Source: Henriciella aquimarina | GTDB taxonomy: Bacteria; Pseudomonadota; Alphaproteobacteria; Caulobacterales; Hyphomonadaceae | Direction: 5' to 3' | Length of the DNA: 64,000 nucleotides | Assembly (NCBI RefSeq): GCF_002088975.1 | Contig: NZ_NCST01000061.1 | Coordinates: forward strand, 62,001-126,000 | Shown: positions 1 to 64,000 of the stretch, in pieces | How the letters are laid out: every line of letters starts with the position of its first letter | How positions within the stretch are numbered: position 1 is the stretch's first letter | The notes under the pieces: generated by a model | Told to the model about the DNA's origin: nothing | The model's input: the letters and a program-made list of their open reading frames with translations, nothing else | Databases searched by the model: none | Translations under genes and position numbers: made by a program

Positions 1-489
1 GGCTATTCCGCGCCTTCCCAGCTGCGCGTCGGCGCCATGCTGGAAGCGCCTGCCTTTGCGTTCGGGCTGGAAGAAGTGGCCGGCGAGATCGATTTCATCT
101 CCATCGGGACGAATGACCTCCTGCAGTTCTTCAATGCTGCCGATCGCATGGTCCCGGCTGTCTCGGAACGCTACGACATCGTCTCCCGGCCGGTGATGCG
201 CTTCCTGGATGGGATCAAGCAGCAGTGTGACCGTCTGGGCATTCCGGTCTCCGTATGCGGTGAGGTTGCCTCCCATCCGGTCGAGGCGCTTTGCCTGCTT
301 GGGCTGGGCTACCGGGCGCTTTCGATGCCGGCGGCTGGCATTGGTCCGGTGAAGCGCATGCTCCGGTCCGTTGATCTGTCTGCTTTTTCCGAACCCTTCC
401 GCGAAGCGGTGCACACGTCGAACGGCTCGTTCCGTAACGAAGTGTTAGCCATCGCCAGAGTACAGGAAATAGCTGTATCCGACGGCTGA
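1..489 (+). CDS. ptsP: PTS enzyme I (nitrogen PTS), C-terminal part
   Basis: Partial gene, open at the left edge; 162 codons remain. Enzyme I takes phosphate from phosphoenolpyruvate and passes it to HPr/NPr. The visible part is the end of the PEP-binding barrel: VGAMLEAP, then FISIGTNDLLQF and SVCGEVASHP, which carry the substrate-binding and catalytic Cys signatures of this family. I infer the nitrogen-related paralogue (EINtr) because a RodZ-like gene follows, an arrangement common in alphaproteobacteria. The GAF domain that would prove it lies outside the window. Confidence 0.88.
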   Translation, partial: GYSAPSQLRVGAMLEAPAFAFGLEEVAGEIDFISIGTNDLLQFFNAADRMVPAVSERYDIVSRPVMRFLDGIKQQCDRLGIPVSVCGEVASHPVEALCLLGLGYRALSMPAAGIGPVKRMLRSVDLSAFSEPFREAVHTSNGSFRNEVLAIARVQEIAVSDG

Positions 490-498
490 AATAGACCG

Positions 499-526
499 TT
501 CGGACGATGCAGGGGTATGGTATAAT
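499..526 (+). promoter_or_regulatory. Promoter of the rodZ-like gene with an extended -10
   Basis: TATAAT at 521-526 is a perfect -10 box preceded by TG at 518-519 (extended -10). A weak -35 (TTCGGA, 499-504) sits 16 bases upstream. The -10 lies inside a dyad, TGCAGGG at 508-514 and CCCTGCA at 527-533, which could be an operator or the ptsP mRNA end hairpin. The start codon of the next gene is at 580. Confidence 0.6.
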
Positions 527-579
527 CCCTGCACTGGGTGATATAGGCCCCGTTTGCCGAGAGAAACCGGACATCCGTC

Positions 580-1482
580 ATGAGCGATGACGAACGCGAA
601 AACACCGAAGACAGGATCGAGGACTCTTCCCCCGAAACCCGTACGGCTGCGCCGGAAACGGGTGCGGAAGAGGATTCAAACCTGATCGACGCGTTCACCG
701 CTGGCGGACGTTTACGCGCGGCGCGTGAGGCGCGCGGTCTATCGATTGAAGATGTTTCGAAGAAGATCCTGATCAATCGCCGGATCCTCGAAAGTCTGGA
801 ACAGACCATTCAGCCACCGGACCATGATATGCGCCGCACTCGCATTGTGGCCCGCGCCTATGCGACCGAGCTTGGTCTCGATCCGGACATGGTGCTTGCC
901 GATTTTCCGGTCGAGGAGGAAAAGGATCTCGCCACGGCGATCCCGAAATCTTCCGTGACTGTCAGCGAACGCAAGCGCGGGCGCTATCTGATCCCGGTCT
1001 CGATCGCGGCCGGTCTGGTCGTGGCCGCGGGAGTCTCCGTGATCATGCTGACCCCGGGGCAAACCGCTGAAACCCGCAATACGCCATCGGTCGCCGAGCG
1101 GGTCATGGCCGTCAATACAGCCCAGGAAAGCCTGTTTGCCCCCGAGCCGCTGACCAAGGACCCGACCGCGGGCAAGATCGACCTGTCGATTGTCGCGCTA
1201 AGGCCGGCCTGGATCGAGGTGCGCGGGGCCGACGGGACGATCTTCCGCAGCCGCATGATGGCCAAGGACGAGGCCTATTATCCCCGCGTTGGGGCCGGCT
1301 GGACCGTGACCGTCCAGGACGCCAGCGCCTTCCAGTGGCGTATTGACGACGAACCGGCCGGGCGGATGGCCGAAGAGGCTGTGCCGGTCTATTCCGCAAG
1401 CATCGATGAAGCCGCTGCTCTTGCCGCCGAGCAGAGAAGCCCGGCGCTCGCGACCACATCCAACAGCCGCCCGGCGCGCTAG
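580..1482 (+). CDS. RodZ-like helix-turn-helix membrane protein (DUF4115)
   Basis: 300 residues. An acidic N-terminal tail (1-38) is followed by an HTH_25-type helix-turn-helix (about 42-76, LRAAREARGLSIEDVSKK), a basic stretch, one transmembrane helix (about 136-157), and a periplasmic DUF4115-like domain (about 185-275). This is the architecture of RodZ, which links MreB to the cell envelope and supports rod shape. In E. coli the HTH contacts MreB rather than DNA; whether that holds here is inference. It has its own promoter after ptsP and ends at a terminator hairpin shared with the convergent gene. Confidence 0.8.
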   Translation: MSDDERENTEDRIEDSSPETRTAAPETGAEEDSNLIDAFTAGGRLRAAREARGLSIEDVSKKILINRRILESLEQTIQPPDHDMRRTRIVARAYATELGLDPDMVLADFPVEEEKDLATAIPKSSVTVSERKRGRYLIPVSIAAGLVVAAGVSVIMLTPGQTAETRNTPSVAERVMAVNTAQESLFAPEPLTKDPTAGKIDLSIVALRPAWIEVRGADGTIFRSRMMAKDEAYYPRVGAGWTVTVQDASAFQWRIDDEPAGRMAEEAVPVYSASIDEAAALAAEQRSPALATTSNSRPAR

Positions 1483-1510
1483 CAGCCTGTCTTTTCATTG
1501 CCAAGAAAAA

Positions 1511-1532
1511 AGCCAGCCTTGTGGGGCTGGCT
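1511..1532. terminator. Bidirectional terminator
   Basis: Perfect 8-bp stem AGCCAGCC (1511-1518)/GGCTGGCT (1525-1532) with a 6-base loop. Six A at 1505-1510 give a strong U-tract for the minus-strand gene; the plus-strand tail (TCTTC) is weaker. It sits between convergent genes. Confidence 0.8.
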
Positions 1533-1564
1533 TCTTCATATTGAGGTTAGGCGAACGAGCCGTT

Positions 1565-2008
1565 CTAGCGGCCTTCCGTCAGCGCTTTGGTTCGCTCGGC
1601 CTGGCTGACAGCTTTGCCGAAATGTTCGTCGTTGTCCCCGATCATCGGGGTGTCGCGGCAGTCGCTGGTGCAGTTGTAGGTGTAGGCCGAGCCGGCCCGG
1701 TTTACTGTCACCAGGTTGGCGGAATTCACGCTCACGACGACGTCGGTCGAAAGAATGATGTTGTTGTCGCTATCCAGGATCAGAAGGTTGGTGGTGCCGA
1801 AAGACTTGCCTGTCAGGAAGACGAGTTGGGGATCGGCGACGGCGACATCGGCAATATTCTGATTGCCGATCACCACACTCGAGGCCGCTTTGGACAGGCG
1901 TACCGGCTTGGTCGTGCCGCTTTCCACTTCTATCTGCTGGGCTGCGGCGGTGGTGCAAATCAGCGCTGCGCTGGCGGCAGCGGCAAAGGATTTCACGGGA
2001 AAAGGCAT
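1565..2008 (-). CDS. Secretin N-domain protein of the Flp pilus type (pilus assembly protein N-terminal domain)
   Basis: 147 residues. A signal peptide (about 1-24, cleavage near TAAAQQ) is followed by one domain like the N-terminal domain of CpaC/RcpA secretins: a VRLSKAASSVVIGNQNIADVAVADPQ stretch resembling CpaC residues around 52-80 of the gene at 4088 (spelled in part), then VFLTGKSFGTTNLLILD. There is no secretin barrel. A C-terminal tail has a Cys pair (YNCTSDC), possibly a disulfide. The ATG at 2008 is preferred over one 11 codons upstream because AAGGAG lies 6 bases before it. It diverges from flp, so a periplasmic accessory role in the pilus is likely but unproven. Confidence 0.78.
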   Translation of the reverse strand: MPFPVKSFAAAASAALICTTAAAQQIEVESGTTKPVRLSKAASSVVIGNQNIADVAVADPQLVFLTGKSFGTTNLLILDSDNNIILSTDVVVSVNSANLVTVNRAGSAYTYNCTSDCRDTPMIGDNDEHFGKAVSQAERTKALTEGR

Positions 2009-2347
2009 GTGCCGCTCCTTGGCTGGATCTTCACGCGCCACACTCGTTCAAGAAGGTTTCGCGATCCCTAACACAATACATGCGCGTGAGAGACGGGCAG
2101 AGTGGTTCGGGGGTACCGCTCGGCAAGGGTTTGTCAATAAAATTTGGCCTAATCCGTTGATATTCTGTCAAGTATATAAACCTGCGATGGGGTATTGATG
2201 GAGGAGAGTTAATAAAACGCAGATCAGTGTTCACGAATTTTGTGGGTCAGTTTACTTGATATTCAGCGCTCTCGTCTAGAACGGTCAGTGTTCCGGCAAA
2301 AACGGAAATATCGGAACGCAAGTAACTGCATGATGATGGAGTCTCCA
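2009..2347. other. Divergent regulatory region between the secretin-domain gene and flp
   Basis: 339 bases with no credible gene. It is AT-richer than its surroundings around 2130-2260, as expected for the promoters of both flanking genes. I could not assign a convincing -35/-10 pair. A sigma-54-like string near 2143 has the wrong spacing and lacks the -12 GC. Confidence 0.5.
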
Positions 2348-2527
2348 ATGCAAAAATTCGCACGTCTGTTCAAGAATGAGTCTGGTGCCACCGCTATCGA
2401 GTATGGCCTGATCGCTGCCCTGATCGCTGTTGCGATCATCGGCGCTGTCGGCGCCCTGGGCTCGAGCACCAGCGGTCAGTTCAACAACATCGCCAATGCG
2501 ATTGCTGACCCGGCTAGCGCTACCTAA
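2348..2527 (+). CDS. flp: Flp-type major pilin
   Basis: 59 residues, typical for Flp/PilA of the Tad system. A short basic leader ends in Gly13, followed by the Flp motif ATAIEYG (Glu18-Tyr19) and a hydrophobic helix (about 20-38). Prepilin peptidase is expected to cut after Gly13, leaving about 46 residues that polymerise through the helix. The ATG at 2348 is chosen because GGAG lies 6 bases upstream and the leader length fits the family; upstream in-frame starts would add an unrelated tail. A strong terminator follows, so flp can be made in excess over the cpa genes. Confidence 0.95.
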   Translation: MQKFARLFKNESGATAIEYGLIAALIAVAIIGAVGALGSSTSGQFNNIANAIADPASAT

Positions 2528-2556
2528 TAAGCGCTGGATCGAGCAAAACGATGAGA

Positions 2557-2587
2557 GAAGCCGCCAGGTCCGCCTGGCGGCTTCTTT
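2557..2587 (+). terminator. Rho-independent terminator after flp
   Basis: Perfect 12-bp stem (2557-2568 with 2573-2584), 4-base loop, followed by TTT. It separates the abundant pilin transcript from cpaA. Confidence 0.88.
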
Positions 2588-2659
2588 CATATCTGGCAAG
2601 CAAGCCTTCAGACTTTTCGCCTAGAACGGGTCTGTCGTTAATCCGGGGACTGATCGGAC

Positions 2660-3157
2660 ATGGTGGAATTTCTGTTTGCCTTCGTTTTCGTCGCGCTCTG
2701 TGTATATGCCGCACTCAAGGATCTTGAGACGCTGACGATCACGAACGGCCTCAATGCCGCGATCGCCTTCCTGTTTATTCCCGCTGTGATTGTCGCTGCT
2801 CCGGGGTGGGGCCTGACGGGCGCGCATCTCGCAACAGGGATGGTGGCGTTCGTGATTTCGGTCTTTCTGTTCGTGTTCGGTGTTTTCGGCGGCGGTGATG
2901 CGAAGATGATCCCGGGCGTGATGCTGTGGCTCGGGCCGGCGGCGGTGATGCCTTTTCTGATGGTCATGGCGGTGGCTGGCGGCGTTCTGGCGCTGTTTGT
3001 GATTCTCGCCCGCCGCCTTGTGCCTGCGACCGCAGCTCCCGGTTTTGCGCATGAGACGATGCAGGCCGGGAATGGCGTGCCTTACGGCGTCGCTATTGCA
3101 GCGGGCGCCATCTGGTGCGCGCCGCTCTCGCCGCTGCTGCAACCGCTGGGGATCTAA
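2660..3157 (+). CDS. cpaA: Prepilin peptidase of the Flp pilus
   Basis: 165 residues, an almost wholly hydrophobic inner membrane protein with about five to six helices. The two aspartates of the aspartic prepilin peptidases are visible: Asp21 in AALKDLE and Asp80 in FGGGDAK (the GxGD motif). It lacks the cytosolic methylase domain of long PilD enzymes, as is usual for CpaA/TadV. Its expected substrate is the flp product upstream. No strong ribosome-binding site precedes the ATG, so the start is slightly uncertain. Confidence 0.92.
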   Translation: MVEFLFAFVFVALCVYAALKDLETLTITNGLNAAIAFLFIPAVIVAAPGWGLTGAHLATGMVAFVISVFLFVFGVFGGGDAKMIPGVMLWLGPAAVMPFLMVMAVAGGVLALFVILARRLVPATAAPGFAHETMQAGNGVPYGVAIAAGAIWCAPLSPLLQPLGI

Positions 3158-3254
3158 GAATTTCAAGAAGTTAACTATGCATTAGGCGGTCAATGCAAAT
3201 GTCCGGCTCGAGATTCCCGGGATCTAAAGGGATTGAATCGAGAGGGCGGTTTCC

Positions 3255-4088
3255 ATGTCTCCAATGCGTTTGATCATTCTGCTGGTTGCTGCTGCGGCGG
3301 CTGTCGGCGCAGCGCTGCTTGTCCGGGACATGTCGAGCCAGTCCGCCCCGGACCCGTCTAGCGGCGACCCGGTTGTCATTGAAAAGGAAGTCGAGGTTTC
3401 TTCGACCAAGGTTCTGGTGTCGCGCTTTGACAGCCGCGTCGGCTCGCTGCTCACACCGGACGATTTCAGGTGGGCCGACTGGCCGGAAAAGGCGGTGCAT
3501 GCCGGCTACTTCACCCAGGCCAACCAGCCCGACGCGATTGAGGAACTCTCCGGCAGCGTCGTGAAGTCGGCCCTGCTCGAAGGCGAGCCAATCGTCAGTC
3601 AGAAGATCGTCAAGAAGGGTGAGACCGGCTTCATGGCCGCGCTGCTCAGCCCGGGCGAGCGCGCCATCTCGGTCGAGATCTCGCCGGAAACGGCCTCGGC
3701 GGGTTTCATCCTGCCCGACGATCATGTCGATGTCATCCTGACCTTTGAAGCCCAGATCATGGGAGACCGCGGGCCACGCGAATCCACTTCTACGCGCACC
3801 ATTATCGAGAATGCCCGTGTTCTCGCCATTGATCAGAGCTTTGGCGAGATGGACGGTCAGGCGGTGCTTACCGGCTCTACGGCCACGCTGGAGCTTGAAC
3901 CGAAACAGGCCGAGCTTCTGGCGCATGCCAGCCGGCTGGGCAGCATCTCGCTGGCCCTGCGCAGTGTCGCTGACGCCAACGAGAATGACGGCGTGACAAA
4001 GGCAGAGACCGATTTGCTGAGCGGGGGCGGTAACATGGGCAATGCAGTCAGGGTCTTCAAAAACGGAAGTGTGGGCGGGGGAAGCTAA
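3255..4088 (+). CDS. cpaB: Flp pilus assembly protein CpaB (RcpC)
   Basis: 277 residues with an N-terminal signal anchor (about 5-23), then the SAF-like beta-clip domain (about 48-115, TKVLVSRFDSRVGSLLTPDDF) and the RcpC/CpaB domain (about 120-255; GERAISVEISPETASAGFI, DDHVDVILTF). It is a periplasmic partner of the CpaC secretin. Its TAA overlaps the ATG of cpaC by one base, pointing to translational coupling. Confidence 0.93.
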   Translation: MSPMRLIILLVAAAAAVGAALLVRDMSSQSAPDPSSGDPVVIEKEVEVSSTKVLVSRFDSRVGSLLTPDDFRWADWPEKAVHAGYFTQANQPDAIEELSGSVVKSALLEGEPIVSQKIVKKGETGFMAALLSPGERAISVEISPETASAGFILPDDHVDVILTFEAQIMGDRGPRESTSTRTIIENARVLAIDQSFGEMDGQAVLTGSTATLELEPKQAELLAHASRLGSISLALRSVADANENDGVTKAETDLLSGGGNMGNAVRVFKNGSVGGGS

Positions 4089-5659
4089 TGTTCAGTATGC
4101 GGCACATTCTGGCTGGGCTGTGCGCCACGGCCTGCTGCGGCGCGCCATTCGCCGCGCACGCCCAGAACATGATGGGCGTTTCTGTAATGGAGCCGGGCGA
4201 AACCAATGTTTCGCGTTCGATCAAGCTGGGGCTTAACAAGTCGACCGTCATTGAGCTTGACCGGGCCGTTGCCGACGTCGTCATTACCAATCCGGATATC
4301 GCCGACGCGGTCGTGCAGACATCCCAGCGGCTGATCTTCCGCGGTGTCGAAGTCGGCGAGACCAATGCCTTCCTGTTCGACCGGCAGGGCAATCCGCTGC
4401 TCAATCTGGAGATTATCGTCGACGCCGATACAGGCGCGCTCGAGAAATTGATCTCGCGTTACGTGCCCGACTCCCGCGTGAAGGTCGAAAGTGTCGGCGG
4501 CAACATCGTCGTTTCCGGCAATGTCGATAACCTCATGCAATCGGATCAGGTGATGCGGCTGGTCAAGGCCTATGCCGGCGGCGGCGATGAGGTCGAGCCG
4601 GTCAACATGCTCTCGGTGGCGGCCAAGGACCAGGTCATGCTGGAAGTCCGCGTCGTCGAGATGCAGCGTAATGTGGTCAAGCAGCTTGGCATCAACCTCT
4701 CGGGCTCGACGAATTTCGGCGACCTCGCCAATATGGTCGAGAAGCAGCTTTTTGCAGATCTCCCGGGCGATGGAATCGATGGCCCGGTGGATACGGGGAC
4801 GACAACTCTCGTTCCCGGGCCGCCATGGTCCAACAATGTCGGTATCAGCAGCGCCAATGGCTTCAACGTGGCTGGTAACTCGCTGGGCGGTCTGTCGACC
4901 GATATCGGCTATACCAATTATGTCGATGGCAACCTGCAGTCGTCAGCCGGCGCCGCCATTGATGCGCTCGAGCGGGTCGGGGTGGTGCGCACTCTGGCCG
5001 AGCCGAACATCTCCGCGGTCTCGGGCGAAAGTGCGAATTTCCTGGCAGGCGGCGAATTCCCGGTTCCGGTTGGGCAGGACAATAATGGCCGTATCTCGAT
5101 CGAGTTCAAACAGTACGGGGTTGGCCTCGCTTTCACACCGGTGGTCCTGTCTGAGGGCCGCATTTCGCTCAAGGTTTCAACCGAGGTCTCGGAGCTGACC
5201 AATCAGGGCTCCTTCCAGGGCCAGTCGGTTGCCGGCACGGATGACCAGGGCAATATCATCACCGCGCAGACGCTTACCATTCCGGCGCTCACAGTGCGCC
5301 GCGCGGAAAGCACCGTGGAGCTGCCGAGTGGCGGCTCGATGATGATGGCAGGCCTGATCCAGAGCCGCTCGCGCCAGTCCCTCGACCAGCTGCCTGGGCT
5401 GAAGAAGCTTCCAATTCTTGGGGCGCTCTTCCAGTCTCGCGACTTCATGAATGAAGAGACTGAACTGGTAGTCATCATCACGCCCTATCTCGTCGATCCG
5501 ACCCAGAAGGGCAAACTGCGGACTCCTGCGGACGGCTATGCCAATGCCTCGGACCCGAAAACCATCTTCTTCGGCAAACTGAACGCCATGTACGGCAAGG
5601 ACGGCAAAGGCCTGTCGAAAGAGAATTACAACGCGCCAGTCGGGTTTATCGAGGAATAG
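4088..5659 (+). CDS. cpaC: Flp pilus outer membrane secretin CpaC (RcpA)
   Basis: 523 residues. A signal peptide (about 1-26) leads to the pilus assembly N-domain (about 30-115), a BON/STN-like segment (about 115-200), and the type II/III secretin domain (about 225-480; LPSGGSMMMAGLI, PGLKKLPILGALFQS, ELVVIITPYLVDP). It forms the multimeric outer membrane channel for the pilus. It starts on the stop codon of cpaB, and cpaD follows after six bases. Confidence 0.95.
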   Translation: MFSMRHILAGLCATACCGAPFAAHAQNMMGVSVMEPGETNVSRSIKLGLNKSTVIELDRAVADVVITNPDIADAVVQTSQRLIFRGVEVGETNAFLFDRQGNPLLNLEIIVDADTGALEKLISRYVPDSRVKVESVGGNIVVSGNVDNLMQSDQVMRLVKAYAGGGDEVEPVNMLSVAAKDQVMLEVRVVEMQRNVVKQLGINLSGSTNFGDLANMVEKQLFADLPGDGIDGPVDTGTTTLVPGPPWSNNVGISSANGFNVAGNSLGGLSTDIGYTNYVDGNLQSSAGAAIDALERVGVVRTLAEPNISAVSGESANFLAGGEFPVPVGQDNNGRISIEFKQYGVGLAFTPVVLSEGRISLKVSTEVSELTNQGSFQGQSVAGTDDQGNIITAQTLTIPALTVRRAESTVELPSGGSMMMAGLIQSRSRQSLDQLPGLKKLPILGALFQSRDFMNEETELVVIITPYLVDPTQKGKLRTPADGYANASDPKTIFFGKLNAMYGKDGKGLSKENYNAPVGFIEE

Positions 5660-5668
5660 GAGGCCATG

Positions 5669-6376
5669 ATGCGTCGGCTGAACACTTTCATCATCTCCAT
5701 GGGCCTGGTCTCGGCGGCCGCCCTCACCGGCTGCGCCTCTGACGACAAGAGCGGCCCGGTGCCAAGAGCCTACCTTGAAGGCACCACGCTCGACCGCAAC
5801 CCCATCGGTGTGGCCGAAAAAACGGCCTATCTCGAGGTGAAGCTCAACCCGCTCGACTCGCATTTGCGCCTGGAAGAAAAGGCGAAGATCCGAGCCTTTG
5901 TCGCGGACTACAAGCAGCACGGTCACGGCCCGATCATCATGTCCCTGCCGGAGAACCAGGCGAATGAGGAACTGGCGGTAAAGGCGGTTGCCGAAGCGCG
6001 CGAGATCGCCTGGTCGGCCGGTGTCGGTTATGAAGAAATTCGCGGCAGCGCCTATGACGCGCAGGGCAATGACGGGGCGCCCGTCGTGCTGGCCTTCAAG
6101 GCCTATGAGGCGATTGCGCCGGACTGTCCGCAAAAGTCCGAAATCGACTTTTCAAATGCCATGTCGAACAACGACATGCCGACGCTGGGCTGCTCGATCC
6201 GTACGAATATGGCGGCCATGATCGCCGACCCGGCTGATCTGCTTGGCCAACGCCCGCTGGACGAAGGCGATCTGGCCCGCCGGGTCGCCCAGCTCGAGCT
6301 TTATCGGGAAGGGCAGACAACAGCGGCTGAACGCAGCCAGGATGAGACCGGATCGGTCTCGACGGCGGTGAATTAG
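5669..6376 (+). CDS. cpaD: Flp pilus assembly lipoprotein CpaD
   Basis: 235 residues. The lipobox LTGC puts the lipidated Cys at residue 22, in a CpaD-family protein that helps the secretin assemble or localise. There are two adjacent ATGs (5666 and 5669). AGGAGG at 5658-5663, overlapping the cpaC stop, gives a 2-base gap to the first and 5 to the second, so 5669 is preferred. Paired cysteines (DCPQKSE, LGCSIRTN) in the second half are typical of the family. Confidence 0.9.
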   Translation: MRRLNTFIISMGLVSAAALTGCASDDKSGPVPRAYLEGTTLDRNPIGVAEKTAYLEVKLNPLDSHLRLEEKAKIRAFVADYKQHGHGPIIMSLPENQANEELAVKAVAEAREIAWSAGVGYEEIRGSAYDAQGNDGAPVVLAFKAYEAIAPDCPQKSEIDFSNAMSNNDMPTLGCSIRTNMAAMIADPADLLGQRPLDEGDLARRVAQLELYREGQTTAAERSQDETGSVSTAVN

Positions 6377-6406
6377 GGGTAGGACGCGCCTTTTGGGGAT
6401 AGCCTG

Positions 6407-7774
6407 ATGAGCAACGAAAACGCAATGTTTGATGACGAGTTCGATATCGAATTCGACGACACCGCCGAGAGCGAGGGCGGTGGGAACGACCTGATCGGTC
6501 AGCTGACCGGCGCGCCTGTCGATGCGCCCTACAAGGATGTCGAGCAGGGCGTTGTTGTTCCGCCCATGAACAATTTCCATGGCGGTGACCCCGCCATCCC
6601 GGCCATTTCCGTGCTGGCTTTCCACGAGAAGAACAGCACACGGGACATGATGGAAAAGGTCGCCCATGACCGGCGCATGATCAACACCACGGTCGAGATC
6701 CATGATGGCGGCATTCCCGCTGCAATCGAACACCTTGCCCATAATCCCACGCCCAACCTGCTGATCGTGGAATCTTCGGCGCAGACGCCGGTGATGATCC
6801 AGCAGATCGACGATCTTGCGGCCAATTGCGAGGAAGGCGTCCAGGTCATGGTGGTCGGTGAGATGAACGATATCTCGCTTTACCGCCAACTGGTCGCGCG
6901 CGGGGTCAGCGAATATCTCGTTCCCCCGGTCGAGCCGGTCCAGATGGTGCGCTCGATCAGCACCCTGTTTACCGACCCGGACGCGCCTTTCGTCGGCAAG
7001 TCGATCTCGGTCATCGGCTCGAAAGGCGGTGTCGGCTCGTCCACCATCGCGCACAATCTTGCCTGGGCGCTGGCCGAGAATGCGATGGTCAATACCTCGC
7101 TGGTCGACCTCGACCTTTCCTTCGGCACGACGTCTCTGGACTTCAATCATGAGACCCAGCAGACCATCGCCGATGCGCTGCTATCCCCGGACCGCACCGA
7201 TGACGCCGTGATCTCACGCTTGCTGGCCAAGGCGACCGACCGGCTGTCGCTGTTCACGGCACCGGCCAGCGTCAACCAGATCATGGACATCGACTCCCAG
7301 TCCTATTCGATGGTGATCGAGGGCGTGCGCCGGTTGATGCCGTTCGTCGTGCTCGACCTCCCGCATGGCTGGTCGGACTGGATCTACAACACGCTGGTGA
7401 CGTCCGACGAGGTCATCCTGGTCTGCCAGCCAGACCTCGCCTCCCTGCGCAATGGCAAGAACATGATCGACCAGCTGAAGTCGCAGCGGCCGAACGACAA
7501 TCCGCCAAAGCTGATCATCAATATGGCTGGCGTGCCGAAGCGCCCGGAAATCCCGGTGAAGGACTTTGCCGCCGCCATCGAGGTGGAGCCGGAAATCATT
7601 CTGCCTTTCGATCCGCAGCTCTTCGGCACCGCGTCGAACAAGGGCCAGATGATCTCCGAGACCGACCCGCAATCCAAGCCGTCACAGGCGATCGATCATC
7701 TCGCTTCCCTGCTGTCTGGCCGCGAGACGGTGCAGACCAAGAAATCCTTCCTCAAGAAACTCCTTGGAAAGTAG
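6407..7774 (+). CDS. cpaE: Flp pilus localisation ATPase CpaE (TadZ)
   Basis: 455 residues. An acidic N-terminus (1-45) precedes a receiver-like domain (about 65-190) lacking a clear phosphoacceptor motif, then a MinD/ParA-type ATPase domain (about 198-430). The deviant Walker A is KGGVGSS (206-212), with Ser where many members have Thr. CpaE/TadZ marks the pole where the pilus machine is built. It lies between cpaD and the cpaF motor ATPase. Confidence 0.94.
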   Translation: MSNENAMFDDEFDIEFDDTAESEGGGNDLIGQLTGAPVDAPYKDVEQGVVVPPMNNFHGGDPAIPAISVLAFHEKNSTRDMMEKVAHDRRMINTTVEIHDGGIPAAIEHLAHNPTPNLLIVESSAQTPVMIQQIDDLAANCEEGVQVMVVGEMNDISLYRQLVARGVSEYLVPPVEPVQMVRSISTLFTDPDAPFVGKSISVIGSKGGVGSSTIAHNLAWALAENAMVNTSLVDLDLSFGTTSLDFNHETQQTIADALLSPDRTDDAVISRLLAKATDRLSLFTAPASVNQIMDIDSQSYSMVIEGVRRLMPFVVLDLPHGWSDWIYNTLVTSDEVILVCQPDLASLRNGKNMIDQLKSQRPNDNPPKLIINMAGVPKRPEIPVKDFAAAIEVEPEIILPFDPQLFGTASNKGQMISETDPQSKPSQAIDHLASLLSGRETVQTKKSFLKKLLGK

Positions 7775-7794
7775 CCTGGAGTAGGAATTAACGC

Positions 7795-9336
7795 ATGTCC
7801 TTTGGCAAACGTACAGCAACCGCTCAGCAGCCGGCGCCCGCCCAGCGCCCGGCGCAGCCGCCTGCTGCCAAGCGTCCTGCCGATCCTGCGAAACCGGCCG
7901 CAAAACCAGCCGGGAAAGCACCAGAGCAGCGTCGTCCCGCCAGCCCGCAGAAGCCTGGCGACACTAAATCGGGGATGCCCATAGGCCCCGGGGGCAAACC
8001 GGTAGCGCTGAAGCCGCCGCCGGACATGGATGCCGAGAGGGTCACCAAGGTCGATACGCGTACGGAAGAGTACTATTCGACGAAGACCACCATCTTCAAT
8101 GCGCTGATCGACACGATCGACCTCGGCCAGCTGGCGCAACTCGATGCCGAGAGCGCGCGCGAGGAAATCCGCGACATTGTCGTGGAAATCATCAGTATCA
8201 AGAATGTCGTCATGTCGATCTCCGAGCAGGAGCACCTGCTCGATGATATCTGTAACGACGTTCTCGGCTATGGTCCGCTAGAGCCGCTCCTGGCACGCGA
8301 CGACATCGCCGACATCATGGTGAACGGGGCCGACACGACCTATATCGAGGTCAACGGCAAGATCGAGCGGACCAATATCCGCTTCCGCGACAATGCGCAG
8401 CTGATGAATATCTGCCAGCGCATCGTCAGCCAGGTCGGCCGCCGCGTCGATGAAAGCTCGCCCATCTGTGACGCGCGTCTGCTTGACGGCTCGCGTGTAA
8501 ACGTTATCGCCCCGCCGCTGGCGATTGACGGGCCGACGCTCACCATTCGTAAGTTCAAGAAGGACAAGCTGCGCCTCACCGACCTGGTGAAGTTCGGTTC
8601 GATCTCAGAAGCCGGCGCGGAAATCCTGCGCATCATCGGTCACTCGCGCTGTAACGTATTGATCTCGGGCGGTACCGGTTCGGGTAAGACGACGCTGCTC
8701 AACTGTCTGACGGGGTTCATCGACCCGACCGAGCGCGTCATTACCTGCGAAGACTCCGCCGAACTCCAGCTGCAGCAGCCGCACGTCGTCCGGCTGGAAA
8801 CCCGCCCGCCCAATATTGAAGGGTCCGGCGAGGTCTCGATGCGCGACCTGGTCAAGAACTGTCTGCGGATGCGTCCGGAACGGATCATCGTCGGCGAGGT
8901 CCGTGGCCCTGAAGCGTTCGACCTTCTGCAGGCGATGAACACCGGCCACGACGGCTCCATGGGCACGCTGCACGCCAACACGCCGCGCGAGGCCCTTTCC
9001 CGTGTGGAATCCATGATCACCATGGGTGGCTTCGCGCTGCCGGCGAAAACGATCCGTGAAATGATTGTCGGCTCGATCGACGTCGTCGTTCAGGCCTCGC
9101 GCCTGCGCGATGGTTCGCGCCGGATTGTCTGCGTGACCGAAGTGATGGGCCTCGAAGGCGATACGATCATCCTGCAGGATATCCTCAAATACGAGATCGA
9201 GGGCGAGGATGACGATGGCAGGGTCAAGGGCCGCCATCGTGGCACCGGCATCGGTCGTCCGCGTTTCTGGGACCGGGCTTCCTATTTCAACCTCGAACGC
9301 GATCTCGCGCGCGCGATCGACGCGCTGGAAACCTGA
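7795..9336 (+). CDS. cpaF: Flp pilus motor ATPase CpaF (TadA, type II/IV secretion family)
   Basis: 513 residues. A Pro/Ala/Lys-rich flexible N-terminus (about 1-80) is followed by the N-terminal CpaF domain and the RecA-like ATPase core. Walker A is GGTGSGKTT (292-300); the Asp box (EDSAELQL), Walker B ([12 protein letters not shown]) and His box ([13 protein letters not shown]) are all present. It drives pilus extension, and in Tad systems retraction. The long disordered N-tail is larger than in many homologues. Confidence 0.95.
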
Positions 9337-9339
9337 TCC

Positions 9340-10371
9340 ATGGGCGGCGGGATGCTGATATATCTTGTCGGCGGGCTCGCCTTCCTGGCGCTGGCCGGGG
9401 TTGGTTTTGCCTTCACGGGCGGCTCCAACGATGCGGCGGTGAAGCGCGCCAGGCAGATCAAGGAAGGCAAGGGCGGCAAGGGCCGCGTGGCTGAAGCCAA
9501 CGATCCAAACTCCCAGCGCCGGCGCCAGACCCAGCAGATGCTGAAGAAGCTGCGCCAGCAGGACGAGGCGCGCCGCAAGTCGCTGATGCCGCAGGATATC
9601 AAGGCCAAGCTTGTCCAGGCCGGTCTCGACATTCCGACAGAGATGTTCTGGGTCTTTTCCGCAGTGCTTGGCGTGCTGTTTGCGGCGCTGACCTTCCTGT
9701 CGGGGGCCGATGGCCCACCGGCCATGATGGGGATTGAGCTGAAGTCCCGCCCGGCCATGGTCGTGATGGCGGCCTTCGCTGGCTTCCTCGGCGTTCCGCG
9801 CTGGCTGCTCGGCTTCCTGACAAAGGCCCGTCAGAAGAAGATGACGGCCCAGTTTGCCGACGCGATTGACGTCATTGTGCGGGGCGTCAAATCCGGTCTT
9901 CCGCTAACGGAGTGTTTGCGCATCATCGCCGTGGAAAGTCCGGCGCCGCTTGGTCAGGAATTCAAGTACATGACCGACAATATCCAGATGGGCATGACCA
10001 TGGAGCGGGCCTTGCAGCAGTTCTACAAGCGCGTACCGCTGCCGGAAGTGAATTTTTTCGTCATTGTGCTGACGATCCAGTCAAAGTCGGGCGGTAACCT
10101 GTCAGAGGCGCTTGGCAACCTGTCCTCGGTGATCCGTCAGCGCAAGATGATGCGCGAGAAGATCAAGGCGATGTCTTCGGAAGCCAAGGCGTCAGCGGGT
10201 ATTATCATTGCGCTGCCATTCGCTGTTTCGATCATGGTTTATCTGACCACGCCCAGCTACATCATGGAGCTGTTCCTGAAGCCGACCGGCCACCTCATCC
10301 TCTTCATGGGAGCCGCCTTGATGTTCACCGGCATTACCGTGATGCGCCGCATGATCAACTTCGACATCTAG
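9340..10371 (+). CDS. tadB: Flp pilus inner membrane platform protein TadB (CpaG)
   Basis: 343 residues. An N-terminal transmembrane helix (about 5-24), a basic cytosolic linker, more helices (about 105-165), and a T2SSF (GspF-like) domain with helices near the C-terminus. It forms the platform with TadC that CpaF pushes on. It starts three bases after the cpaF stop, and tadC starts ten bases after it, so the three genes are very likely one operon. Confidence 0.93.
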   Translation: MGGGMLIYLVGGLAFLALAGVGFAFTGGSNDAAVKRARQIKEGKGGKGRVAEANDPNSQRRRQTQQMLKKLRQQDEARRKSLMPQDIKAKLVQAGLDIPTEMFWVFSAVLGVLFAALTFLSGADGPPAMMGIELKSRPAMVVMAAFAGFLGVPRWLLGFLTKARQKKMTAQFADAIDVIVRGVKSGLPLTECLRIIAVESPAPLGQEFKYMTDNIQMGMTMERALQQFYKRVPLPEVNFFVIVLTIQSKSGGNLSEALGNLSSVIRQRKMMREKIKAMSSEAKASAGIIIALPFAVSIMVYLTTPSYIMELFLKPTGHLILFMGAALMFTGITVMRRMINFDI

Positions 10372-10380
10372 GGGGCGGGC

Positions 10381-11343
10381 ATGAGTGAATTCGCACAATC
10401 GCTAAGTGAGCCTGGAACCATCGCCTCCATTCTGGCGGCGATTGCCATGTTTGCGACCATCACCTCGGTCATGCTGCCGGCGCTTAAGGGCGACAAGCTG
10501 GAAACCCGGTTGAAGCAGGTCACCACGCAGCGTGAAAAGCTGCGCCGTGCCAATCGGGAGGCGCTTGAAAAGAAGGGGCTGAAGCGGGACGATTCCGGCA
10601 CCATTAGCCAGATCACCGGCAAGCTGAACCTTCAGAAGATGCTGGAGGATCCGAACATCAAGGCGAAGCTGGTCCAGGCCGGCTTGCGCGGGCCGCGGCC
10701 GCTCTCCATCTTCTATTTCTGCCGTTTCGCACTGCCGTTTCTCGGGGCGCTTGGCGTCTTCCTCTATATCTTTCTCGTCAATGATATGGGGCTGTCGCCG
10801 CAGATGAAGATCGGCTCAGTCATTTTTGGCGCGGCTGCGGGCTTCTATGCGCCGAACCTCTACATTTCCAATCTCGCCTCGAAGCGCCAGCAATCGATCA
10901 TGCGCGCCTTTCCAGACGCCCTCGACATGCTGCTGATCTGTGTGGAATCGGGCATGTCCATCGAACTCGGCTTTGCCAAGGTCGGCGCCGAGGTCGGCCC
11001 CGCTTCGCCGGAACTGGCCGAGGAGTTTCAGCTGACCACCGCCGAACTTGCCTATCTGCAGGAGCGCCGTGTGGCGTATGAAAATCTTGCCAAGCGGACC
11101 GGTCATGAAGGCGTGAAATCTGTCTGCATGGCGCTGATGCAGGCTGAGCGCTACGGGACGCCGCTGGGCGACGCGCTGCGCGTCATGGCCAAGGAAAACC
11201 GGGACATGCGCATGGCGGAGGCCGAGAAGAAGGCTGCTGCCCTGCCGGCCAAGCTCACCGTCCCGATGATCCTGTTCTTCCTCCCCGTCCTGTTCCTCGT
11301 CGTGCTCGGGCCGGCCTATATCAAGTTCAAGGAAATGAACTAG
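10381..11343 (+). CDS. tadC: Flp pilus inner membrane platform protein TadC (CpaH)
   Basis: 320 residues. A helix near the N-terminus (about 13-33), a cytosolic stretch, two helices (about 108-160), the T2SSF domain (FPDALDMLLICVESGMSIE) and a C-terminal helix pair (LPAKLTVPMILFFLPVLFL). It is the second platform subunit. It is the last plus-strand gene of the locus and ends at a long bidirectional terminator. Confidence 0.93.
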   Translation: MSEFAQSLSEPGTIASILAAIAMFATITSVMLPALKGDKLETRLKQVTTQREKLRRANREALEKKGLKRDDSGTISQITGKLNLQKMLEDPNIKAKLVQAGLRGPRPLSIFYFCRFALPFLGALGVFLYIFLVNDMGLSPQMKIGSVIFGAAAGFYAPNLYISNLASKRQQSIMRAFPDALDMLLICVESGMSIELGFAKVGAEVGPASPELAEEFQLTTAELAYLQERRVAYENLAKRTGHEGVKSVCMALMQAERYGTPLGDALRVMAKENRDMRMAEAEKKAAALPAKLTVPMILFFLPVLFLVVLGPAYIKFKEMN

Positions 11344-11379
11344 CGCAAGGGCGGGCTTCGCCCGGATGCAGCTGCCATC

Positions 11380-11422
11380 AGAACAAAACCGCCGGTCTGC
11401 AGAAGACGGGCGGCTTTGTTCT
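11380..11422. terminator. Long bidirectional terminator between tadC and tadD
   Basis: A 19-bp stem with two mismatches (11380-11398 with 11404-11422) and a 5-base loop. The base of the stem is AGAACAAAA on one side and TTTGTTCT on the other, so either strand gets a U-rich tail. It lies between the convergent tadC and tadD. Confidence 0.85.
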
Positions 11423-11441
11423 GTTGCGATGACGGGGATCC

Positions 11442-12332
11442 CTACGGATTCAGCGATCCGCGCAGTTGCGGCGCTGTGGAGGCTTCCTCCTGGGACGGTG
11501 TCTTGGCCGGTTTGCTTGCAGGCGTTTCATCGCGCAGCGAGCCATAGTCGCGCACCGGCGAGAGCATGGAGCGAAGCGCATCGAGATTGGAATCCACCGT
11601 GCGCTTGGGCGCGTGCGGGTCGATCTTGCGGGCTTCCTCGAAATCGCCTTGCAGGCCAAGGATGAGCGCCAGGTTCTGGCGCACACGGGCATCGGCGCCC
11701 GGCAGGCTGGCGGCCTCGCGTAACTCCGCTTCAGCAGCCGTCAGGTTGCCCGAAAGGGCCAGCGACAGGCCGTAATTGGTCCGCGTCGAGACACGGTTGG
11801 GATCAATTTCCAGGGCCGCCCTGTAAGCTTTCTGGGCGTCGGCGTGACGCTCAAGCTGATCGAGCGCGAGACCGAGCCCGGCGCTGGCCGTTGCATTCTG
11901 CGGCTCGAGCACGCTGGCGCGGTAATAGGCGTCGGCGGCCTCGCCCGGCCGGGCATCGCTCATCAGCGCGCGGCCCATGATGATGTAGAGTTCGGTCGAT
12001 TTGGGGTGTGTCGGCAGCGTCTTGGCGATCACGTCGATGGCGCGCTGCTGGCTTCCGATATCGCGCAGCGCGGTGACGTATTTGATCGTCACATCCAGTT
12101 TTGTCGGATCCTTGCGGAACTCTGCGGCCCAGAAGTTCGCTCTTGTAAGAGGATCGGCGCGTTCAGCGGCGGCGACTTCTTCCGGCGTGGCCGGAGCCAG
12201 TTCCTTGGCCATGGCGTCCTCGATCGCCTTCTCCGTGGCCGCTTCTTCCTTTGACGCGGTGCTTGCGCATGCGCCAAGAAGGGAGACGGACAGCAGGGGC
12301 AGGGCAAGGGCAAGGCGTCTGGCTCTGGACAT
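11442..12332 (-). CDS. tadD: TPR lipoprotein TadD-like
   Basis: 296 residues. Lipobox LLGAC with Cys22, then at least four tetratricopeptide repeats (about 55-240; the segments around DPTKLDVTIKYVTALRDIG, PKSTELYIIMGRALMS, ALEIDPNRVSTRTNYGLSL and PGADARVRQNLALILGLQG). TadD is an outer membrane lipoprotein thought to help secretin assembly. Here it is convergent with the main operon rather than inside it. Identity as TadD rests on the TPR lipoprotein layout and position. Confidence 0.82.
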   Translation of the reverse strand: MSRARRLALALPLLSVSLLGACASTASKEEAATEKAIEDAMAKELAPATPEEVAAAERADPLTRANFWAAEFRKDPTKLDVTIKYVTALRDIGSQQRAIDVIAKTLPTHPKSTELYIIMGRALMSDARPGEAADAYYRASVLEPQNATASAGLGLALDQLERHADAQKAYRAALEIDPNRVSTRTNYGLSLALSGNLTAAEAELREAASLPGADARVRQNLALILGLQGDFEEARKIDPHAPKRTVDSNLDALRSMLSPVRDYGSLRDETPASKPAKTPSQEEASTAPQLRGSLNP

Positions 12333-12447
12333 TTGGTCGTCTCCGGCGTGTCTTTCAGCGCGAACCTTGCCCCGATGAGGGTCAAGGATCAGTTAACAGA
12401 AGACCTGATTTGCTTAACCAGTTTCACACAAGGGATTTGAGATCTCG

Positions 12448-13809
12448 ATGCACAAAGCCTTCACCGCCCGCGCAGAGCATGCTGCTTCCATCCATCTTGT
12501 CCGTCCCGACGACTGGGAAGAGGGCTCTGCCGAGCTGCCCGCCGCGCTGAAGGCGCAGGCGAAGGCGTCCGGCTTCAAGGCGCAGGCAGGCGAAATGGCG
12601 CTGTCGGCCGGCGCGGACGGAACGCTGGAGCATGTGCTCTTCGGGCTCGGCCCGGCCTATGACGCGCTGGCGATTGCCGCGCTTTCGGCGAAGCTGCCCG
12701 AGGGCGACTATGAGATTACCGACGATGCCGGCCTGCCCCTGGCCCACATCGCGGCCGGCTGGGCTGACGGAGCCTACCGCTTCGAGCGGTATCTCAAGGA
12801 GAAGACCAGCCCGCCGCGTCTCGTCATCGGCGAGGACGAGGACGCCGATGCGCTGGACCGGGAAGCCGAAGCTGTCATGCTCGTTCGTGACCTGATCAAT
12901 ACGCCGGCCGAGCATATGGGGCCGGCCTCGATTGAGCAGGCCATCCGCACGCTGGGCGAAGAGCATGGCGCAGAGATCGCGGTGACGGCGGGCGACGACC
13001 TGCTCGAGGCCAATTATCCCATGGTCCATGCGGTCGGCCGCGCCGGGCCGGAAGCCCCGCGCTTCATCGAGCTGAGCTGGGGCAACCCCGACCATCCCGA
13101 GCTTGCCCTTGTCGGCAAGGGGGTCGCCTTCGACACGGGCGGGCTGAACCTCAAGCCGGGCAATGGCATGCGGCTGATGAAGAAGGATATGGGCGGGTCT
13201 GCCCATGTCATCGCGCTGGCCAAGCTGGTGATGAGTTCGAAACTGCCGGTCCGGCTGAAGCTCTACGTGCCGGCGGTCGAAAATGCGATCGGCACACACG
13301 CCTTCCGGCCGGGCGATGTTCTGTCGACGCGCAAGGGCCTGACGGTCGAGATCGACAACACCGATGCGGAGGGCCGGCTGATCCTTTGCGATGCGCTGAC
13401 CCGCGCCTGCGAGGGCACGCCGGACCTGCTGATCGATTTCGCCACGCTGACGGGTGCGGCCCGTGTCGCGCTGGGGCCGGATCTCGCGCCTTACTATACC
13501 GATGACGGCGACCTCGCCGACGCCATCTGGGCCGGTTCGACCGTTTCAGGCGACCCGGTCTGGCGCATGCCGCTCTGGGAGCCCTACAAGGCTATGCTGA
13601 AGTCCGACATTGCCGACATCCAGAATGCCGGGGGCCGGTTTGCCGGATCGATCACCGCGGCGATCTATCTGCAGCAATTCGTCGACGCCCAGCGCTGGGT
13701 ACATCTCGATGTCTGGGGCTGGCGCCAGGCCAAATATGGCCGCCCGGAAGGGGGCGCGGCCTGTGGGCTTCGCGCCATGTGGGCGATGCTGCGGACACGT
13801 TATGCCTGA
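12448..13809 (+). CDS. Leucyl aminopeptidase family (M17) protein
   Basis: 453 residues. The C-terminal M17 catalytic domain (about 150-450) is well conserved: LVGKGVAFDTGGLNLKPG holds the Lys and Asp metal ligands, and NTDAEGRLILCDAL is the family signature. The N-terminal domain is short and divergent. M17 enzymes are cytosolic two-metal aminopeptidases that remove N-terminal residues from peptides. It is divergent from tadD (115 bases between starts). Confidence 0.92.
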   Translation: MHKAFTARAEHAASIHLVRPDDWEEGSAELPAALKAQAKASGFKAQAGEMALSAGADGTLEHVLFGLGPAYDALAIAALSAKLPEGDYEITDDAGLPLAHIAAGWADGAYRFERYLKEKTSPPRLVIGEDEDADALDREAEAVMLVRDLINTPAEHMGPASIEQAIRTLGEEHGAEIAVTAGDDLLEANYPMVHAVGRAGPEAPRFIELSWGNPDHPELALVGKGVAFDTGGLNLKPGNGMRLMKKDMGGSAHVIALAKLVMSSKLPVRLKLYVPAVENAIGTHAFRPGDVLSTRKGLTVEIDNTDAEGRLILCDALTRACEGTPDLLIDFATLTGAARVALGPDLAPYYTDDGDLADAIWAGSTVSGDPVWRMPLWEPYKAMLKSDIADIQNAGGRFAGSITAAIYLQQFVDAQRWVHLDVWGWRQAKYGRPEGGAACGLRAMWAMLRTRYA

Positions 13810-13906
13810 TAGGGGCCGTCTTGCCGGGTGAACCTGCCTCGTGACCTTGCATACCGTCGAAAATCCTGCTCTTTAGCGATTATCGATATGTTCAGGAGGT
13901 TCTCCC

Positions 13907-15862
13907 ATGCGCGTCACTCTGACAGCACTCGCGCTCGTCCTTGCTGCCTGCGGCCAGCAGACCGGCGCTCCCGATACAGGCGAGGCCTCCGCGCCGACGC
14001 CGCCCGCCGCTGAAGGCACCGAGGCCGGTGACGCCGCCGATGCTGAAGCTGCCGAGGCGGAGACGGCGGAACTGAATGCGTGGTTCGACGAGAAGTATGA
14101 GGAACAGCTTCAGTTCAGTCCGATCCAGATGACCTTCCTTGGCCGGAAGGACCTGCACGGCCAGATCGACGACATGTCCTATGAGGCCGCCCAGGAGCAG
14201 CTCGACTGGCGCCTCGGCACGGTCGAGGAGATGGAAGCCAATTTCGACTATGACCAGCTGACGCCCGAGGGCAAGAATTCCTGGGACATCTGGAAGTACC
14301 AGACAGAGCTCTCCGAAGAGGGCATGCAGTACTTCTATAACGGCTTCACCTTCGACCAGATGAACGGCGCGCAGTCCTTCCTGCCGACGCTGCTCATCCA
14401 GTTCCACCAGGTCGACAATGCCGAGGACATGGAAGCCTATGTCTCGCGCATCGAGGAAAGCGCTCGCGCCATCGACCAGTTGCTTGAGATCGCGAAAGAG
14501 GCCCACAGCCGGGGCGTCAACACGCCGGACTTCGCGCTCGAAGGCGTGATCGACCAGTCCGAGAAGGTGATCACCGGCGCGCCCTTTACCGACGGCGAAG
14601 CCTCCGACCTCTGGGCCGATGTCGAGATGGAACTCGACAAGCTGACCGAGGCCGGCGAGATCGACGAGGACGAGGCCGCCGCACTGGAAGAAGAGGCTCG
14701 CACAGCGCTCACCGAAAGTTTCCAGCCGGCCTATGAGCGGCTTATCGGCTGGGCCGAGGAGTCCCTGCCGGATGCGCCGTCAAACCCGACGGGCGTCGGC
14801 TCGACGCAGCCCGATGGCGAGGCCTATTACAATTTCCGCCTGCGCCAGCAGACCACGACCGACCTCACCGCCGACGAGATCCACCAGATCGGCCTCGACG
14901 AGGTCGCCCGCCTCCACAAGGAGATGGAGAAGGTCAAGGACGAGTACGGCTTCGACGGCACACTGCAGGAATTCTTCGTCCACCTGCGCGAGAACAAAGA
15001 CGACCGCGACCTCTATTTCGAGGACAATGACGAAGGCGCACAGGCCTATATCGACCAGGCCACCGGCGCCATCGACAATATCCGCCAGCAGCTACCGGAC
15101 TATTTCGGCATCCTTCCCAAGGCCGATCTTGTCGTGAAGCGCGTCGAGCCCTTCCGCGAACAGGACGGGGCGGCCCAGCACTATTATCCGGGCACGCCGG
15201 ACGGCTCACGGCCTGGCACTTATTACGCCCACCTCTCCGACATGACCTCCATGCCGAAGAGCGAGCTGGAAGTGATCGCCTATCACGAGGGCATTCCGGG
15301 CCACCACATGCAGATCTCGATTGCCCAGGAGCTGGAAGACATTCCGATGTTCCGCACCCAGGCCGGCTTCACCGCCTATACCGAGGGCTGGGCGCTCTAT
15401 GCCGAGAAGCTTGCCAGCGAGATGCCGAACACCTATGAGACGCCGCTGTCGGAATTCGGCCGCTATGGTTCGGAAATCTGGCGCGCCATCCGGCTCGTCG
15501 TGGATACCGGCCTGCACTCCAAGGGCTGGACCGAGGAGGAAGCCTTCGAATACTTCACCGAGAATGCCGCCGTCACCGATGGCCAGGCCCGCTCCGAAGT
15601 GCAGCGCTATATCGTGATGCCGGGGCAGGCGACCAGCTACAAGATCGGCATGCTGAAGATCCTCGAACTGCGCGCGCATGCGAAGGAAGAGCTTGGCGAC
15701 AAGTTCGACATCAAGGCCTTCCATGACACCGTGCTCGGCGGCGGCGCCCTGCCGCTCGAAATCCTCGAGCGCCGCGTCAATGCCTGGATCGATGAGGTGA
15801 AGGCCGAGGACGGCGATGCCGCACCGGCCGAGACCGAAATGGAGATGGAAACCGAAGAATAG
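13907..15862 (+). CDS. DUF885 family secreted metallo-peptidase-like lipoprotein
   Basis: 651 residues. Lipobox LAAC places the lipidated Cys at 15, followed by an Ala/Glu/Thr-rich linker to about 60. The rest matches DUF885, with HEGIPGHHMQ around residues 463-472 as a probable metal site of HExxH-related type, then a downstream TEGWALYAE segment with a likely third ligand Glu. Members are thought to be carboxypeptidase-like, but the substrate is not settled. GGAGG lies 7 bases before the ATG. A strong terminator follows. Confidence 0.88.
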   Translation: MRVTLTALALVLAACGQQTGAPDTGEASAPTPPAAEGTEAGDAADAEAAEAETAELNAWFDEKYEEQLQFSPIQMTFLGRKDLHGQIDDMSYEAAQEQLDWRLGTVEEMEANFDYDQLTPEGKNSWDIWKYQTELSEEGMQYFYNGFTFDQMNGAQSFLPTLLIQFHQVDNAEDMEAYVSRIEESARAIDQLLEIAKEAHSRGVNTPDFALEGVIDQSEKVITGAPFTDGEASDLWADVEMELDKLTEAGEIDEDEAAALEEEARTALTESFQPAYERLIGWAEESLPDAPSNPTGVGSTQPDGEAYYNFRLRQQTTTDLTADEIHQIGLDEVARLHKEMEKVKDEYGFDGTLQEFFVHLRENKDDRDLYFEDNDEGAQAYIDQATGAIDNIRQQLPDYFGILPKADLVVKRVEPFREQDGAAQHYYPGTPDGSRPGTYYAHLSDMTSMPKSELEVIAYHEGIPGHHMQISIAQELEDIPMFRTQAGFTAYTEGWALYAEKLASEMPNTYETPLSEFGRYGSEIWRAIRLVVDTGLHSKGWTEEEAFEYFTENAAVTDGQARSEVQRYIVMPGQATSYKIGMLKILELRAHAKEELGDKFDIKAFHDTVLGGGALPLEILERRVNAWIDEVKAEDGDAAPAETEMEMETEE

Positions 15863-15890
15863 GTTTCTACTTCAAAGCCAGACAGAAGAG

Positions 15891-15925
15891 CGGCTCCGTG
15901 GCGACAGCCCCGGAGCCGTTTTTTT
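15891..15925 (+). terminator. Rho-independent terminator
   Basis: Stem CGGCTCCG (15891-15898)/CGGAGCCG (15911-15918) followed by seven T. It ends the DUF885 gene. Confidence 0.9.
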
Positions 15926-15932
15926 GTGGGGG

Positions 15933-16757
15933 TCAGCCTTCCTTGTCTGTCCCGTGGCATATGCGGTGGTCGGCAAGCACCCCATACTCGCCGATTGTCT
16001 TGGAGGGAAAAAGTCTCTGGAGGTATTCCTCGTCGTACTGCCCGCTGACTTCCCAATAGTCCCCGATCTTGAGATCTGGTGCACAGGCTGCCGCCGTGGC
16101 GCGTGAGAGGTAAAGCTGTGGAGTTTCACCCAGCGCTTCCTCGGCTGCCTTGAGGTGCTGCGCGTCATAAAGCCCGTCCCGGATGCCGTGACGGGCCTTG
16201 AAGGCCTCGTGTAGCTCGAACTCGTAATGGCCTTGCCGCAGATTCGAGGAAAGGGAACGTTCGATCTGTTCGTCATTGGCGCCGGAAGCGGCCATCGCGT
16301 CCCGCAGGGCTTCCTCATCGACCGGGCCGGGCGCTCCGTGAACAGACCAGAGGGAATAAGGCAGAACATTCAGTTCGCTGGCGGCGGGCGCGATGTAATT
16401 GCCACAGGATGAGGCGCAGATACCGAGAACCGAGACGCTCATGCCATGTTTCGCGATGATATCGGCAGCGGGAACGGCATTCACGACTGGCCCGCCGAAC
16501 GATGTGATCGTGAGGTGGTTCGCCCCGGCTTGGGCGGCTTTGTAGAGACATGTGTAAAGCCCGAGATCTGTGCGCCCCGAATAGCGGACCTTTGCTCCAT
16601 CGTGCTCACAAAGGGATTTGTCCTCGCGTCCCATCAGGACGGTCTCGGTGATGGCCGACTTGCTGCGGTCGAAGGCTTTATTGACCTCTGCGTGAAATTG
16701 GGCCGTCGCCAGACCGGGCGTTCCAAAGAGAAGAGCAGACAGGATGAACGTGCGCAT
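15933..16757 (-). CDS. Secreted ClpP/crotonase-fold-like protein
   Basis: 274 residues. A signal peptide (about 1-19, ATAQ) leads to a domain resembling the predicted periplasmic ClpP-like group: ITSFGG at 84-89, CASSCG at 114-119 and WSVHG at 137-141, in the order of the oxyanion/nucleophile signatures of that fold. Ser116 or Ser117 would be the nucleophile. Extra cysteines (50, 70, 114, 118 and near 225) suggest disulfides. AGAGGG precedes the ATG by 6 bases. It lies 31 bases downstream of the LysR gene on the same strand, so co-transcription is possible. Assignment is from motif order only. Confidence 0.6.
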   Translation of the reverse strand: MRTFILSALLFGTPGLATAQFHAEVNKAFDRSKSAITETVLMGREDKSLCEHDGAKVRYSGRTDLGLYTCLYKAAQAGANHLTITSFGGPVVNAVPAADIIAKHGMSVSVLGICASSCGNYIAPAASELNVLPYSLWSVHGAPGPVDEEALRDAMAASGANDEQIERSLSSNLRQGHYEFELHEAFKARHGIRDGLYDAQHLKAAEEALGETPQLYLSRATAAACAPDLKIGDYWEVSGQYDEEYLQRLFPSKTIGEYGVLADHRICHGTDKEG

Positions 16758-16788
16758 GTCGAACCCTCTGAATATGGGTCTACCCTAC

Positions 16789-17703
16789 CTACACCGCCGC
16801 CTTCTCACGGATCTCGCCGGCCTTCATCGCCTGCGCGATATGATCGACCAGGAGGCGCGCCTTGCCCTTGAGCTTGCCGCCGGACCAGACCGCGTGCAGG
16901 GGCAGGGCATCGGCTTCCCAATCCGGGAAGATTTCGACCAGCTGGCCGGCGCGGACCTTCTCGCAAACAAGCCAGTCGGGCGCGAGGATGTAGCCGAGCC
17001 CGTCCTGTGCGGCCTGGATCAGCATGTCGCCGGAGGAGGCGCGGAACCGTCCGTCCGCGCGCAGTTCGGCGCGCACCCCGCTGATCGTATGGGTCAGGGC
17101 CCAGTCCTGCAGGCCGGATTTGTGGCGCAGGTGCAGGGCGTCCTTGGTGGGCAGATCGCCCGGCGTTTCCGCGTCGGCCACCTGGGCGGCATAGACCGGC
17201 GAGGCCCACAGCCGGCGAGGCGACAGCGCGATGCGTTTCGCCATCAGGCTGGAATCGGCAAGCTCGCCCAGCCGGAAGGCCACGTCGATGCCCTCCTGGA
17301 CGATGTCGGTATAGGTGTCGTCGGAAATCACATCCAGCGAGAGATCCGGATATTGCCGCATGAAACTGGCGAGCGCCGGGGCGATGACCACGCGTGAGAG
17401 CGAGTGCGGCACGGTAATCCTGAGCTGGCCATAGGGCTCGTTGTCGAGGCCGCGCACTTCCGCCTCGGCCTCCTCAAAGTCCGACAGGATGGCCCGGGCG
17501 CGCGTATAGAAGCGTTCGCCGGCTTCGGTCAGGCTCAGTGCGCGTGTGGTGCGCTGGAAAAGGTCGGCGCCAAGCTGGGCCTCGAGATCCTGGATCCGGC
17601 GCGACACGGTCGGCTGGCCGATTTCGAGATCGGCCGCCGCCCTGGAAAAGCTGCCGGTATCGGCGACCCGCACAAAGAGCCGCATGGCATCGAGCCTGTC
17701 CAT
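16789..17703 (-). CDS. LysR-family transcriptional regulator
   Basis: 304 residues. N-terminal winged HTH (about 1-60; MDRLDAMRLFVRVADTGSF, ISRRIQDLEAQLGADLF-like) and a LysR substrate domain (about 88-290). It is divergent from the DoxX-like/YHS pair, the usual layout for a LysR protein controlling its neighbour; the inducer cannot be read from sequence. The ClpP-like gene follows 31 bases downstream. Confidence 0.93.
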   Translation of the reverse strand: MDRLDAMRLFVRVADTGSFSRAAADLEIGQPTVSRRIQDLEAQLGADLFQRTTRALSLTEAGERFYTRARAILSDFEEAEAEVRGLDNEPYGQLRITVPHSLSRVVIAPALASFMRQYPDLSLDVISDDTYTDIVQEGIDVAFRLGELADSSLMAKRIALSPRRLWASPVYAAQVADAETPGDLPTKDALHLRHKSGLQDWALTHTISGVRAELRADGRFRASSGDMLIQAAQDGLGYILAPDWLVCEKVRAGQLVEIFPDWEADALPLHAVWSGGKLKGKARLLVDHIAQAMKAGEIREKAAV

Positions 17704-17785
17704 CCTGGCCTCCCGAAATTCTGAACCAGCCCCCGATATAGGGCGGAAAGTCCCCGGTTTCGAGCGTTCATTCGAGCTTTCTTGT

Positions 17786-17809
17786 TCACCTGAAAGTGAG
17801 CCATCTCAC
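17786..17809. promoter_or_regulatory. Candidate LysR operator: alternating half-sites
   Basis: Three half-sites alternate in the 176-base divergent gap: TCAC (17786-17789), GTGA (17796-17799) and TCAC (17806-17809), each separated by 6 bases. This gives two overlapping dyads. The role as LysR site is inferred from location. Confidence 0.35.
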
Positions 17810-17879
17810 GAAGGCGTGCATCGTGCGTGACGAAGCGGCTCGCTAAATGACGGGAAAGGGAGACCGAGGGAGGAAATCC

Positions 17880-18410
17880 ATGTCCCGTCTGAAGGCCCTG
17901 TCGCCGCATATTATCGCCGTCGTCGCATCGCTCGTCTTTCTCGACAGCCTGCGCTTCAAGTTCACCAATGCGCCCGAGACGCAGGTCATCTTCGGCAAGC
18001 TCGATGCCTGGGCGGCGAGCCTTGGCGCGCCGGGCCTGTTTGCCCAGACGGGGCTGTTCAGCCAGTATGTCATCGGCACCGCCGAACTCGCCGCCGCCAC
18101 CTGCCTGCTGATCGGGATCCATCCGGCGCTGAGGCGCTTCCAGGCGCTCGGCGCGCTCATCGCCTTCGCGGTGATGAGCGGGGCGGTGAACTTCCATCTC
18201 TGGACGCCACTCGGTATCGATCCGAATGCCGATGGCGGCGGGCTCTTCATGATGGCCTGCGTCGTCTGGGCCGGCGCGCTCGCCCTGATCGCGATCCGCC
18301 GGCGAGAGCTTGCCGCGATCGGGCAGGGGCTGAAGACGGCTATCCTGCCACAGCCTTCGGTCCCCAGTCCCGCGCTTCAACCCCCTGATCTCCAAGGAGC
18401 CAGACTATGA
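17880..18410 (+). CDS. DoxX-like integral membrane protein
   Basis: 176 residues with four predicted helices (about 9-30, 55-80, 88-110, 128-150). The layout resembles DoxX/DoxX-like proteins, which are often redox- or respiration-linked, but no catalytic residues are known. The ATG at 17880 is chosen because GGGAGG lies 6 bases before it; an ATG 33 bases upstream lacks this. It overlaps the next gene by 4 bases (ATGA) and is probably under the divergent LysR regulator. Confidence 0.7.
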   Translation: MSRLKALSPHIIAVVASLVFLDSLRFKFTNAPETQVIFGKLDAWAASLGAPGLFAQTGLFSQYVIGTAELAAATCLLIGIHPALRRFQALGALIAFAVMSGAVNFHLWTPLGIDPNADGGGLFMMACVVWAGALALIAIRRRELAAIGQGLKTAILPQPSVPSPALQPPDLQGARL

Positions 18411-18859
18411 TCCGGACGTTTCTCATAACACTCGCCATTGGTGTGCTCGGATTTTCCGCCGCGCCGGCCCATGCCGACAAGGCGCCGGTCTATACCGGGC
18501 TTTTTTCCAAGACCGCTGTCGGCGGCTACGACCCTGTCGCCTATTTTACCGAAAGCCGACCGGTCGAAGGCAAAAAGGAATTTTCCACCGAATATCAGGG
18601 CGCGGAGTTCCGCTTTGCCAGTGCGGAAAATCTCTCTGAATTCAAGGCAAACCCGGAAAAGTATGCGCCGCAATATGGCGGATACTGCGCCTGGGCCGTG
18701 GCCGAAGGCAAGACCGCGAAGGGCGACCCGGACCACTGGAAGATCGTCGATGGAAAGCTGTACCTGAACTATAACAAAAAAATTCAGGACCGCTGGGAAC
18801 AAGATCAGGCCTCATACATTGATAAGGCGAATACGAACTGGCCGGCGGTGTTGAAATAA
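18407..18859 (+). CDS. Exported YHS-domain protein
   Basis: 150 residues. A signal peptide (about 1-23, APAHA) leads to a YHS-like domain (about 35-110: GGYDPVAYF, AEFRFASAENLSEFKANPEKYAPQYGGYC, spelled in parts). YHS domains bind metals or heme-copper partners; the Tyr and Cys of the GGYCAWAV segment are characteristic. It is translationally coupled to the DoxX-like gene, and the pair probably acts in periplasmic metal or redox handling. The substrate is unknown. Confidence 0.8.
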   Translation: MIRTFLITLAIGVLGFSAAPAHADKAPVYTGLFSKTAVGGYDPVAYFTESRPVEGKKEFSTEYQGAEFRFASAENLSEFKANPEKYAPQYGGYCAWAVAEGKTAKGDPDHWKIVDGKLYLNYNKKIQDRWEQDQASYIDKANTNWPAVLK

Positions 18860-18914
18860 CAGGGCAAATCTTCCCTCCTCCCCTCACCCAGCCCTGTTGC
18901 GACCGGCTTTTAAG

Positions 18915-18943
18915 GACCCTGCACTCCCCCTCGGTGCAGGGTC
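18915..18943. terminator. Terminator-like hairpin between the YHS gene and nudC
   Basis: Perfect 10-bp stem GACCCTGCAC (18915-18924)/GTGCAGGGTC (18934-18943) with a 9-base loop, between convergent genes. U-tracts are weak on both sides. Confidence 0.6.
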
Positions 18944-18977
18944 TGTTCGTATCTGCTCCTTGAAAACGACGGACACG

Positions 18978-19907
18978 CTAGTCCTCGCGCTCGGCCCATT
19001 CCTTCAGGATGTGGTGGGCGACCGCGAAGGGCGGCGGCGCGAAGATCTCCGCATGCTCGCCCGCGAGGATCTCGCGCGCTTCAGTCCGGCTCACCCATTG
19101 CGCGGCTTCCAGCTCGTGCGGGTCGACGGTGATGTCCTCGTTCTCGGCCGGAAGCAGCATGCCGATCATCAGCGAGGAGGGGAACGGCCAGGGCTGGCAG
19201 AAGAGGTATTCCGCATTCGCCGGATGGCAGATGAGGCCCGCCTCCTCGTGCAGCTCGCGGGCCGCGCCCTGTTCCAGTGTCTCACCCGGCTCGATAAAGC
19301 CGGCCAGGCAGCTCCACATGCCCGCGGGCCACGCCTTCTGGCGCCCGAGCAGGCATTTGTCGCCGCGCGTCGCCAGCATGATGGCGACCGGGTCGGTGCG
19401 CGGGAAATGTTCGGCACGGCACTCCGGGCAGATGCGTTTCCAGCCGGCTTCCGTCACCTCGCTTTCGGCCCCGCAGCGCGCGCAGAAGCGGTGCGAGACA
19501 TGCCACTCGAAGATGGAGCGCGCGGTCGAGGCGAGATTGGCTTCCAGCTCCGCCAGCCGCGTCACCGCCATGCGGAAATCGGTAAACTCGCCCGTGCCCG
19601 CGATCAGCGAGCTTTCAAGCTCGAAGCCGTCGGGCAGGCCCAGCGCGAAGACCGGCGTGCCCTGCTTGTCGAGGCCGAGGAAGAGCCGCCGGGCGTCCGG
19701 CGCGACCTTGGCAGCTTCGGGCCCGAGCCAGACCAGCCCGCCATCGGGGGCGAGCAGCGGCAGGCCCTTGTGCACCAGCAGCACCAGCACATCGTCGCGC
19801 GCAAAGGCAGTGTCCAGCCAGGCCGGATCGGAGCGGTGATGGCCGGCCCGGTCGATCGGGCGGCTGCCAAGCGGAATGAAGTCGGAATTGTTGTTCTGGC
19901 TAACCAT
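18978..19907 (-). CDS. nudC: NAD(H) pyrophosphatase / NAD-capped RNA hydrolase
   Basis: 309 residues. The N-terminal NUDIX-like domain is followed by a four-Cys zinc ribbon (CARCG and CPECR, about 166-190) and the Nudix box GFIEPGETLEQG...REL.EEAGL. The SQPWPFPSS-type motif of NudC is present as CQPWPFPSS. NudC cleaves NAD(H) to NMN(H) and AMP and removes NAD caps from RNA. It is convergent with the YHS gene. Confidence 0.93.
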   Translation of the reverse strand: MVSQNNNSDFIPLGSRPIDRAGHHRSDPAWLDTAFARDDVLVLLVHKGLPLLAPDGGLVWLGPEAAKVAPDARRLFLGLDKQGTPVFALGLPDGFELESSLIAGTGEFTDFRMAVTRLAELEANLASTARSIFEWHVSHRFCARCGAESEVTEAGWKRICPECRAEHFPRTDPVAIMLATRGDKCLLGRQKAWPAGMWSCLAGFIEPGETLEQGAARELHEEAGLICHPANAEYLFCQPWPFPSSLMIGMLLPAENEDITVDPHELEAAQWVSRTEAREILAGEHAEIFAPPPFAVAHHILKEWAERED

Positions 19908-20174
19908 GCCCCGACACCTAGCAGCAATCGGCCCCTTGTCACCCCGCTTTCAAGACGCGATATGGGGGTCAGGAGGCTGGCGGTGGACGAAGTCCTCGCC
20001 AACCGGGTCAGGTCGGGAACGAAGCAGCCCTAACGAGTTTCACTTCGGGTCACTGTCCAGTCTCCGCTATCTCCCCCGAAAAGCCACACAGTCGGAAAAT
20101 CCGTCCGCCCCCGGTTGCATTCGCGCCGTGAGACGCGCATCACATGGGCCAGCGAAACGAAAAACGGGGCCATC

Positions 20175-21365
20175 ATGCACATCGCCATCAGTGGAGCAGG
20201 GGTTGCCGGACCGACGCTCGCCTGGTGGCTGGACCGCGCGGGCCACGACGTCACCCTGATCGAGCAGGCCCCTGACTTTCGCACCGGCGGCTATATCATC
20301 GACTTCTGGGGTGTGGGCTATGAAGTCGCCCGCCGCATGGGCCTCGAACCGGCCATCCTGGAGGCCGGCTACACCGTCGACCGCGTGCGCTTCGTCGACA
20401 AGCAGGGCAAGCCGAGCGCCTCGCTGCCGGTCAGCGTCTTTGCCAAACAGCTGGACGGGCACTTCACCAGCCTGCCGCGCGGCAATCTCGCCGCTCTCAT
20501 CTACAAGTCGGTGGAAGACCGCATCCGCACCCGTTTCGGCGACAGCCTCGCCAGCGTCGAGCAGGACGAGGCGAAAGTCTTCTGCACGCTGACATCCGGC
20601 CGCACGCTCGAGGCCGACATGCTGATCGGCGCCGACGGCCTGCACTCGAAGACCCGCGAGCTTGTCTTCGGCCCGGAAAAACAATTCGAGCGCGATCTCG
20701 GCTTCCGCGTTGCCGCCTTCAAGGTGAAGGGCTACCGTCCGAGGGAAGAGGGCGTCTATGTCAGCCATAACGAGCCCGGCATCTCCATGTCGCGCTTCTC
20801 CATGGCGAATGACGAGACGCTGTTCATGCTGGTCTACCGCGCTGGCTATGCCTTCGGCGCCCGGCCTGAAAACGAGGCCGAGGTGCGCGACACGCTGCGC
20901 GGCGGCTTCCGCCAGGCCGGCTGGGAGGCGCGCGCCATCATGGAGGCGATGGATGATGCCGACGAGATCTATTTCGACGTCGTCAGCCAGATCGAGATGC
21001 CGTCCTGGTCGAAGGGCCGGGTCGGCCTGATTGGGGACGCGGCGGCCTGCGTCTCGCTGCTGGCGGGCGAGGGCACCGGCCTTGCCATGACGGAAGCCTA
21101 TGTGCTCGCCGGGGAACTACAGCGCGCCGGAAACGACGTGCCCGCCGCGCTGACGGCCTATGAGCACCGGCTGAAACCCTTCCTCAAGAGCAAGCAGAAG
21201 GCCGCGCGCAGCACCGCATCTTCCTTTGCGCCCAAGACCGCCTTCGGCGTCTGGTTTCGCAACCTGGTGGTCAACCTGATGGGCCTGCCCTTCGTGGCCG
21301 ACTGGGCACTGGGCGGCGCGGTGAAGGATAATTTCGAGCTGCCGGAGTATGAGGCACCAAAGTAA
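20175..21365 (+). CDS. FAD-dependent monooxygenase (aromatic hydroxylase type)
   Basis: 396 residues. Rossmann motif GAGVAGPTLAWWL near the N-terminus, the second-motif region LIGADGLHSKTRELV, and GDAAACVSLLAGEGTGLAM binding the FAD ribityl chain. This is the FAD_binding_3 (p-hydroxybenzoate hydroxylase) family; tetracycline-modifying enzymes have this shape too, but the substrate cannot be told. The internal ATG at 20175 is chosen so that the Rossmann strand starts at residue 2, as usual; the longer reading adds 20 unrelated residues. The ribosome-binding site is weak. Confidence 0.85.
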   Translation: MHIAISGAGVAGPTLAWWLDRAGHDVTLIEQAPDFRTGGYIIDFWGVGYEVARRMGLEPAILEAGYTVDRVRFVDKQGKPSASLPVSVFAKQLDGHFTSLPRGNLAALIYKSVEDRIRTRFGDSLASVEQDEAKVFCTLTSGRTLEADMLIGADGLHSKTRELVFGPEKQFERDLGFRVAAFKVKGYRPREEGVYVSHNEPGISMSRFSMANDETLFMLVYRAGYAFGARPENEAEVRDTLRGGFRQAGWEARAIMEAMDDADEIYFDVVSQIEMPSWSKGRVGLIGDAAACVSLLAGEGTGLAMTEAYVLAGELQRAGNDVPAALTAYEHRLKPFLKSKQKAARSTASSFAPKTAFGVWFRNLVVNLMGLPFVADWALGGAVKDNFELPEYEAPK

Positions 21366-21372
21366 AGGCCGA

Positions 21373-21398
21373 TCATCCCGGCGAAGGCCGGGATCTGG
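21373..21398. repeat. REP-like palindrome
   Basis: ATCCCGGC (21375-21382), loop GAAG, GCCGGGAT (21387-21394). This CCGGC-GAAG-GCCGG core is a widespread intergenic palindrome in proteobacteria. It sits just after the monooxygenase stop codon. Confidence 0.6.
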
Positions 21399-21737
21399 AG
21401 CAAACTACCACAGAACTTGCATTCAATGCGAATCTGTGTACCTTTTTTGTTCCCGTAACAGGGAGCAGTAACATGCTTAAACTTCAAAACCGCATCGGCT
21501 GCTAGGCAGGCCATTGCTGACGGCTCGGGCGACGCGGTAACTGGACGAACGAGGAAGAGGCTTACACGTGCGGGAGCACGTCCCCTCACCGGCGGATGGC
21601 CCCGTTTGGTTCATAAATCGGGAGGTAGCAGCCCGAGCGCCGGTCCGGCGAAGAGTGTTTGGAAGAGCCATGCACCAACTTCAATGGGTAGTCGGAACAG
21701 TTTTAGAGCTACCTCTGTCCTTCTTTGCCACCTGACA
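21399..21737. other. Gene-free stretch with possible RNA structure
   Basis: About 340 bases without a gene I can support. It contains a perfect 6-bp hairpin ACGTGC (21566-21571)/GCACGT (21576-21581) capped by the GNRA-type tetraloop GGGA, and several GC-rich complementary segments between 21500 and 21660. This could be a structured RNA or a degraded element; I recognise no known RNA family. Confidence 0.3.
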
Positions 21738-22316
21738 TTAGTTTGACCGAGCTGAGCGATCCTGTTTGTCGCCAGCGTCGTTGGCTACTTCGGCGCCCGA
21801 TTCATCGGGTGTTTTGGATTTGAGAGAATCCTTAATCGACAAGTCTTTATGATGCACCTGAATTCCGGCTTCTGCGAACATTTCGCTCGCTTTAGTGCCC
21901 ATGAAATTCCAGTCGACGCTACCGGACGTGTCACCTTTTTTCGGTTTTTCGTCAGAGTTGTTCGCATGAACAGGTCGCGGAGCAACAACGCGCTTGATAC
22001 CGCTTTGTATCACTGATGCTGCGCAACGCGCACACACAGGTTTCCCATGCACGTAAAGTGTAGCGCCGCGTGTCCGGTCCCCAGCAACTATCATGGCGTT
22101 TTCTTCAGCATGGACGACCATTATTTACTTCGTAGCTTTGTCTTGTAACCTGCCATCGTCTTGCACATGAGTAGGAAACCCATTGAAGCCAGTTGCTACA
22201 ACCCGGTTATCCCGCACGATAACTGCCCCGACTTGGGCGTTAGGGTCCTTGGACCAACCTGCAACTAATCGAGCCATCTCCAGATAGCGCTTGTCCCAGA
22301 CATCTACATTGACCAT
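21738..22316 (-). pseudogene. dCMP deaminase-family gene interrupted by one in-frame stop
   Basis: The two halves are in the same reading frame: codons 1-63 (SKDPNAQVGAVIV, GFNGFP, DDGRLQDKATK), a TAA at 22127-22125, then an Ile codon and a second half with HAEENAM, CARC (zinc site) and a normal C-terminus to 21738. In the family the residue after the Lys of this motif is usually Tyr, so TAC to TAA is the simplest explanation. All zinc-site residues lie after the stop. An ATG directly after it (22121) could restart translation but would lose the N-terminal strand. The start at 22316 has GGAGG 8 bases upstream. The gene is AT-richer than its neighbours, suggesting transfer. Confidence 0.8.
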
Positions 22317-22334
22317 TTGGATATCCTCCAAATT

Positions 22335-22350
22335 ACCTCAACTATGAGGT
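22335..22350. promoter_or_regulatory. Palindrome in the leader of the deaminase gene
   Basis: ACCTCA (22335-22340), ACTA, TGAGGT (22345-22350), just upstream of the GGAGG ribosome-binding site on the minus strand. It could be an operator or an mRNA hairpin affecting translation. Confidence 0.4.
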
Positions 22351-22491
22351 AGCAATTACTGTGCCAAATCCCTCAATAGTTGATTGTGATGTCCTTTGCG
22401 TGATCCGCTGACGCGCACTTCCTTCGTCTGCCAGAAGGTGGCTTGAATTAATTCCATCCCACCCTTCTCACGCTGATCTATCCTTGCGGGC

Positions 22492-22887
22492 ATGGTGACG
22501 CGTGAATGGATCCTGCAAATTCTCTGGGAGCTGCCGCTCTATTACTGGCCGGTCTTCTTCTGGGAGCTGGTCCAGCTGGGGCGCTGGTGGGCGACCAATC
22601 CGGTCGAGCCGGGCGCGATGGTGACCTTTCAGGTGACCGGCACCGGCCGCATCGTGATGGCCGGCTACATTCCCGCCGCCCCGCCGAGTGAGCCGCAATG
22701 GAGCGACCACGCCCCGCGTGCCCCGTGGCGCGCGCTTGACCCGCAGGTCATCTCCGGGCGCCTCGCCGCGCTCGCCGGCGTGGCGTTTCTCCGGTGTACC
22801 CTCGGTGCACCGTGCGGGCCGTTTACTGCACCCTCCAGGTGTACCGTCACTGCACCGCTTCGCCCACGCGCGCTCGATCCGCCCTGA
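22492..22887 (+). CDS. Hypothetical protein, Trp-rich N-terminus
   Basis: 131 residues, not recognised. The N-terminus (about 5-34) is aromatic-rich (LPLYYWPVFFWELVQLGRWW) and may associate with the membrane. The C-terminal half is Ala/Pro/Arg-rich and looks like read-through of GC-rich sequence, so the true gene could be shorter or absent. There is no clear ribosome-binding site. The main support is the non-random, aromatic-rich first third. Confidence 0.4.
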   Translation: MVTREWILQILWELPLYYWPVFFWELVQLGRWWATNPVEPGAMVTFQVTGTGRIVMAGYIPAAPPSEPQWSDHAPRAPWRALDPQVISGRLAALAGVAFLRCTLGAPCGPFTAPSRCTVTAPLRPRALDPP

Positions 22888-22951
22888 GCTCAAAAACCTG
22901 AACGTGACTGTCGCTGCCGCGGATCCCCGGGATTCTGCGGCCGCTGGTGCT

Positions 22952-23071
22952 GGCCCCACCCTGACCCTCCCCAGAGGGGAGGGGATGGCGTTGCACCAGG
23001 TTTGGAGGATGTCGCTCAAGCCGGGCCGGCTGCGCCCCCTCCCCGCTCGCGGGGAGGGTCGGGGTGGGGCC
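22952..23071. repeat. Paired inverted GC-rich repeats (REP/BIME-like)
   Basis: A 21-base arm at 22952-22972 is repeated in inverted orientation at 23051-23071 with one mismatch; 78 bases lie between. Each arm is itself half of a local hairpin (CCCTCCCC...GGGGAGGG type). The element ends four bases before the stop of the photolyase gene and may act as its transcription end. Confidence 0.65.
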
Positions 23072-23074
23072 GGT

Positions 23075-24568
23075 CTACCGCAACCCCCGCAAAAAATTCG
23101 CCGCCGCTTCGAGGTGTTTGTCGCGTTTGCCGGCCTCCATCTTCTCGGCCATCGACACCATCATCGCCCAGCGCGGGTTGCCGCGCAGGCTCTCGCGGTG
23201 CTGCCAGATCCAGCGCCAGTACAGGCCATCCCAGATGTCGCACCAGTCCCCGGACGCGTAATTGCCCATCTTGCGGATATAGGCCGAGCCCGAGAAATAG
23301 GGCTTGGTTGTGATCTGGCCTCCGTCTGCATTCTGGCTCATCGCATAGGCGTTCGGCACCATGACCCAGTCATAGGAGTCGGCGAACATCTCCATGAACC
23401 AGAAATAGGTGTCGCCGGGGTGGACCTCGCAGAGGAACATGAACCCGCCGAGCACCATCAGCCGCTCGATATGGTGGCAATAACCTGTTTTCAGGATCCT
23501 TTTGATGACATCGTCGACCGGCGCGATGCCGGTCTCGCCCGTCCAGAAACTCTCGGGCAGGGGGCGGGTATGGCCCCAGGCATTGCCATTGCGCATGGAG
23601 ACGCCGAGATCCTCATAGGTCGCGCGCATGAATTCCCGCCAGCCGATCACCTGGCGGATGAAGCCCTCGGCCGAGTTCATCGGGATGTCATGGGCGTCGA
23701 TGAAGGCAAGCGCGGCATCGAGGACGAGTCTCGGCGTGAGAAGGCCAATGTTGAGCATCGGCGTAATCGCGGCATGCCAGAGCAGGCTCTCGCCTTCCAG
23801 CAGCGCGTCCTCATAGGGGCCGAACTGCGCGAAGCGCTCATGCAGGAACTGGCCGAGCCAGCTTTCGGCGGCCTCGTGCGAGGTCGGCCACCAGAGCTGG
23901 TCGAGAGAGCCCGGATTGCCGGGAAAGTCCCGCTCCACTGAGGCGCGGGCGGCTTCCTCGATCGCGTCGGGCTCGATGGGGCTTAGCTGCGGCACGCTCG
24001 CCTGCAGCTTTTTCGGCACCTTCCTGCGGTTGTCGGCGTCGAAACTCCATTGCCCGCCTTTTGGGCGATCGCCTTCCATCAGGACATCGAGGGTCCGGCG
24101 CTGACGCTTGTAGAACTCGGCCTGGAACCAGGAGGTGTGATCCTCCCGCCAGGCCCGGTTCTCACCCGGCGTGTTCAGGAACATCGGCGTGTTCATCAGG
24201 GTGAGCTCGAGGCCATGGGTCTCACAATAGGCCCTGAGGCGCTTTTCCAGGATGAAGTCCACCGGGTCGCAGGCGAGGATCTCGGTGAAGCCGGCCTTGG
24301 CCAGCCGCGCAATCGTGGGCTTCAAGAGCGGCTCACCGGTCTGGTATCGGATATACTCGAAGGCGGGCTTCAGCCCCTCCAGGCGCTTGGCATAGCGCGC
24401 CATGGACGCCCGGTGCAGCCACAGCTTCTGCTTGTGAAACGCCATCGGATATTGCCGGTCGCCGAAGAACAGCGTGTCCTCGATCAGGCAGATCCGGTCC
24501 GGGCGCTTGTCGAGACCGGGGTGGTGGCCGAAAAGCTGGTGGGGGAAGATGAGAAGCGCTCTGGTCAT
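23075..24568 (-). CDS. Cryptochrome/photolyase-related protein of the FeS-BCP (PhrB) clade, Fe-S ligands altered
   Basis: 497 residues, full length for the clade. An N-terminal alpha/beta domain (about 3-130) is followed by a helical FAD domain with EGFIRQVIGWREFMR (301-315), HHIERLMVLGGFMFL (365-379), DWVMVPNAYAMSQNADGG (400-417) and GLYWRW (448-453). In PhrB, Cys350, 438, 441 and 454 hold a 4Fe-4S cluster. Here the aligned residues by eye are Pro350, Ala438, Asp441 and a Cys at 443, with the loop between shortened. Light-driven DNA repair or signalling is plausible; the cluster looks lost. The internal ATG at 24568 matches the family start (MTRALLIFPHQL); a longer reading would run into dnaX. 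Confidence 0.87.
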   Translation of the reverse strand: MTRALLIFPHQLFGHHPGLDKRPDRICLIEDTLFFGDRQYPMAFHKQKLWLHRASMARYAKRLEGLKPAFEYIRYQTGEPLLKPTIARLAKAGFTEILACDPVDFILEKRLRAYCETHGLELTLMNTPMFLNTPGENRAWREDHTSWFQAEFYKRQRRTLDVLMEGDRPKGGQWSFDADNRRKVPKKLQASVPQLSPIEPDAIEEAARASVERDFPGNPGSLDQLWWPTSHEAAESWLGQFLHERFAQFGPYEDALLEGESLLWHAAITPMLNIGLLTPRLVLDAALAFIDAHDIPMNSAEGFIRQVIGWREFMRATYEDLGVSMRNGNAWGHTRPLPESFWTGETGIAPVDDVIKRILKTGYCHHIERLMVLGGFMFLCEVHPGDTYFWFMEMFADSYDWVMVPNAYAMSQNADGGQITTKPYFSGSAYIRKMGNYASGDWCDIWDGLYWRWIWQHRESLRGNPRWAMMVSMAEKMEAGKRDKHLEAAANFLRGLR

Positions 24569-24671
24569 GGCAGGCGCTTGAGCTAGGGCAAAGCGCTCAC
24601 AGGCAAAGGCTGTAAAACAGCGAGCCCGCCATTGCGGAAGACCCCGAGTCCCTGCCATTAGTAAACCGGTA

Positions 24672-26423
24672 ATGACTGACGAAACGGAAACCGGGCCCGA
24701 GGCTGAGGCCGAACGCGACGACGCGACCTTCTCCATGTTCGGAGAAGACGAGATGGGCTCGGCCGAGCAGAACGCGCCTTACCAGGTGTTGGCGCGGAAA
24801 TACCGCCCGCGCGTCTTCGCCGACCTGATCGGCCAGGAGGCCATGGTCCGGACCCTGCGCAACGCGTTCGAGCTGGACCGGATCGCGCATGCTTTCATGC
24901 TGACCGGCGTTCGCGGCGTCGGCAAGACGACGACGGCCCGGCTGCTGGCGCGGGCGTTCAACTATGAGAGTGAGGACCATGAGGGCCCGAGCCTGAAGCT
25001 CGAGCCGCCGGGCGAGCACTGCAAGGCGATCATGGAGAGCCGGCACCCGGATGTGCTGGAGCTCGATGCCGCCTCGCGCACCGGCGTGGCCGACATGCGC
25101 GAACTGCTCGACGGCGTGCGCTATGCCCCGGTCTCGGCGCGCTTCAAGGTCTACATCATCGACGAAGTCCACATGCTCTCGACGGCGTCGTTCAATGCGC
25201 TGCTCAAGACGCTGGAAGAGCCGCCGCCGCATGTGAAGTTCATCTTCGCGACGACCGAAATCCGCAAGGTGCCGGTCACGGTGCTGTCGCGCTGCCAGCG
25301 CTTTGATCTGAAGCGGCTGGAAACCGCCGACCTCGCCGCGCATCTCGGCAAGATCGCCGCGCGCGAAGGCGCCAAGATTTCCGAAGAAGGCATCACGCTG
25401 ATCGCCCGCGCCGCGGAAGGCTCGGTGCGCGACGGGCTCTCCATCCTCGACCAGGCGATCGTGCAGGGACTCGATGGCGGCGAGATTACCGGTGAGGCCG
25501 TCCGCGACATGCTGGGCCTGGGTGACCGGCTGCGGCTGCTGGACGCGTTCGAATATGCCGTCACCGGCAAGGCGAAAGAGGCGGTGAACGAGATCACCGA
25601 CCAGATCCATGCTGGTGCCGATCCGCTGGTTCTGATGAAGGACCTGCTCGAGATCGCCGCCGACGTTGCGACCGTCCAGGCCATGGGCGACAATTACACG
25701 CTGCCCGGCCCGGCCGACTGGACGAGCCGGACAAAGCAGATCGCCGAGAGCGTTTCGCCGGCCCAGGCTCAGCGCAACTGGCAGATCCTGCTCTCTGGCT
25801 ATCGCGACACCCAGAGCGCCCCGGAAGGCGATGTCGCGCTGCGAATGGTCATCCTGCGGCTGGTCTCGGCCGCTAGTCTGCCCTCGCCGGAAGATGCCGC
25901 GCGCCTGATCGCCGAAGGCGGCGGTGGCGGCGCGGCGCCGAAAGGCCAGGGCGGCAAGGCCGATCCGAACGTCGCGCCGGTTGGCGGCGGCGGGAGCGGT
26001 CAGCTCTCCAAGTTCGAGGATGTGCTCGACTTGCTGGAAAAGGAGCGCCAGCCAACCCTCTGGGGCGAGGCCAAGGCCTATATCCGCCCGGCCGTCTTTG
26101 CCGACGGGACGATCAGCTGTGACCTGAAAGACGGCGCGCCAGTGGATCTGCTGCGGCGCCTGACGGATTTCCTGGAAATCTCCACCGGCCGCATCTGGGA
26201 TGTGCAAAAGGCCAGAACCGGCGAGGAAACCGTCAAGGAGCGCGAGGACCGCCACAAGGCCGAGCGGATCGACGCGGTGAAGGCTGATCCGGAGGTGCAG
26301 GCGGCGCTGAAAGCCATTCCCGGCGTTGAAATCGTCGATGTTACAGACAGGCCGGCTCTTGAAGGTCAGGTCGCTGAAGACAATGTCGTCCCCTTGCGGG
26401 TGGCGAATCAGAAGAAAGGTTAG
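24672..26423 (+). CDS. dnaX: DNA polymerase III subunits gamma/tau
   Basis: 583 residues. AAA+ clamp-loader domain with Walker A GVRGVGKTT (79-87), DEVH (164-167), sensor segments and SRC (LSRCQRFDL). The zinc-binding cysteines of enterobacterial DnaX are mostly missing, which is common in alphaproteobacteria. A Gly-rich linker (about 415-440) precedes the tau C-terminal domain that contacts the polymerase. I see no clear frameshift signal for a separate gamma. It is followed at once by ybaB and recR, a conserved trio. Confidence 0.95.
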   Translation: MTDETETGPEAEAERDDATFSMFGEDEMGSAEQNAPYQVLARKYRPRVFADLIGQEAMVRTLRNAFELDRIAHAFMLTGVRGVGKTTTARLLARAFNYESEDHEGPSLKLEPPGEHCKAIMESRHPDVLELDAASRTGVADMRELLDGVRYAPVSARFKVYIIDEVHMLSTASFNALLKTLEEPPPHVKFIFATTEIRKVPVTVLSRCQRFDLKRLETADLAAHLGKIAAREGAKISEEGITLIARAAEGSVRDGLSILDQAIVQGLDGGEITGEAVRDMLGLGDRLRLLDAFEYAVTGKAKEAVNEITDQIHAGADPLVLMKDLLEIAADVATVQAMGDNYTLPGPADWTSRTKQIAESVSPAQAQRNWQILLSGYRDTQSAPEGDVALRMVILRLVSAASLPSPEDAARLIAEGGGGGAAPKGQGGKADPNVAPVGGGGSGQLSKFEDVLDLLEKERQPTLWGEAKAYIRPAVFADGTISCDLKDGAPVDLLRRLTDFLEISTGRIWDVQKARTGEETVKEREDRHKAERIDAVKADPEVQAALKAIPGVEIVDVTDRPALEGQVAEDNVVPLRVANQKKG

Positions 26424-26426
26424 TGC

Positions 26427-26756
26427 GTGGGCATGAAGGATCTGTCGAAAATCATGCAGCAGGCCCAGCAGATGCAGGCCAAGATGCAGGAAGCCCAGGA
26501 GAAGATCGAGGCGATTGAGGCCGAAGGCGTCGCGGGCGCCGGCATGGTCAAGGTGCGCCTGCGCGGCAAGGGCGAAATGGTCGGCGTGGATATCGATCCG
26601 TCGCTGATGGGCGACGAGGCCGAAATCGTCGAAGACCTGATCAAGGCAGCCCATGCCGACGCCAAGAAGCGCCTCGATGAGGAAATGGAAAAGGCGATGA
26701 AGGAAGCGACCTCCGGCATGGGCGGTATGCTTCCGGGCTTCAAGATGCCGTTCTAG
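26427..26756 (+). CDS. YbaB/EbfC nucleoid-associated protein
   Basis: 109 residues. An N-terminal Gln/Met-rich helix (LSKIMQQAQQMQAKMQEAQEKI, in parts) and a compact C-terminal domain are typical of the small DNA-binding dimer encoded between dnaX and recR. The GTG at 26427 is preferred because GAAAGG lies 7 bases before it; the ATG two codons later (26433) is the alternative. Only three bases separate it from dnaX, and recR follows after nine bases. Confidence 0.92.
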   Translation: MGMKDLSKIMQQAQQMQAKMQEAQEKIEAIEAEGVAGAGMVKVRLRGKGEMVGVDIDPSLMGDEAEIVEDLIKAAHADAKKRLDEEMEKAMKEATSGMGGMLPGFKMPF

Positions 26757-26765
26757 AGATCGGCA

Positions 26766-27371
26766 ATGAGCCAGAAAAGCGCCGGTCCTGAAATCCTGAA
26801 AATGATCGAGCTGATCGCGAAGCTGCCCGGTCTGGGCCCGCGCTCGGCCCGGCGGGCGGCCCTGCACCTGCTCAAGCGCAAGGACCAGCTGCTCCTGCCG
26901 CTCGCCGATGCGCTGGCCGAGGCCGGCAACCGGATCGAGCGCTGCAATGTCTGCGGCAACTATGACACGCTGCAGCCCTGCGCGGTCTGTCAGTCGGATG
27001 GGCGCGATGACAGCGTCATTTGCGTGGTCGAGGATGTGCCCGACCTCTGGGCGCTGGAACGCGCCAGCGCGTTTCGCGGGCGCTATCATGTGCTGGGCGG
27101 CGTCTTGTCACCGCTCGACGGGATCGAGCCGGAAGACCTCACCATCGGCATGCTGGTCGACCGGGTGAAGGCCGGCGAGGTGCGCGAGATCATCTTCGCG
27201 CTCTCGGCCACGCTGGATGGCCAGATCACGGTCGACTATGTGCGCGACCAGCTCGAGGAGCTGGGCGGCGATGTCCATATCACGAGGCTGGCCCAGGGCG
27301 TGCCGCATGGCGGGGAGCTCGACCATCTGGACGAAGGCACGCTGGCCGCCGCCATGCGTTCGCGCCGCTAG
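26766..27371 (+). CDS. recR: Recombination mediator RecR
   Basis: 201 residues. A helix-hairpin-helix ([17 protein letters not shown]), the four-Cys zinc finger (Cys60, 63, 72, 75), then a Toprim domain beginning [15 protein letters not shown] and a C-terminal Walker B-like strand ([11 protein letters not shown]). RecR works with RecO and RecF to load RecA on gapped DNA. It is the third gene of the dnaX block and converges on the GST gene with a 3-base gap. Confidence 0.96.
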
Positions 27372-27374
27372 GCG

Positions 27375-27995
27375 CTACTCGACAGCGCGCTCTTTCGCGC
27401 GCTTCCAGGCATCGCGCTCCAGATTGCGGTCGTGATAGGCCTTGAGATTGGTGTAGGGGGCGAGTTCGCCAAGCCGTTCGGCCATGTCGGCGATATAGCT
27501 GATGCCGATATCGGGCGCCTGGAAGGTGTCGCCGAGAATATACGGCATTTCGCCAAGGCGCTTGTCCAGAAGGCCCAGATGCAGCGGCACTTCGCCATCC
27601 GCAAACCCCTTGAAGACCGGTGACGGATTGTCGCCTTCGCGCGCCTGTAGCATGCGCAGGAAAAGCGGCAGGAAGGCCGAGCCTTCCGGATAGTGCAGCC
27701 AGCGCAGATATTCCGCCCAGGCCTTCCAGTCGGTGCGCGGCGGCGCAAACCGGCCGTCGGTGTCATAGCGGTCGACGAGGTAGGCCGCGATGGCGCCGGA
27801 CTCGGTCAGCATGATGTCGTCGTCTTCGATCGTCGGCGACTTGCCGAGCGGCGTGGCCGCCTTGATGTCGTCCTGTGCGCGGAAGGTCTCCGGATTGCGG
27901 TGATAGACCTTCAGTTCATAGTCGAGGCCGAGTTCCTCAAGCAGCCAGACCGTGAAGATCGAGCGGCCGATACGAAGGTGATGAAGTGTGATCAT
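27375..27995 (-). CDS. Glutathione S-transferase family protein
   Basis: 206 residues. The thioredoxin-fold N-terminal domain (about 1-77) carries the cis-Pro (LGKSPTIEDDDIMLTESGAI, in part) with Glu-Ser for the glutathione gamma-glutamyl group, followed by an all-helical C-terminal domain. Substrate unknown. Its ATG overlaps the stop of the upstream sugar dehydrogenase gene by 4 bases (ATGA), so the two are translationally coupled. Confidence 0.9.
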   Translation of the reverse strand: MITLHHLRIGRSIFTVWLLEELGLDYELKVYHRNPETFRAQDDIKAATPLGKSPTIEDDDIMLTESGAIAAYLVDRYDTDGRFAPPRTDWKAWAEYLRWLHYPEGSAFLPLFLRMLQAREGDNPSPVFKGFADGEVPLHLGLLDKRLGEMPYILGDTFQAPDIGISYIADMAERLGELAPYTNLKAYHDRNLERDAWKRAKERAVE

Positions 27996-29245
27996 TCGGG
28001 ATCCGTTTCGCTGATGACGTAGATCACGCCTTCCATATTTGCCGTTGCCGCGTAAAGCCTGCCGTCGGGTCCGCTCGCGACGTCCCGGAAGGGGATTTCG
28101 AGATCCGCCAGCATGTCCTCCGTGCCGAGCACTTCGCCGGCTTCATCGAGATCGACATGGACGAGCTTCTGGCCTTTCGGCCCGTTCATGGCCGCGACGA
28201 TCAGGTCGCCGTCCCAATCGGCCCATTCCGCCCCGCCGAGCAGGGTCATGCCGGAGGGTGCAATGGAGGGGACCCATTTGACGACGGGCTGTTCCATGCC
28301 GGGCGCCTTGGTCTTTTCGCTGATGATGGTGCCGTCATAATTGACGCCGAAGGTGATCTCCGGCCAGCCATAATTCTTGCCCGGTTCGATGATGTTGAGT
28401 TCGTCGCCGCCCTTCGGCCCGTGCTCGTGCGCCCAGAGAATTTCGCGGGTCTCGTCCCACACCAGGCCCTGGACGTTACGATGCCCGTATGACCAGACCG
28501 CGGGCGCGCCCTCTTCGCCGCTGGCATAGGGGTTGTCCTCGGGGATCGAGCCGTCCGGGTTAATCCGGACGATCGTGCCGTGATAATTCATCGGGTTCTG
28601 GGCTTCGTCCATATAGCGGAAGCCCTCGCCCAGCGTGACGATCAGGGTGCCGTCCGGCAGAAAAGCCAGGCGCCCGCCATAGTGGTAAGTCGTTGCCCGC
28701 GGCGTGCCGGCGAAGATCTCCTGGACGTCGTTCAGGCTGCTCAGGTCCTCGGAAAGGGTGCCTTTTATGACGGCGGTCGTGTTTTCTTCCGACGTGCCCT
28801 TGGCATAGGCCAGATAGAGCGTGCGGTTGGCGGCGAAATCGGGATCGAGTGCCATGGCGAAATAGCCGCCTTGTCCCTCGACCAGCGGTTCCGGCGTGCC
28901 GGCAATGGGCTCGGCGACCAGCTCGCCATCGCGGATGATGCGGATATGGCCGTCGCGCTCGCTTACCAGCATGTCGCCGGACGGCAGGAAGACCATGTCC
29001 CACGGAAAGGTCAGCCCGCCCGTCACAGGCGTCAGCGTGTAGCCATCCTTGGAGGTGAGGGTTTCGGGCACAGGGCTTTCGGCCTCGGTTTCCGCCTCCT
29101 CGGCCGCGGCATCGTCTCCCGTCTTCTCCTGTGAGGCGGCCTCACTGGCGCTCGGCGATGGCTCCGGAGAGGCCGGGCCGGTCTCGCCGCCCGAACAGGC
29201 GGCAGCCAGGAGGATTGCGGTGGTCGTGACAAGGACGGTTCTCAT
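27992..29245 (-). CDS. PQQ-type glucose/sorbosone dehydrogenase-like lipoprotein
   Basis: 417 residues. Lipobox AAAC with Cys17, an acidic Ala/Glu/Ser linker to about 58, then a six-bladed propeller of the glucose/sorbosone dehydrogenase family (about 65-410): LTFPWDMVFLPSGDMLVSERDG, HYGGRLAFLPDGTLIVTLGEG and AHEHGPKGGDELNI hold the usual His residues. It probably oxidises sugars in the periplasm with PQQ; cofactor use is inferred. The ATG at 29245 begins the signal peptide; an upstream reading of 52 codons is unlikely. Confidence 0.9.
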   Translation of the reverse strand: MRTVLVTTTAILLAAACSGGETGPASPEPSPSASEAASQEKTGDDAAAEEAETEAESPVPETLTSKDGYTLTPVTGGLTFPWDMVFLPSGDMLVSERDGHIRIIRDGELVAEPIAGTPEPLVEGQGGYFAMALDPDFAANRTLYLAYAKGTSEENTTAVIKGTLSEDLSSLNDVQEIFAGTPRATTYHYGGRLAFLPDGTLIVTLGEGFRYMDEAQNPMNYHGTIVRINPDGSIPEDNPYASGEEGAPAVWSYGHRNVQGLVWDETREILWAHEHGPKGGDELNIIEPGKNYGWPEITFGVNYDGTIISEKTKAPGMEQPVVKWVPSIAPSGMTLLGGAEWADWDGDLIVAAMNGPKGQKLVHVDLDEAGEVLGTEDMLADLEIPFRDVASGPDGRLYAATANMEGVIYVISETDPE

Positions 29246-29324
29246 GCAGGGCACCCCGGAATTGATCGTGACATGACTGTAGCTTGCCTTGGGCCTCACG
29301 CAAATCGCGGGCGGTGAAAACAAA

Positions 29325-29349
29325 AGGGCGGCGCTTGCCGCGCCGCCCT
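29325..29349 (-). terminator. Terminator of the TonB receptor gene
   Basis: Stem AGGGCGGCG (29325-29333)/CGCCGCCCT (29341-29349), followed on the minus strand by a U-rich tail (complement of GAAAACAAAA at 29316-29325). Confidence 0.85.
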
Positions 29350-29372
29350 CTCGCTCTGGATCGTGGGATTGC

Positions 29373-32357
29373 CTACCAGCGCTTGCGCACCGAGACGCCA
29401 TAAAGGCGCGGCTCGTTCAGGAAGGCGTTGGAATAGAGCCCCGAGGAATCATCGGTCAGATAAGCCCCGGTGATGACTTCTTCATCGGTGATGTTCTTGC
29501 CGAAGATCTCGAGTTCGAGCCCGTTCATGTCGTTATAGAACTGGAGGGACAGATTGACGTTGCTCCAGCCGTCGAGATCGTCGCGGGCTGTGTTCCAGAC
29601 CCGGCTGAGGCTGTCGGCCTGGTAGTAGTAGTCCCCGCGAATGCGCATCGCCCAGTCGCCGTTGAACAGGCTGTCCCAAGTGTATTCCGCCCCGATGCTG
29701 AGCGTCATCTCCGGCGCGCCCGGGATCTCGTTGCCGTCGAGGTCCTTGGCCTCGCCGTCAAATGGGGTCAGGGCGGAGACGGTCTGCAGCTCACCATTGG
29801 AATCGACATAGGTGATGCTTTCGCCCGAAAGACCGAGGGCGGCTTCCAGGATGGCGATATCCTGCTGCAGGTTGCCAGTGCCTTCGATGTCGTCATTCGG
29901 GTCGCCGGCGACCGCCTCGGCCACGCCCCGGGCGAGGTCACCATTACAGAGCCCGCCCGTGGCGCCTGGAGGCGGTGCACCGGCTGCGCCCGAGGCAATG
30001 GCCCCGAGAACCGTCTGATAGCCAAGCGTCGAGACCACACAGTTGGAATAGCTCGACGCATTCTTCAGAACCGTCATGTCCGCCCGGCCGTTGGTCCGGT
30101 CCAGGACGTCGATGGCGAAGGTGTCCTGGATCTCGGTATCCAGAAGTCCGAGATTGGCGTTGATGACGAAGGTCGATGCCGGGTTCCAGATGGTCTCGAA
30201 TTCGAGGCCTTGCAGCTTGGCGTCGATATTGAAGTTGGCCGAAGACCGATTCACGATCTGCGTGATCTGATAGCCTTCATAGTCATAGTAGAAGCCGGTG
30301 GCATTCAGCTGGAGGGCGCCGTTTGCCAGCGTGTTCTTCGTGCCGATTTCATAGGAATTGATGAACTCCGGATCGAAGAATTGCGGGAAGGCATTGGTAT
30401 TGCCGGCCGGCTGGGGCGGGTTGATGCCGCCGCCCTTGTAGCCCTTCGAGTAGAAGGCATAGATCAGCGTGTCGTCGGAGAAGCTGAGGTCTGGCGACCA
30501 GTCCAGACCGATCCGGCCCGTGGTTTCCTGGAAGCTGACATTATAGGTGCCATCCCCGGCATTGTCCGGCTCGGCGCCAGGCACCGGCTGGGGCGCCAGC
30601 GGGTCGACGCTGCCATCATTCGGCGTGAACAGGAAGGTCGGCGTGTTTTCCTGAGACTTGTCGTCATCGGTGTAACGCAGGCCAACGGTCAGCTGAAGGT
30701 TGTCGGTGATGTCGAAATAGCCTTCGCCGAAGACGGCAAAGGATTCGAGCTTGTAGGGCGAGAGTGAGCGGAAATAGTTGCCGCCATCACCGCCGAGGTT
30801 CATCAGCGGCCCATAGGAAGGGCCGTCTGTGTCGACCGGCACCGGGCCGCCAAAAATGGCCCCCCCAAGCGCGTTGTTGAGCTGGGTCAGCGCCGTCAGC
30901 GTATTGGAGAAGACGTAGTAGCCTTCATCCGGATTGTTCTGGTCGACGGCTTCATAGTCGATCGAGATCGCGCCAACATTGAAGTTGAAGCGGCCTTCGA
31001 AATCCGACTGCAAGCGAACCTCGTGCGTGGTTTGTTCGCTCGAGCCCCCTGACAGATCGAATGTCTGGAAGAAGTTGGACGCCCCGAGCTGGGGATCGGT
31101 GACGACTCCGCCGGGGAAGAGGGCCTGATAGACTCCGGCCAGGTTCGGGTTGCCGAGCGGAATTCCGGCTTCGTTGAAGGGAATATTGGCGCCGACCTTG
31201 TTATAGTCCTCGATCGAGCGAATGCTCGATTCGCCATAGCTGCCGAGATAGGTCAGCAGCAGGGAGTCGGTCAGGTCGAATTCGCCCTTCCAGGTGAACA
31301 GGTCCTGATCGGCATAGTAGTCGGGATCGAAGGACGACTCGATTGTCCGCAGGTCCGCGATGGCCGGCTGGGTAAAGGCATCGCCGCTCAGCAGGCCGAC
31401 GACAATCCCAAGGCCGCCGCCCAGCGTCGCGACCGAATTAACCCGGTCATTCGACTGGTCGAGCGGGGCATCCTGACAGCCAAGCGAGGTGTAGACCTGA
31501 TCGGCCGGGCTGATCGGAATGCCGCCGGCACTGGTTTCCAGCGGGTCCTTCGAGCAGAATTGCTTGCCGGAGCGCAGGCGGGAATCCTCTTCCTCGAAGT
31601 GCTCATAGGCTACCCAGCCGCGCAGGCGGTCGGTCGGCTCGAAAGCCAGGGTGGCGCGGATGCCGTAAAGATCGCGGTCGTCGATGTCATTGCCGGTGAC
31701 GACGTTGTCGACATAGCCGTCGCGCTGCATCATCGAGCCGGCCACGCGCAGGGCGACCCGGTCGCCGATCGGCATGTTGAACATGCCCTTCGCCTTGAAG
31801 GTGTTGTAGTTACCGTAGGTCAGCTTCAGGTCGCCCTGAAACTCTTCCATGACGGGCTTGGCCGTGATGACATTGATCACGCCGCCCGTGGCGTTACGGC
31901 CATACAGCGTGCCTTGCGGCCCCCGCAGCGTTTCGACCCGCTCCACATCGTAGAACTCGGCTTCGAAAAGGCGGTTGGCCGTGAGCGGCACATCGTTCTG
32001 GTGAACGCCGACCCCGGCATCGCCCGACTGGGCGACCAGGTCTGCGCCGATGCCGCGGATCTTGAAGTTGTAACTGGTGAAGTTGCCCTTGGTGAAGGAG
32101 ACGTTCGGGATCGATTTTGTGAGATCGGGCCCGCCGGTCAGCTGCAGTTTTTCGAGCGCTTCTTCGTCGAAGGCCGAAACCGCAATCGGAACGTCCTGGA
32201 TCGACTCTTCGGTCTTCTGCGTGGTCACGAGAACCGTGCCAAGCTTGCGTTGTGCGTCGTCCTGTGTCTGCGCCGTGGCCGACGGGCCAGCCCAGCTCAA
32301 GGCGAGCGCCGATGCCCCCGCGAGCATCAGATACTTCTCGGGTGTCTTCGGAATCAT
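29373..32357 (-). CDS. TonB-dependent receptor
   Basis: 994 residues, long for the family. A signal peptide (about 1-29), a TonB-box-like region (LGTVLVTTQKTEES), a plug domain (about 48-160; ESIQDVPIAVSAFDEEALEK), then a 22-strand barrel with TonB-receptor motifs (SKGYKGGGINPP, NSYEIGTKNTL) and a final GVSVRKRW with terminal aromatic. It imports a scarce ligand using proton-motive energy. The IPKT start at 32357 has GGAGG 8 bases upstream. The substrate is unknown; no neighbour points to one. Confidence 0.93.
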   Translation of the reverse strand: MIPKTPEKYLMLAGASALALSWAGPSATAQTQDDAQRKLGTVLVTTQKTEESIQDVPIAVSAFDEEALEKLQLTGGPDLTKSIPNVSFTKGNFTSYNFKIRGIGADLVAQSGDAGVGVHQNDVPLTANRLFEAEFYDVERVETLRGPQGTLYGRNATGGVINVITAKPVMEEFQGDLKLTYGNYNTFKAKGMFNMPIGDRVALRVAGSMMQRDGYVDNVVTGNDIDDRDLYGIRATLAFEPTDRLRGWVAYEHFEEEDSRLRSGKQFCSKDPLETSAGGIPISPADQVYTSLGCQDAPLDQSNDRVNSVATLGGGLGIVVGLLSGDAFTQPAIADLRTIESSFDPDYYADQDLFTWKGEFDLTDSLLLTYLGSYGESSIRSIEDYNKVGANIPFNEAGIPLGNPNLAGVYQALFPGGVVTDPQLGASNFFQTFDLSGGSSEQTTHEVRLQSDFEGRFNFNVGAISIDYEAVDQNNPDEGYYVFSNTLTALTQLNNALGGAIFGGPVPVDTDGPSYGPLMNLGGDGGNYFRSLSPYKLESFAVFGEGYFDITDNLQLTVGLRYTDDDKSQENTPTFLFTPNDGSVDPLAPQPVPGAEPDNAGDGTYNVSFQETTGRIGLDWSPDLSFSDDTLIYAFYSKGYKGGGINPPQPAGNTNAFPQFFDPEFINSYEIGTKNTLANGALQLNATGFYYDYEGYQITQIVNRSSANFNIDAKLQGLEFETIWNPASTFVINANLGLLDTEIQDTFAIDVLDRTNGRADMTVLKNASSYSNCVVSTLGYQTVLGAIASGAAGAPPPGATGGLCNGDLARGVAEAVAGDPNDDIEGTGNLQQDIAILEAALGLSGESITYVDSNGELQTVSALTPFDGEAKDLDGNEIPGAPEMTLSIGAEYTWDSLFNGDWAMRIRGDYYYQADSLSRVWNTARDDLDGWSNVNLSLQFYNDMNGLELEIFGKNITDEEVITGAYLTDDSSGLYSNAFLNEPRLYGVSVRKRW

Positions 32358-32526
32358 GTGTCTCTCCTCCCAGTCGAGCATTGTTTATTATTAGTGCTCG
32401 ATCTTTGCGTTTCCTCGCGAGGTCTTCCGTGTTTCCGGAAGTACCTCAATCGTCATGACAGCGGCAGGCGTGACACTTTGTCAACTACTTCGTGACTTTT
32501 GAGTAATATGCTTGGGAGGCGTGATT

Positions 32527-32556
32527 TTCCGGTGACGGTATCTTGCCGTAACGGAA
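32527..32556 (+). other. Hairpin in the queC leader
   Basis: Nested stem TTCCG (32527-32531)/CGGAA (32552-32556) with inner ACGG/CCGT (32535-32538, 32546-32549), about 45 bases before queC. It does not match the preQ1 riboswitch patterns I know. Function, if any, is unknown. Confidence 0.3.
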
Positions 32557-32600
32557 GGTTTTGCTTGGTTGGAACACAAGGCTCTGGTACTGGCGCGGCC

Positions 32601-33311
32601 ATGACAAAGCTCTCCTCTGCGCTTGTCCTGTTCTCCGGAGGACAGGATTCCACGACGTGTCTCGCCTCGGCGCTCAAGCGCTTCCGGCATGTTGAAACGA
32701 TCGGCTTTGATTATGGCCAGCGCCATAAGGTGGAGCTTTCCTGTCGGGACAATGTGCTGAAGGCGATCCGGTCGGATTTCCCGCAATGGGCCGACCGGCT
32801 GGGGCAAGACCATATGATCGACCTTGGCCTGCTGGGGGAAATCAGCGAGACCGCGCTGACCCGTGAGGCCGAGATCGAAGAGGGTGAAGACGGCCTGCCG
32901 AACACTTTTGTGCCCGGGCGCAATCTCATCTTCCTGACAGTGGCTGGTGCGCTGGCCTGGCGGCGCGGCATCAGCCTGCTGGTGGGGGGCATGTGCGAGA
33001 CGGATTATTCCGGCTATCCCGACTGTCGGCGCGAAACCATCGACGCCCAGCAGAAGGCGCTCGCGCTCGGCATGGACAAGGCCATCTCGATCGAGACACC
33101 CCTGATGTGGCTGGACAAGGCCGAAACCTGGCAGCTTGCCGAGGATCTTGGCGGGCAGGCGCTGATCGATATCATCGTCAAGGACACCCACACCTGCTAT
33201 CTGGGCGAACGCCTGCACCGGCATGACTGGGGCTATGGCTGCGGAAGCTGCCCGGCCTGCGAACTGCGGGCGGCCGGTTACAGGAAGTGGCGCAAGGGCC
33301 TGACCCCGTGA
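32601..33311 (+). CDS. queC: 7-cyano-7-deazaguanine synthase
   Basis: 236 residues. The PP-loop SGGQDS (12-17) activates the substrate with ATP; the C-terminal zinc site is CYLGE plus [10 protein letters not shown]. QueC converts 7-carboxy-7-deazaguanine to preQ0 using ATP and ammonia. The ATG at 32601 puts the PP-loop at the usual place. It overlaps queE by 4 bases; queE and queD follow, giving the first specific steps of queuosine synthesis in one operon. Confidence 0.96.
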
Positions 33312-33961
33312 AGACTTACTCCGTGAAGGAAGCCTATGTGACCCTCCAGGGGGAGGGCGCGCAGACCGGTCGTGCGGCGGTCTTTCTGCGCTTTGCCGGC
33401 TGCAATCTCTGGAGCGGGCTGGAACGCGACCGGGAAAAGTCTGTCTGCCAGTTCTGCGACACGGATTTTGTCGGCACCGATGGCGAGAATGGCGGCAAGT
33501 TTCGCGGCGCCGAGGCGCTCGCCGGTCATGTCGCCGCACTCTGGCAGGCGGATGGGCGCACGACGGGCGAGGCGGCCTATGTCGTCTGCACCGGTGGGGA
33601 GCCGCTGATGCAGCTCGATGCGGCGCTGATCGGCGCGCTCAAGGCGAAGGGGTTTGAGGTCGGGGTGGAGACAAATGGCACGCTGGCGGCACCTGAGGGG
33701 CTCGACTGGATCTGTGTTTCGCCCAAGGCCGACGCAGAGATTATCCAGACCCAGGGCGACGAATTGAAGCTGGTTTACCCCCAGACCGAGGCGGGCGCGC
33801 AGCCCGAGCGCTTTGAGAGCCTGCAGTTCAGGCACTTTTTCCTGCAGCCCAAAGATGATAGCAGACAAACGGAAAATATTGCCGCAGCCGCGGCCTATTG
33901 CATGAAGCATCCGAAATGGCGACTGAGCTTACAGACCCACAAGCTGATCGGGCTGCCCTGA
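33308..33961 (+). CDS. queE: 7-carboxy-7-deazaguanine synthase (radical SAM)
   Basis: 217 residues. The cluster-binding cysteines are Cys32, Cys47 and Cys50, i.e. C-X14-C-X2-C, the long-loop version known from some QueE proteins rather than the classical CX3CX2[10 protein letters not shown] is the SAM-binding GGE motif. A GTG start at 33308 is chosen, overlapping the queC stop as GTGA. QueE rearranges the queD product into 7-carboxy-7-deazaguanine. Confidence 0.94.
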
Positions 33962-34347
33962 GCCCGTCTGGTGAAGTGTTCGAGATCTCGAAGGCGGTGA
34001 CCTTCGAGGCGGCCCACTTCATGGGCGGAAAACCCGAAGGGCACCCTTACCGCAACCTCCACGGCCACAGTTTCAGGCTGGAAGCGTCCGTGCGCGGGCG
34101 CGTGAAGCCCGGCGAGGAATGGGTTGAGGATTTCAGCCTCCTGACGCAGGAGCTGAACGGCGTGGCGGCGCGGCTCGATCACCGGCTGCTCAACGATATT
34201 GAGGGCCTGTCTGTGCCGACGCTCGAGCGCATCTGCCTCTGGGTCGCTGGCGAACTGAAGACCAGGCTGCCGGGCCTCACCCGGGTCAGCCTGTCGCGGC
34301 CCTCTCTCAATGAGAATTGTACTCTCGAAATCGGCGGGACGGATTAG
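33916..34347 (+). CDS. queD: 6-carboxytetrahydropterin synthase family protein
   Basis: 143 residues. Zinc ligands His34 (FEAAHF) and His49/His51 (LHGHSF), the conserved LDHRLLND and PTLER motifs. The usual catalytic Cys four residues before the first His of HGH is Tyr45 here, see findings. Context (queC-queE) still argues for a role in queuosine synthesis. The start is uncertain: the ATG at 33916 overlaps queE by 46 bases; a GTG at 33976 would remove a 20-residue tail. Its stop codon overlaps that of the convergent gene. Confidence 0.85.
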   Translation: MATELTDPQADRAALSPSGEVFEISKAVTFEAAHFMGGKPEGHPYRNLHGHSFRLEASVRGRVKPGEEWVEDFSLLTQELNGVAARLDHRLLNDIEGLSVPTLERICLWVAGELKTRLPGLTRVSLSRPSLNENCTLEIGGTD

Positions 34348-34847
34348 CCGCCGGGGCCTGTGGAGACCTTTGCCGACTCGCTGAGCTTGTCTGCAAACTT
34401 CTTCGCAAACCGGCGGGATGCCCGGTCGGCGTCACCCCAGACGCTGGACGCCACGACCTGATTGATATTGGTCTCGAACCAGTCATAGCTCAGCTCTGCG
34501 AGGACGTTGCCATTGGCGTCATAGGCCGTGCCTTCAAGGTCCATGCCGCCGATCGACTTCGAGCGCAGCATGTCCAGACCGGGCCGGTCCTTGAGCTGTT
34601 GCATGGTCGGGCGGTTGGGTTTTGCGTCGATGATCGTGACGCTGACGCGGGCCGGGTCGATCTTGGCTTTGCCGAATTCCCGCTCGAGGTCTTCGCGAAT
34701 ATCCTCGGACAGCCGGTCACCCTCACGCATGCCGTAATCTTCCTGGAGTTTTTTCGAGAACTCCGGCGAATAGGTCACGTCGATCTCGGCCGCGCTGGCG
34801 AAGGGAAGGGCCATGGCGGCGAGAAGGGCAATGATGAACACTTTCAT
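34344..34847 (-). CDS. Periplasmic hypothetical protein
   Basis: 167 residues. A signal peptide (about 1-20, ASAAE) and a mature alpha/beta protein with EIDVTYSPEFSKKLQEDYG, a VSVTIIDAKPNRPTMQQL strand region and a C-terminal helix rich in Lys/Arg. I do not recognise a named family; the pattern suggests a small secreted domain of unknown function conserved in related genomes. AGGAGG lies 5 bases before the ATG at 34847. The stop overlaps the queD stop by four bases on the other strand. Confidence 0.8.
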   Translation of the reverse strand: MKVFIIALLAAMALPFASAAEIDVTYSPEFSKKLQEDYGMREGDRLSEDIREDLEREFGKAKIDPARVSVTIIDAKPNRPTMQQLKDRPGLDMLRSKSIGGMDLEGTAYDANGNVLAELSYDWFETNINQVVASSVWGDADRASRRFAKKFADKLSESAKVSTGPGG

Positions 34848-34933
34848 GAGAACCTCCTGGTTCCGGTAAGCATACCATCGCAAACGGATACCTGTAAGGG
34901 CGGTTTCACAAAGCGTTGCCGGACCGCGCCGGT

Positions 34934-35122
34934 TCAGCCGTCCTGCTTCTTGCGTTTCTCGTCCTTGTCGCCGTCCGGAATGGCGGCATCGACGGCCGCA
35001 CCGGTGACATTCACGGCGCCTTCCGCCACATCGCCGGCCACGCGCACAGCGCCGCCAACGATACATCCGCTAAGCAGCAAAGGGGTGGCAAGGAGAAGGA
35101 GTGCAGAACGGTATCGGGTCAT
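34934..35122 (-). CDS. Small lipoprotein
   Basis: 62 residues. Lipobox LLSGC with Cys20, a Gly/Ala/Val-rich middle (GGAVRVAGDVAEGAVNVTGAA, in part) and a charged Lys/Asp tail. Small lipoproteins of this kind are common in Caulobacterales, without known role. The start codon and the GAGG ribosome-binding site are inside a perfect 12-bp hairpin (35116-35144), so translation may be controlled. Confidence 0.75.
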   Translation of the reverse strand: MTRYRSALLLLATPLLLSGCIVGGAVRVAGDVAEGAVNVTGAAVDAAIPDGDKDEKRKKQDG

Positions 35123-35144
35123 GCGAGCAGACCTCGCATGACCC
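35116..35144 (-). promoter_or_regulatory. Perfect hairpin burying the start codon of the small lipoprotein
   Basis: GGGTCATGCGAG (35116-35127) pairs 12/12 with CTCGCATGACCC (35133-35144), loop of 5. On the minus-strand mRNA the stem holds both GAGG and the ATG (35122-35120). A second perfect 8-bp hairpin (35149-35156/35163-35170) lies just upstream, over the pirin stop codon. There is no U-tract, so a plain terminator is unlikely. Confidence 0.6.
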
Positions 35145-35167
35145 GTCTTAACCGGCCGTGAAGCCGG

Positions 35168-35863
35168 TTACACCGTATCGACGAAGACGATCTCGGCGTC
35201 TTCGAGCCCCTTGAAGACAAGCGTTTCCGCGCCCGTGACGGCCGCCCCGTCGCGCGCCTTCAGGGGCTCGCCATTCACCTCGACCGTCCCTGCCGCCAGG
35301 ACGAAGTAGCCATGGCGCCCGGCGGGCACCTCATAGCTGAGCGTCTCACCGGTTTTCAGCGTTGCGCCCAGCACCTTCGCATCCTGACGGATCGGCAGGG
35401 CATCGTCGGCGTCGTTTCCGCTCGCCAGGATGGCCCACTGGCCGGACCGGTCGGTCTTCGGGAATTTGCGCGCGCCCCAGCCTGGTGCGCCGCCGGTTTC
35501 TGCCGGTTCGATCCAGATCTGGAAGAGGGTGGTCTCCTCGTCTTCGGCGTTCCATTCCGAATGCTGGACGCCGTTTCCGGCGCTCATCACCTGCACATCG
35601 CCAGCCTCGGTGCGGCCCTTGTTGCCAAGCGAATCCTTGTGCGTGATCGCACCGGTGCGGACATAGGTGATGATTTCCATGTCGCGGTGGCCATGCGGTG
35701 GGAAGCCGGTCTGCGCGCGGATCGTGTCGTCGTTCCAGACGCGCAGCCTGCCATGGCCCATCCGCGCCGGGTCATGATAGCGCGAAAAGGAGAAGTGATA
35801 GTGGGCGTCCAGCCAGTCATTCTGGAAGGTGCCGAGGTCTTCAAACCGTCTGATATCGATCAT
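35168..35863 (-). CDS. Pirin family protein
   Basis: 231 residues, two cupin domains. The N-terminal cupin has FPPHGHRDMEIITYV and GNGVQHSEWN, giving the His/His/His/Glu iron site seen in pirins such as YhhW; the C-terminal cupin lacks metal ligands. Bacterial pirins include quercetinases and redox sensors, so the role is open. The ATG at 35863 has AGGAGG 6 bases before it; a longer reading of 29 codons lacks this. Confidence 0.92.
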   Translation of the reverse strand: MIDIRRFEDLGTFQNDWLDAHYHFSFSRYHDPARMGHGRLRVWNDDTIRAQTGFPPHGHRDMEIITYVRTGAITHKDSLGNKGRTEAGDVQVMSAGNGVQHSEWNAEDEETTLFQIWIEPAETGGAPGWGARKFPKTDRSGQWAILASGNDADDALPIRQDAKVLGATLKTGETLSYEVPAGRHGYFVLAAGTVEVNGEPLKARDGAAVTGAETLVFKGLEDAEIVFVDTV

Positions 35864-35981
35864 CGCGAGCCTCCTGACATCTGATACATCGGGTGCTGCG
35901 ATATCTTGGAGCATGCCTATATGTCCGCCAGTATTCCCGGCGGACATCACTTATGCGGGATCGGCATTAATCGACGGGCCG

Positions 35982-36899
35982 CTAGATCGGCTCGTAGGGG
36001 AAGACGGTGGTCGTCGGCCCGAGATCCGTGAAGCTGCCCTGCATGGAGGGCAGGGCCTGATCGACAATGGTTTCCGGCGTCCAGCCTTCAAGCCGGGCGA
36101 CCGATTTGACCGGGCGCGGCTGGTTGAACAGCACGATCTCATTGCCACGGACCGAGAAGATCTGGCCGGAAACATCCTTCGCCTTGTCGGCGCAGAGCGC
36201 GACGGCAAACTGGGCGACCTGGTCGGCACGCATGCCGTTTTTCATTCGCTCGACGCGCTCACGACCGGCCTCGTCCTTGACCGGAATGGAGGCGATCATG
36301 CGCGTCCAGGCAAACGGCGCGATGACATTGGAGCGGACATTCTTGCGCTCGCCTTCCATGGCGATGATGTGCGACAGGCTGGCAATGCCGAGCTTGGCGG
36401 CGCCGTAATTGGCCTGGCCGATATTGCCGATCAGGCCGGTCGTGGAGGTGAAGAGAACGTAGGAGCCGTCCTCCTGGTCGCGGAAGTGGTTCACCGAGGC
36501 GCGCGTGACGTTGAACGTGCCGTGCAGGTGGACGTCGATCACGGCCTTCCAGTCGTCTTCCGACATCTTGTGGAACATGCCGTCGCGCAGGATGCCGGCC
36601 GGGTTCATGATGGCGTGCAGGCCGCCAAACTCGTCCTTGGCCTGCTCGACCATGCCTTCGACCGCCTTGTACTCTGTGACGCTGTCGGAATTGGAAACCG
36701 CCTCGCCGCCGGCGGCCCGGATCTCCTGGGCGACCTTTTCGGCCGGGCCGGCATCGCCCTCGTCAGCGCCCGACAGGCTGCCGCCGAGATCGTTCACCAC
36801 GACTTTCGCCCCGGCCTTCGCGGCAAGCAGCGCGCATTCCTTGCCGATGCCGTTCCCGCCGCCCGTGACCAGAACGACCTTTCCATCCAATACGCCCAT
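35982..36899 (-). CDS. SDR-family dehydrogenase, MFE-2/(R)-3-hydroxyacyl-CoA type
   Basis: 305 residues. Cofactor motif TGGGNGIGKECAL, active site Ser (FTSTTG) and YGAAK. The segment AGILRDGMFHKMSEDDW is characteristic of the multifunctional enzyme type 2 (17-beta-HSD4) dehydrogenase, pointing to (R)-3-hydroxyacyl-CoA oxidation. The usual NNAG reads NPAG here, a change next to the cofactor. The C-terminal tail is longer than in plain SDRs, as in this subgroup. No hydratase domain is fused. Confidence 0.88.
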   Translation of the reverse strand: MGVLDGKVVLVTGGGNGIGKECALLAAKAGAKVVVNDLGGSLSGADEGDAGPAEKVAQEIRAAGGEAVSNSDSVTEYKAVEGMVEQAKDEFGGLHAIMNPAGILRDGMFHKMSEDDWKAVIDVHLHGTFNVTRASVNHFRDQEDGSYVLFTSTTGLIGNIGQANYGAAKLGIASLSHIIAMEGERKNVRSNVIAPFAWTRMIASIPVKDEAGRERVERMKNGMRADQVAQFAVALCADKAKDVSGQIFSVRGNEIVLFNQPRPVKSVARLEGWTPETIVDQALPSMQGSFTDLGPTTTVFPYEPI

Positions 36900-36992
36900 G
36901 ACTTCCTCCTAGTTGGCTATATTCAAGTCCATGACCGATTCCCAACACCCTATCAGCGCTAAAGGCAAGTGCGGCGTCTTGCGCCGATGGCC

Positions 36993-38627
36993 TCAGCGTG
37001 GGTCGTACCGGATGCGCCAGTTGACGGCGAACTGCCAGTCATCCTCGTAACCGGGGACAGGTTCGTCATAGGGGCGCGATGCTTCGACCCCCAACTGGCC
37101 GACCTTGTCATAGGCGGCGCGAATGCCGAAACCGGCCGAGCCAAGGTCTGCCGAAGGAATGGGGCGGTTGGCGAAATCGACGGTCGAATGGTCGACAAAG
37201 GCGTAGACCTCGCTCTTCGAGAATTTGCCCTTCCGGAGGGGACGATAGGCGGCTTCGACCAGGGCCGAGGCGCCGGTATCCGCATTGATGAGCCCGTTTT
37301 CGAAGGCGCGGCCATAATTCGGTCCACCGACGGAGAAGCGTTCATTCGCGGGCAGGGGATCATCGGTCCACTGGCCACGGGCATTGAACCGCAAATAATA
37401 CTGCTTCGCGATACGCTGGACGAGCTTCAGGCTGGCTTCGGCCTTCAGAAAGTCGAGGGTGCCGACCGGCTGGGAGATGCGGGCGTCCAGGACGTCGAGC
37501 CCCTGCGAGACCTTGAGAGAAATGCCGGTATAGCGGTTCGGCTTTGTCCGGTCATAGCTGAGCGTTCCTCGTAACGCACGCGTGCGCTCGGTCGCGAGCA
37601 GCGAGCCGAAGGCGGCATTTTCGCTGTTGAGGGCATCAAGGGTCAGGATGCCCCGCAGATTGCGCTTGGAGGAGCGGATAAAGGGATGGCTCAGGGCGAG
37701 CGAGTACAGCTCCGCGTCGCCCGATATGCCCGTATCGTCGGCATAGGATTCCAGGCGTGCCGCGCCGGCGGTCGCCCGCGTTCCATTCGTGCCGATCGGC
37801 GTACTGTGCTGCAGGCCGGCATAGCGAGACGCGTCGAAATCCGTTGAGGCTGCGAGATCGAGGCGGGTTTGGTCGCCTGCCCGAAACAGGCCGTATCCCA
37901 CAGCCTTGCCGCTGACCTGCCCCTGATCGATGAGGCGTGTGGTGCGGCTGTCATAACCGACACTGAAATCGGTTCGTTTTTGTTCGGCGTCCAGCCGCAG
38001 GCGGACCGCTGCCGGCTTTGTGCCGTTGATCACCTTTTCCGTGACCTTCAGGCCCGGCGTGTCATCGAGCAGAAGGAGATTGCGTTCCAGGTCGGCGCGG
38101 CTTGTCGGGCGTCCCTCCTGCACTCGGTCCGCATGCGCGGCAATCAGGGCCTGTTCACCGGAGGTGAGATCACCCGACAGGATAACCTGCTGGACGTAGC
38201 CTTCCGCGACAAGGATGCGGACCTTGTTGTTCGTGAAGTCCTGTTCGGGAACGACCAGCGTGAAAAGGGCCACATCGGATTTCCGGTACGCATCGGAGAG
38301 CGCATCGACGAGGGCTTCAAGCGTGTCGCGCGTCAGGGCCTGGCCAACGAACGGCTCGGCGGCTTCGGCAACCCTTGCCGGAACGGCTGTGCCCTCGAAA
38401 TTGATCTGGCTGATGGCGCCGCCGGTCAGCCCGCTCGCATCGACTTCGGCCGACCCTGAGGGCAGCTTCGCGGACCGCTCGGGCAGGGCCGTTTGGTCGC
38501 GTTCGCGTTCCGGGTCCAGGCGGTCGCGGAACGTATCCGGCAGCTCCTGTCCGCAGGCGAGGGGTGGGGCGACAAGGCACGCTGCCAGCGATACCGCCAG
38601 CAGCGTCGGACGCATTTCGAATGTCAT
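36993..38627 (-). CDS. Two-partner secretion transporter (ShlB/FhaC/HecB family, TpsB)
   Basis: 544 residues. A signal peptide (about 1-26), a 45-residue linker, POTRA domain 1 (about 72-145; ISQINFEGTAVP), POTRA 2 (about 146-215), then a 16-strand ShlB-type barrel (about 225-544). TpsB proteins export a single partner across the outer membrane. No classical hemagglutinin-like TpsA lies nearby; the gene directly upstream encodes a collagen-like lipoprotein (64 bases between). The C-terminal residue is Arg, not the usual aromatic, so the final strand is unusual. Confidence 0.88.
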   Translation of the reverse strand: MTFEMRPTLLAVSLAACLVAPPLACGQELPDTFRDRLDPERERDQTALPERSAKLPSGSAEVDASGLTGGAISQINFEGTAVPARVAEAAEPFVGQALTRDTLEALVDALSDAYRKSDVALFTLVVPEQDFTNNKVRILVAEGYVQQVILSGDLTSGEQALIAAHADRVQEGRPTSRADLERNLLLLDDTPGLKVTEKVINGTKPAAVRLRLDAEQKRTDFSVGYDSRTTRLIDQGQVSGKAVGYGLFRAGDQTRLDLAASTDFDASRYAGLQHSTPIGTNGTRATAGAARLESYADDTGISGDAELYSLALSHPFIRSSKRNLRGILTLDALNSENAAFGSLLATERTRALRGTLSYDRTKPNRYTGISLKVSQGLDVLDARISQPVGTLDFLKAEASLKLVQRIAKQYYLRFNARGQWTDDPLPANERFSVGGPNYGRAFENGLINADTGASALVEAAYRPLRKGKFSKSEVYAFVDHSTVDFANRPIPSADLGSAGFGIRAAYDKVGQLGVEASRPYDEPVPGYEDDWQFAVNWRIRYDPR

Positions 38628-38691
38628 GGGAATCTTTCAGGACGCGCGAGACAGGCTGCGAAGGAGCCGACAGCCTGCCTCGTTTGCGGTC

Positions 38692-39753
38692 CTAGTTCTT
38701 GGGCCCGAGAAGGCCGCCGACAAGCCCGGAGACAGGGTCGCCCCCGGAGTCATCGCCGGAATCCTGCCCGAGCAGGCCGTCGGTTGTGTCGCCAACGGTT
38801 TCCACAAGACCCTCGGTCGTATCCTTCACGCCGGAAAGCGCGCCATCGGTGTCCGACCCGCTGTCGAGCAAGCCATCGACCGTGCCGCCGACATCGGTCA
38901 GGCCGCCAGAACCGGAGTCGCCCGTGAGGTTCGCGGTGACGGTCTCCACGGTGCCGCCAACATCTGAGAGGCCACCGCTACCGCCTTCGTTCGCGGCGAG
39001 CGTTCCCGTGACGGTTTCAGCTGTGTCGGTCACGGGTGCGAGAACGTTTTGGTCATTGCCGGCACTGAGCGAAACGAGCTCATCGCCGCTCAGAACGCCG
39101 ACCTCGAGAGCACTGCCGCCTGTCTGTTCAGCCGACAGGAGGCTGGTTCCGATCAGGGGTTCGGCTTCCGGACTGCCAATTGCGAACGCCTCGCCGACAC
39201 TGACATTGATCAGGGATCCCGGCGCCTCGGTGAGGCCATCGACGAGATACTGTTCGCCATTGCCGGTCTCAACGAGAGTCATCCCGACATTGTCAACGAC
39301 TCCGACAACCGTGCCGGCCAGCGGGGTCGAGCCAGGCATTGCTTCGTCCAGAACGGCTGCGACCTTCATGCCTTCCGTGCTGACAGGGGTCACCGTTTCG
39401 CCTGTCGCCACGAGCAGGTCGGAGGCGACGGGCATCGTCTCGTCCGGATCGCCGGTATTGGCAAGCAGGCCGGTCCCGGCCACGCCTTCCGAGCCAACCA
39501 GACCGCCGGCCGCGATGATGCCAGCCTCGCCGAGGGTGGCTGTCTCGCCGTCTTCACCGTCTGAGCCACTTTGGCCAGCCGGTCCGGCAGGCCCTTGAGG
39601 CCCGGCCGGGCCCTGTTCGCCCTGCGCGCCGGCCGGGCCGGCTGGCCCGACACTCGCAATGCGGTGCCGTCCATCTGATTCGCAGGCTCCGGCACCAAGG
39701 AGCATGAGCGAAGTAAAGCAGAGTACTGCTGCGTGAGTCCGTGACTTGGGCAT
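38692..39753 (-). CDS. Collagen-like lipoprotein, likely partner of the TpsB transporter
   Basis: 353 residues. Lipobox-like GAGAC (Cys24), then twelve Gly-X-Y triplets (36-71), rich in GPA/GPQ, i.e. a short collagen-like helix. A Gly/Val/Thr-rich middle (about 72-260) may be beta-rich. The C-terminal 90 residues are low-complexity, with a repeated DVGGTV unit (GGLSDVGGTVETV, GGLTDVGGTVDGL) and many Asp/Gly/Ser. GGAGG precedes the ATG at 39753 by 5 bases. It lies directly upstream of the TpsB gene on the same strand. Surface exposure is inferred. Confidence 0.75.
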   Translation of the reverse strand: MPKSRTHAAVLCFTSLMLLGAGACESDGRHRIASVGPAGPAGAQGEQGPAGPQGPAGPAGQSGSDGEDGETATLGEAGIIAAGGLVGSEGVAGTGLLANTGDPDETMPVASDLLVATGETVTPVSTEGMKVAAVLDEAMPGSTPLAGTVVGVVDNVGMTLVETGNGEQYLVDGLTEAPGSLINVSVGEAFAIGSPEAEPLIGTSLLSAEQTGGSALEVGVLSGDELVSLSAGNDQNVLAPVTDTAETVTGTLAANEGGSGGLSDVGGTVETVTANLTGDSGSGGLTDVGGTVDGLLDSGSDTDGALSGVKDTTEGLVETVGDTTDGLLGQDSGDDSGGDPVSGLVGGLLGPKN

Positions 39754-39873
39754 TTTTGCCTCCTGAAAGTCTTGTTTCCTCCCGCACCGGGTGATCCGAT
39801 GCGCTTTCAGGTTGCGCGCCAAGTCTTTGGATATGCTTACGACGAAAAATAAATTTGGTTGAAATTGCCCATA

Positions 39874-40863
39874 TCAGGCGGGCGCCGAGGCACCCTGCCT
39901 GTAGCCGGTCATCCGGTCCATGGCGGTTTCGGCTTCGCCAATGATCCGCTCGACGATGTTCTTCACGGGCAGGACGTCATGCACGCCGCCGGCTGACTGG
40001 CCCATGGCGAAGCAGGATGTGTCGGGGTCGAGCTTCGCTTCGTCGGTGATCCCGCCAATGCCGCCGATGACGCCTGTCTGGGTCGAATGAATGGCCTGCT
40101 GCGGGAAGGGCTGGATGTCCTGCGGGCGGCTTTCCCAGTCGAGGATATAGTCATTGGTGCGGCAGCGCATGGGCTTGCCTGAATAGCAGCGCGTGCGGGT
40201 CGTGTCGGTGTCGCCCGCGCCGACAATGGTCTGCTTGTACAGGTTGGCCGCATGCGCCTCCTCCGAGGCGATGAAACGCGTGCCCATCCAGACGCCGACG
40301 GCGCCCAGCGCGAGCGCGGCGGCCAGCCCGCGGCCGTCATAGATACCGCCAGCGGCGATGACGGGAATGTCGACGGCTTCGACGGCTTGCGCCACGAGCG
40401 GCATGGTCCCGACCAGGCCGGTATGCCCGCCGCCCTCGCCGCCTTGCAGGATAACGGCATCGCACCCGGCTTGCTCGGCTTTCACGGCGTGCTTTACGGC
40501 GCCGCCGACCACCATGACCTTCACGCCTGCCTTCTTGAGCTTTTCCATGATCGGCATCGGCACGCCGAGGCCGGCGACGAAGCTGTCGGCGCCATTGTCG
40601 ATGATGACGTCGACCGACTCTTCCAGGCTTTCAGGCGAGGCGGCCAGCAGGTCGACGCCGAAGGGCTTGTCGGTCAGTTCGCGCACGCGCTTCATCTGGC
40701 CTTCGATGAAGTCCGGCGTCGTGCCGGCCATGCCCAGAACGCCGTAGCCGCCGGCATTGGACATCGCGGCGGCCAGCTCGGCATAGGACACCCCGCCCAT
40801 ACCGGCGAGCATGATGGGGTGGTCGATGCCGAGAAAGTCACAAAGCGGGGTGCGGATGGTCAT
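39874..40863 (-). CDS. Nitronate monooxygenase / enoyl-reductase-like FMN protein
   Basis: 329 residues, a TIM barrel of the 2-nitropropane dioxygenase family: PIMLAGMGGVSYAELAAAMS, GGEGGGHTGLVGTM (phosphate-binding) and ALGAVGVWMGTRFIAS. Such proteins are either nitronate monooxygenases or FabK-like reductases; the family cannot be split here by eye. GGAGG lies 9 bases before the ATG. It is downstream of an SDR gene on the same strand. Confidence 0.88.
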   Translation of the reverse strand: MTIRTPLCDFLGIDHPIMLAGMGGVSYAELAAAMSNAGGYGVLGMAGTTPDFIEGQMKRVRELTDKPFGVDLLAASPESLEESVDVIIDNGADSFVAGLGVPMPIMEKLKKAGVKVMVVGGAVKHAVKAEQAGCDAVILQGGEGGGHTGLVGTMPLVAQAVEAVDIPVIAAGGIYDGRGLAAALALGAVGVWMGTRFIASEEAHAANLYKQTIVGAGDTDTTRTRCYSGKPMRCRTNDYILDWESRPQDIQPFPQQAIHSTQTGVIGGIGGITDEAKLDPDTSCFAMGQSAGGVHDVLPVKNIVERIIGEAETAMDRMTGYRQGASAPA

Positions 40864-40924
40864 AGCTCATTGCCTCCAGGAGTTTTGTCTCTGAATCGCT
40901 TGGCCCGGCTGGTTTGCCAAGCCG

Positions 40925-40950
40925 TCCCGCAGCGGCATGCCGCTGCGGGA
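40925..40950. repeat. Perfect 11-bp hairpin upstream of the nitronate monooxygenase gene
   Basis: TCCCGCAGCGG (40925-40935), loop CATG, CCGCTGCGGGA (40940-40950). It lies between two minus-strand genes and has no U-tract, so it may be a processing site or regulatory structure rather than a terminator. Confidence 0.45.
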
Positions 40951-41033
40951 GTGGAACCAAAGCCTGATTATTACGCTTGATCCATCATTGGAAATCACGC
41001 CAGGGCTGGCGTCAAAATTACAGGAATAAGCCG

Positions 41034-41090
41034 ATGCCCCTCCTTCGCACGATCATCCTTGCCGGTATCACCATCCTGATCGGTGCCTGA
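41034..41090 (+). CDS. Possible 18-residue hydrophobic peptide
   Basis: ATG at 41034 to TGA at 41088-41090 encodes 18 residues, one Arg and the rest hydrophobic (MPLLRTIILAGITILIGA). AGGA lies 9 bases upstream. It resembles a lone signal peptide or a membrane micropeptide, and could equally be chance or the remnant of a lost lipoprotein gene. Confidence 0.25.
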   Translation: MPLLRTIILAGITILIGA

Positions 41091-41117
41091 GAGGCTCTGG
41101 CCTCCAGTCCCGGCCGA

Positions 41118-41903
41118 TCAGAAGATGGCGTAGCCGCCGTCGACCACGAATGTGTCGCCGGAATGATACGACGAGGCGTCTGACGCCAGATAGACCGCGA
41201 CCCCGCCAAAATCTTTCGGCTCGCCCCAGCGCCGGGCGGGCACGCGCGAGATCACCTTTTTCTCGAAGACTTCCTGGCCTTGCGCGCCTTCCGTCATGTC
41301 GGTGGCGATCCAGCCGGGCAGGATGGCATTGGCCCGGATGCCATAGCGAGCGGTTTCAACCGCAATGCCTTTGAGCATCGAGATCAGGCCGCCCTTGGTC
41401 GCAGCATAGGCTTGGTTGCGGGCAGCCCCCTCAATGGCAGCCAGCGATGCGACGCCGACAAGCGAGCCGCCCGGATCGCCGTTCTTGGCGCGTTCGGTAA
41501 TATGCTTCACCGCCTCGCGCAGCGTCCAGAAGGCCCCGTCGAGATTGACCGACATGTTCTTGCGCCAGGTTTCGGTGTCCATGTCGGCAAAGCTGGAGGC
41601 GCCGAAACCGACACCGGCATTGGCAAAGCATGAATCCACGCGTCCGAACGCGTCGGTCGTGGCTTTCATGGCGTCGACGACGGATGTCTCGTCCGAGACG
41701 TCCACGCTCCAGGCCTTCACCTCGCCCGTGCCGAGCTTGGACAGCTTGTCGACCGCTTCCTTGTTGGCGGCATCCTTGCGCCCCCAGACGGCGACATTGG
41801 CGTTCGAGGCGGCCAGCGCTTCGGCCATGCCATAGCCGATGCCGCGATTGCCGCCTGTGACGAGGGCGACCTTTTCGGTCAGGTCAAATGGTGTGTAGGT
41901 CAT
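41118..41903 (-). CDS. SDR-family oxidoreductase
   Basis: 261 residues, classical SDR: TGGNRGIGYGMAEAL for the cofactor, NAGVGFG, and the YAATKGG active site, with catalytic Ser in GVASLAAIEG. GGGAG lies 9 bases before the ATG. Residues after the first strand (VAVWGRKDA) suggest NADP(H) preference. The substrate is unknown. The nearest downstream gene is the FMN enzyme at 39874. Confidence 0.92.
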   Translation of the reverse strand: MTYTPFDLTEKVALVTGGNRGIGYGMAEALAASNANVAVWGRKDAANKEAVDKLSKLGTGEVKAWSVDVSDETSVVDAMKATTDAFGRVDSCFANAGVGFGASSFADMDTETWRKNMSVNLDGAFWTLREAVKHITERAKNGDPGGSLVGVASLAAIEGAARNQAYAATKGGLISMLKGIAVETARYGIRANAILPGWIATDMTEGAQGQEVFEKKVISRVPARRWGEPKDFGGVAVYLASDASSYHSGDTFVVDGGYAIF

Positions 41904-41999
41904 GCGGTCAATCTCCCTTGGAATTTGCCGGCATAAAGGAAGAAGACCGAGCGGATTTCAACGGTTCCCGAAGGGAAAGCGATAACCTGTCCGGCAGGC

Positions 42000-42929
42000 T
42001 TACTGGCTGATAATGGTCATGCCGGGCTGGGACCTGTGGCGCGGCAGCGGCCGGCTGATCCTGAGTTCGTTGGCTTCGCGGTCGATCTGAAGCCGGAAGC
42101 TTTTGAGCACGTCGAGCCCGAGCACCATGACAGGCTGGTCCTTCAGGCCGCAGACCGCAAAGAATTCGGGGTCCGAGACGATGACGTCAAAACGCTTCAC
42201 CCGGAAGTCCCCAAGGTCCAGCAGCCGGCTGGACAGTACGCGGATGGGCGTCACCTCTCCTGTGGACCCGGTGAGCGTAAGCGTCCGGAAATCATCCGGC
42301 GAGCTGGCGACATTCTCGGCAAAGACCGAATTGATGAAGGTCACATTCGCGCCCGTGTCGATGAGAGCGAGCCCGGCCTTGTGATTGACCTCGATTTCGA
42401 TGAAGGGAAGATCGTTGATCCATGTGATCGGGAACCGGCTGGTCGTGGCGTTTCGCACGGCAAAGGGGCGGCGGTCATAGGCGCGTAGGCGCATTTTCTC
42501 GAAATCGAAATCCAGCGTCCTCAGCGGGATGCTGCTGGAAGGGATAAGGTTGCGCGCGCCCGGCAGGAGGAATTCGGAATTGTAGGCGACCTCCACGCCA
42601 CCGAGATCGACATCGCCCACGCGCAAGCTGTCGAGCTGAAGCACGGGAAACGTGCTCGTCGCGCCCAGGCCGATAATATCCACGGTGGGAGAGCCTTCTT
42701 CCAGCGTCAGGCCAAGCCGCTCGGCTGTGCGCCGGTCCAGCATGGGGAAGGTCGCGCCCGTATCGACGATGGCTTTTTCGTCGCTTGTCCCGTTCACCGC
42801 CACGTCGATGACGAGGTGTCCGCTTTGCGTGATCTCAAAGGGGATGGTGTGTTGCTGGTTCGCACTTGCCGGCCCGACAAGCATCACTGCTGCGGCCAGA
42901 AGCGCAAGAATCAGCGAGGTGCGTTTCAC
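42000..42929 (-). CDS. Secreted two-domain retropepsin-like aspartyl protease
   Basis: 309 residues. A signal peptide (about 1-23, ASANQQ) and two DTGA motifs, Asp56 (IVDTGATF) and Asp191 (LIDTGANV), each starting a retropepsin-like half, so one chain could form the whole active site. A GTG start at 42929 is preferred: GGGAGG lies 7 bases before it and a basic signal peptide (VKR) follows, whereas the ATG at 42944 has that ribosome-binding site inside its own codons 2-3. It is in the periplasm or envelope; the substrate is unknown. Confidence 0.82.
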   Translation of the reverse strand: MKRTSLILALLAAAVMLVGPASANQQHTIPFEITQSGHLVIDVAVNGTSDEKAIVDTGATFPMLDRRTAERLGLTLEEGSPTVDIIGLGATSTFPVLQLDSLRVGDVDLGGVEVAYNSEFLLPGARNLIPSSSIPLRTLDFDFEKMRLRAYDRRPFAVRNATTSRFPITWINDLPFIEIEVNHKAGLALIDTGANVTFINSVFAENVASSPDDFRTLTLTGSTGEVTPIRVLSSRLLDLGDFRVKRFDVIVSDPEFFAVCGLKDQPVMVLGLDVLKSFRLQIDREANELRISRPLPRHRSQPGMTIISQ

Positions 42930-42988
42930 CTCTATACCTCCCATATGCGCCGTCTTTGCGGGCGCTATTTATGGCAGGGAGTATGCCA

Positions 42989-43462
42989 CTAATCCGGCGT
43001 TTTCAGAAGGCCGTTCACGAGATTATGACCCGCACGGATAATTCGCTCTGTCTCCGACCACAGGGCGAGTTCATCAATGGCGTGCACGGGAAAGAAGCGG
43101 GCCTCGGCCGCATCGTCGCCGGCGACCGGCTCTCCGGCGCGCCAGATCGCGGCATAGTCGCAGAGCACATAGTGCCGGGTGATGAGGGTGTGCTCGCGGT
43201 TCTCGACGATGGCATCGACGACATCGATCAGCCCGGCAATCTCGGCTTTGACGCCAGTTTCCTCTTCAAGCTCGCGCAAGGCGGCCTCTCTGGCGCGTTC
43301 GCCGGCTTCGATGCGGCCTCCGGGTAGTGACCAGGCCCCGGTCATCGGCGGCGTTCCTCGCCGGATCAGCAGCACCTGGTCATCTCTTATGCAAACGACA
43401 CCGGCCGCCGCCTGAGGGCGAAGGCCATCCACGGGTTTCGCCTGTGTGGCATCTTTTGTCAT
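42989..43462 (-). CDS. NUDIX hydrolase (ADP-ribose pyrophosphatase-like)
   Basis: 157 residues. The Nudix box GGRIEAGE...REL.EETG is complete, in a small alpha/beta domain beginning AAAGVVCIRDDQVLLIRRG. ADP-ribose or related nucleotide diphosphates are likely substrates by resemblance. GGAGA precedes the ATG by 5 bases. It is divergent from the patatin gene, with 47 bases between starts. Confidence 0.9.
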   Translation of the reverse strand: MTKDATQAKPVDGLRPQAAAGVVCIRDDQVLLIRRGTPPMTGAWSLPGGRIEAGERAREAALRELEEETGVKAEIAGLIDVVDAIVENREHTLITRHYVLCDYAAIWRAGEPVAGDDAAEARFFPVHAIDELALWSETERIIRAGHNLVNGLLKTPD

Positions 43463-43509
43463 TGAGCTCTCCGTGATTGCTGCCTAAGGCCAGTTCGGAA
43501 GGAGGCCTT

Positions 43510-44556
43510 ATGGCGCGCTCTACTCCAAAACCCAAACCCATCAGCCTGGCCTTGCAAGGCGGCGGGGCACACGGGGCCTTCACATGGGGCGTGCTGGACC
43601 GGCTTTGCGAGTGTGAGACGCTGGATATCCAGGCCATCACCGCGACCTCCGCTGGCGCGATGAATGCGGTGGCCTATGTCGCCGGCAAGCAGACGGGCGG
43701 GCGCGAGGGCGCCCGGGCAGCGCTGGAAGCCTTCTGGCAGGAGGTGTCTCACCGGGGCGCACCGCTCGATGCGCTGATCCCGCAGGGCTTCGGGGCGGAT
43801 ATGGGCGCCGCCCACCCGTTCAAGGCCCTGTCGCCATATGCCTTCGCAACGGCGATGACGGCGTTTCTGAGCCCGTATGACGTCAATCCCTTCGACATAA
43901 ATCCCCTGCGTGCGGCGGTTCACGATACGATCGACTTCGAAGCCGTCCGGGCCTCTCCAGTGAAGCTGTTTATTGCGGCCACCAATGTCGAGACGGGCAA
44001 GGTGCGCATCTTTTCCGATGGCGATGTTACCGCGGAGGCCGTGCTCGCCTCGGCCTGCCTGCCGCACACTTTCAAGGCGGTCGAGATCGATGGCACGCCC
44101 TATTGGGATGGCGGCTACCTTGGTAATCCCTCGCTGTTCCCGCTTTTTTACGCCGACACGCCCCGCGACGTCGTTCTGGTCACGCTGAACCCGCTGGAGC
44201 GCAAGGGAACACCGCGCAATGCCGCCCAGATCCAGGACCGGCTGAACGAGATCACCTTCAATGCCTCTCTTCTGGGAGAGCTGCGGTCCATCGCTTTCGT
44301 CCAGAAGCTGCTTGAGCAGAACTGGCTGGCGAAGACAGTGCAGCGGCGCTACCGCAAGCTCAATATCCATGCCGTGCGCGGCGGCGAGATGCTGCGTGAG
44401 CTGCGGCTTGAGACGAAGTTCGACACCAGCTGGACCTTCCTGACCGGTCTTCGCGACAAGGGGCGGGACTTTGCCGAGGCGTGGCTGGACACATGCCATG
44501 ACCAGGTCGGCAAGCGCTCCAGCATCGATCTGCACGAGACTTTCCTGGACGACTAG
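43510..44556 (+). CDS. Patatin-like phospholipase
   Basis: 348 residues. The oxyanion loop LQGGGAHGAF (15-24), nucleophile Ser47 in ATSAGA and the catalytic Asp in WDGGYLGNP form the Ser-Asp dyad. The residue before the Thr of the elbow is Ala, where Gly is usual (G-T-S-A-G), which may be tolerated. Such enzymes cleave acyl esters of phospholipids. The ATG at 43510 has GGAGG 4 bases before it. It converges on rsmD with a 4-base gap. Confidence 0.9.
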   Translation: MARSTPKPKPISLALQGGGAHGAFTWGVLDRLCECETLDIQAITATSAGAMNAVAYVAGKQTGGREGARAALEAFWQEVSHRGAPLDALIPQGFGADMGAAHPFKALSPYAFATAMTAFLSPYDVNPFDINPLRAAVHDTIDFEAVRASPVKLFIAATNVETGKVRIFSDGDVTAEAVLASACLPHTFKAVEIDGTPYWDGGYLGNPSLFPLFYADTPRDVVLVTLNPLERKGTPRNAAQIQDRLNEITFNASLLGELRSIAFVQKLLEQNWLAKTVQRRYRKLNIHAVRGGEMLRELRLETKFDTSWTFLTGLRDKGRDFAEAWLDTCHDQVGKRSSIDLHETFLDD

Positions 44557-44560
44557 GCGT

Positions 44561-45121
44561 TCAGAGGGCCTTCAGCATGGTCAGCTTCGCCTTGCCGGCG
44601 GCGCGTTCGTCGACAATCTCCCAGCCCTCATGCTCGAAGGTCTCGCCTCCGTCGGTCTCGACAACGGCGAAGGCGTTGGGCTTGAGCCACTTGCCGCTGA
44701 GCAGGTTGGTGAGGCAGGGCGCGACGAGGCCCTGATGGTAGGGCGGGTCCAGGAAGACGACATCAAACGGCTCGCCGACGCCGGCCGGTTTGGGGCCGAG
44801 ATCGGTCGCGCTGCGCCGGTGAATGCGGGTGACGCCAAAAAGCTGGAACGCTTCGATATTGTCCCGGATCGTGCCACGGGCGCTGCTGTCGGTTTCGACG
44901 AAAAGGCAGAAGGCCGCCCCGCGCGACATGGCCTCGAAGCCGAGCGCGCCGGAGCCGGCAAAAAGGTCGATCACGCGCGTGCCTTCGATCTCCGGCGCCC
45001 AGCTGGCATGGGCCAGGACGTTGAACAGGCTTTCGCGGGCCCTGTCCGACGTCGGCCGGGTGTTCCGGCCCTTGGGGACGGCCAGGCTGTGGCCCTTATA
45101 TTTGCCCGAGATAATGCGCAT
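44561..45121 (-). CDS. rsmD: 16S rRNA (guanine(966)-N2)-methyltransferase
   Basis: 186 residues. RIISGKYKGHSL at the N-terminus, TRPTSDRARESLFNVL, the SAM-binding DLFAGSGALGFEAMSRGA and the catalytic DPPY are all diagnostic. RsmD methylates G966 in the assembling small subunit. The family start points to the ATG at 45121, not the one 18 bases upstream. It is divergent from the tRNA deaminase gene (62 bases). Confidence 0.95.
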   Translation of the reverse strand: MRIISGKYKGHSLAVPKGRNTRPTSDRARESLFNVLAHASWAPEIEGTRVIDLFAGSGALGFEAMSRGAAFCLFVETDSSARGTIRDNIEAFQLFGVTRIHRRSATDLGPKPAGVGEPFDVVFLDPPYHQGLVAPCLTNLLSGKWLKPNAFAVVETDGGETFEHEGWEIVDERAAGKAKLTMLKAL

Positions 45122-45183
45122 GGGCTGCGCCCTTAGCATCAGGGGCGGATGCGGAAAAGCGCCAAAGCGTGTAAGGGCGGGTG

Positions 45184-45642
45184 ATGAGTCACGACACCGA
45201 GATGATGAGCCGTGCCCTGGCGCTTGCGAGCCAGGCGGCGGCGGCCGGGGAAGTCCCGGTCGGCGCGGTGGTCTGCGACGGTGAAACCGGCGAGATCATC
45301 GGCGAGGGACGCAACGGGCCGATCGGCGCCAGCGATCCGACGGCCCATGCCGAGATCGTGGCCATCCGCGAGGCAGCCGGGCGAACCGGGAACTACCGGC
45401 TGACGGGGGCAACCCTCTATGTGACGCTGGAACCGTGCGCGATGTGCGCGGGCGCTATCAGTTTCGCGCGGATCGGGCGGGTTGTGTTTGCTGCTGATGA
45501 TCCGAAAGGCGGAGGCGTGGCTCACGGTCCGCGCTTCTTCGAGCAACCGACCTGTCACTGGCGGCCGGTGGTGGAACAGCTGCCGGATCGGGCCGATGAG
45601 GCCGCCCGCTTGCTGCGTGAATTCTTTACCACAAGACGCTGA
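45184..45642 (+). CDS. tadA: tRNA adenosine(34) deaminase
   Basis: 152 residues. HAE (THAEIVAIREAA context) gives the zinc His and catalytic Glu; EPCAMCAGAI gives the two zinc Cys. It converts A34 of tRNA-Arg(ACG) to inosine. This name should not be confused with the TadA ATPase of Tad pili, which is cpaF here. The ATG at 45184 has AAGGG 7 bases before it; a GTG directly upstream is the alternative. Confidence 0.95.
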   Translation: MSHDTEMMSRALALASQAAAAGEVPVGAVVCDGETGEIIGEGRNGPIGASDPTAHAEIVAIREAAGRTGNYRLTGATLYVTLEPCAMCAGAISFARIGRVVFAADDPKGGGVAHGPRFFEQPTCHWRPVVEQLPDRADEAARLLREFFTTRR

Positions 45643-45915
45643 ATTCGGGCCGGTATTTGGCCGGTCTGCAAGGCGCCTTTCCCGGCTTCTGAAAGGCGGT
45701 CGAAAACCGTTTCGAAGGCGTACTGTCCGTGCACAGAGCGCGCTTTTAACCTTTTGTAATTGCTAAATTAAATTTCAGAAAGTGATGCTCAACTGCCACA
45801 GGTGCAGGGTGTCGTTTGTACACGTGGGAACGTGCCTTGTTTCCGCCTCGTTTAAAGGCCAGTTCCGGTCGTCTGGGGCCGGGGCTTCAGGTTAATCAGA
45901 ATGAGGAAACCTCCC

Positions 45916-46557
45916 ATGCTTAAACAACTGCTCATCGGCGCAACTGCAGCAGGCGCCTTTACCATCGCAGGCGCCAGCGCCCATGCGCAATCCTATGGAT
46001 CCGGTGCAGAAGACACCGGCTTCTATCTCCAGGGCGGCTACAGCTATCTGGACATCGAGCCGGATGGCGCTGAAAGCGGCGTTGATACCGATGCCATCAC
46101 GGCCCGTGCCGGTTATCAGTTCAGCCCGAACTTCAGCATCGAAGGCGACATCACGTCGGGCATCGATGACGGCGAGTTCGACTACAATGTCGACGAAGAC
46201 AGCTTCGACCTCGACGACAACAATGACGGTGACTTCAACGACCTGATCAACGCATCGGGCGACATCGGCCTGAACTATCTGGTCGGCATCTACGGCAAGG
46301 CATCCATGCCGGTCAGCGACCGTTTCGACATCTTCGCTCGCGCCGGTTATGCCTTCATCGACCTTGATGCCGAGATCCAGACGCCGGGCGGCACGGAACT
46401 CACCACGGTCGAGGACTCCGAAGACGGCGCCGCGCTCGGCGGCGGTCTGGAATATGACCTGACCGAAGATTGGCACCTTCGCGGTGACTATACCTGGTAT
46501 GGCTTCGGTGAAACCGACACCCATGCCGCAATGATCAGTGCTGGTTACAAGTTCTAG
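45916..46557 (+). CDS. OmpA-like outer membrane beta-barrel protein
   Basis: 213 residues. A signal peptide (about 1-24, ASAHAQ) and a small eight-stranded barrel with alternating aromatic/hydrophobic strands (GFYLQGGYSYLDI, AGYQFSPNFSIEGDI, DYTWYGFGE) ending AGYKF, whose final Phe is the BAM recognition residue. Loop 2 is highly acidic (DDGEFDYNVDEDSFDLDDNN, in part). No peptidoglycan-binding domain. The ATG at 45916 has GGA upstream at a workable spacing; 45901 is a weaker alternative. A strong terminator follows. Confidence 0.9.
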   Translation: MLKQLLIGATAAGAFTIAGASAHAQSYGSGAEDTGFYLQGGYSYLDIEPDGAESGVDTDAITARAGYQFSPNFSIEGDITSGIDDGEFDYNVDEDSFDLDDNNDGDFNDLINASGDIGLNYLVGIYGKASMPVSDRFDIFARAGYAFIDLDAEIQTPGGTELTTVEDSEDGAALGGGLEYDLTEDWHLRGDYTWYGFGETDTHAAMISAGYKF

Positions 46558-46584
46558 CACTTACCTGTCGCGATATCGCGTATG

Positions 46585-46619
46585 CGCCGGCGTCTCAGAA
46601 AGAGGCGCCGGCGTTTTTT
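46585..46619 (+). terminator. Rho-independent terminator
   Basis: A 12-bp stem (46585-46596 with 46602-46613, one G-T pair), loop AGAAA, then six T. The stop codon of the convergent gene uses the end of the T-tract. Confidence 0.92.
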
Positions 46620-47364
46620 ATGCCAGCCCGGCCGCGCGGGCGAGATAGACGAGCCCGATCAGGGTGACGAGCCAGCGCATCCAGCGCTTGAAATCGACAT
46701 CGTTCATCCGGTCGAGTACGAGGCCGCCAAGCCAGGTGCCGGTCATCGAGAGCGGGATGGCGAGCGCGAACAGCCAGACGGGCGGCATCGCGGCAAGGCC
46801 CGCGGTCGCGATGACGGGCATGCTCCAGAACGCAATCTTGACGAGGTGCGCCATGACCTGCGTGGCCGATTTGGTCGCGACGATGGCCTGACGGGTCATG
46901 CCGGTGCGCACGAAGAAGAGGTCCAGAAGCGGCCCGGCGACGCCGGCAAGCGTGTTCAGCGCCTGGACGACAAAGCCTGCCGCTTCGGCCTGGCCGCGCT
47001 TCTGGATATCGAGGTCCATCACCGACTTGGGGACCCAGACCATCATCGGTGTCAGTCCGAGCAGGAGATAGACGACCCGCTTTTCCGGCCGCCAGGCGAG
47101 CAGCACAAGCAGCAGAATGGCGGCCAGCGACCCCAGTGCATACCGTGCGAAAATCCCCCACTCGATATGATCGCGCAGCAGGAAGCCGCGCCAGCCATTC
47201 GAGACCATCTGGATCGCTCCGTGCACGATCATCGCGGTAGCCACCGGCAGGAGCGCGGTCAGTACGCCCATCAGGATCAGCCCGCCAGCCATGCCGAAAA
47301 TGCCGGAAATGAAGGCGGTCACCAGCGTGGCAAGAAGGATCAGAAGCGCGCTCAGCCAGGACAT
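46618..47364 (-). CDS. TSUP (TauE/SafE) family membrane transporter
   Basis: 248 residues, about eight helices in two similar halves, with the first-half motif FISGIFGMAGGLILMG, as in TauE/SafE sulfite or organosulfonate exporters. The substrate is unknown. I choose the ATG at 47364, which starts at the first helix; the ATG at 47454 adds a charged tail and overlaps the start codon of the divergent NUDIX gene. Neither has a good ribosome-binding site. Confidence 0.82.
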   Translation of the reverse strand: MSWLSALLILLATLVTAFISGIFGMAGGLILMGVLTALLPVATAMIVHGAIQMVSNGWRGFLLRDHIEWGIFARYALGSLAAILLLVLLAWRPEKRVVYLLLGLTPMMVWVPKSVMDLDIQKRGQAEAAGFVVQALNTLAGVAGPLLDLFFVRTGMTRQAIVATKSATQVMAHLVKIAFWSMPVIATAGLAAMPPVWLFALAIPLSMTGTWLGGLVLDRMNDVDFKRWMRWLVTLIGLVYLARAAGLA

Positions 47365-47452
47365 GGCTTGGGAATAGGCCTGTTCTTGCGATTCTGCCAG
47401 TTCGGCCGGTTCGGCCTTTTCGTTCTCTCGTCCGGTAACTAGGCTTGCGCGC

Positions 47453-48049
47453 ATGAGCGAAGATCAGCGCCGCAACGGCCCCTGGCAGGTCCACTCCACC
47501 GAGGTTTCCTTCGAGAACCCCTGGCTCCGGGTCGAGACCAGCCAGATCACCCATCCGAATGGCGAGCCCGGCATCTATGGCGTCATCCGCTACGCCAATT
47601 TCGCGACCGGCGTGCTGCCGCTGGACGAGGAGGGTTTTACCTGGCTGGTCGGCCAGCACCGTTTTCCTTTCGATGCCTATAGCTGGGAGCTGCCGGAGGG
47701 CGGGGGCCACAAGGAAATCGACCCGCAGGCCTCGGCGGCCCGCGAGCTGGAAGAGGAGACCGGGCTGAAAGCGGCGCACTGGCATCGGCTCGGCGAATGG
47801 CATTTGTCGAACTCCGTCAGCGATGAGCGCGCCTTCGGCTATGTCGCCTGGGGACTGTCCCCGGGCGTGAAGGCGCCCGAGGCGTCTGAGGAGCTTGCCA
47901 TCGAGCGTGTGGCCTTTGCCGATCTGCTGGAGCGATGCCTGACCGGCGCGGTAACGGATTCCATGACCGTCCTGATGGTCTTCTCCGCGCGTGAGCAGGC
48001 CCGGGCCGGGACGCTTCCGGACGCGGTTGCCCGCCTGATCCTCGCCTAG
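47453..48049 (+). CDS. NUDIX hydrolase, ADP-ribose pyrophosphatase-like
   Basis: 198 residues. A central Nudix domain with WELPEGGGHKEIDPQASAARELEEETGL split as a Nudix box with one extra residue between the first Glu and the REL motif, as in several ADP-ribose pyrophosphatases. Likely hydrolyses ADP-ribose or sugar nucleotides. It is divergent from the TSUP gene. No strong ribosome-binding site is seen before the ATG. Confidence 0.88.
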   Translation: MSEDQRRNGPWQVHSTEVSFENPWLRVETSQITHPNGEPGIYGVIRYANFATGVLPLDEEGFTWLVGQHRFPFDAYSWELPEGGGHKEIDPQASAARELEEETGLKAAHWHRLGEWHLSNSVSDERAFGYVAWGLSPGVKAPEASEELAIERVAFADLLERCLTGAVTDSMTVLMVFSAREQARAGTLPDAVARLILA

Positions 48050-48093
48050 GACGCTTCCCGTGGCGTCATCTGTAAGACTACCTATTCCATATT

Positions 48094-48111
48094 TACTTCA
48101 CTAGTGTAGTA
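48094..48111. promoter_or_regulatory. Operator-like 18-bp palindrome upstream of the acyl-CoA dehydrogenase gene
   Basis: TACTTCACTAGTGTAGTA reads the same on both strands except for one mispaired position per arm; the core CACTAGTG is perfect. It lies 77 bases before the start codon, in an AT-rich patch. TetR-type regulators of fatty acid breakdown often use sites of this form, but none is encoded here. Confidence 0.4.
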
Positions 48112-48187
48112 TTATCCGAAACGCGTTTTCGTCGCCCTGTCATGAATGGTATTCAGGGTGAAAAGACCGCCCAAGGGAGAAGACCAG

Positions 48188-49471
48188 ATGCATTTCGAAT
48201 ATAGCGATACGACCAAGCAGTGGATGAAGCGCGTCAGCGACTTCATGGACGAACACGTCTTTCCGAATGTCGAGCTTTATGAAAAGCAGCACGCGGAAGG
48301 CGACCGCTGGACGATCCCGCAAATTCTCGAGGACAAGAAGAAGGTCGCCAAGGCCGAGGGCCTGTGGAACCTGTTCCTGCCGCCGTCTCCCGATCATGAT
48401 GAGGGAGATTATCATGGCGCCGGGCTTTCCAACCTTGAATATGCCCCGCTGGCCGAGCTGATGGGCCGCGTCGGCTGGGCGTCGGAAGTCTTCAACTGCT
48501 CGGCCCCCGATACCGGCAATATGGAAGTCCTGCACCGCTATGGCTCCGATGCGCAGAAGAAGAAGTGGCTGAAGCCGCTTCTGGAAGGCGATATCCGCTC
48601 TGCCTTCCTGATGACCGAACCGCAGGTCGCTTCATCCGATGCGACCAATATCGAGACCCGGATCGAGCGCGATGGCGACGAGTATGTCATCAATGGCCGC
48701 AAATGGTGGTCGTCCGGACTCGGGGATCGCCGCTGCGAGGTGGCGATCGTGATGGGCAAGACCGATGTCGATGCGCCGCGTCACAAGCAACAAAGCCAGA
48801 TCCTGGTGCCGATGGACACGCCCGGCATCGAGATTGTCCGGATGCTTCCGGTCTTCGGCTATGACGATGCCCCGCATGGCCATGCCGAGGTGATCCTGAA
48901 GGATGTCCGCGTGCCGGCGGAGAATTTGATCCTGGGTGAGGGCCGTGGCTTCGAGATCGCGCAGGGTCGGCTCGGGCCGGGCCGCATCCACCACTGCATG
49001 CGCACGGTCGGCGCCGCCGAAGTGGCGCTGGAGAAGATGTGCAAGCGGCTGCTGTCGCGCGAAGCCTTCGGCAAGAAGGTGGCCGAGCATTCGATTTGGG
49101 AGCAAAGGGTCGCCGAGGCGCGCACCGATATCGAGATGTCACGCCTTTTGACGCTCAAGGCCGCCTATATGATGGATACGGTCGGCAACAAGGTCGCCAA
49201 GAACGAGATCGCCATGATCAAGGTTGCCGGCCCGCGCATGGCCTGCAAGATCATCGACGATGCCATCCAGGCCCATGGCGGCGGTGGCGTCACCTCTGAC
49301 TATGGCTTGGCACGGGCCTATGCCTCGATGCGGACGATGCGGCTGGCCGACGGGCCGGACGAGGTCCACAACCGCACGATTGCGCGTCAGGAGTTCAAGA
49401 AATACCGCGATAATGAGTATGGCCAGAAGGTCGACCGGGAGAAGGAAACCGAGGTCGTCGGCTCGCGCTGA
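48188..49471 (+). CDS. Acyl-CoA dehydrogenase family protein
   Basis: 427 residues. The three-domain ACAD fold is evident: helical N-domain, beta domain with [18 protein letters not shown] (FAD contacts), and helical C-domain with [20 protein letters not shown]. The catalytic Glu position cannot be fixed by eye. The length and the HGGGGV motif fit the group acting on medium/branched acyl-CoAs. The ATG at 48188 has GGGAGA 8 bases before it. It ends at a bidirectional terminator. Confidence 0.92.
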
Positions 49472-49492
49472 GCTTCCTTCTCTGGTCCCATG

Positions 49493-49525
49493 AAAAAGCC
49501 CCTGCCAGAACCGGCAGGGGCTTTT
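49493..49525. terminator. Bidirectional terminator
   Basis: A perfect 13-bp stem (49494-49506 with 49513-49525, loop AGAACC), with A-run on one side and T-run on the other. It serves the acyl-CoA dehydrogenase gene and the convergent M56 peptidase gene. Confidence 0.92.
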
Positions 49526-49555
49526 GTCTTTGAGGGGGAAGGGTTTCGCTGACGC

Positions 49556-51562
49556 TCAGTCGTCCCGCGATACCGAAAACTCATATTCCATGGTCCGCTG
49601 CTGCTCGAACCGCTCTTTTTCCGCCGGGGTCAGGGAGGCATGATCGCGGACGAACGCTTTCACGTCTTCATCAGCCAGCCGTGACCGCTCACCGGAGACG
49701 CACAGGGCACGATAGGTCTTGCCGTCGTCACCGCGCGTCGTGAGCACGACCGGGGCTTTCAGGTCGATGTCGCGGTCTTCGCATTGCTCGGCAAGATCGC
49801 CGACGACGTCGCCTGCGGCTTCCAGATCATCTTCGAGACCGCCTTCAAAAGCCGCTTCGATACGTGCTTCCATTTCTTCGCCCAGCGCTTCCATGCGCGC
49901 CCCCTTTTCCTCCATGCGTTTCTCGATGACGATGGAGATCTTCTCGGCGCGCTCAGCCTGGGCCTCGGCCAGGGCAGCGGCGCGTTCGGCGTGGGCTTCG
50001 GCGATGGCGGCGGCTTTCTCGATCTGGATCTCGAAGGCGTCGCCATCGAGCTTGGAAATGAAGATTTCCTGGTTCGGAATGATGATCTTCACCCCATCCT
50101 CGGTTTCCACCGTCTGGATATCCATGCCATCGAAATCCAGGTCGAAGTCGAAAGAGAGATTGCCGAGCTCCGCCAGGCCTTCGAGCTCGCCAAGTTTGCC
50201 GAGCTCTCCCAGCGCCGCGAGCGAGGAAAAGTCCATCTCGCCAATATCGGACATTTCGATCGACAGTACCCGCATCTCCTCCTCGAGATCCGACAGGTTG
50301 AGATCGTGCACCTTGTCGAGGCGGGGCTGCAGCGCTTCAAACGGGTCACTGAGCAGGACGAACTGGTGGTCATCGCCATCCTTGTGGGAGGAGAAGCGGT
50401 AAACGCGGGTCTTGCGCTCCGTCTCCTCGGTCCTGTCATTGCCGCCGGCAAGCTCCGTGGTGGATTGGTCCTTGGGCGCGGCTGCGGCGGCACACGAGGC
50501 CGTCGCGAAGACAGCGGCCGAGCCAAGCGTCACGGCCAGCGTGGTGCCCAGCAGGCGGCGGCGGAAGGTGGGGGCGGCGTTTTGCATCAATATCAGTCTT
50601 TCTTTTATGGGATGCGCCAGGGTCAGGTTTGCGCCGGAGAAGGCGCAGTCGGCCGGGCCGGCAAGGCGGGCTGCCTTGACGAGCGTGCGGCCGTAGGAAA
50701 ACGCCGATGATGTTCCCGCCCGAAGCACATCAGCGTCGCACGCGGCTTCCTGGTCCACCCGGAAAGCCCGGATGCCCATATGAGCCAGCGGATTGAACCA
50801 CTGCACGGCCAGAATGATCTGGGCGGCCTGCAGGGCAAAGAGGTCCCCTCGCTTCACGTGCATCAGCTCGTGGGTCAGCGCATCGCGCTGTTCGCGGGGG
50901 GAGTAGTCAGCCTCGAACCATTCCGGCAGGAGGATGACAGGCTTGAGGAAGCCCGTAACGAGCGGGCTGCCGTTCAGGAGGCTGGTGCGCACGTCGAAGC
51001 TGCGGCGCACATTCAGCGTCTCTGCGATATCGAGCGCGGTGGCGTGGACGGTCTCGGAGGCCGGCGCCGAGTCTTCGCCGATGAGCCGGTGAAAGACGGC
51101 CTGACGATACCAGGCGAGGCCCAGCATCAGCACGGTGCCAATCGCCCAGAGCGGCAGCAGCATGTCGGGCATGGCTGTCAGTAGCGATGAAAGCAGGCCA
51201 GGCTCGCTTGTCGCTTCGCTTAGCGGCAGCGCTTCCGGCGCCGCGATGGGCGCCGGCGCGGGAGGCGCCGTGTGGGAGATGCTGGCAACGTCGTGTCGAG
51301 AGACCATGATCTCGCGGACTGTAGAAACGGGCCGCTCCGGTGCCGCTGGGGCAAGAAGGCCGAACAGCGAGACATTCGGCGCAACGGGCGGCATGAACAG
51401 CCGGGCGACCGGCACAAGCCACAGCGCATAGGCGGCTTTTGCCCCGAAATGACGGGCAAAGGGTTTGCGGACCATGAGCACCAGCGCGATCAGCACGGTG
51501 ACGGCAAGGCTGGTCTGCAGGCTCGAGGCCAGCCAGGGATTCATGTCGGCAAAGGCGGTCAT
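49556..51562 (-). CDS. M56 family membrane metallopeptidase (BlaR1-like) without a penicillin-binding domain
   Basis: 668 residues. Four helices frame the protease: near 13-31, 44-60, 131-152 and a later one (about 330-350). The zinc site is HELMH (231-235) with Glu272 in DQEAACDAD. The C-terminal half (about 370-668) lacks the SxxK sensor of BlaR1; instead it holds acidic Leu/Glu-rich segments, an Ala/Glu coiled-coil stretch (about 520-560, repeated AEAHAERAAA-type units) and a small Cys-containing end domain. It probably cleaves the adjacent BlaI-type repressor. Its ATG overlaps the repressor gene by 4 bases. Confidence 0.88.
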   Translation of the reverse strand: MTAFADMNPWLASSLQTSLAVTVLIALVLMVRKPFARHFGAKAAYALWLVPVARLFMPPVAPNVSLFGLLAPAAPERPVSTVREIMVSRHDVASISHTAPPAPAPIAAPEALPLSEATSEPGLLSSLLTAMPDMLLPLWAIGTVLMLGLAWYRQAVFHRLIGEDSAPASETVHATALDIAETLNVRRSFDVRTSLLNGSPLVTGFLKPVILLPEWFEADYSPREQRDALTHELMHVKRGDLFALQAAQIILAVQWFNPLAHMGIRAFRVDQEAACDADVLRAGTSSAFSYGRTLVKAARLAGPADCAFSGANLTLAHPIKERLILMQNAAPTFRRRLLGTTLAVTLGSAAVFATASCAAAAAPKDQSTTELAGGNDRTEETERKTRVYRFSSHKDGDDHQFVLLSDPFEALQPRLDKVHDLNLSDLEEEMRVLSIEMSDIGEMDFSSLAALGELGKLGELEGLAELGNLSFDFDLDFDGMDIQTVETEDGVKIIIPNQEIFISKLDGDAFEIQIEKAAAIAEAHAERAAALAEAQAERAEKISIVIEKRMEEKGARMEALGEEMEARIEAAFEGGLEDDLEAAGDVVGDLAEQCEDRDIDLKAPVVLTTRGDDGKTYRALCVSGERSRLADEDVKAFVRDHASLTPAEKERFEQQRTMEYEFSVSRDD

Positions 51563-51921
51563 TTCTTGAGCTCCCCCAACAGCTTCTCAAGCTCGGCAAT
51601 GTCGTCCTTGGACAGCCCGCGGGCATCTGCGAGATGCGCCACGAGCGGCGCGGCCCGGCCGCCGAACATCCGGTCGACGAACTGCTTTGCAGCCTTTTTC
51701 TGATAGTCGCCGCGCTTGACCAGCGGGCGGTAGAGATAGCGCCGGCCATCCGGCTCGGTGCCGAGCGCGCCCTTTTCGACGAGCCGGGCGACGAGGGTCT
51801 TGATGGTACGGATATTCCAGGACTTGTCGTGCTTCAGCGCGTCGGCGATTTCGCTCGCGCCGATGCCGGGCTTGTCCCAGAGCACATTCATGATTTCGAG
51901 TTCGGCAGGCGTGATCTGCAT
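51559..51921 (-). CDS. BlaI/MecI/CopY-type transcriptional repressor
   Basis: 120 residues. A winged helix N-domain (ITPAELEIMNVLWDKPGIGASEI, in parts; IRTIKTLVARLVEKGAL) and a C-terminal dimerisation region. It pairs with the M56 protease downstream. The ATG at 51921 is chosen over a GTG three codons upstream, because MQITPAELEIM is the usual family start. Two BlaI-type dyads lie 18-60 bases upstream, so it should repress its own operon. Confidence 0.92.
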   Translation of the reverse strand: MQITPAELEIMNVLWDKPGIGASEIADALKHDKSWNIRTIKTLVARLVEKGALGTEPDGRRYLYRPLVKRGDYQKKAAKQFVDRMFGGRAAPLVAHLADARGLSKDDIAELEKLLGELKK

Positions 51922-51939
51922 GGGACCCACATCTTCATT

Positions 51940-51980
51940 GACTACGTGTGTAGTCGATACGTCTGATTACAAATGTGGTC
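51940..51980. promoter_or_regulatory. Two BlaI-type operators
   Basis: GACTACGTGTGTAGTC (51940-51955) is a perfect dyad and GATTACAAATGTGGTC (51965-51980) is nearly so. Both follow the TACA-N2-TGTA style of BlaI/MecI sites. Their centres are 25 bases apart, immediately upstream of blaI. Confidence 0.7.
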
Positions 51981-52039
51981 AATAGGCAGATTGTGATTTT
52001 TCGAAGACAGCCCTCAGAAGGCCATGACCCTTTGTGGGC

Positions 52040-53401
52040 CTATTCGGCACCTTTTTTCTGCTTATGGCGTTCCTCGCGCATTTTCCTGACCTTTTCGGCC
52101 TTGCCGGTGGCGACAAACCAGAAAATCTTCCAGGCCAGCGACCAGGTAAGTTTGCCGTCGGCGCGGGCGACGCCTTCCTTCTCCTTGCCGGCAATATGCG
52201 GGCGCTTGCGCTTGCGGCGGCGAACCTTGACCTCTTCGGCCGTGGAGGCTGGCGGAACAAGCCGGCTCAGCGTGCCGTCGTCTTCCTCGACAACCTCGAT
52301 CTGGGCGACGGCGCCGCCCATGCGGGCCTCTTCCGAGAGGTTGTGCTGGAGGTGCTCGTCGGAGAAGTCGATGGCGAGCTCGACCCAGAGCGGGAGATGG
52401 TCCGACAGCTGCCAGGTACGCCAGAGCGAGAGGTAATAGTCCTTGTCATCGCCGCGGCTCTTCGGCGCGCCATTGCCTTTCAGCTCCCTGTGGCGCTCAG
52501 GCAGGACCGGCGCGTAGTGATCGTAATGTTCGGGCAGGTAGAGCGATTTGGTGAAGTTGAACGCCCCGGCATTGATGAAGGTCACCTCGTCCTTGCGGGT
52601 GCGGAAAGCGATCTGGTCATAATACTTGTCGCCCAGCACGTTGGACGGGAAGAGTTCGGGCGGCAGCTGGAAGCCCGCGCCGGTGAGGGCCTCCATGGTG
52701 GCGCCCATCTTGTTGCCGATATTGAAGTCGCCCAGCAGGATATAGTTCTCGTCCTCGCGGTCGGCCCGGCGGGCCATCTCCTCGGCGATATGTTTGATCT
52801 CGGCGACGCGGCGCTGGTAGCGGTCGGACTCCTTGGTGTCCGAGCCATAATAGATGTGCACGGTGCACAGCGTGAAATGGAACCAGCCGGCCTGGAACCG
52901 CACCATGAAAGGCGTGCGGGCAAATTGCTGCTCGTCTGGCAGCAGGGCGTGCTTGGGCAGCACGATCTCGCCGGCGACATTCTTGAAGTGTACCTTGGTC
53001 CGGTCGAAGACGAAGGCCATGCGTTCGCGGTTGCCGGAAGTGCCGACAGTGACGTCGGTGGCAATGAAATCCCATTGCGAGCCAAGCAGCTCCATCACCT
53101 TGCGCAAGGGCTCAAGGTCTTCATTGATTTCCTGCACCGCGACCACGTCGAAGCCCGATATGATCTCGGCGATATAGAGCAGGCTCTCGCGCCGCCGGGG
53201 GCCGTGGCGGTACTTGTTGTTGTCGAAGTCACGCAGGTTCCAGGTGCCGATGATCAGGCTGGCATCGCGCGTCTTGCGCGGAATGCCGATCCCGGCGGAG
53301 GACTTCATGTGCGCGCGCAGGTCGAGCAGGCGGCGGGAGACCCAGTCGCGCTCGTCCTCGGTGAATAGGTCCGGGTCCCGGAGGTCGGTATAGCTGACCA
53401 T
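52040..53401 (-). CDS. Endonuclease/exonuclease/phosphatase (EEP) family protein
   Basis: 453 residues. EEP core with TWNL (Asn55), VQEINED (Glu91), LLGDFNIGNKM and SDHLPLW, giving the metal and His residues of DNase I-like enzymes. A C-terminal basic tail (RRRKRKR, about 410-416, and further Lys-rich residues) suggests nucleic acid or membrane contact. No signal peptide. The ATG at 53401 has GAGGGG 4 bases before it; an upstream reading of 37 codons overlaps the next gene's promoter. Confidence 0.88.
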   Translation of the reverse strand: MVSYTDLRDPDLFTEDERDWVSRRLLDLRAHMKSSAGIGIPRKTRDASLIIGTWNLRDFDNNKYRHGPRRRESLLYIAEIISGFDVVAVQEINEDLEPLRKVMELLGSQWDFIATDVTVGTSGNRERMAFVFDRTKVHFKNVAGEIVLPKHALLPDEQQFARTPFMVRFQAGWFHFTLCTVHIYYGSDTKESDRYQRRVAEIKHIAEEMARRADREDENYILLGDFNIGNKMGATMEALTGAGFQLPPELFPSNVLGDKYYDQIAFRTRKDEVTFINAGAFNFTKSLYLPEHYDHYAPVLPERHRELKGNGAPKSRGDDKDYYLSLWRTWQLSDHLPLWVELAIDFSDEHLQHNLSEEARMGGAVAQIEVVEEDDGTLSRLVPPASTAEEVKVRRRKRKRPHIAGKEKEGVARADGKLTWSLAWKIFWFVATGKAEKVRKMREERHKQKKGAE

Positions 53402-53531
53402 GCGTCCCCTCTCTGGCCAATGCCCGATGGCCCCCAACTGGCATCGCGGGCAGTGTTCGCGTGATTCGTTCAGACCTATCCAGAGAAAACCGCTCATTTC
53501 ACGTTCAGGCAAGACGTGTCAGGAGGGCGCC

Positions 53532-54311
53532 ATGTTGAGAGCCATGCTCTGCCTGCTGGCGGGAAGCCTGTTTGTGTCTGACGGCGCCGCCCAGGGCGTC
53601 TCCTGTGGTCCGGAGACGGATCTGGTTTCGCTTATGAGGTGCAGCAGCGAGGCCGTTTCCCTGCAGCCGGAGGCCAAGCGGGCCGGGCTTTGCCAGCCCC
53701 TGATGGACGCGGCAAGCGCGGTCGGCGGCGAGCCTCTGGCGCGCGAGACGGCGGCGCAGCATCGGGAGTGTTCGCTGGCGCCGGAGGCCGGAGAGCCGGC
53801 CTATCCGGACTATGGCTGGCAAGCCGCGCAGGCCCTGATCCGGGAGGGTGGTCCCGCCCGGCTGATCGAGGCGGCAAGAGCCCGTCAGGGGGCTCTGCGC
53901 TATGGTCGGGCCGAGGCTTTGCTGGCGGCTGGCATTCGGGCGGCCGGTTACCACCAGGACAGCGAAGAAGCGCGGCGGCTGGCTGCAGCCCCCGGCCTGG
54001 CCGCCCGGCTTAATGGCGAGTTGTTGTCTCTGGCGCAGGCGGCAAGCGATTTCGAACGCGGTGATCTTGCCCATGCGGCGGCGAAGCTTGCGACCTACCG
54101 TTGTGATCAGGCGGCCTTCGATCGGGCGACGCGCCTGGTCATGGCGCCGGAGGCTGTGCGCTATACGTTCTGGCGAGCCCGGGTCACGGGGGAGCGCTCG
54201 CGTCTGCCGGAGGCCATCATGACGGGCGCGGCCAGCACGGACACCCGACCCCTGCGGCAAGGCCTAGAGGGACTTGCATTGCTGGGCGAGCTCGGCGATT
54301 GCACGGACTAA
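53532..54311 (+). CDS. Secreted hypothetical protein, alpha-helical
   Basis: 259 residues. A signal peptide (about 1-20, GAAQG), mature chain Ala-rich and helical with Cys residues at regular places (VSCGPETD, MRCSSEA, GLCQPL, RECSLA, YRCDQA, GDCTD), likely forming disulfides. I recognise no family. The repeated helical pairs could be degenerate TPR-like repeats. AGGAGG lies 5 bases before the ATG at 53532. It is divergent from the EEP gene. Confidence 0.75.
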   Translation: MLRAMLCLLAGSLFVSDGAAQGVSCGPETDLVSLMRCSSEAVSLQPEAKRAGLCQPLMDAASAVGGEPLARETAAQHRECSLAPEAGEPAYPDYGWQAAQALIREGGPARLIEAARARQGALRYGRAEALLAAGIRAAGYHQDSEEARRLAAAPGLAARLNGELLSLAQAASDFERGDLAHAAAKLATYRCDQAAFDRATRLVMAPEAVRYTFWRARVTGERSRLPEAIMTGAASTDTRPLRQGLEGLALLGELGDCTD

Positions 54312-54374
54312 GGCCTTCATGTCACAAGAAAATATCCCCCAGTTAACTTTCATGCGTGTATAACAGGTACCGTC

Positions 54375-55061
54375 ATGAGTGATCCCGAGTTCGAACCCGA
54401 GAAGTCAGTCGCCGGTGCAAAGGAAATCGGCGCGCTTGCCCACCTCTACCGGGCGGAGGTGTACCGCTCGACGATCTGGCGCCAGCGTCTGGACATGACG
54501 ACGAACTGGGCGGTCGTCTCGACGGGGATTGCCCTGTCGGTCAGCTTTGCGAGCGCCAATGCATCGCCGCTGCCGATCCCGCTGGTCGGGATGCTGACGA
54601 TCATGTTCCTTTTCCTGGAAGCGCGTCGTTACCGCTATTTCGCGGTCTGGAAGTTCCGCGCCCGGCTGCTCGAACTTGCCGCAATGGTACCGATCCTGCG
54701 CGGGCAGGGGGCCGACATCCCACAGGACCGGGGCACGGCCCTGTCGGACGATTATGTCCGTCCCAGGCACCGCATATCCCTGCTGCGGGCGCTCGGCCAG
54801 CGGCTGCGGCGCAACTATCTCTGGATTTTCGCGATCCAGTACGCCTCCTATATCGCGAAGATCTGGATCCATCCGATTGAGGCGGTGAACATCGACCAGA
54901 TGCTGACGCGGGCGCATATCGGGCCGATGCCGGGCGGTGTGTCCCTGCTTCTGGGCACGCTCCTTCTGATCTGGTTCGTCGTGCTCACCCTGTGGGCCTG
55001 GTATAATGACCGTCACGACAAGACGACGATGTCAGATTATCTGAAAGGCGAGCCGGAGTAA
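54375..55061 (+). CDS. DUF2270 family membrane protein
   Basis: 228 residues. The conserved start FYRAEVYRST-like segment (LYRAEVYRSTIWRQRLDMTTNWAVV, in parts) is typical of DUF2270, followed by helices near 52-85 and a C-terminal helix (about 190-212). Members occur beside Kup or stress genes in other genomes; function is unknown. No strong ribosome-binding site. A perfect operator-like dyad lies just after its stop codon. Confidence 0.8.
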   Translation: MSDPEFEPEKSVAGAKEIGALAHLYRAEVYRSTIWRQRLDMTTNWAVVSTGIALSVSFASANASPLPIPLVGMLTIMFLFLEARRYRYFAVWKFRARLLELAAMVPILRGQGADIPQDRGTALSDDYVRPRHRISLLRALGQRLRRNYLWIFAIQYASYIAKIWIHPIEAVNIDQMLTRAHIGPMPGGVSLLLGTLLLIWFVVLTLWAWYNDRHDKTTMSDYLKGEPE

Positions 55062-55073
55062 TTGCCTGCTGCG

Positions 55074-55096
55074 GTACAAATCGTTTGCATTTGTAC
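55074..55096. promoter_or_regulatory. Perfect 8-bp dyad in front of the DEAD-box helicase leader
   Basis: GTACAAAT (55074-55081), 7-base centre CGTTTGC, ATTTGTAC (55089-55096). It is 12 bases after the DUF2270 stop and 224 bases before the helicase start. It could be an operator for the helicase or an mRNA end structure. Confidence 0.45.
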
Positions 55097-55320
55097 ACTC
55101 AGGGCTTATGTTTCGCCCAGACGCCTCAGGCATCGATCAAGTGATCCGCTGGCCAGACCGGCCCGGATCGAGCGACTTTCCTAATACGATCGTTGCCTTG
55201 CGAACCCAAAGCCCTGAACGCGCCATCATCCGGACGGCAGAATGGTCTGCCGCCCATTGCTATTCGCGCCCAGTGTGCGGGACAAAGCCCGCCCTTCAGG
55301 CATATCTGAAAGACTTTTTC

Positions 55321-56598
55321 TTGACCCAATTTTCCAATCTCGGCCTTGCCGAGCCTATCCTGCGTGCCGTTTCTGCGCAGGGCTATACCGATCCGACGCC
55401 GATCCAGGCGCAGGTCATCCCCGCCATGATGGCGGGCCGCGATGTGCTGGGCACTGCCCAGACCGGCACCGGCAAGACGGCGGCTTTCGTGCTGCCGCTT
55501 CTCAATGCGCTTTCTGGCGAGAGACGCCGGCCGGAGCCCAAATCCTGCCGCGCCTTGATCCTGGCGCCGACCCGCGAACTGGCGGCCCAGATCGTCGAGA
55601 GCGCGCAGGCCTATAGCGCCGGCACCAAGATCTCCGTCACCATGATCATCGGCGGTGTAAAGATGTCGAAGCAGGTGCGTGCCATGCAACGCGGCGTCGA
55701 TATCGTCGTCGCCACGCCCGGCCGCCTGCTGGATCTCAAGAAGCAGGACGCGATCCGTTTCGACCAGATCCAGAGCGTCGTGCTCGACGAGGCCGATCAC
55801 ATGATGGATATGGGCTTTCTGCCGCAGATCCGGAACGTGCTGCGCCAGCTGCCGAAAGTGCGCCAGACGGTGCTGCTTTCCGCGACCATGCCGACGGATA
55901 TCCGCAAGCTGGCCGACCAGTTCCTGAACGATCCGGTCGACATCGCTGTGGCGCAGGTCTCCAAGCCGGTGGAACGCATCGAGCAGAGCGTGCGATTCAT
56001 GCGCCAGGACCAGAAACGCGATGCCTTGCGCGATATTCTCGTCGACGAGAATGTGGAGACCGCGATCGTCTTCACGCGGACCAAGCATGGCGCCGACCGT
56101 GTCTGTAAACATCTCGAGGCTGATGGCATTCGCGCTGCCGCCATCCATGGCAACAAGAGCCAGAACCGGCGCACGCAGGCGCTCGAAGCCTTCAAGGCGC
56201 GTGACCTCAAGGTGCTGGTGGCCACCGATATCGCTGCGCGCGGCATCGACATCGAACGCGTCTCCCACGTCGTGAATTTCGACCTGCCGAACGTGCCGGA
56301 ATCCTATGTCCACCGGATCGGCCGCACGGCCCGTGCCGGTGAGAGCGGGACTGCCATCGCCTTCTGCGATCCGTCCGAGCGCAAGCTGCTGCGCGATATC
56401 GAGAAGCTGATCGGCAACCGTCTGGCCGGCAACGAGGCCGGGCAGCAGGACGAGCCGCAAAGCGAGGGCCGCGAACGTGGCTTCCGCCCGGAAAAGGACG
56501 GCCAGAGACGCCGCAAGCCGCGCCGGCGTAACCGCTCGCGCAAGGCTGGCGGCAAGGCGCAGGGCAATGCCGGTCGCCAAAGCAGCCACGCCTCTTGA
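55321..56598 (+). CDS. DEAD-box ATP-dependent RNA helicase
   Basis: 425 residues from the TTG at 55321. All helicase motifs are present: Q motif (PTPIQAQVIP), AQTGTGKTAAF, PTRELA, LDEADHM, SAT, VATDIAARGID and HRIGRTAR. A basic Arg/Lys tail (about 370-425) binds RNA, as in RhlE. The open frame runs 71 codons further upstream, but that part resembles no helicase, while MTQFSNLGLAEPILRAV from the TTG matches the usual RhlE start. The 220-base leader may be a regulatory 5' UTR, common in cold-induced helicases. Confidence 0.9.
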   Translation: MTQFSNLGLAEPILRAVSAQGYTDPTPIQAQVIPAMMAGRDVLGTAQTGTGKTAAFVLPLLNALSGERRRPEPKSCRALILAPTRELAAQIVESAQAYSAGTKISVTMIIGGVKMSKQVRAMQRGVDIVVATPGRLLDLKKQDAIRFDQIQSVVLDEADHMMDMGFLPQIRNVLRQLPKVRQTVLLSATMPTDIRKLADQFLNDPVDIAVAQVSKPVERIEQSVRFMRQDQKRDALRDILVDENVETAIVFTRTKHGADRVCKHLEADGIRAAAIHGNKSQNRRTQALEAFKARDLKVLVATDIAARGIDIERVSHVVNFDLPNVPESYVHRIGRTARAGESGTAIAFCDPSERKLLRDIEKLIGNRLAGNEAGQQDEPQSEGRERGFRPEKDGQRRRKPRRRNRSRKAGGKAQGNAGRQSSHAS

Positions 56599-56719
56599 CC
56601 ATCTGGCGCTTTTCCCGTTTAAAGCGCCGCTTCAGGACGGGAAGGTGCGGAGCCGCCGTTGAAATCGTGAAGCTCGCCAGGGACGCTTCACCGGCCCGCG
56701 TCGTAAAAGGAAGAAGACC

Positions 56720-57337
56720 ATGTCGCGTCGTCACTCGACGAAGTACAAGATCGACCGCCGTGTCGGTGAAAATATCTGGGGCCGCCCCAAATCTCCGGTC
56801 AACAAGCGCCCGACCAAGCCCGGCCAGCACGGCCAGGGCCGCCGGCAAAAGGTGTCTGACTATGGCCTGCAGCTCATGGCCAAGCAGAAGCTCAAATTCC
56901 ACTATGGTGACATCACCGAGAAGCAGTTCCGCCGCACCTATGACGAAGCCAACCGTCAAAAGGGCAACACGGCCGAGAACCTGATCGGCCTGCTGGAAAG
57001 CCGCCTTGAGGCGTTTGTCTATCGCGCCAAGTTCGTTCCGACGATCTTCGCAGCGCGCCAGTTCGTGAACCACGGCCATGTCAAAGTGAACGGCGTCAAG
57101 ACGAATGTCGGTTCCTACCGCCTGAAGGCAGGCGACGTTGTCGAGATTCGTGAAAAGTCGCGCAATCTCGCCCTGGTTCTGGAAGCGCTCGGGTCGCCTG
57201 AACGCGACGTGCCGGAATATATCGAAGTCGATCCGAAGGCGATGACGGCGACCTTTATCCGCGTGCCGGAACTCAATGACGTGCCGTATCCGGTGAAAAT
57301 GGAACCGGCCCAGGTGGTCGAGTTCTACTCTTCGTAA
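56720..57337 (+). CDS. rpsD: 30S ribosomal protein S4
   Basis: 205 residues, full length. [21 protein letters not shown] start, in parts, is typical of alphaproteobacterial S4; the zinc Cys residues of other S4 forms are absent, as usual here. The S4 RNA-binding domain begins [18 protein letters not shown] and includes [21 protein letters not shown] lies 3 bases before the ATG. S4 nucleates small-subunit assembly. It ends at a strong terminator. Confidence 0.97.
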
Positions 57338-57366
57338 GCGCTCTTCGGAGACTTGCAGACAGGATC

Positions 57367-57396
57367 AAGCCGCGCTCTGTTGGGCGCGGCTTTTTT
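57367..57396 (+). terminator. Rho-independent terminator after rpsD
   Basis: AAGCCGCGC (57367-57375)/GCGCGGCTT (57384-57392) with an 8-base loop and six T from 57391. Confidence 0.92.
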
Positions 57397-57427
57397 CATT
57401 TACGGCCGCGTCGCGTGAGGGGCAGAC

Positions 57428-58255
57428 ATGAACAGACCATCCATTGATGAGGTGCGACAGCGGTTTCTGGCGTCGTCCGGACAATCCTTCGACCTCTCAA
57501 AGCGCGATAGCGGCGACCGGGACCTGTTTCCCGACAAGAAGCATGCCCGCAAGTTCCTCAAGGAAGATGCCGGTGCCATCGATGAGCTGCAGGACCTGCT
57601 CTATGCCACGCGGGAACGAGCGGTTCTCGTCGTGCTGCAGGGGATGGACACGTCCGGCAAGAGCGGCGTCATCCGCAATGTCTTCGCAGAGACCTCGCCC
57701 CTGGGCATGCGGGTCAAGGCGTTCAAGGCGCCGACCCGGATCGAGCTTGGGCATGACTATCTCTGGCGAGTCCATGAAGCGACGCCGCGCAAGGGCTTCA
57801 TCGGCATTTTCGACCGGTCGCATTATGAGGATGTGCTGGTGGTGAAGGTGCGCGGCTTTGCGCCGCCGGAGGCCATCGAGCAGCGCTATGACCAGATCAA
57901 CCAGTTCGAAAAACACCTCACAGAGAACGGGACGACGATCCTGAAATTCATGCTGCATGTCGGCTATGAAGAGCAGGGCGAGCGGCTGAGGGAGCGGATT
58001 ACCGAACCGCACAAGCGCTGGAAGTTCAACCCGGGCGATCTCGATGACCGTCGCCTCTGGCCGGATTTCATGAAGGCCTATGAAACCATGGTGGAGCGTT
58101 GCTCGACGCCCTGGGCGCCCTGGTATGTCATCCCCGCCGATAGCCGGCCGCGCCGGAACGCCGCCATTGCGAGAATTGTCCGGGGTGCGCTCGAGGACCT
58201 AAAGCTGGAATGGCCGGATCCCGGCCATAAGCTCGAAGACTATGATTTCGGCTGA
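57428..58255 (+). CDS. Polyphosphate kinase 2 family protein
   Basis: 275 residues. Walker A GMDTSGKSG (72-80), Walker B-like FDRSHYEDVLV (128-138) with catalytic Asp129 and Arg130, and a lid region (RERITEPHKRWKFNPGDLDDR, in parts). PPK2 enzymes transfer phosphate between polyphosphate and nucleotides. The subclass (ADP- or AMP-phosphorylating) cannot be read by eye. AGGGG lies 6 bases before the ATG. Confidence 0.93.
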   Translation: MNRPSIDEVRQRFLASSGQSFDLSKRDSGDRDLFPDKKHARKFLKEDAGAIDELQDLLYATRERAVLVVLQGMDTSGKSGVIRNVFAETSPLGMRVKAFKAPTRIELGHDYLWRVHEATPRKGFIGIFDRSHYEDVLVVKVRGFAPPEAIEQRYDQINQFEKHLTENGTTILKFMLHVGYEEQGERLRERITEPHKRWKFNPGDLDDRRLWPDFMKAYETMVERCSTPWAPWYVIPADSRPRRNAAIARIVRGALEDLKLEWPDPGHKLEDYDFG

Positions 58256-58279
58256 AACGGGCTGAGCCGGTATCTGGAT

Positions 58280-58335
58280 GGCCCGCCTGACCCGGGATCT
58301 GGAGGTGTCAGGCCTCCAGGCCTGTCAGGCGGGCC
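58280..58335. repeat. Large nested hairpin between convergent genes
   Basis: GGCCCGCCTGAC (58280-58291) pairs 12/12 with GTCAGGCGGGCC (58324-58335); inside it CTGGAGG (58299-58305) pairs with CCTCCAG (58313-58319). A further long-range stem, CATGATGCG (58337-58345)/CGCATCATG (58384-58392), follows. No U-tract. It fills the gap between PPK2 and the DUF2807 gene. Confidence 0.55.
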
Positions 58336-58403
58336 GCATGATGCGCTCGGGCGTCGATTTTCAGGGTCAGGGTCAATAACCCACGCATCATGTGTCTGTG
58401 GCC

Positions 58404-59096
58404 TCAGCCGACGCTGACAGAGCCGCCGCTCGACTTGTCGATCGTCACGTCAGTCGCGCCGCCATCGACCCGGACGCTGCCGCCGCTCGAGGCGTCGGCA
58501 TCGATGCGCTCGCTGGCATAAGCGCGGATCGAGGCGCCACTGGAGACGTCGGCGCTGAGTGAGGTGCACTGCAGGCTGCTGGCATCGATGCTGGCGCCCG
58601 ACGAAGCTTCGGCTTCGAGCTCATTGCACGTGCCGGAGGCCTCCACATTCGATCCGCTGGACGCCTCGATATCGATCTCACCGGTCGAGATGTTGGTGAT
58701 GACCGCGCGGGCGCCGGAAGAGACGTCGATGGATGTCTCCTCGCCGGAGAGGCCGGAGCCTTCCACGGAGGAGCCGGACGAGGCTTCGATCTCGGAGAGC
58801 GCCTGAGCGCCGACGGTCACCGTATAGGCTGTGCGCCGGCCGCCCCAGCCTATCTTCCGGGGGCGTTTGAGCACGAGGTCGCCATCGTCGACCTCGACAA
58901 TGATGTCGTCGAAATCGCCCTTGCTGTTCTCAACCACAACTGATTGCGTCACGCCGGTTTCGTAGATGACTTCGATGCCGGCGGAGACATCGATGCCGTC
59001 GAAGGCCGATACGTCATAGGTGCGGGTCTCGGCAAGCGCGGGCAGCGCGGCGAGTGAAGTGGTCGCCAGAGCGATGGCGGTGAGGCGAAGCGGCAT
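58404..59096 (-). CDS. DUF2807 (head GIN) family secreted protein
   Basis: 230 residues. A signal peptide (about 1-22, ALAE), then a DUF2807 right-handed beta-helix-like domain: SAFDGIDVSAGIEVIYETG, and many short repeats of the SSG-S type (SSGSSVEGS, SSGARAVI, SSGSNVEAS, SSGASIDAS, SSGASIRAY, SSGGSVRV, SSGGSVSV). Such proteins are bacterial envelope proteins of unknown function. It is divergent from a lipoprotein across a region with two 19-bp direct repeats. Confidence 0.9.
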   Translation of the reverse strand: MPLRLTAIALATTSLAALPALAETRTYDVSAFDGIDVSAGIEVIYETGVTQSVVVENSKGDFDDIIVEVDDGDLVLKRPRKIGWGGRRTAYTVTVGAQALSEIEASSGSSVEGSGLSGEETSIDVSSGARAVITNISTGEIDIEASSGSNVEASGTCNELEAEASSGASIDASSLQCTSLSADVSSGASIRAYASERIDADASSGGSVRVDGGATDVTIDKSSGGSVSVG

Positions 59097-59150
59097 GAGA
59101 TGATCCTTTCACAGCGCCTGTTTCCTGCGGGAAACAAATGAGTTGACTTG

Positions 59151-59192
59151 CTATTATCGATAGTCAATACGAACTATTATCGTAAGTCAATA
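59151..59192. promoter_or_regulatory. Two 19-bp direct repeats with 23-bp period and flanking half-sites
   Basis: Positions 59151-59169 and 59174-59192 are 17/19 identical (CTATTATCG, two variable bases, AGTCAATA-type end). Dyad half-sites TTGACT (59143-59148) and AGTCAA (59162-59167, 59185-59190) overlap them. It sits between the divergent DUF2807 and lipoprotein genes, about two helix turns apart, as expected for a cooperative regulator site. Confidence 0.55.
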
Positions 59193-59206
59193 AGGATTTT
59201 ATCGTC

Positions 59207-59593
59207 ATGCCTAAATCGCTTCGTCCCGCAATGTTTGCCGCAGCGGCCGTCGGACTCTTCGCCCTCAGTGGTTGCATCATTGTCGATGCCGACGAGCATG
59301 ACCTCGGCACAGACTGGGATTCCCACCCCAGCTACGGCACGCTCAAGGCCGCTGACGTGACCGCCGACTCGGTGACAGTGCGGGTCACGTCGAATGGCTG
59401 CACCAGCAAGGATTTCATCGGCACCGATGTGCGCCGCATGGGCGAGGAGCGCTTTTCGGTGGGCTTCTACCGCGAGAAGGAAGACTATTGCCGCGCCAAC
59501 CTGCCGGACGGCGTGGCGCTGACCTGGAGCTTTGCCGAACTCGGCATTCCCGATGGCGCGGAAGTGAAGGTCTGCAACACCATCAGCAACTAG
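59207..59593 (+). CDS. Small lipoprotein
   Basis: 128 residues. Lipobox LSGC with Cys23, then a compact beta-rich domain with a Cys pair and two more Cys ([20 protein letters not shown]). AAGGA lies 10 bases before the ATG. Not a family I recognise; gene pairing with DUF2807 suggests shared control. Its stop overlaps the rimO stop on the other strand by 4 bases. Confidence 0.78.
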
Positions 59594-60945
59594 GCCGGTT
59601 CGGCGTAGAGGTCATAGTCGTCAGCGTCCGTAACCCTGGCGCTGACGATGTCGCCGGCAGAGAGATGGCCGGCATTGGCAAGGTAAACGACGCCGTCGAC
59701 TTCCGGCGCATCGGCCTTGGAACGCGCCAGCATTTCACCCGGCTCATCGCTCGGCGCGTCAATAATGACGTCCTGCACGGTGCCGACCTGGGCGGCGGCG
59801 CGCTCGGCCGAGATTTCCGCCTGCAGCGCCATGAAGCGGTGCCAGCGTTCTTCCTTCACCTCTTCCGGAATGTGCCCGTCGAGCAGCCGGCTCTCGGCAT
59901 GTTCGACATTCTCGTATTTGAAGCAGCCGGCCCGGTCGATCTTTGCTTCGCGGATGAAGTCGAGCAGGATCTGAAAGTCCTCTTCGGTCTCGCCCGGAAA
60001 GCCGACAATGAAGGTCGAGCGGATTGTCATGCCGGGCACGTCGCGGCGCCATTGCTGGATGCGCTCCAGCACGCGGTCCTGTTTGGCGGGGCGTTTCATC
60101 GCCTTCAGCACATTGGCCGAGGCATGCTGGAAAGGGATGTCGAGATAGGGAAGGATCGTTCCGTCGGCCATCAACGGGATGACCTTGTCGACATGCGGAT
60201 AGGGGTAGATGTAATGCATCCGTACCCAAGCGCCGAGCGAGCCGAGCCCGCGCGCCAGGTCGAGGAAACGGGTCTCGTATTCCTCGCCTTTCCAGGTCTG
60301 TGGGGCGTATTTCACGTCGAGGCCGTAGGCAGACGTGTCCTGGCTGATCACCAATAGCTCGTTCACCCCGGCGCGCACCAGCTGTTCGGCCTCGGTCAGC
60401 ACATGGTGGATGGGGCGGCTGGCAAGGTCGCCGCGCAGCTTCGGGATGATGCAGAAGCTGCAGCGATTGTTACAGCCTTCGGAGATCTTCAGGTAGGAAT
60501 AGTGGCGCGGCGTGAGCTTCAGCCCCGTCTCCGGCACAAGGTCGGTATAGGCATTGGGGGGCGGCGTCAGATGGGTGTGAACCGCCTCCATCACCTGTTC
60601 GTACTGGTGCGGCCCGGTTACCGCGAGCACCTTGGGATGGGCTTTCTGGATCACCTCCGGCTCGGCGCCGAGACAGCCGGTCACGATCACCTTGCCATTC
60701 GCCTCTATGGCCTCGCCGATGGCATCAAGGCTCTCGTCGCGCGCTGAATCGAGAAAGCCGCACGTGTTCACGAGCACGAGGTCTGCGCCCTCATAGTCAG
60801 GCGAGATCGCATAGCCTTCGGCCCGCAGGCGCGTGATGATGCGTTCGCTGTCGACCAGCGCTTTCGGGCAGCCGAGCGAGACAATGCCCACCTTGGGCTG
60901 GGTTTTGACCTGCGCCTTCGGCGGCGTCTGAATGAGGGTGCTCAT
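59590..60945 (-). CDS. rimO: Ribosomal protein S12 methylthiotransferase
   Basis: 451 residues. Methylthiotransferase domain with [15 protein letters not shown] near the N-terminus, the radical SAM cluster motif CNNRCSFC and a C-terminal TRAM domain (about 385-451). RimO adds a methylthio group to Asp88/89 of S12. The MSTLIQ start has no clear ribosome-binding site; a slightly later start is possible. Confidence 0.95.
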
Positions 60946-61035
60946 GGGGCGCGCCTTTACCAGCGGCGGAGCTTCATGGAAAGCGGCGAGCGCCGTTTGG
61001 CGGCGCCATCGCGCAGTTGTTCGGTTCGGGCGGCC

Positions 61036-62118
61036 TCAGGGATGCGCCTCAAGAAACGCCACCAACTCATCCTTCCAGAACTTGGCAGCCGTGTGCGTAC
61101 CGTGGCCGCGGGTGTCTTCGCTGGCGGGGATCAGGACGAAGCGGGCGTTGGGCATTTCGGCCGCGAGCGCTTCCGGGTCGCCGAGGCCGGGCGGGTTGAT
61201 GAAGTCGTCGGCGGAATTGATCCAGAGGACAGGCACCTCGATTTCCGAGAGGCGCGGGGCCGGGTTGTAGCTGCGCGAGGCGTCGAACTGGTAGATCGTG
61301 TCGTTCGGGTCGACCGCGCGAGCCTCCAGGCCCTCGGCCGAGGCGCGATACTGCTCGATGGCCTCTTCGCGCGTCGGGGCTTCGGCTTGCAGGCGGTAGG
61401 GGTTCGAGCCGGCAAGAAGCAGCGTGTTGGCGTAGATCTTGTGGCCGGTTTCGAGGTCGGCGGCGTCTTCATAATCACCGCCATCATAGTCCGGATCGTT
61501 CTCGAAGCCATCGATGATCATCTGGCGGAACATACGGTTGCGTCCGGCGATCTCGATGGCGTTACACGCAAGCGGCACGAGGCGCTCGGCAAAGCCCGGA
61601 TAGTCCTCACCCCAGACGAAACCATGCATGCAACCCATCGATGTGCCGAGGATCAGGTCCAGGCTCTCGACGCCTTCGCCCTCGGCCAGCATGCGGTGCT
61701 GGGCCTTGACCATGTCGTCATAGTCATAGCGTGGGAAATCGGTCTGCATCCCGTCGCTCGGCTTGGAACTGTCGCCATGGCCGAGATTGTCGGGCGAGAT
61801 GATGTAATGGGTCGCAAGGTCGAGCGGCTGGCCGGGCCCGAACAGCTCGTCGCCGAAGATGGGGCGCAAGAGGGAGAGGCCGCTGCCGCCAGTGCCGTGG
61901 AGCAGCATGACGGCATTGGTGATCTTGCCGTCGGTGTCGCGCTCGGGCGTGCCGAGCGTGTAATAGCTCATCGTGATGGCGGGCAGGATTTCGCCGGTCC
62001 CGAACTCGAAATCCTCAAGTTCGACGGTGTGATGTTCGGCCCTGTCCGCCCAGTCCTCGGCTGCCGCCGGGGCGGCGAGCCATGTCACGGCGAGGGTGAG
62101 GATCGACAATACCCGCAT
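61036..62118 (-). CDS. Secreted alpha/beta hydrolase, homoserine O-acetyltransferase-like
   Basis: 360 residues. A signal peptide (about 1-20), then the MetX-like fold: LHGTGGSG oxyanion segment, DNLGHGDSSKPSDG, nucleophile Ser160 in GTSMGC, and the final His in HGTH. Unlike biosynthetic MetX it is exported, so it is more likely a periplasmic hydrolase or acyltransferase of unknown substrate. Asp of the triad is probably in NSADDFINP. Confidence 0.88.
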   Translation of the reverse strand: MRVLSILTLAVTWLAAPAAAEDWADRAEHHTVELEDFEFGTGEILPAITMSYYTLGTPERDTDGKITNAVMLLHGTGGSGLSLLRPIFGDELFGPGQPLDLATHYIISPDNLGHGDSSKPSDGMQTDFPRYDYDDMVKAQHRMLAEGEGVESLDLILGTSMGCMHGFVWGEDYPGFAERLVPLACNAIEIAGRNRMFRQMIIDGFENDPDYDGGDYEDAADLETGHKIYANTLLLAGSNPYRLQAEAPTREEAIEQYRASAEGLEARAVDPNDTIYQFDASRSYNPAPRLSEIEVPVLWINSADDFINPPGLGDPEALAAEMPNARFVLIPASEDTRGHGTHTAAKFWKDELVAFLEAHP

Positions 62119-62214
62119 GATACGCTCCTTCGGTGGCGTCAGCGGGAAGAGACTAGCCGTCTCATGTCTTGTGGCAACAGGGCGTTCGCCTGCAAAGGAA
62201 GGAGGAAGGCCGCC

Positions 62215-62550
62215 TCAGGCCGCTTCCATTTCAATGCCTTTTTCGGCCATGAACTCTTTCAGTTCGCCGGTTTCGAACATTTCCTTGATGATGTCGCAGC
62301 CGCCGACAAACTCGCCCTTCACATAGAGCTGGGGAATGGTCGGCCAGTCGGAATAGATCTTGATGCCTTCACGCACATTCTGGTCTTCAAGGACGTTGGT
62401 GGCGACGTAGTCGACGCCGAGATAGTCGAGAACCTGCACGACGACCGAAGAGAAGCCGCATTGCGGGAAAGTGGGCGTCCCTTTCATGAAAAGCACCACG
62501 TCATGGCCTTTGACGGCCTTGTCGATGGCTTGCTGGACGTCGTCGCTCAT
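62215..62550 (-). CDS. grxD: Monothiol glutaredoxin (Grx4 type)
   Basis: 111 residues. The CGFS active site at 31-34 (KGTPTFPQCGFSSVVV context) and the cis-Pro strand (WPTIPQLYVKGEFVGGCDI, in part). Grx4 proteins hold or transfer Fe-S clusters, often with BolA; no bolA is seen in the window. It is followed on the minus strand by the hydrolase gene. Confidence 0.96.
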   Translation of the reverse strand: MSDDVQQAIDKAVKGHDVVLFMKGTPTFPQCGFSSVVVQVLDYLGVDYVATNVLEDQNVREGIKIYSDWPTIPQLYVKGEFVGGCDIIKEMFETGELKEFMAEKGIEMEAA

Positions 62551-62623
62551 GTCGGTCTCCGCTTGTCTGGCGTTGAAGGCAAGATGTGAGGCGGGAAGGG
62601 GCCAGCTTCAAGCCCCGGCCTGC

Positions 62624-62956
62624 CTACTGGTCTTTCACTTCCTTCATGACCTGCTCGCGCGCGACCGCAATCAGTTCGGCCATGTGCTCGCGAATGCGCG
62701 TGTCCGAGCGGTCGACGCCCTTGGCATCGAGGTCGGCGCGGACCTTGCGGAAAACGTCTTCGTCGCCCGGTTCTTCCAGGTCGGACATGACGACCGACTT
62801 GGCATATTCCTCGGCTTCCTTGCCGGTCATGTTCATCAGGTCTGCCGCCCAGAGGCCGAGCAGCTTGTTGCGGCGGTTCATGATCTTGAACTGCAGCGCG
62901 GAGTCGTGGGCGTATTTCGCTTCTTCAGCGCGCTCGCGATCGTCGAATGTGCTCAT
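62624..62956 (-). CDS. ATP synthase inhibitor zeta subunit (DUF1476)
   Basis: 110 residues, matching the alphaproteobacterial zeta inhibitor of F1FO ATP synthase: FDDRERAEEAKYAHD at the start, an alpha-helical core (LGLWAADLMNMTGKEAEEYAK, in part) and DTRIREHMAELIAVA at the end. It blocks ATP hydrolysis by the enzyme. The ATG at 62956 matches the family start (MSTFDDRE). A longer reading of 41 codons is not supported. Confidence 0.93.
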   Translation of the reverse strand: MSTFDDRERAEEAKYAHDSALQFKIMNRRNKLLGLWAADLMNMTGKEAEEYAKSVVMSDLEEPGDEDVFRKVRADLDAKGVDRSDTRIREHMAELIAVAREQVMKEVKDQ

Positions 62957-63197
62957 CTGGCAAGTCTTCCTGTGTTCCGGGCCATAATGGTAAGCTGTTT
63001 CGGCGGGGGTATAAAGCGCGCAGACGGTTTCAGGCAAGAGCGGCGTGCTGTGTGGATGGCCGGAAAGACCGGGCGCCATGCTGAATCATCATTTGTTTCG
63101 GACCCCGCATCGGAGTAACAATCCGTGCTTGTTCCTTACGGGGCGGCACCGGGGCTGACGCATGGGCCGCTCTGCATATTCGCAGGGGAGGCGCGTG

Positions 63198-63968
63198 ATG
63201 TCTCGCAGACGCAAGATTTACGAAGGCAAGGCGAAGATCCTCTATGAGGGACCCGAGCCGGGCACGCTGATCCAGTATTTCAAGGATGATGCGACCGCCT
63301 TCAACGCCGAGAAGAAGGCCGTGCTCGACGGCAAGGGCGTGCTGAACAACCGTATCAGCGAGTTCATCATGACGCGGCTGGCCGCCGTCGGCATCCCGAA
63401 TCATTTCATCAAGCGGCTGAACATGCGCGAGCAGCTCATCCGCAAGGTGGAGATCATTCCGCTCGAGGTGATCGTGCGCAATGTGGCCGCTGGCACGATG
63501 TCGAAACGGCTCGGCATCCCCGAAGGCGAAACGCTGCCGCGGGCCATTGTCGAGTTCAGCTACAAGAAGGATGAGCTGGGCGACCCGCTTGTCTCGGAAG
63601 AGCATATCGCCGCCTTTGGCTGGGCGAGTGCCCAGGAGCTTGACGACATCATCGCCCTGGCGCTGCGCGTGAATGACTTCATGTCCGGCCTGTTTGCCGG
63701 TGTCGGCATCCGGCTCGTGGACTTCAAGCTGGAATTCGGCCGTCATTTCGAAGGTGACATGGTGCGCACCATCCTGGCCGACGAGATCAGTCCGGACAGC
63801 TGCCGCCTGTGGGACTTCGAGACAAATGAGAAGCTCGACAAGGACCGCTTCCGCCGCGATCTCGGCGGGGTGACGGAAGCCTATGCGGAAGTCGCGCGCC
63901 GGCTCGGCATCATCAAGGAGAATGCCCAGGGCGCGGATGTTGTCGACTTTTCAAGCGCGGGTAAGTAA
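63198..63968 (+). CDS. purC: Phosphoribosylaminoimidazole-succinocarboxamide synthase
   Basis: 256 residues. [15 protein letters not shown] start, the SAICAR synthetase signatures [16 protein letters not shown] and [10 protein letters not shown], and [11 protein letters not shown] all present. PurC joins aspartate to CAIR in purine synthesis. The internal ATG at 63198 has GGGGAGG 6 bases before it, better than the upstream ATG at 63162. In alphaproteobacteria purS and purQ often follow; the window ends before they could be seen. Confidence 0.97.
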
Positions 63969-64000
63969 CCTGCTGCCCAAGCGGGCAGGGGGCATCCATT

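What the first reader, a model, noticed from the sequence alone, without database searches (positions are those of the whole stretch)
36993..39753. Collagen-like lipoprotein next to a two-partner-secretion transporter
A TpsB-type transporter normally sits beside a large hemagglutinin-like exoprotein. Here the only same-strand neighbour, 64 bases upstream, encodes a 353-residue lipoprotein with twelve Gly-X-Y triplets, a Gly-rich body and low-complexity C-terminal repeats. This could be a surface-displayed, lipid-anchored fibre using its own outer membrane exporter, a form of two-partner secretion I do not know to be described. A short hairpin (38652-38677) between the genes might set their expression ratio.
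Basis: partly seen in the sequence, partly recalled or inferred. Interest (0 to 1): 0.7.

Follow-up and report, generated by a model that had tools for sequence, protein, structure and literature searches.

The report
Lipoprotein paired with its own exporter
A glycine-rich, collagen-like protein with a lipid anchor sits next to what looks like its private outer-membrane exporter, and the same pairing recurs in many related bacteria, suggesting an undescribed branch of a well-known secretion system that displays lipid-anchored proteins on the cell surface.

Summary
In detail: a 353-aa lipoprotein gene with 12 Gly-X-Y triplets lies 64 nt upstream of a TpsB (two-partner-secretion transporter) gene, with a strong stem-loop between them. 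The 16 other lipoprotein homologues found in the order (16 of 16 fetched) have a TpsB directly downstream. The window's genome gave no TPS-domain (TpsA) match, and this is its only ShlB match.

They form two strongly supported clades; one clade is not rejected. Of 44 TpsB loci scanned as control, only members of these clades have such a neighbour. Collagen is a replaceable spacer. What recurs is lipobox, low-complexity body, Leu/Val-Gly C-terminus and TpsB. Many partners outside the alphas match Pfam Collagen_mid; one such protein, BCAL1524, is published as vesicle-located and promoting autoaggregation.

Best reading: two-partner secretion with a lipid-anchored substrate, working like Slam but with a TpsB. 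Export is inferred, not shown. Against it: in one genome 3 of 5 Collagen_mid genes lie away from the TpsB. My searches found no published description.

The parts
36993..38627 (-). TpsB-type outer-membrane transporter, 544 aa (two POTRA domains and a 16-stranded barrel)
   Evidence: Pfam ShlB 3.6e-17, POTRA_2 1.1e-8; AF2 model pLDDT 76.5, pTM 0.75; best PDB fold matches CdiB and FhaC; the only ShlB-family match in the own genome
38199..38414 (-). POTRA 1 (residues 72-143)
   Evidence: Pfam POTRA_2 match at 72-143
37977..38198 (-). POTRA 2 (about residues 144-217)
   Evidence: order of strands and helices in the model
37302..37313 (-). L6-loop motif G439-R-A-F442, the counterpart of the Omp85 VRG(Y/F) motif
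   Evidence: G439 and F442 invariant, R440 at least 90% in 17 pair-associated TpsBs; the Omp85 motif name is recalled
38692..39753 (-). collagen-like lipoprotein, 353 aa, proposed TpsB substrate
   Evidence: ORF and lipobox; 17-member family alignment A4
39682..39753 (-). lipoprotein signal peptide and lipobox up to Cys24 (+2 residue Glu)
   Evidence: sequence; Cys24 invariant in 17; a Cys after Gly/Ala/Ser at residues 13-50 in 35 of 35 partner lipoproteins read in full
39541..39648 (-). 12 consecutive Gly-X-Y triplets (residues 36-71), the variable spacer
   Evidence: replaced by other Gly-rich sequence in L141, L158 and most partners outside the alphas
39004..39534 (-). conserved body that begins with the signature GGLVG..G..GTGL(L/F)AN.GD
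   Evidence: alignments A4 and A6; 17 of 398 genomes of the order match its 2-sequence profile A2
38695..38733 (-). C-terminal Leu/Val-Gly motif (VSGLVGGLLGPKN)
   Evidence: motif within 8 aa of the C-terminus in 26 of 35 partner lipoproteins; 1.9 expected from shuffles
38647..38682 (-). intergenic RNA stem-loop between lipoprotein and tpsB
   Evidence: MFE -29.1 kcal/mol, z -3.96; a stem-loop recurs at this place, z <= -2 in 15 of 21 loci tested

Best explanation
A two-partner secretion system with a lipid-anchored substrate. The lipoprotein is exported by Sec, acylated on Cys24 and delivered to the outer membrane (probably by Lol; +2 residue Glu). It stays largely unfolded because of its Gly-rich, collagen-like and low-complexity sequence. 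The TpsB encoded just downstream binds it with its POTRA domains and passes the body through its barrel to the cell surface. There it stays anchored by its N-terminal lipid, perhaps also by its C-terminal Leu/Val-Gly segment, and acts as a flexible adhesive or aggregating coat. The stem-loop between the genes probably lets more substrate than transporter be made. Shown here: gene pairing, its conservation, transporter fold (model), lipobox, no TPS-domain match in the genome, recurrent hairpin. Inferred: Lol routing, recognition by POTRA, translocation, topology, adhesive role, effect of the hairpin.
For: Linkage: 16 of 16 fetched homologue loci have the TpsB (37-47% identical) downstream on the same strand, gap -4 to 100 nt. 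Among 229 genomes of the order the 12 TpsB matches over 749 bits are all in genomes with the lipoprotein. Three of the four next-best (G114, G202, G201) also have a lipoprotein gene upstream (broken in G201); for G237 the contig ends. Wider: a Sphingobium plasmid, G1091, Cupriavidus and Caballeronia, and 12 of 12 further genomes fetched with a profile of the last three. Control: in 44 TpsB loci, a lipobox scan plus reading finds such a neighbour in 5 (L096, L097, L098, L123, L129), all clade members; 38 have none, L095 is cut by the contig end. Of 8 other TpsBs whose neighbours I scanned, 5 have a TPS-domain gene and 3 a YDG-repeat gene whose start was not read. No alternative substrate: PF05860 in 3 of 17 pair genomes and not in the own one; own genome has a single ShlB match. 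Tree: 21 alpha and 15 other lipoprotein-linked TpsBs each form one side of a 100/100 branch. Co-loss: G098 keeps only the last ~70 aa of the TpsB and no lipoprotein match in 12 kb. TpsB looks functional. Published: BCAL1524, a Collagen_mid lipoprotein, is in outer-membrane vesicles and promotes autoaggregation (PMC10303873, passages); bcal1524 and bcal1523 precede bcal1522, a 1,686-bp outer-membrane protein gene (PMC10224339, Table 1), and G1062 has the same layout with a TpsB in that place.
Against: No export, surface or binding data for this pair. The substrate has no TPS domain, which is what POTRA domains are known to recognise (PMC5422565, passages). In G1062, 3 of 5 Collagen_mid genes lie away from the TpsB (in G1033 the 1 of 1 is linked), and the table of PMC10224339 shows likewise 3 of 5 without such a neighbour, so such lipoproteins may not all need an adjacent TpsB. 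How acyl chains would pass or flip is unexplained. The alpha bodies and the Collagen_mid bodies are not clearly homologous (hhalign 46.6% probability). One partner (L148) has Asp at +2, which in E. coli would hold a lipoprotein in the inner membrane (recalled). PSORTb in PMC10224339 puts some relatives in the inner membrane. Six of 21 loci lack a marked hairpin.
Confidence: 0.62

Rival explanations
1. The lipoprotein stays on the periplasmic side as an accessory of TpsB: a tether, plug or chaperone that helps the barrel work or assemble, while TpsB exports something else.
For: Lipoproteins often assist Omp85 proteins (recalled: BamB-E); substrate not TPS-like.
Against: No TPS-domain gene in the own genome. 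Length and spacer vary widely (294 to 674 aa), as for surface proteins rather than a docking subunit. A relative is reported in vesicles and to affect autoaggregation.
Confidence: 0.15
2. Lipoprotein and TpsB act in one process, but the lipoprotein reaches the surface by another route (for example BAM, as for RcsF); TpsB is a receptor or exports another substrate.
For: Orphan Collagen_mid lipoproteins exist (3 of 5 in G1062). A structure of BamA with lipoprotein RcsF (6t1w) is listed; that lipoproteins can thread Omp85 barrels is recalled.
Against: Does not explain why 16 of 16 lipoprotein loci and 12 of 12 newly fetched TpsB loci have the same order of genes, nor the joint loss in G098.
Confidence: 0.14
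3. Classical two-partner secretion whose TpsA lies elsewhere; the lipoprotein gene is a chance neighbour.
For: TpsA and TpsB genes can be apart (recalled). Three of 17 pair genomes do hold a TPS-domain gene.
Against: No PF05860 match in the own genome (rated 99.99% complete). The three genomes with a TPS-domain gene have 2-3 ShlB matches each, and in G247 and G285 one lies beside the TPS gene. Linkage is 16 of 16.
Confidence: 0.04
4. The two genes are separate transcription units (a true terminator between them) with unrelated tasks, kept adjacent by common descent.
For: Stem-loops with U-rich tails lie between the genes in several loci.
Against: Adjacency and order hold in several families inside and outside the Alphaproteobacteria, while other TpsBs scanned lack such a neighbour.
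Confidence: 0.05

Closest known systems
Two-partner secretion, type Vb (FhaB/FhaC, CdiA/CdiB, HMW1A/HMW1B, HxuA/HxuB)
   Same: Transporter fold (two POTRA, 16 strands, L6 motif), gene pairing, repetitive substrate.
   Different: Substrate is a 294-674 aa lipoprotein without TPS domain, not a large beta-helical exoprotein; the transporters form their own clades.
Slam / surface lipoproteins (TbpB, HpuA, fHbp)
   Same: A dedicated outer-membrane barrel for surface lipoproteins; the Slam authors themselves liken Slam to two-partner secretion (PMC5449769 and PMC9090332, passages).
   Different: The transporter here is an Omp85/ShlB protein with POTRA domains, and no Slam-type domain matches it; the substrate is Gly-rich and low-complexity, unlike TbpB-type folds (recalled).
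Bcc collagen-like lipoproteins with Collagen_mid PF15984 (BCAL1523, BCAL1524; PMC10224339)
   Same: Gly-rich disordered lipoproteins; two of five lie directly upstream of a 1,686-bp outer-membrane protein gene; 6 of 7 non-alpha partners scanned match PF15984.
   Different: The window protein does not match PF15984; the paper's text contains no 'two-partner' or 'ShlB'.
Lipidated autotransporters (NalP, SphB1; type Va)
   Same: Type V secreted proteins with a lipobox (PMC8151025, passages).
   Different: One polypeptide carries its own barrel there; here substrate and barrel are separate genes.
Collagen-like adhesins (Scl1/Scl2, Lcl) and Bucl8
   Same: Gly-X-Y runs; weak NCBIfam matches to Scl and Lcl far below cut-off.
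   Different: Scl are LPXTG-anchored (model names); Bucl8 is itself a predicted efflux outer-membrane lipoprotein (PMC4565658, passages).

Membership tests
Two-partner secretion (type Vb) | TpsB transporter: two POTRA domains plus 16-stranded Omp85 barrel | tested here: met
   Pfam, AF2 model with 2 POTRA and 16 strands, Foldseek CdiB 1.7e-24 and FhaC
Two-partner secretion (type Vb) | L6 VRG(Y/F)-type motif | tested here: met
   GR(A/G)F conserved in A5; the L6 arginine is Lys in G035 (L036)
Two-partner secretion (type Vb) | Partner with N-terminal TPS domain (PF05860) | tested here: not met
   No PF05860 match in the 17 core alpha lipoproteins or in 10 of the 18 further partners; the other 8 were not scanned
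Two-partner secretion (type Vb) | Transporter and substrate genes paired | tested here: met
   16 of 16 lipoprotein loci; 12 of 12 newly fetched TpsB loci
Two-partner secretion (type Vb) | Substrate crosses the outer membrane through its TpsB | not testable with these tools
   needs a tpsB deletion and surface assays
Slam system | Slam-type translocon beside a surface lipoprotein | tested here: not met
   Pfam gives ShlB, POTRA and Omp85 families only
Bacterial lipoprotein | Signal peptide with lipobox Cys | tested here: met
   Cys24 invariant in 17; lipobox-type Cys in 35 of 35 partners read
Bacterial lipoprotein | Actual acylation and outer-membrane location | not testable with these tools
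   +2 residue not Asp in 34 of 35, but the rule is from E. coli (recalled)
Collagen-like protein (PF01391) | Gly-X-Y tandem over the Pfam cut-off | tested here: inconclusive
   12 triplets, 23.7 bits against cut-off 27.2; 13 of 17 family members match at E <= 0.01
Collagen_mid lipoproteins (PF15984) | PF15984 domain | tested here: not met
   no match in the window protein or in the 17; 6 of 7 non-alpha partners scanned match

The most novel reading that the evidence does not exclude
An undescribed branch of two-partner secretion, spread through the phylum, in which a dedicated TpsB moves a disordered, Gly-rich, lipid-anchored protein to the cell surface. That would make TpsB a surface-lipoprotein translocon convergent with Slam, with recognition not by a TPS domain but by the residues next to the lipidated Cys and/or the C-terminal Leu/Val-Gly motif, and with acyl chains passing a lateral gate or staying in the inner leaflet.
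Probability: 0.5. Interest if true: 0.85.

Novelty: new variant of a known kind. Interest (0 to 1): 0.72.

Why it matters
How lipoproteins reach the surface of Gram-negative cells is an open question with few known dedicated machines. A TpsB lineage whose upstream neighbour was a Gly-rich lipoprotein in every readable case examined would add a second dedicated machine. It would show that TpsB can act without a TPS domain. It would also give a probable exporter for Collagen_mid adhesin-like lipoproteins of Burkholderia, Cupriavidus and others, whose surface route is not addressed in the passages I read. It is directly testable by a one-gene deletion.

Tried and rejected
Class and phylum searches with the body profile A6 gave the own genome and three marginal hits (E 1.7e-4, 4.6e-4, 5.6e-4); no TpsB lies within the 1.5 kb held around them, and I take them as chance, though they could be read as unlinked homologues. 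Homology between alpha bodies and Collagen_mid was tried by profile comparison and left open (46.6%; the 93.3% covers 33 columns only, so not used). The lipoprotein model is too poor to search by fold (pLDDT 43.9), so no fold search was run with it. A complex of the two proteins could not be predicted with the tools. FecR- or cyclase-linked TpsBs (G077, G128, G152, G173, G104, Azospirillum L163) were considered as a third partner type and kept apart; FecR was confirmed in two. Promoter/terminator scan of the window region: 3 terminator-like sites, 3.0 expected, none in the gap, so the window hairpin is not a textbook terminator. One search missed the lipoprotein of G1066 because its gene picker took an opposite-strand frame; one search shows it.

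Rows left out of counts: L142 (G201), lipoprotein frame broken, so counted among the 36 TpsBs but not among the 35 lipoproteins; G237 (L095, L139), contig ends upstream of TpsB. Hairpin test: 21 of 36 loci; left out were 11 core loci with gaps of 42 nt or less, L038 (N in the gap), L140, L141 and L142. Of the five best Cupriavidus/Caballeronia plasmid hits I examined two (H1, H2).
Full report
Observation. The lipoprotein (38692-39753, -) has 353 aa, a lipobox with Cys24, and twelve Gly-X-Y triplets at residues 36-71 that no shuffle of its mature sequence reproduces (0 of 5000). The TpsB (36993-38627, -) has 544 aa and matches ShlB and POTRA_2. Its model has two POTRA domains and 16 strands at mean pLDDT 76.5, and its best fold matches in the PDB are CdiB and FhaC (by sequence profile CdiB 1.1e-12). 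The 64-nt gap folds into a stem-loop of -29.1 kcal/mol, z -3.96. The statement that the lipoprotein is the only same-strand neighbour is wrong, since enzyme genes flank the pair on the same strand.

Is the pairing conserved? The same genome held the best TpsB relative next to it. A profile of the body after the collagen stretch (A2) then found 17 of 398 genomes of the order, in 4 of 59 genera. I fetched the surroundings of all 16 besides the window. In 16 of 16 a TpsB 37-47% identical to the window's lies directly downstream on the same strand, gap -4 to 100 nt. These are not 17 independent cases: ten are from one genus and five from another. Neither gene was found in the 28 other same-genus genomes (two weak collagen-only hits set aside), so the pair is sporadic.

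Converse test. A TpsB profile (A5) in 229 genomes of the order gave 60 genomes with a match and a sharp gap: twelve matches over 749 bits, four at 313-377, the rest at 208 or less. All twelve lie in genomes that had the lipoprotein; the other five such genomes (G035, G247, G262, G285, G316) have no row and were apparently not drawn. Of the four, G114 and G202 have another lipoprotein gene upstream, G201 a broken one, and for G237 the contig ends there. G098 keeps only the last 70 or so residues of such a TpsB, and no lipoprotein match remains in the 12 kb fetched (low-complexity filter on), which looks like loss of both.

No hidden TpsA. The TPS domain PF05860 is found in 3 of 17 pair-bearing genomes and not in the own one, while ShlB is found in 17 of 17. 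In the own genome the window's TpsB is the only ShlB match.

Wider distribution. The divergent alpha partners replace collagen by other spacers: L141 and L158 by Gly-rich runs, L140 by a Pro/Asn-rich stretch. L158, on a Sphingobium plasmid, reads CESNGGTRFSSVG from the lipobox Cys, against CESNGHTRYASVG in L045 and L050. A TpsB from a phylum search (G1091) follows a Gly-rich lipoprotein gene, and so do its relatives in Cupriavidus metallidurans CH34 and Caballeronia insecticola. A profile of these three (A8) gave 13 genomes at 292 bits or more among 33: G1091 again and 12 others. All 12 others have a Gly-rich lipoprotein gene upstream, with at most 443 nt between its stop codon and the aligned TpsB start. 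The 33 genomes were picked by me from those with TpsB hits plus one marginal hit, so 13 of 33 is no estimate of frequency.

Control. In the 44 TpsB loci held (L095-L138, 1.5 kb flanks), a scan for a Gly-rich frame with a lipobox just upstream, with reading of cut frames, finds the arrangement in L096, L097, L098 (broken), L123 (G1066) and L129 (G1091) only. All five belong to the two clades; 38 have none and L095 is cut by the contig end. Of 8 other TpsBs with neighbours scanned in Pfam, 5 lie beside a PF05860 protein and 3 beside a YDG-repeat protein whose N-terminus lay outside the stretch.

Tree. In a tree of 50 TpsBs (36 lipoprotein-linked, 8 beside those TpsA-like genes, 6 beside FecR-type or cyclase genes), the 21 alpha and the 15 non-alpha lipoprotein-linked proteins each form one side of a 100/100 branch. 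One clade of all 36 is not rejected (p-AU 0.46), so one or two origins are both open. Several end branches are long, as the program warns.

What the substrate looks like. Across 35 partner lipoproteins (17 core alpha, 3 divergent alpha, 15 non-alpha) each has a lipobox-type Cys, 34 without Asp at +2. Lengths run from 294 to 674 aa and Gly makes up 15-33%. A Leu/Val-Gly motif lies within 8 residues of the C-terminus in 26 of 35, against 1.9 expected from shuffles. The pattern was written after I had seen several C-termini, so the contrast is descriptive. At E <= 0.01 the 17 core proteins match nothing in Pfam but Collagen (13 of 17). Of the 15 non-alpha partners 7 were scanned: 6 match Collagen_mid, PF15984, and L148 does not. 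Alpha and Collagen_mid bodies are not shown to be homologous. L141 shares recognisable body sequence with the alpha core, L140 barely, L158 not by this profile.

The hairpin. Of 21 loci folded, 15 have z <= -2 for the stretch after the lipoprotein stop codon. Several (L196, L197, L198, L199) show a U-rich tail, while the window's does not and the consensus scan does not call it a terminator. Of 11 core members with gaps of 42 nt or less one was folded, and it has no hairpin (L042). For 16 of the 21 loci I folded 100 nt after the stop, which may include some coding sequence, and other intergenic regions were not folded for comparison. A leaky stop that makes more substrate than transporter fits, but is inferred.

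Link to published work. PMC10224339 (abstract, passages, sections 10 and 16 seen) describes Collagen_mid lipoproteins of the Burkholderia cepacia complex as disordered adhesin candidates. Its Table 1 puts bcal1524 and bcal1523 directly before bcal1522, a 1,686-bp gene for an outer-membrane 'heme utilization-related' protein. Genome G1062 has the same layout: five Collagen_mid genes, two in tandem just before the TpsB. I infer that bcal1522 is this TpsB; the paper's text contains neither 'two-partner' nor 'ShlB'. PMC10303873 (passages) reports BCAL1524 in outer-membrane vesicles, with reduced autoaggregation in the deletion mutant. That is the nearest experimental support for surface display. 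Against a strict rule, three of five such genes are elsewhere in G1062, as in the paper's table; in G1033 the single gene is linked.

Mechanism. Classical TpsB POTRA domains bind the TPS domain of an extended substrate (PMC5422565, passages). Here there is none, so another signal must serve: the residues after the Cys (in the core alpha family C-x-S-x(4)-R, with invariant Cys24, Ser26 and Arg31) or the C-terminal motif. Slam shows that a barrel can dedicate itself to lipoproteins, and its authors liken it to two-partner secretion. In type V secretion, lipidation is described for autotransporters such as NalP and SphB1, with topology unresolved (PMC8151025, passages). Two core members (G077, G285) end in a Cys pair, which recalls the disulphide that holds the HxuA/HMW1 C-terminus in its pore.

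Novelty. I found no paper on a TpsB with a lipoprotein substrate in searches. These cover open-licence PubMed Central only, mostly as listings; I opened seven papers, six of them as passages only. The pair is a new variant of a known kind.

Noticed in passing
L004:535-2247 (+), L005:16-1734 (-): Two same-genus genomes carry a protein of about 570 aa with long Gly-X-Y runs and a C-terminal end that looks like a YadA-type anchor (collagen-type trimeric autotransporter; YadA likeness recalled, not tested), unrelated to the window lipoprotein outside Gly-X-Y.
   Followed up: no
L152, L153, L154, L143, L155, L163: A second TpsB group lies beside a FecR-type protein with a Gly-rich tail and a CHASE2 kinase or cyclase gene rather than beside a TpsA; FecR was confirmed by Pfam in L152 and L143 and CHASE2 in L152, the rest judged by eye or annotation. 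Possibly another non-classical TpsB partnership.
   Followed up: partly
L149:6000-6230: G098 keeps only the last ~70 aa of an alpha-clade TpsB and no lipoprotein match in the 12 kb fetched, a likely remnant of joint loss.
   Followed up: partly
L037 and L038 lipoproteins, C-termini: Both end with a pair of Cys 10 or 11 residues apart around the Leu/Val-Gly motif, reminiscent of the disulphide C-terminal anchor of HxuA/HMW1.
   Followed up: no
L142:4433-5966: The lipoprotein gene upstream of the G201 TpsB is broken across reading frames (real or a sequencing error in Gly-rich repeats); described only.
   Followed up: no
L204, L206 (G1062 C1:1513307-1515470): Two Collagen_mid lipoprotein genes in tandem before one TpsB, three more elsewhere in the genome: one transporter may serve several lipoproteins.
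   Followed up: partly
window 32499-34347 (+): A run of three ORFs that look like queC, queE and queD (queuosine precursor synthesis); recognised by eye only.
   Followed up: no
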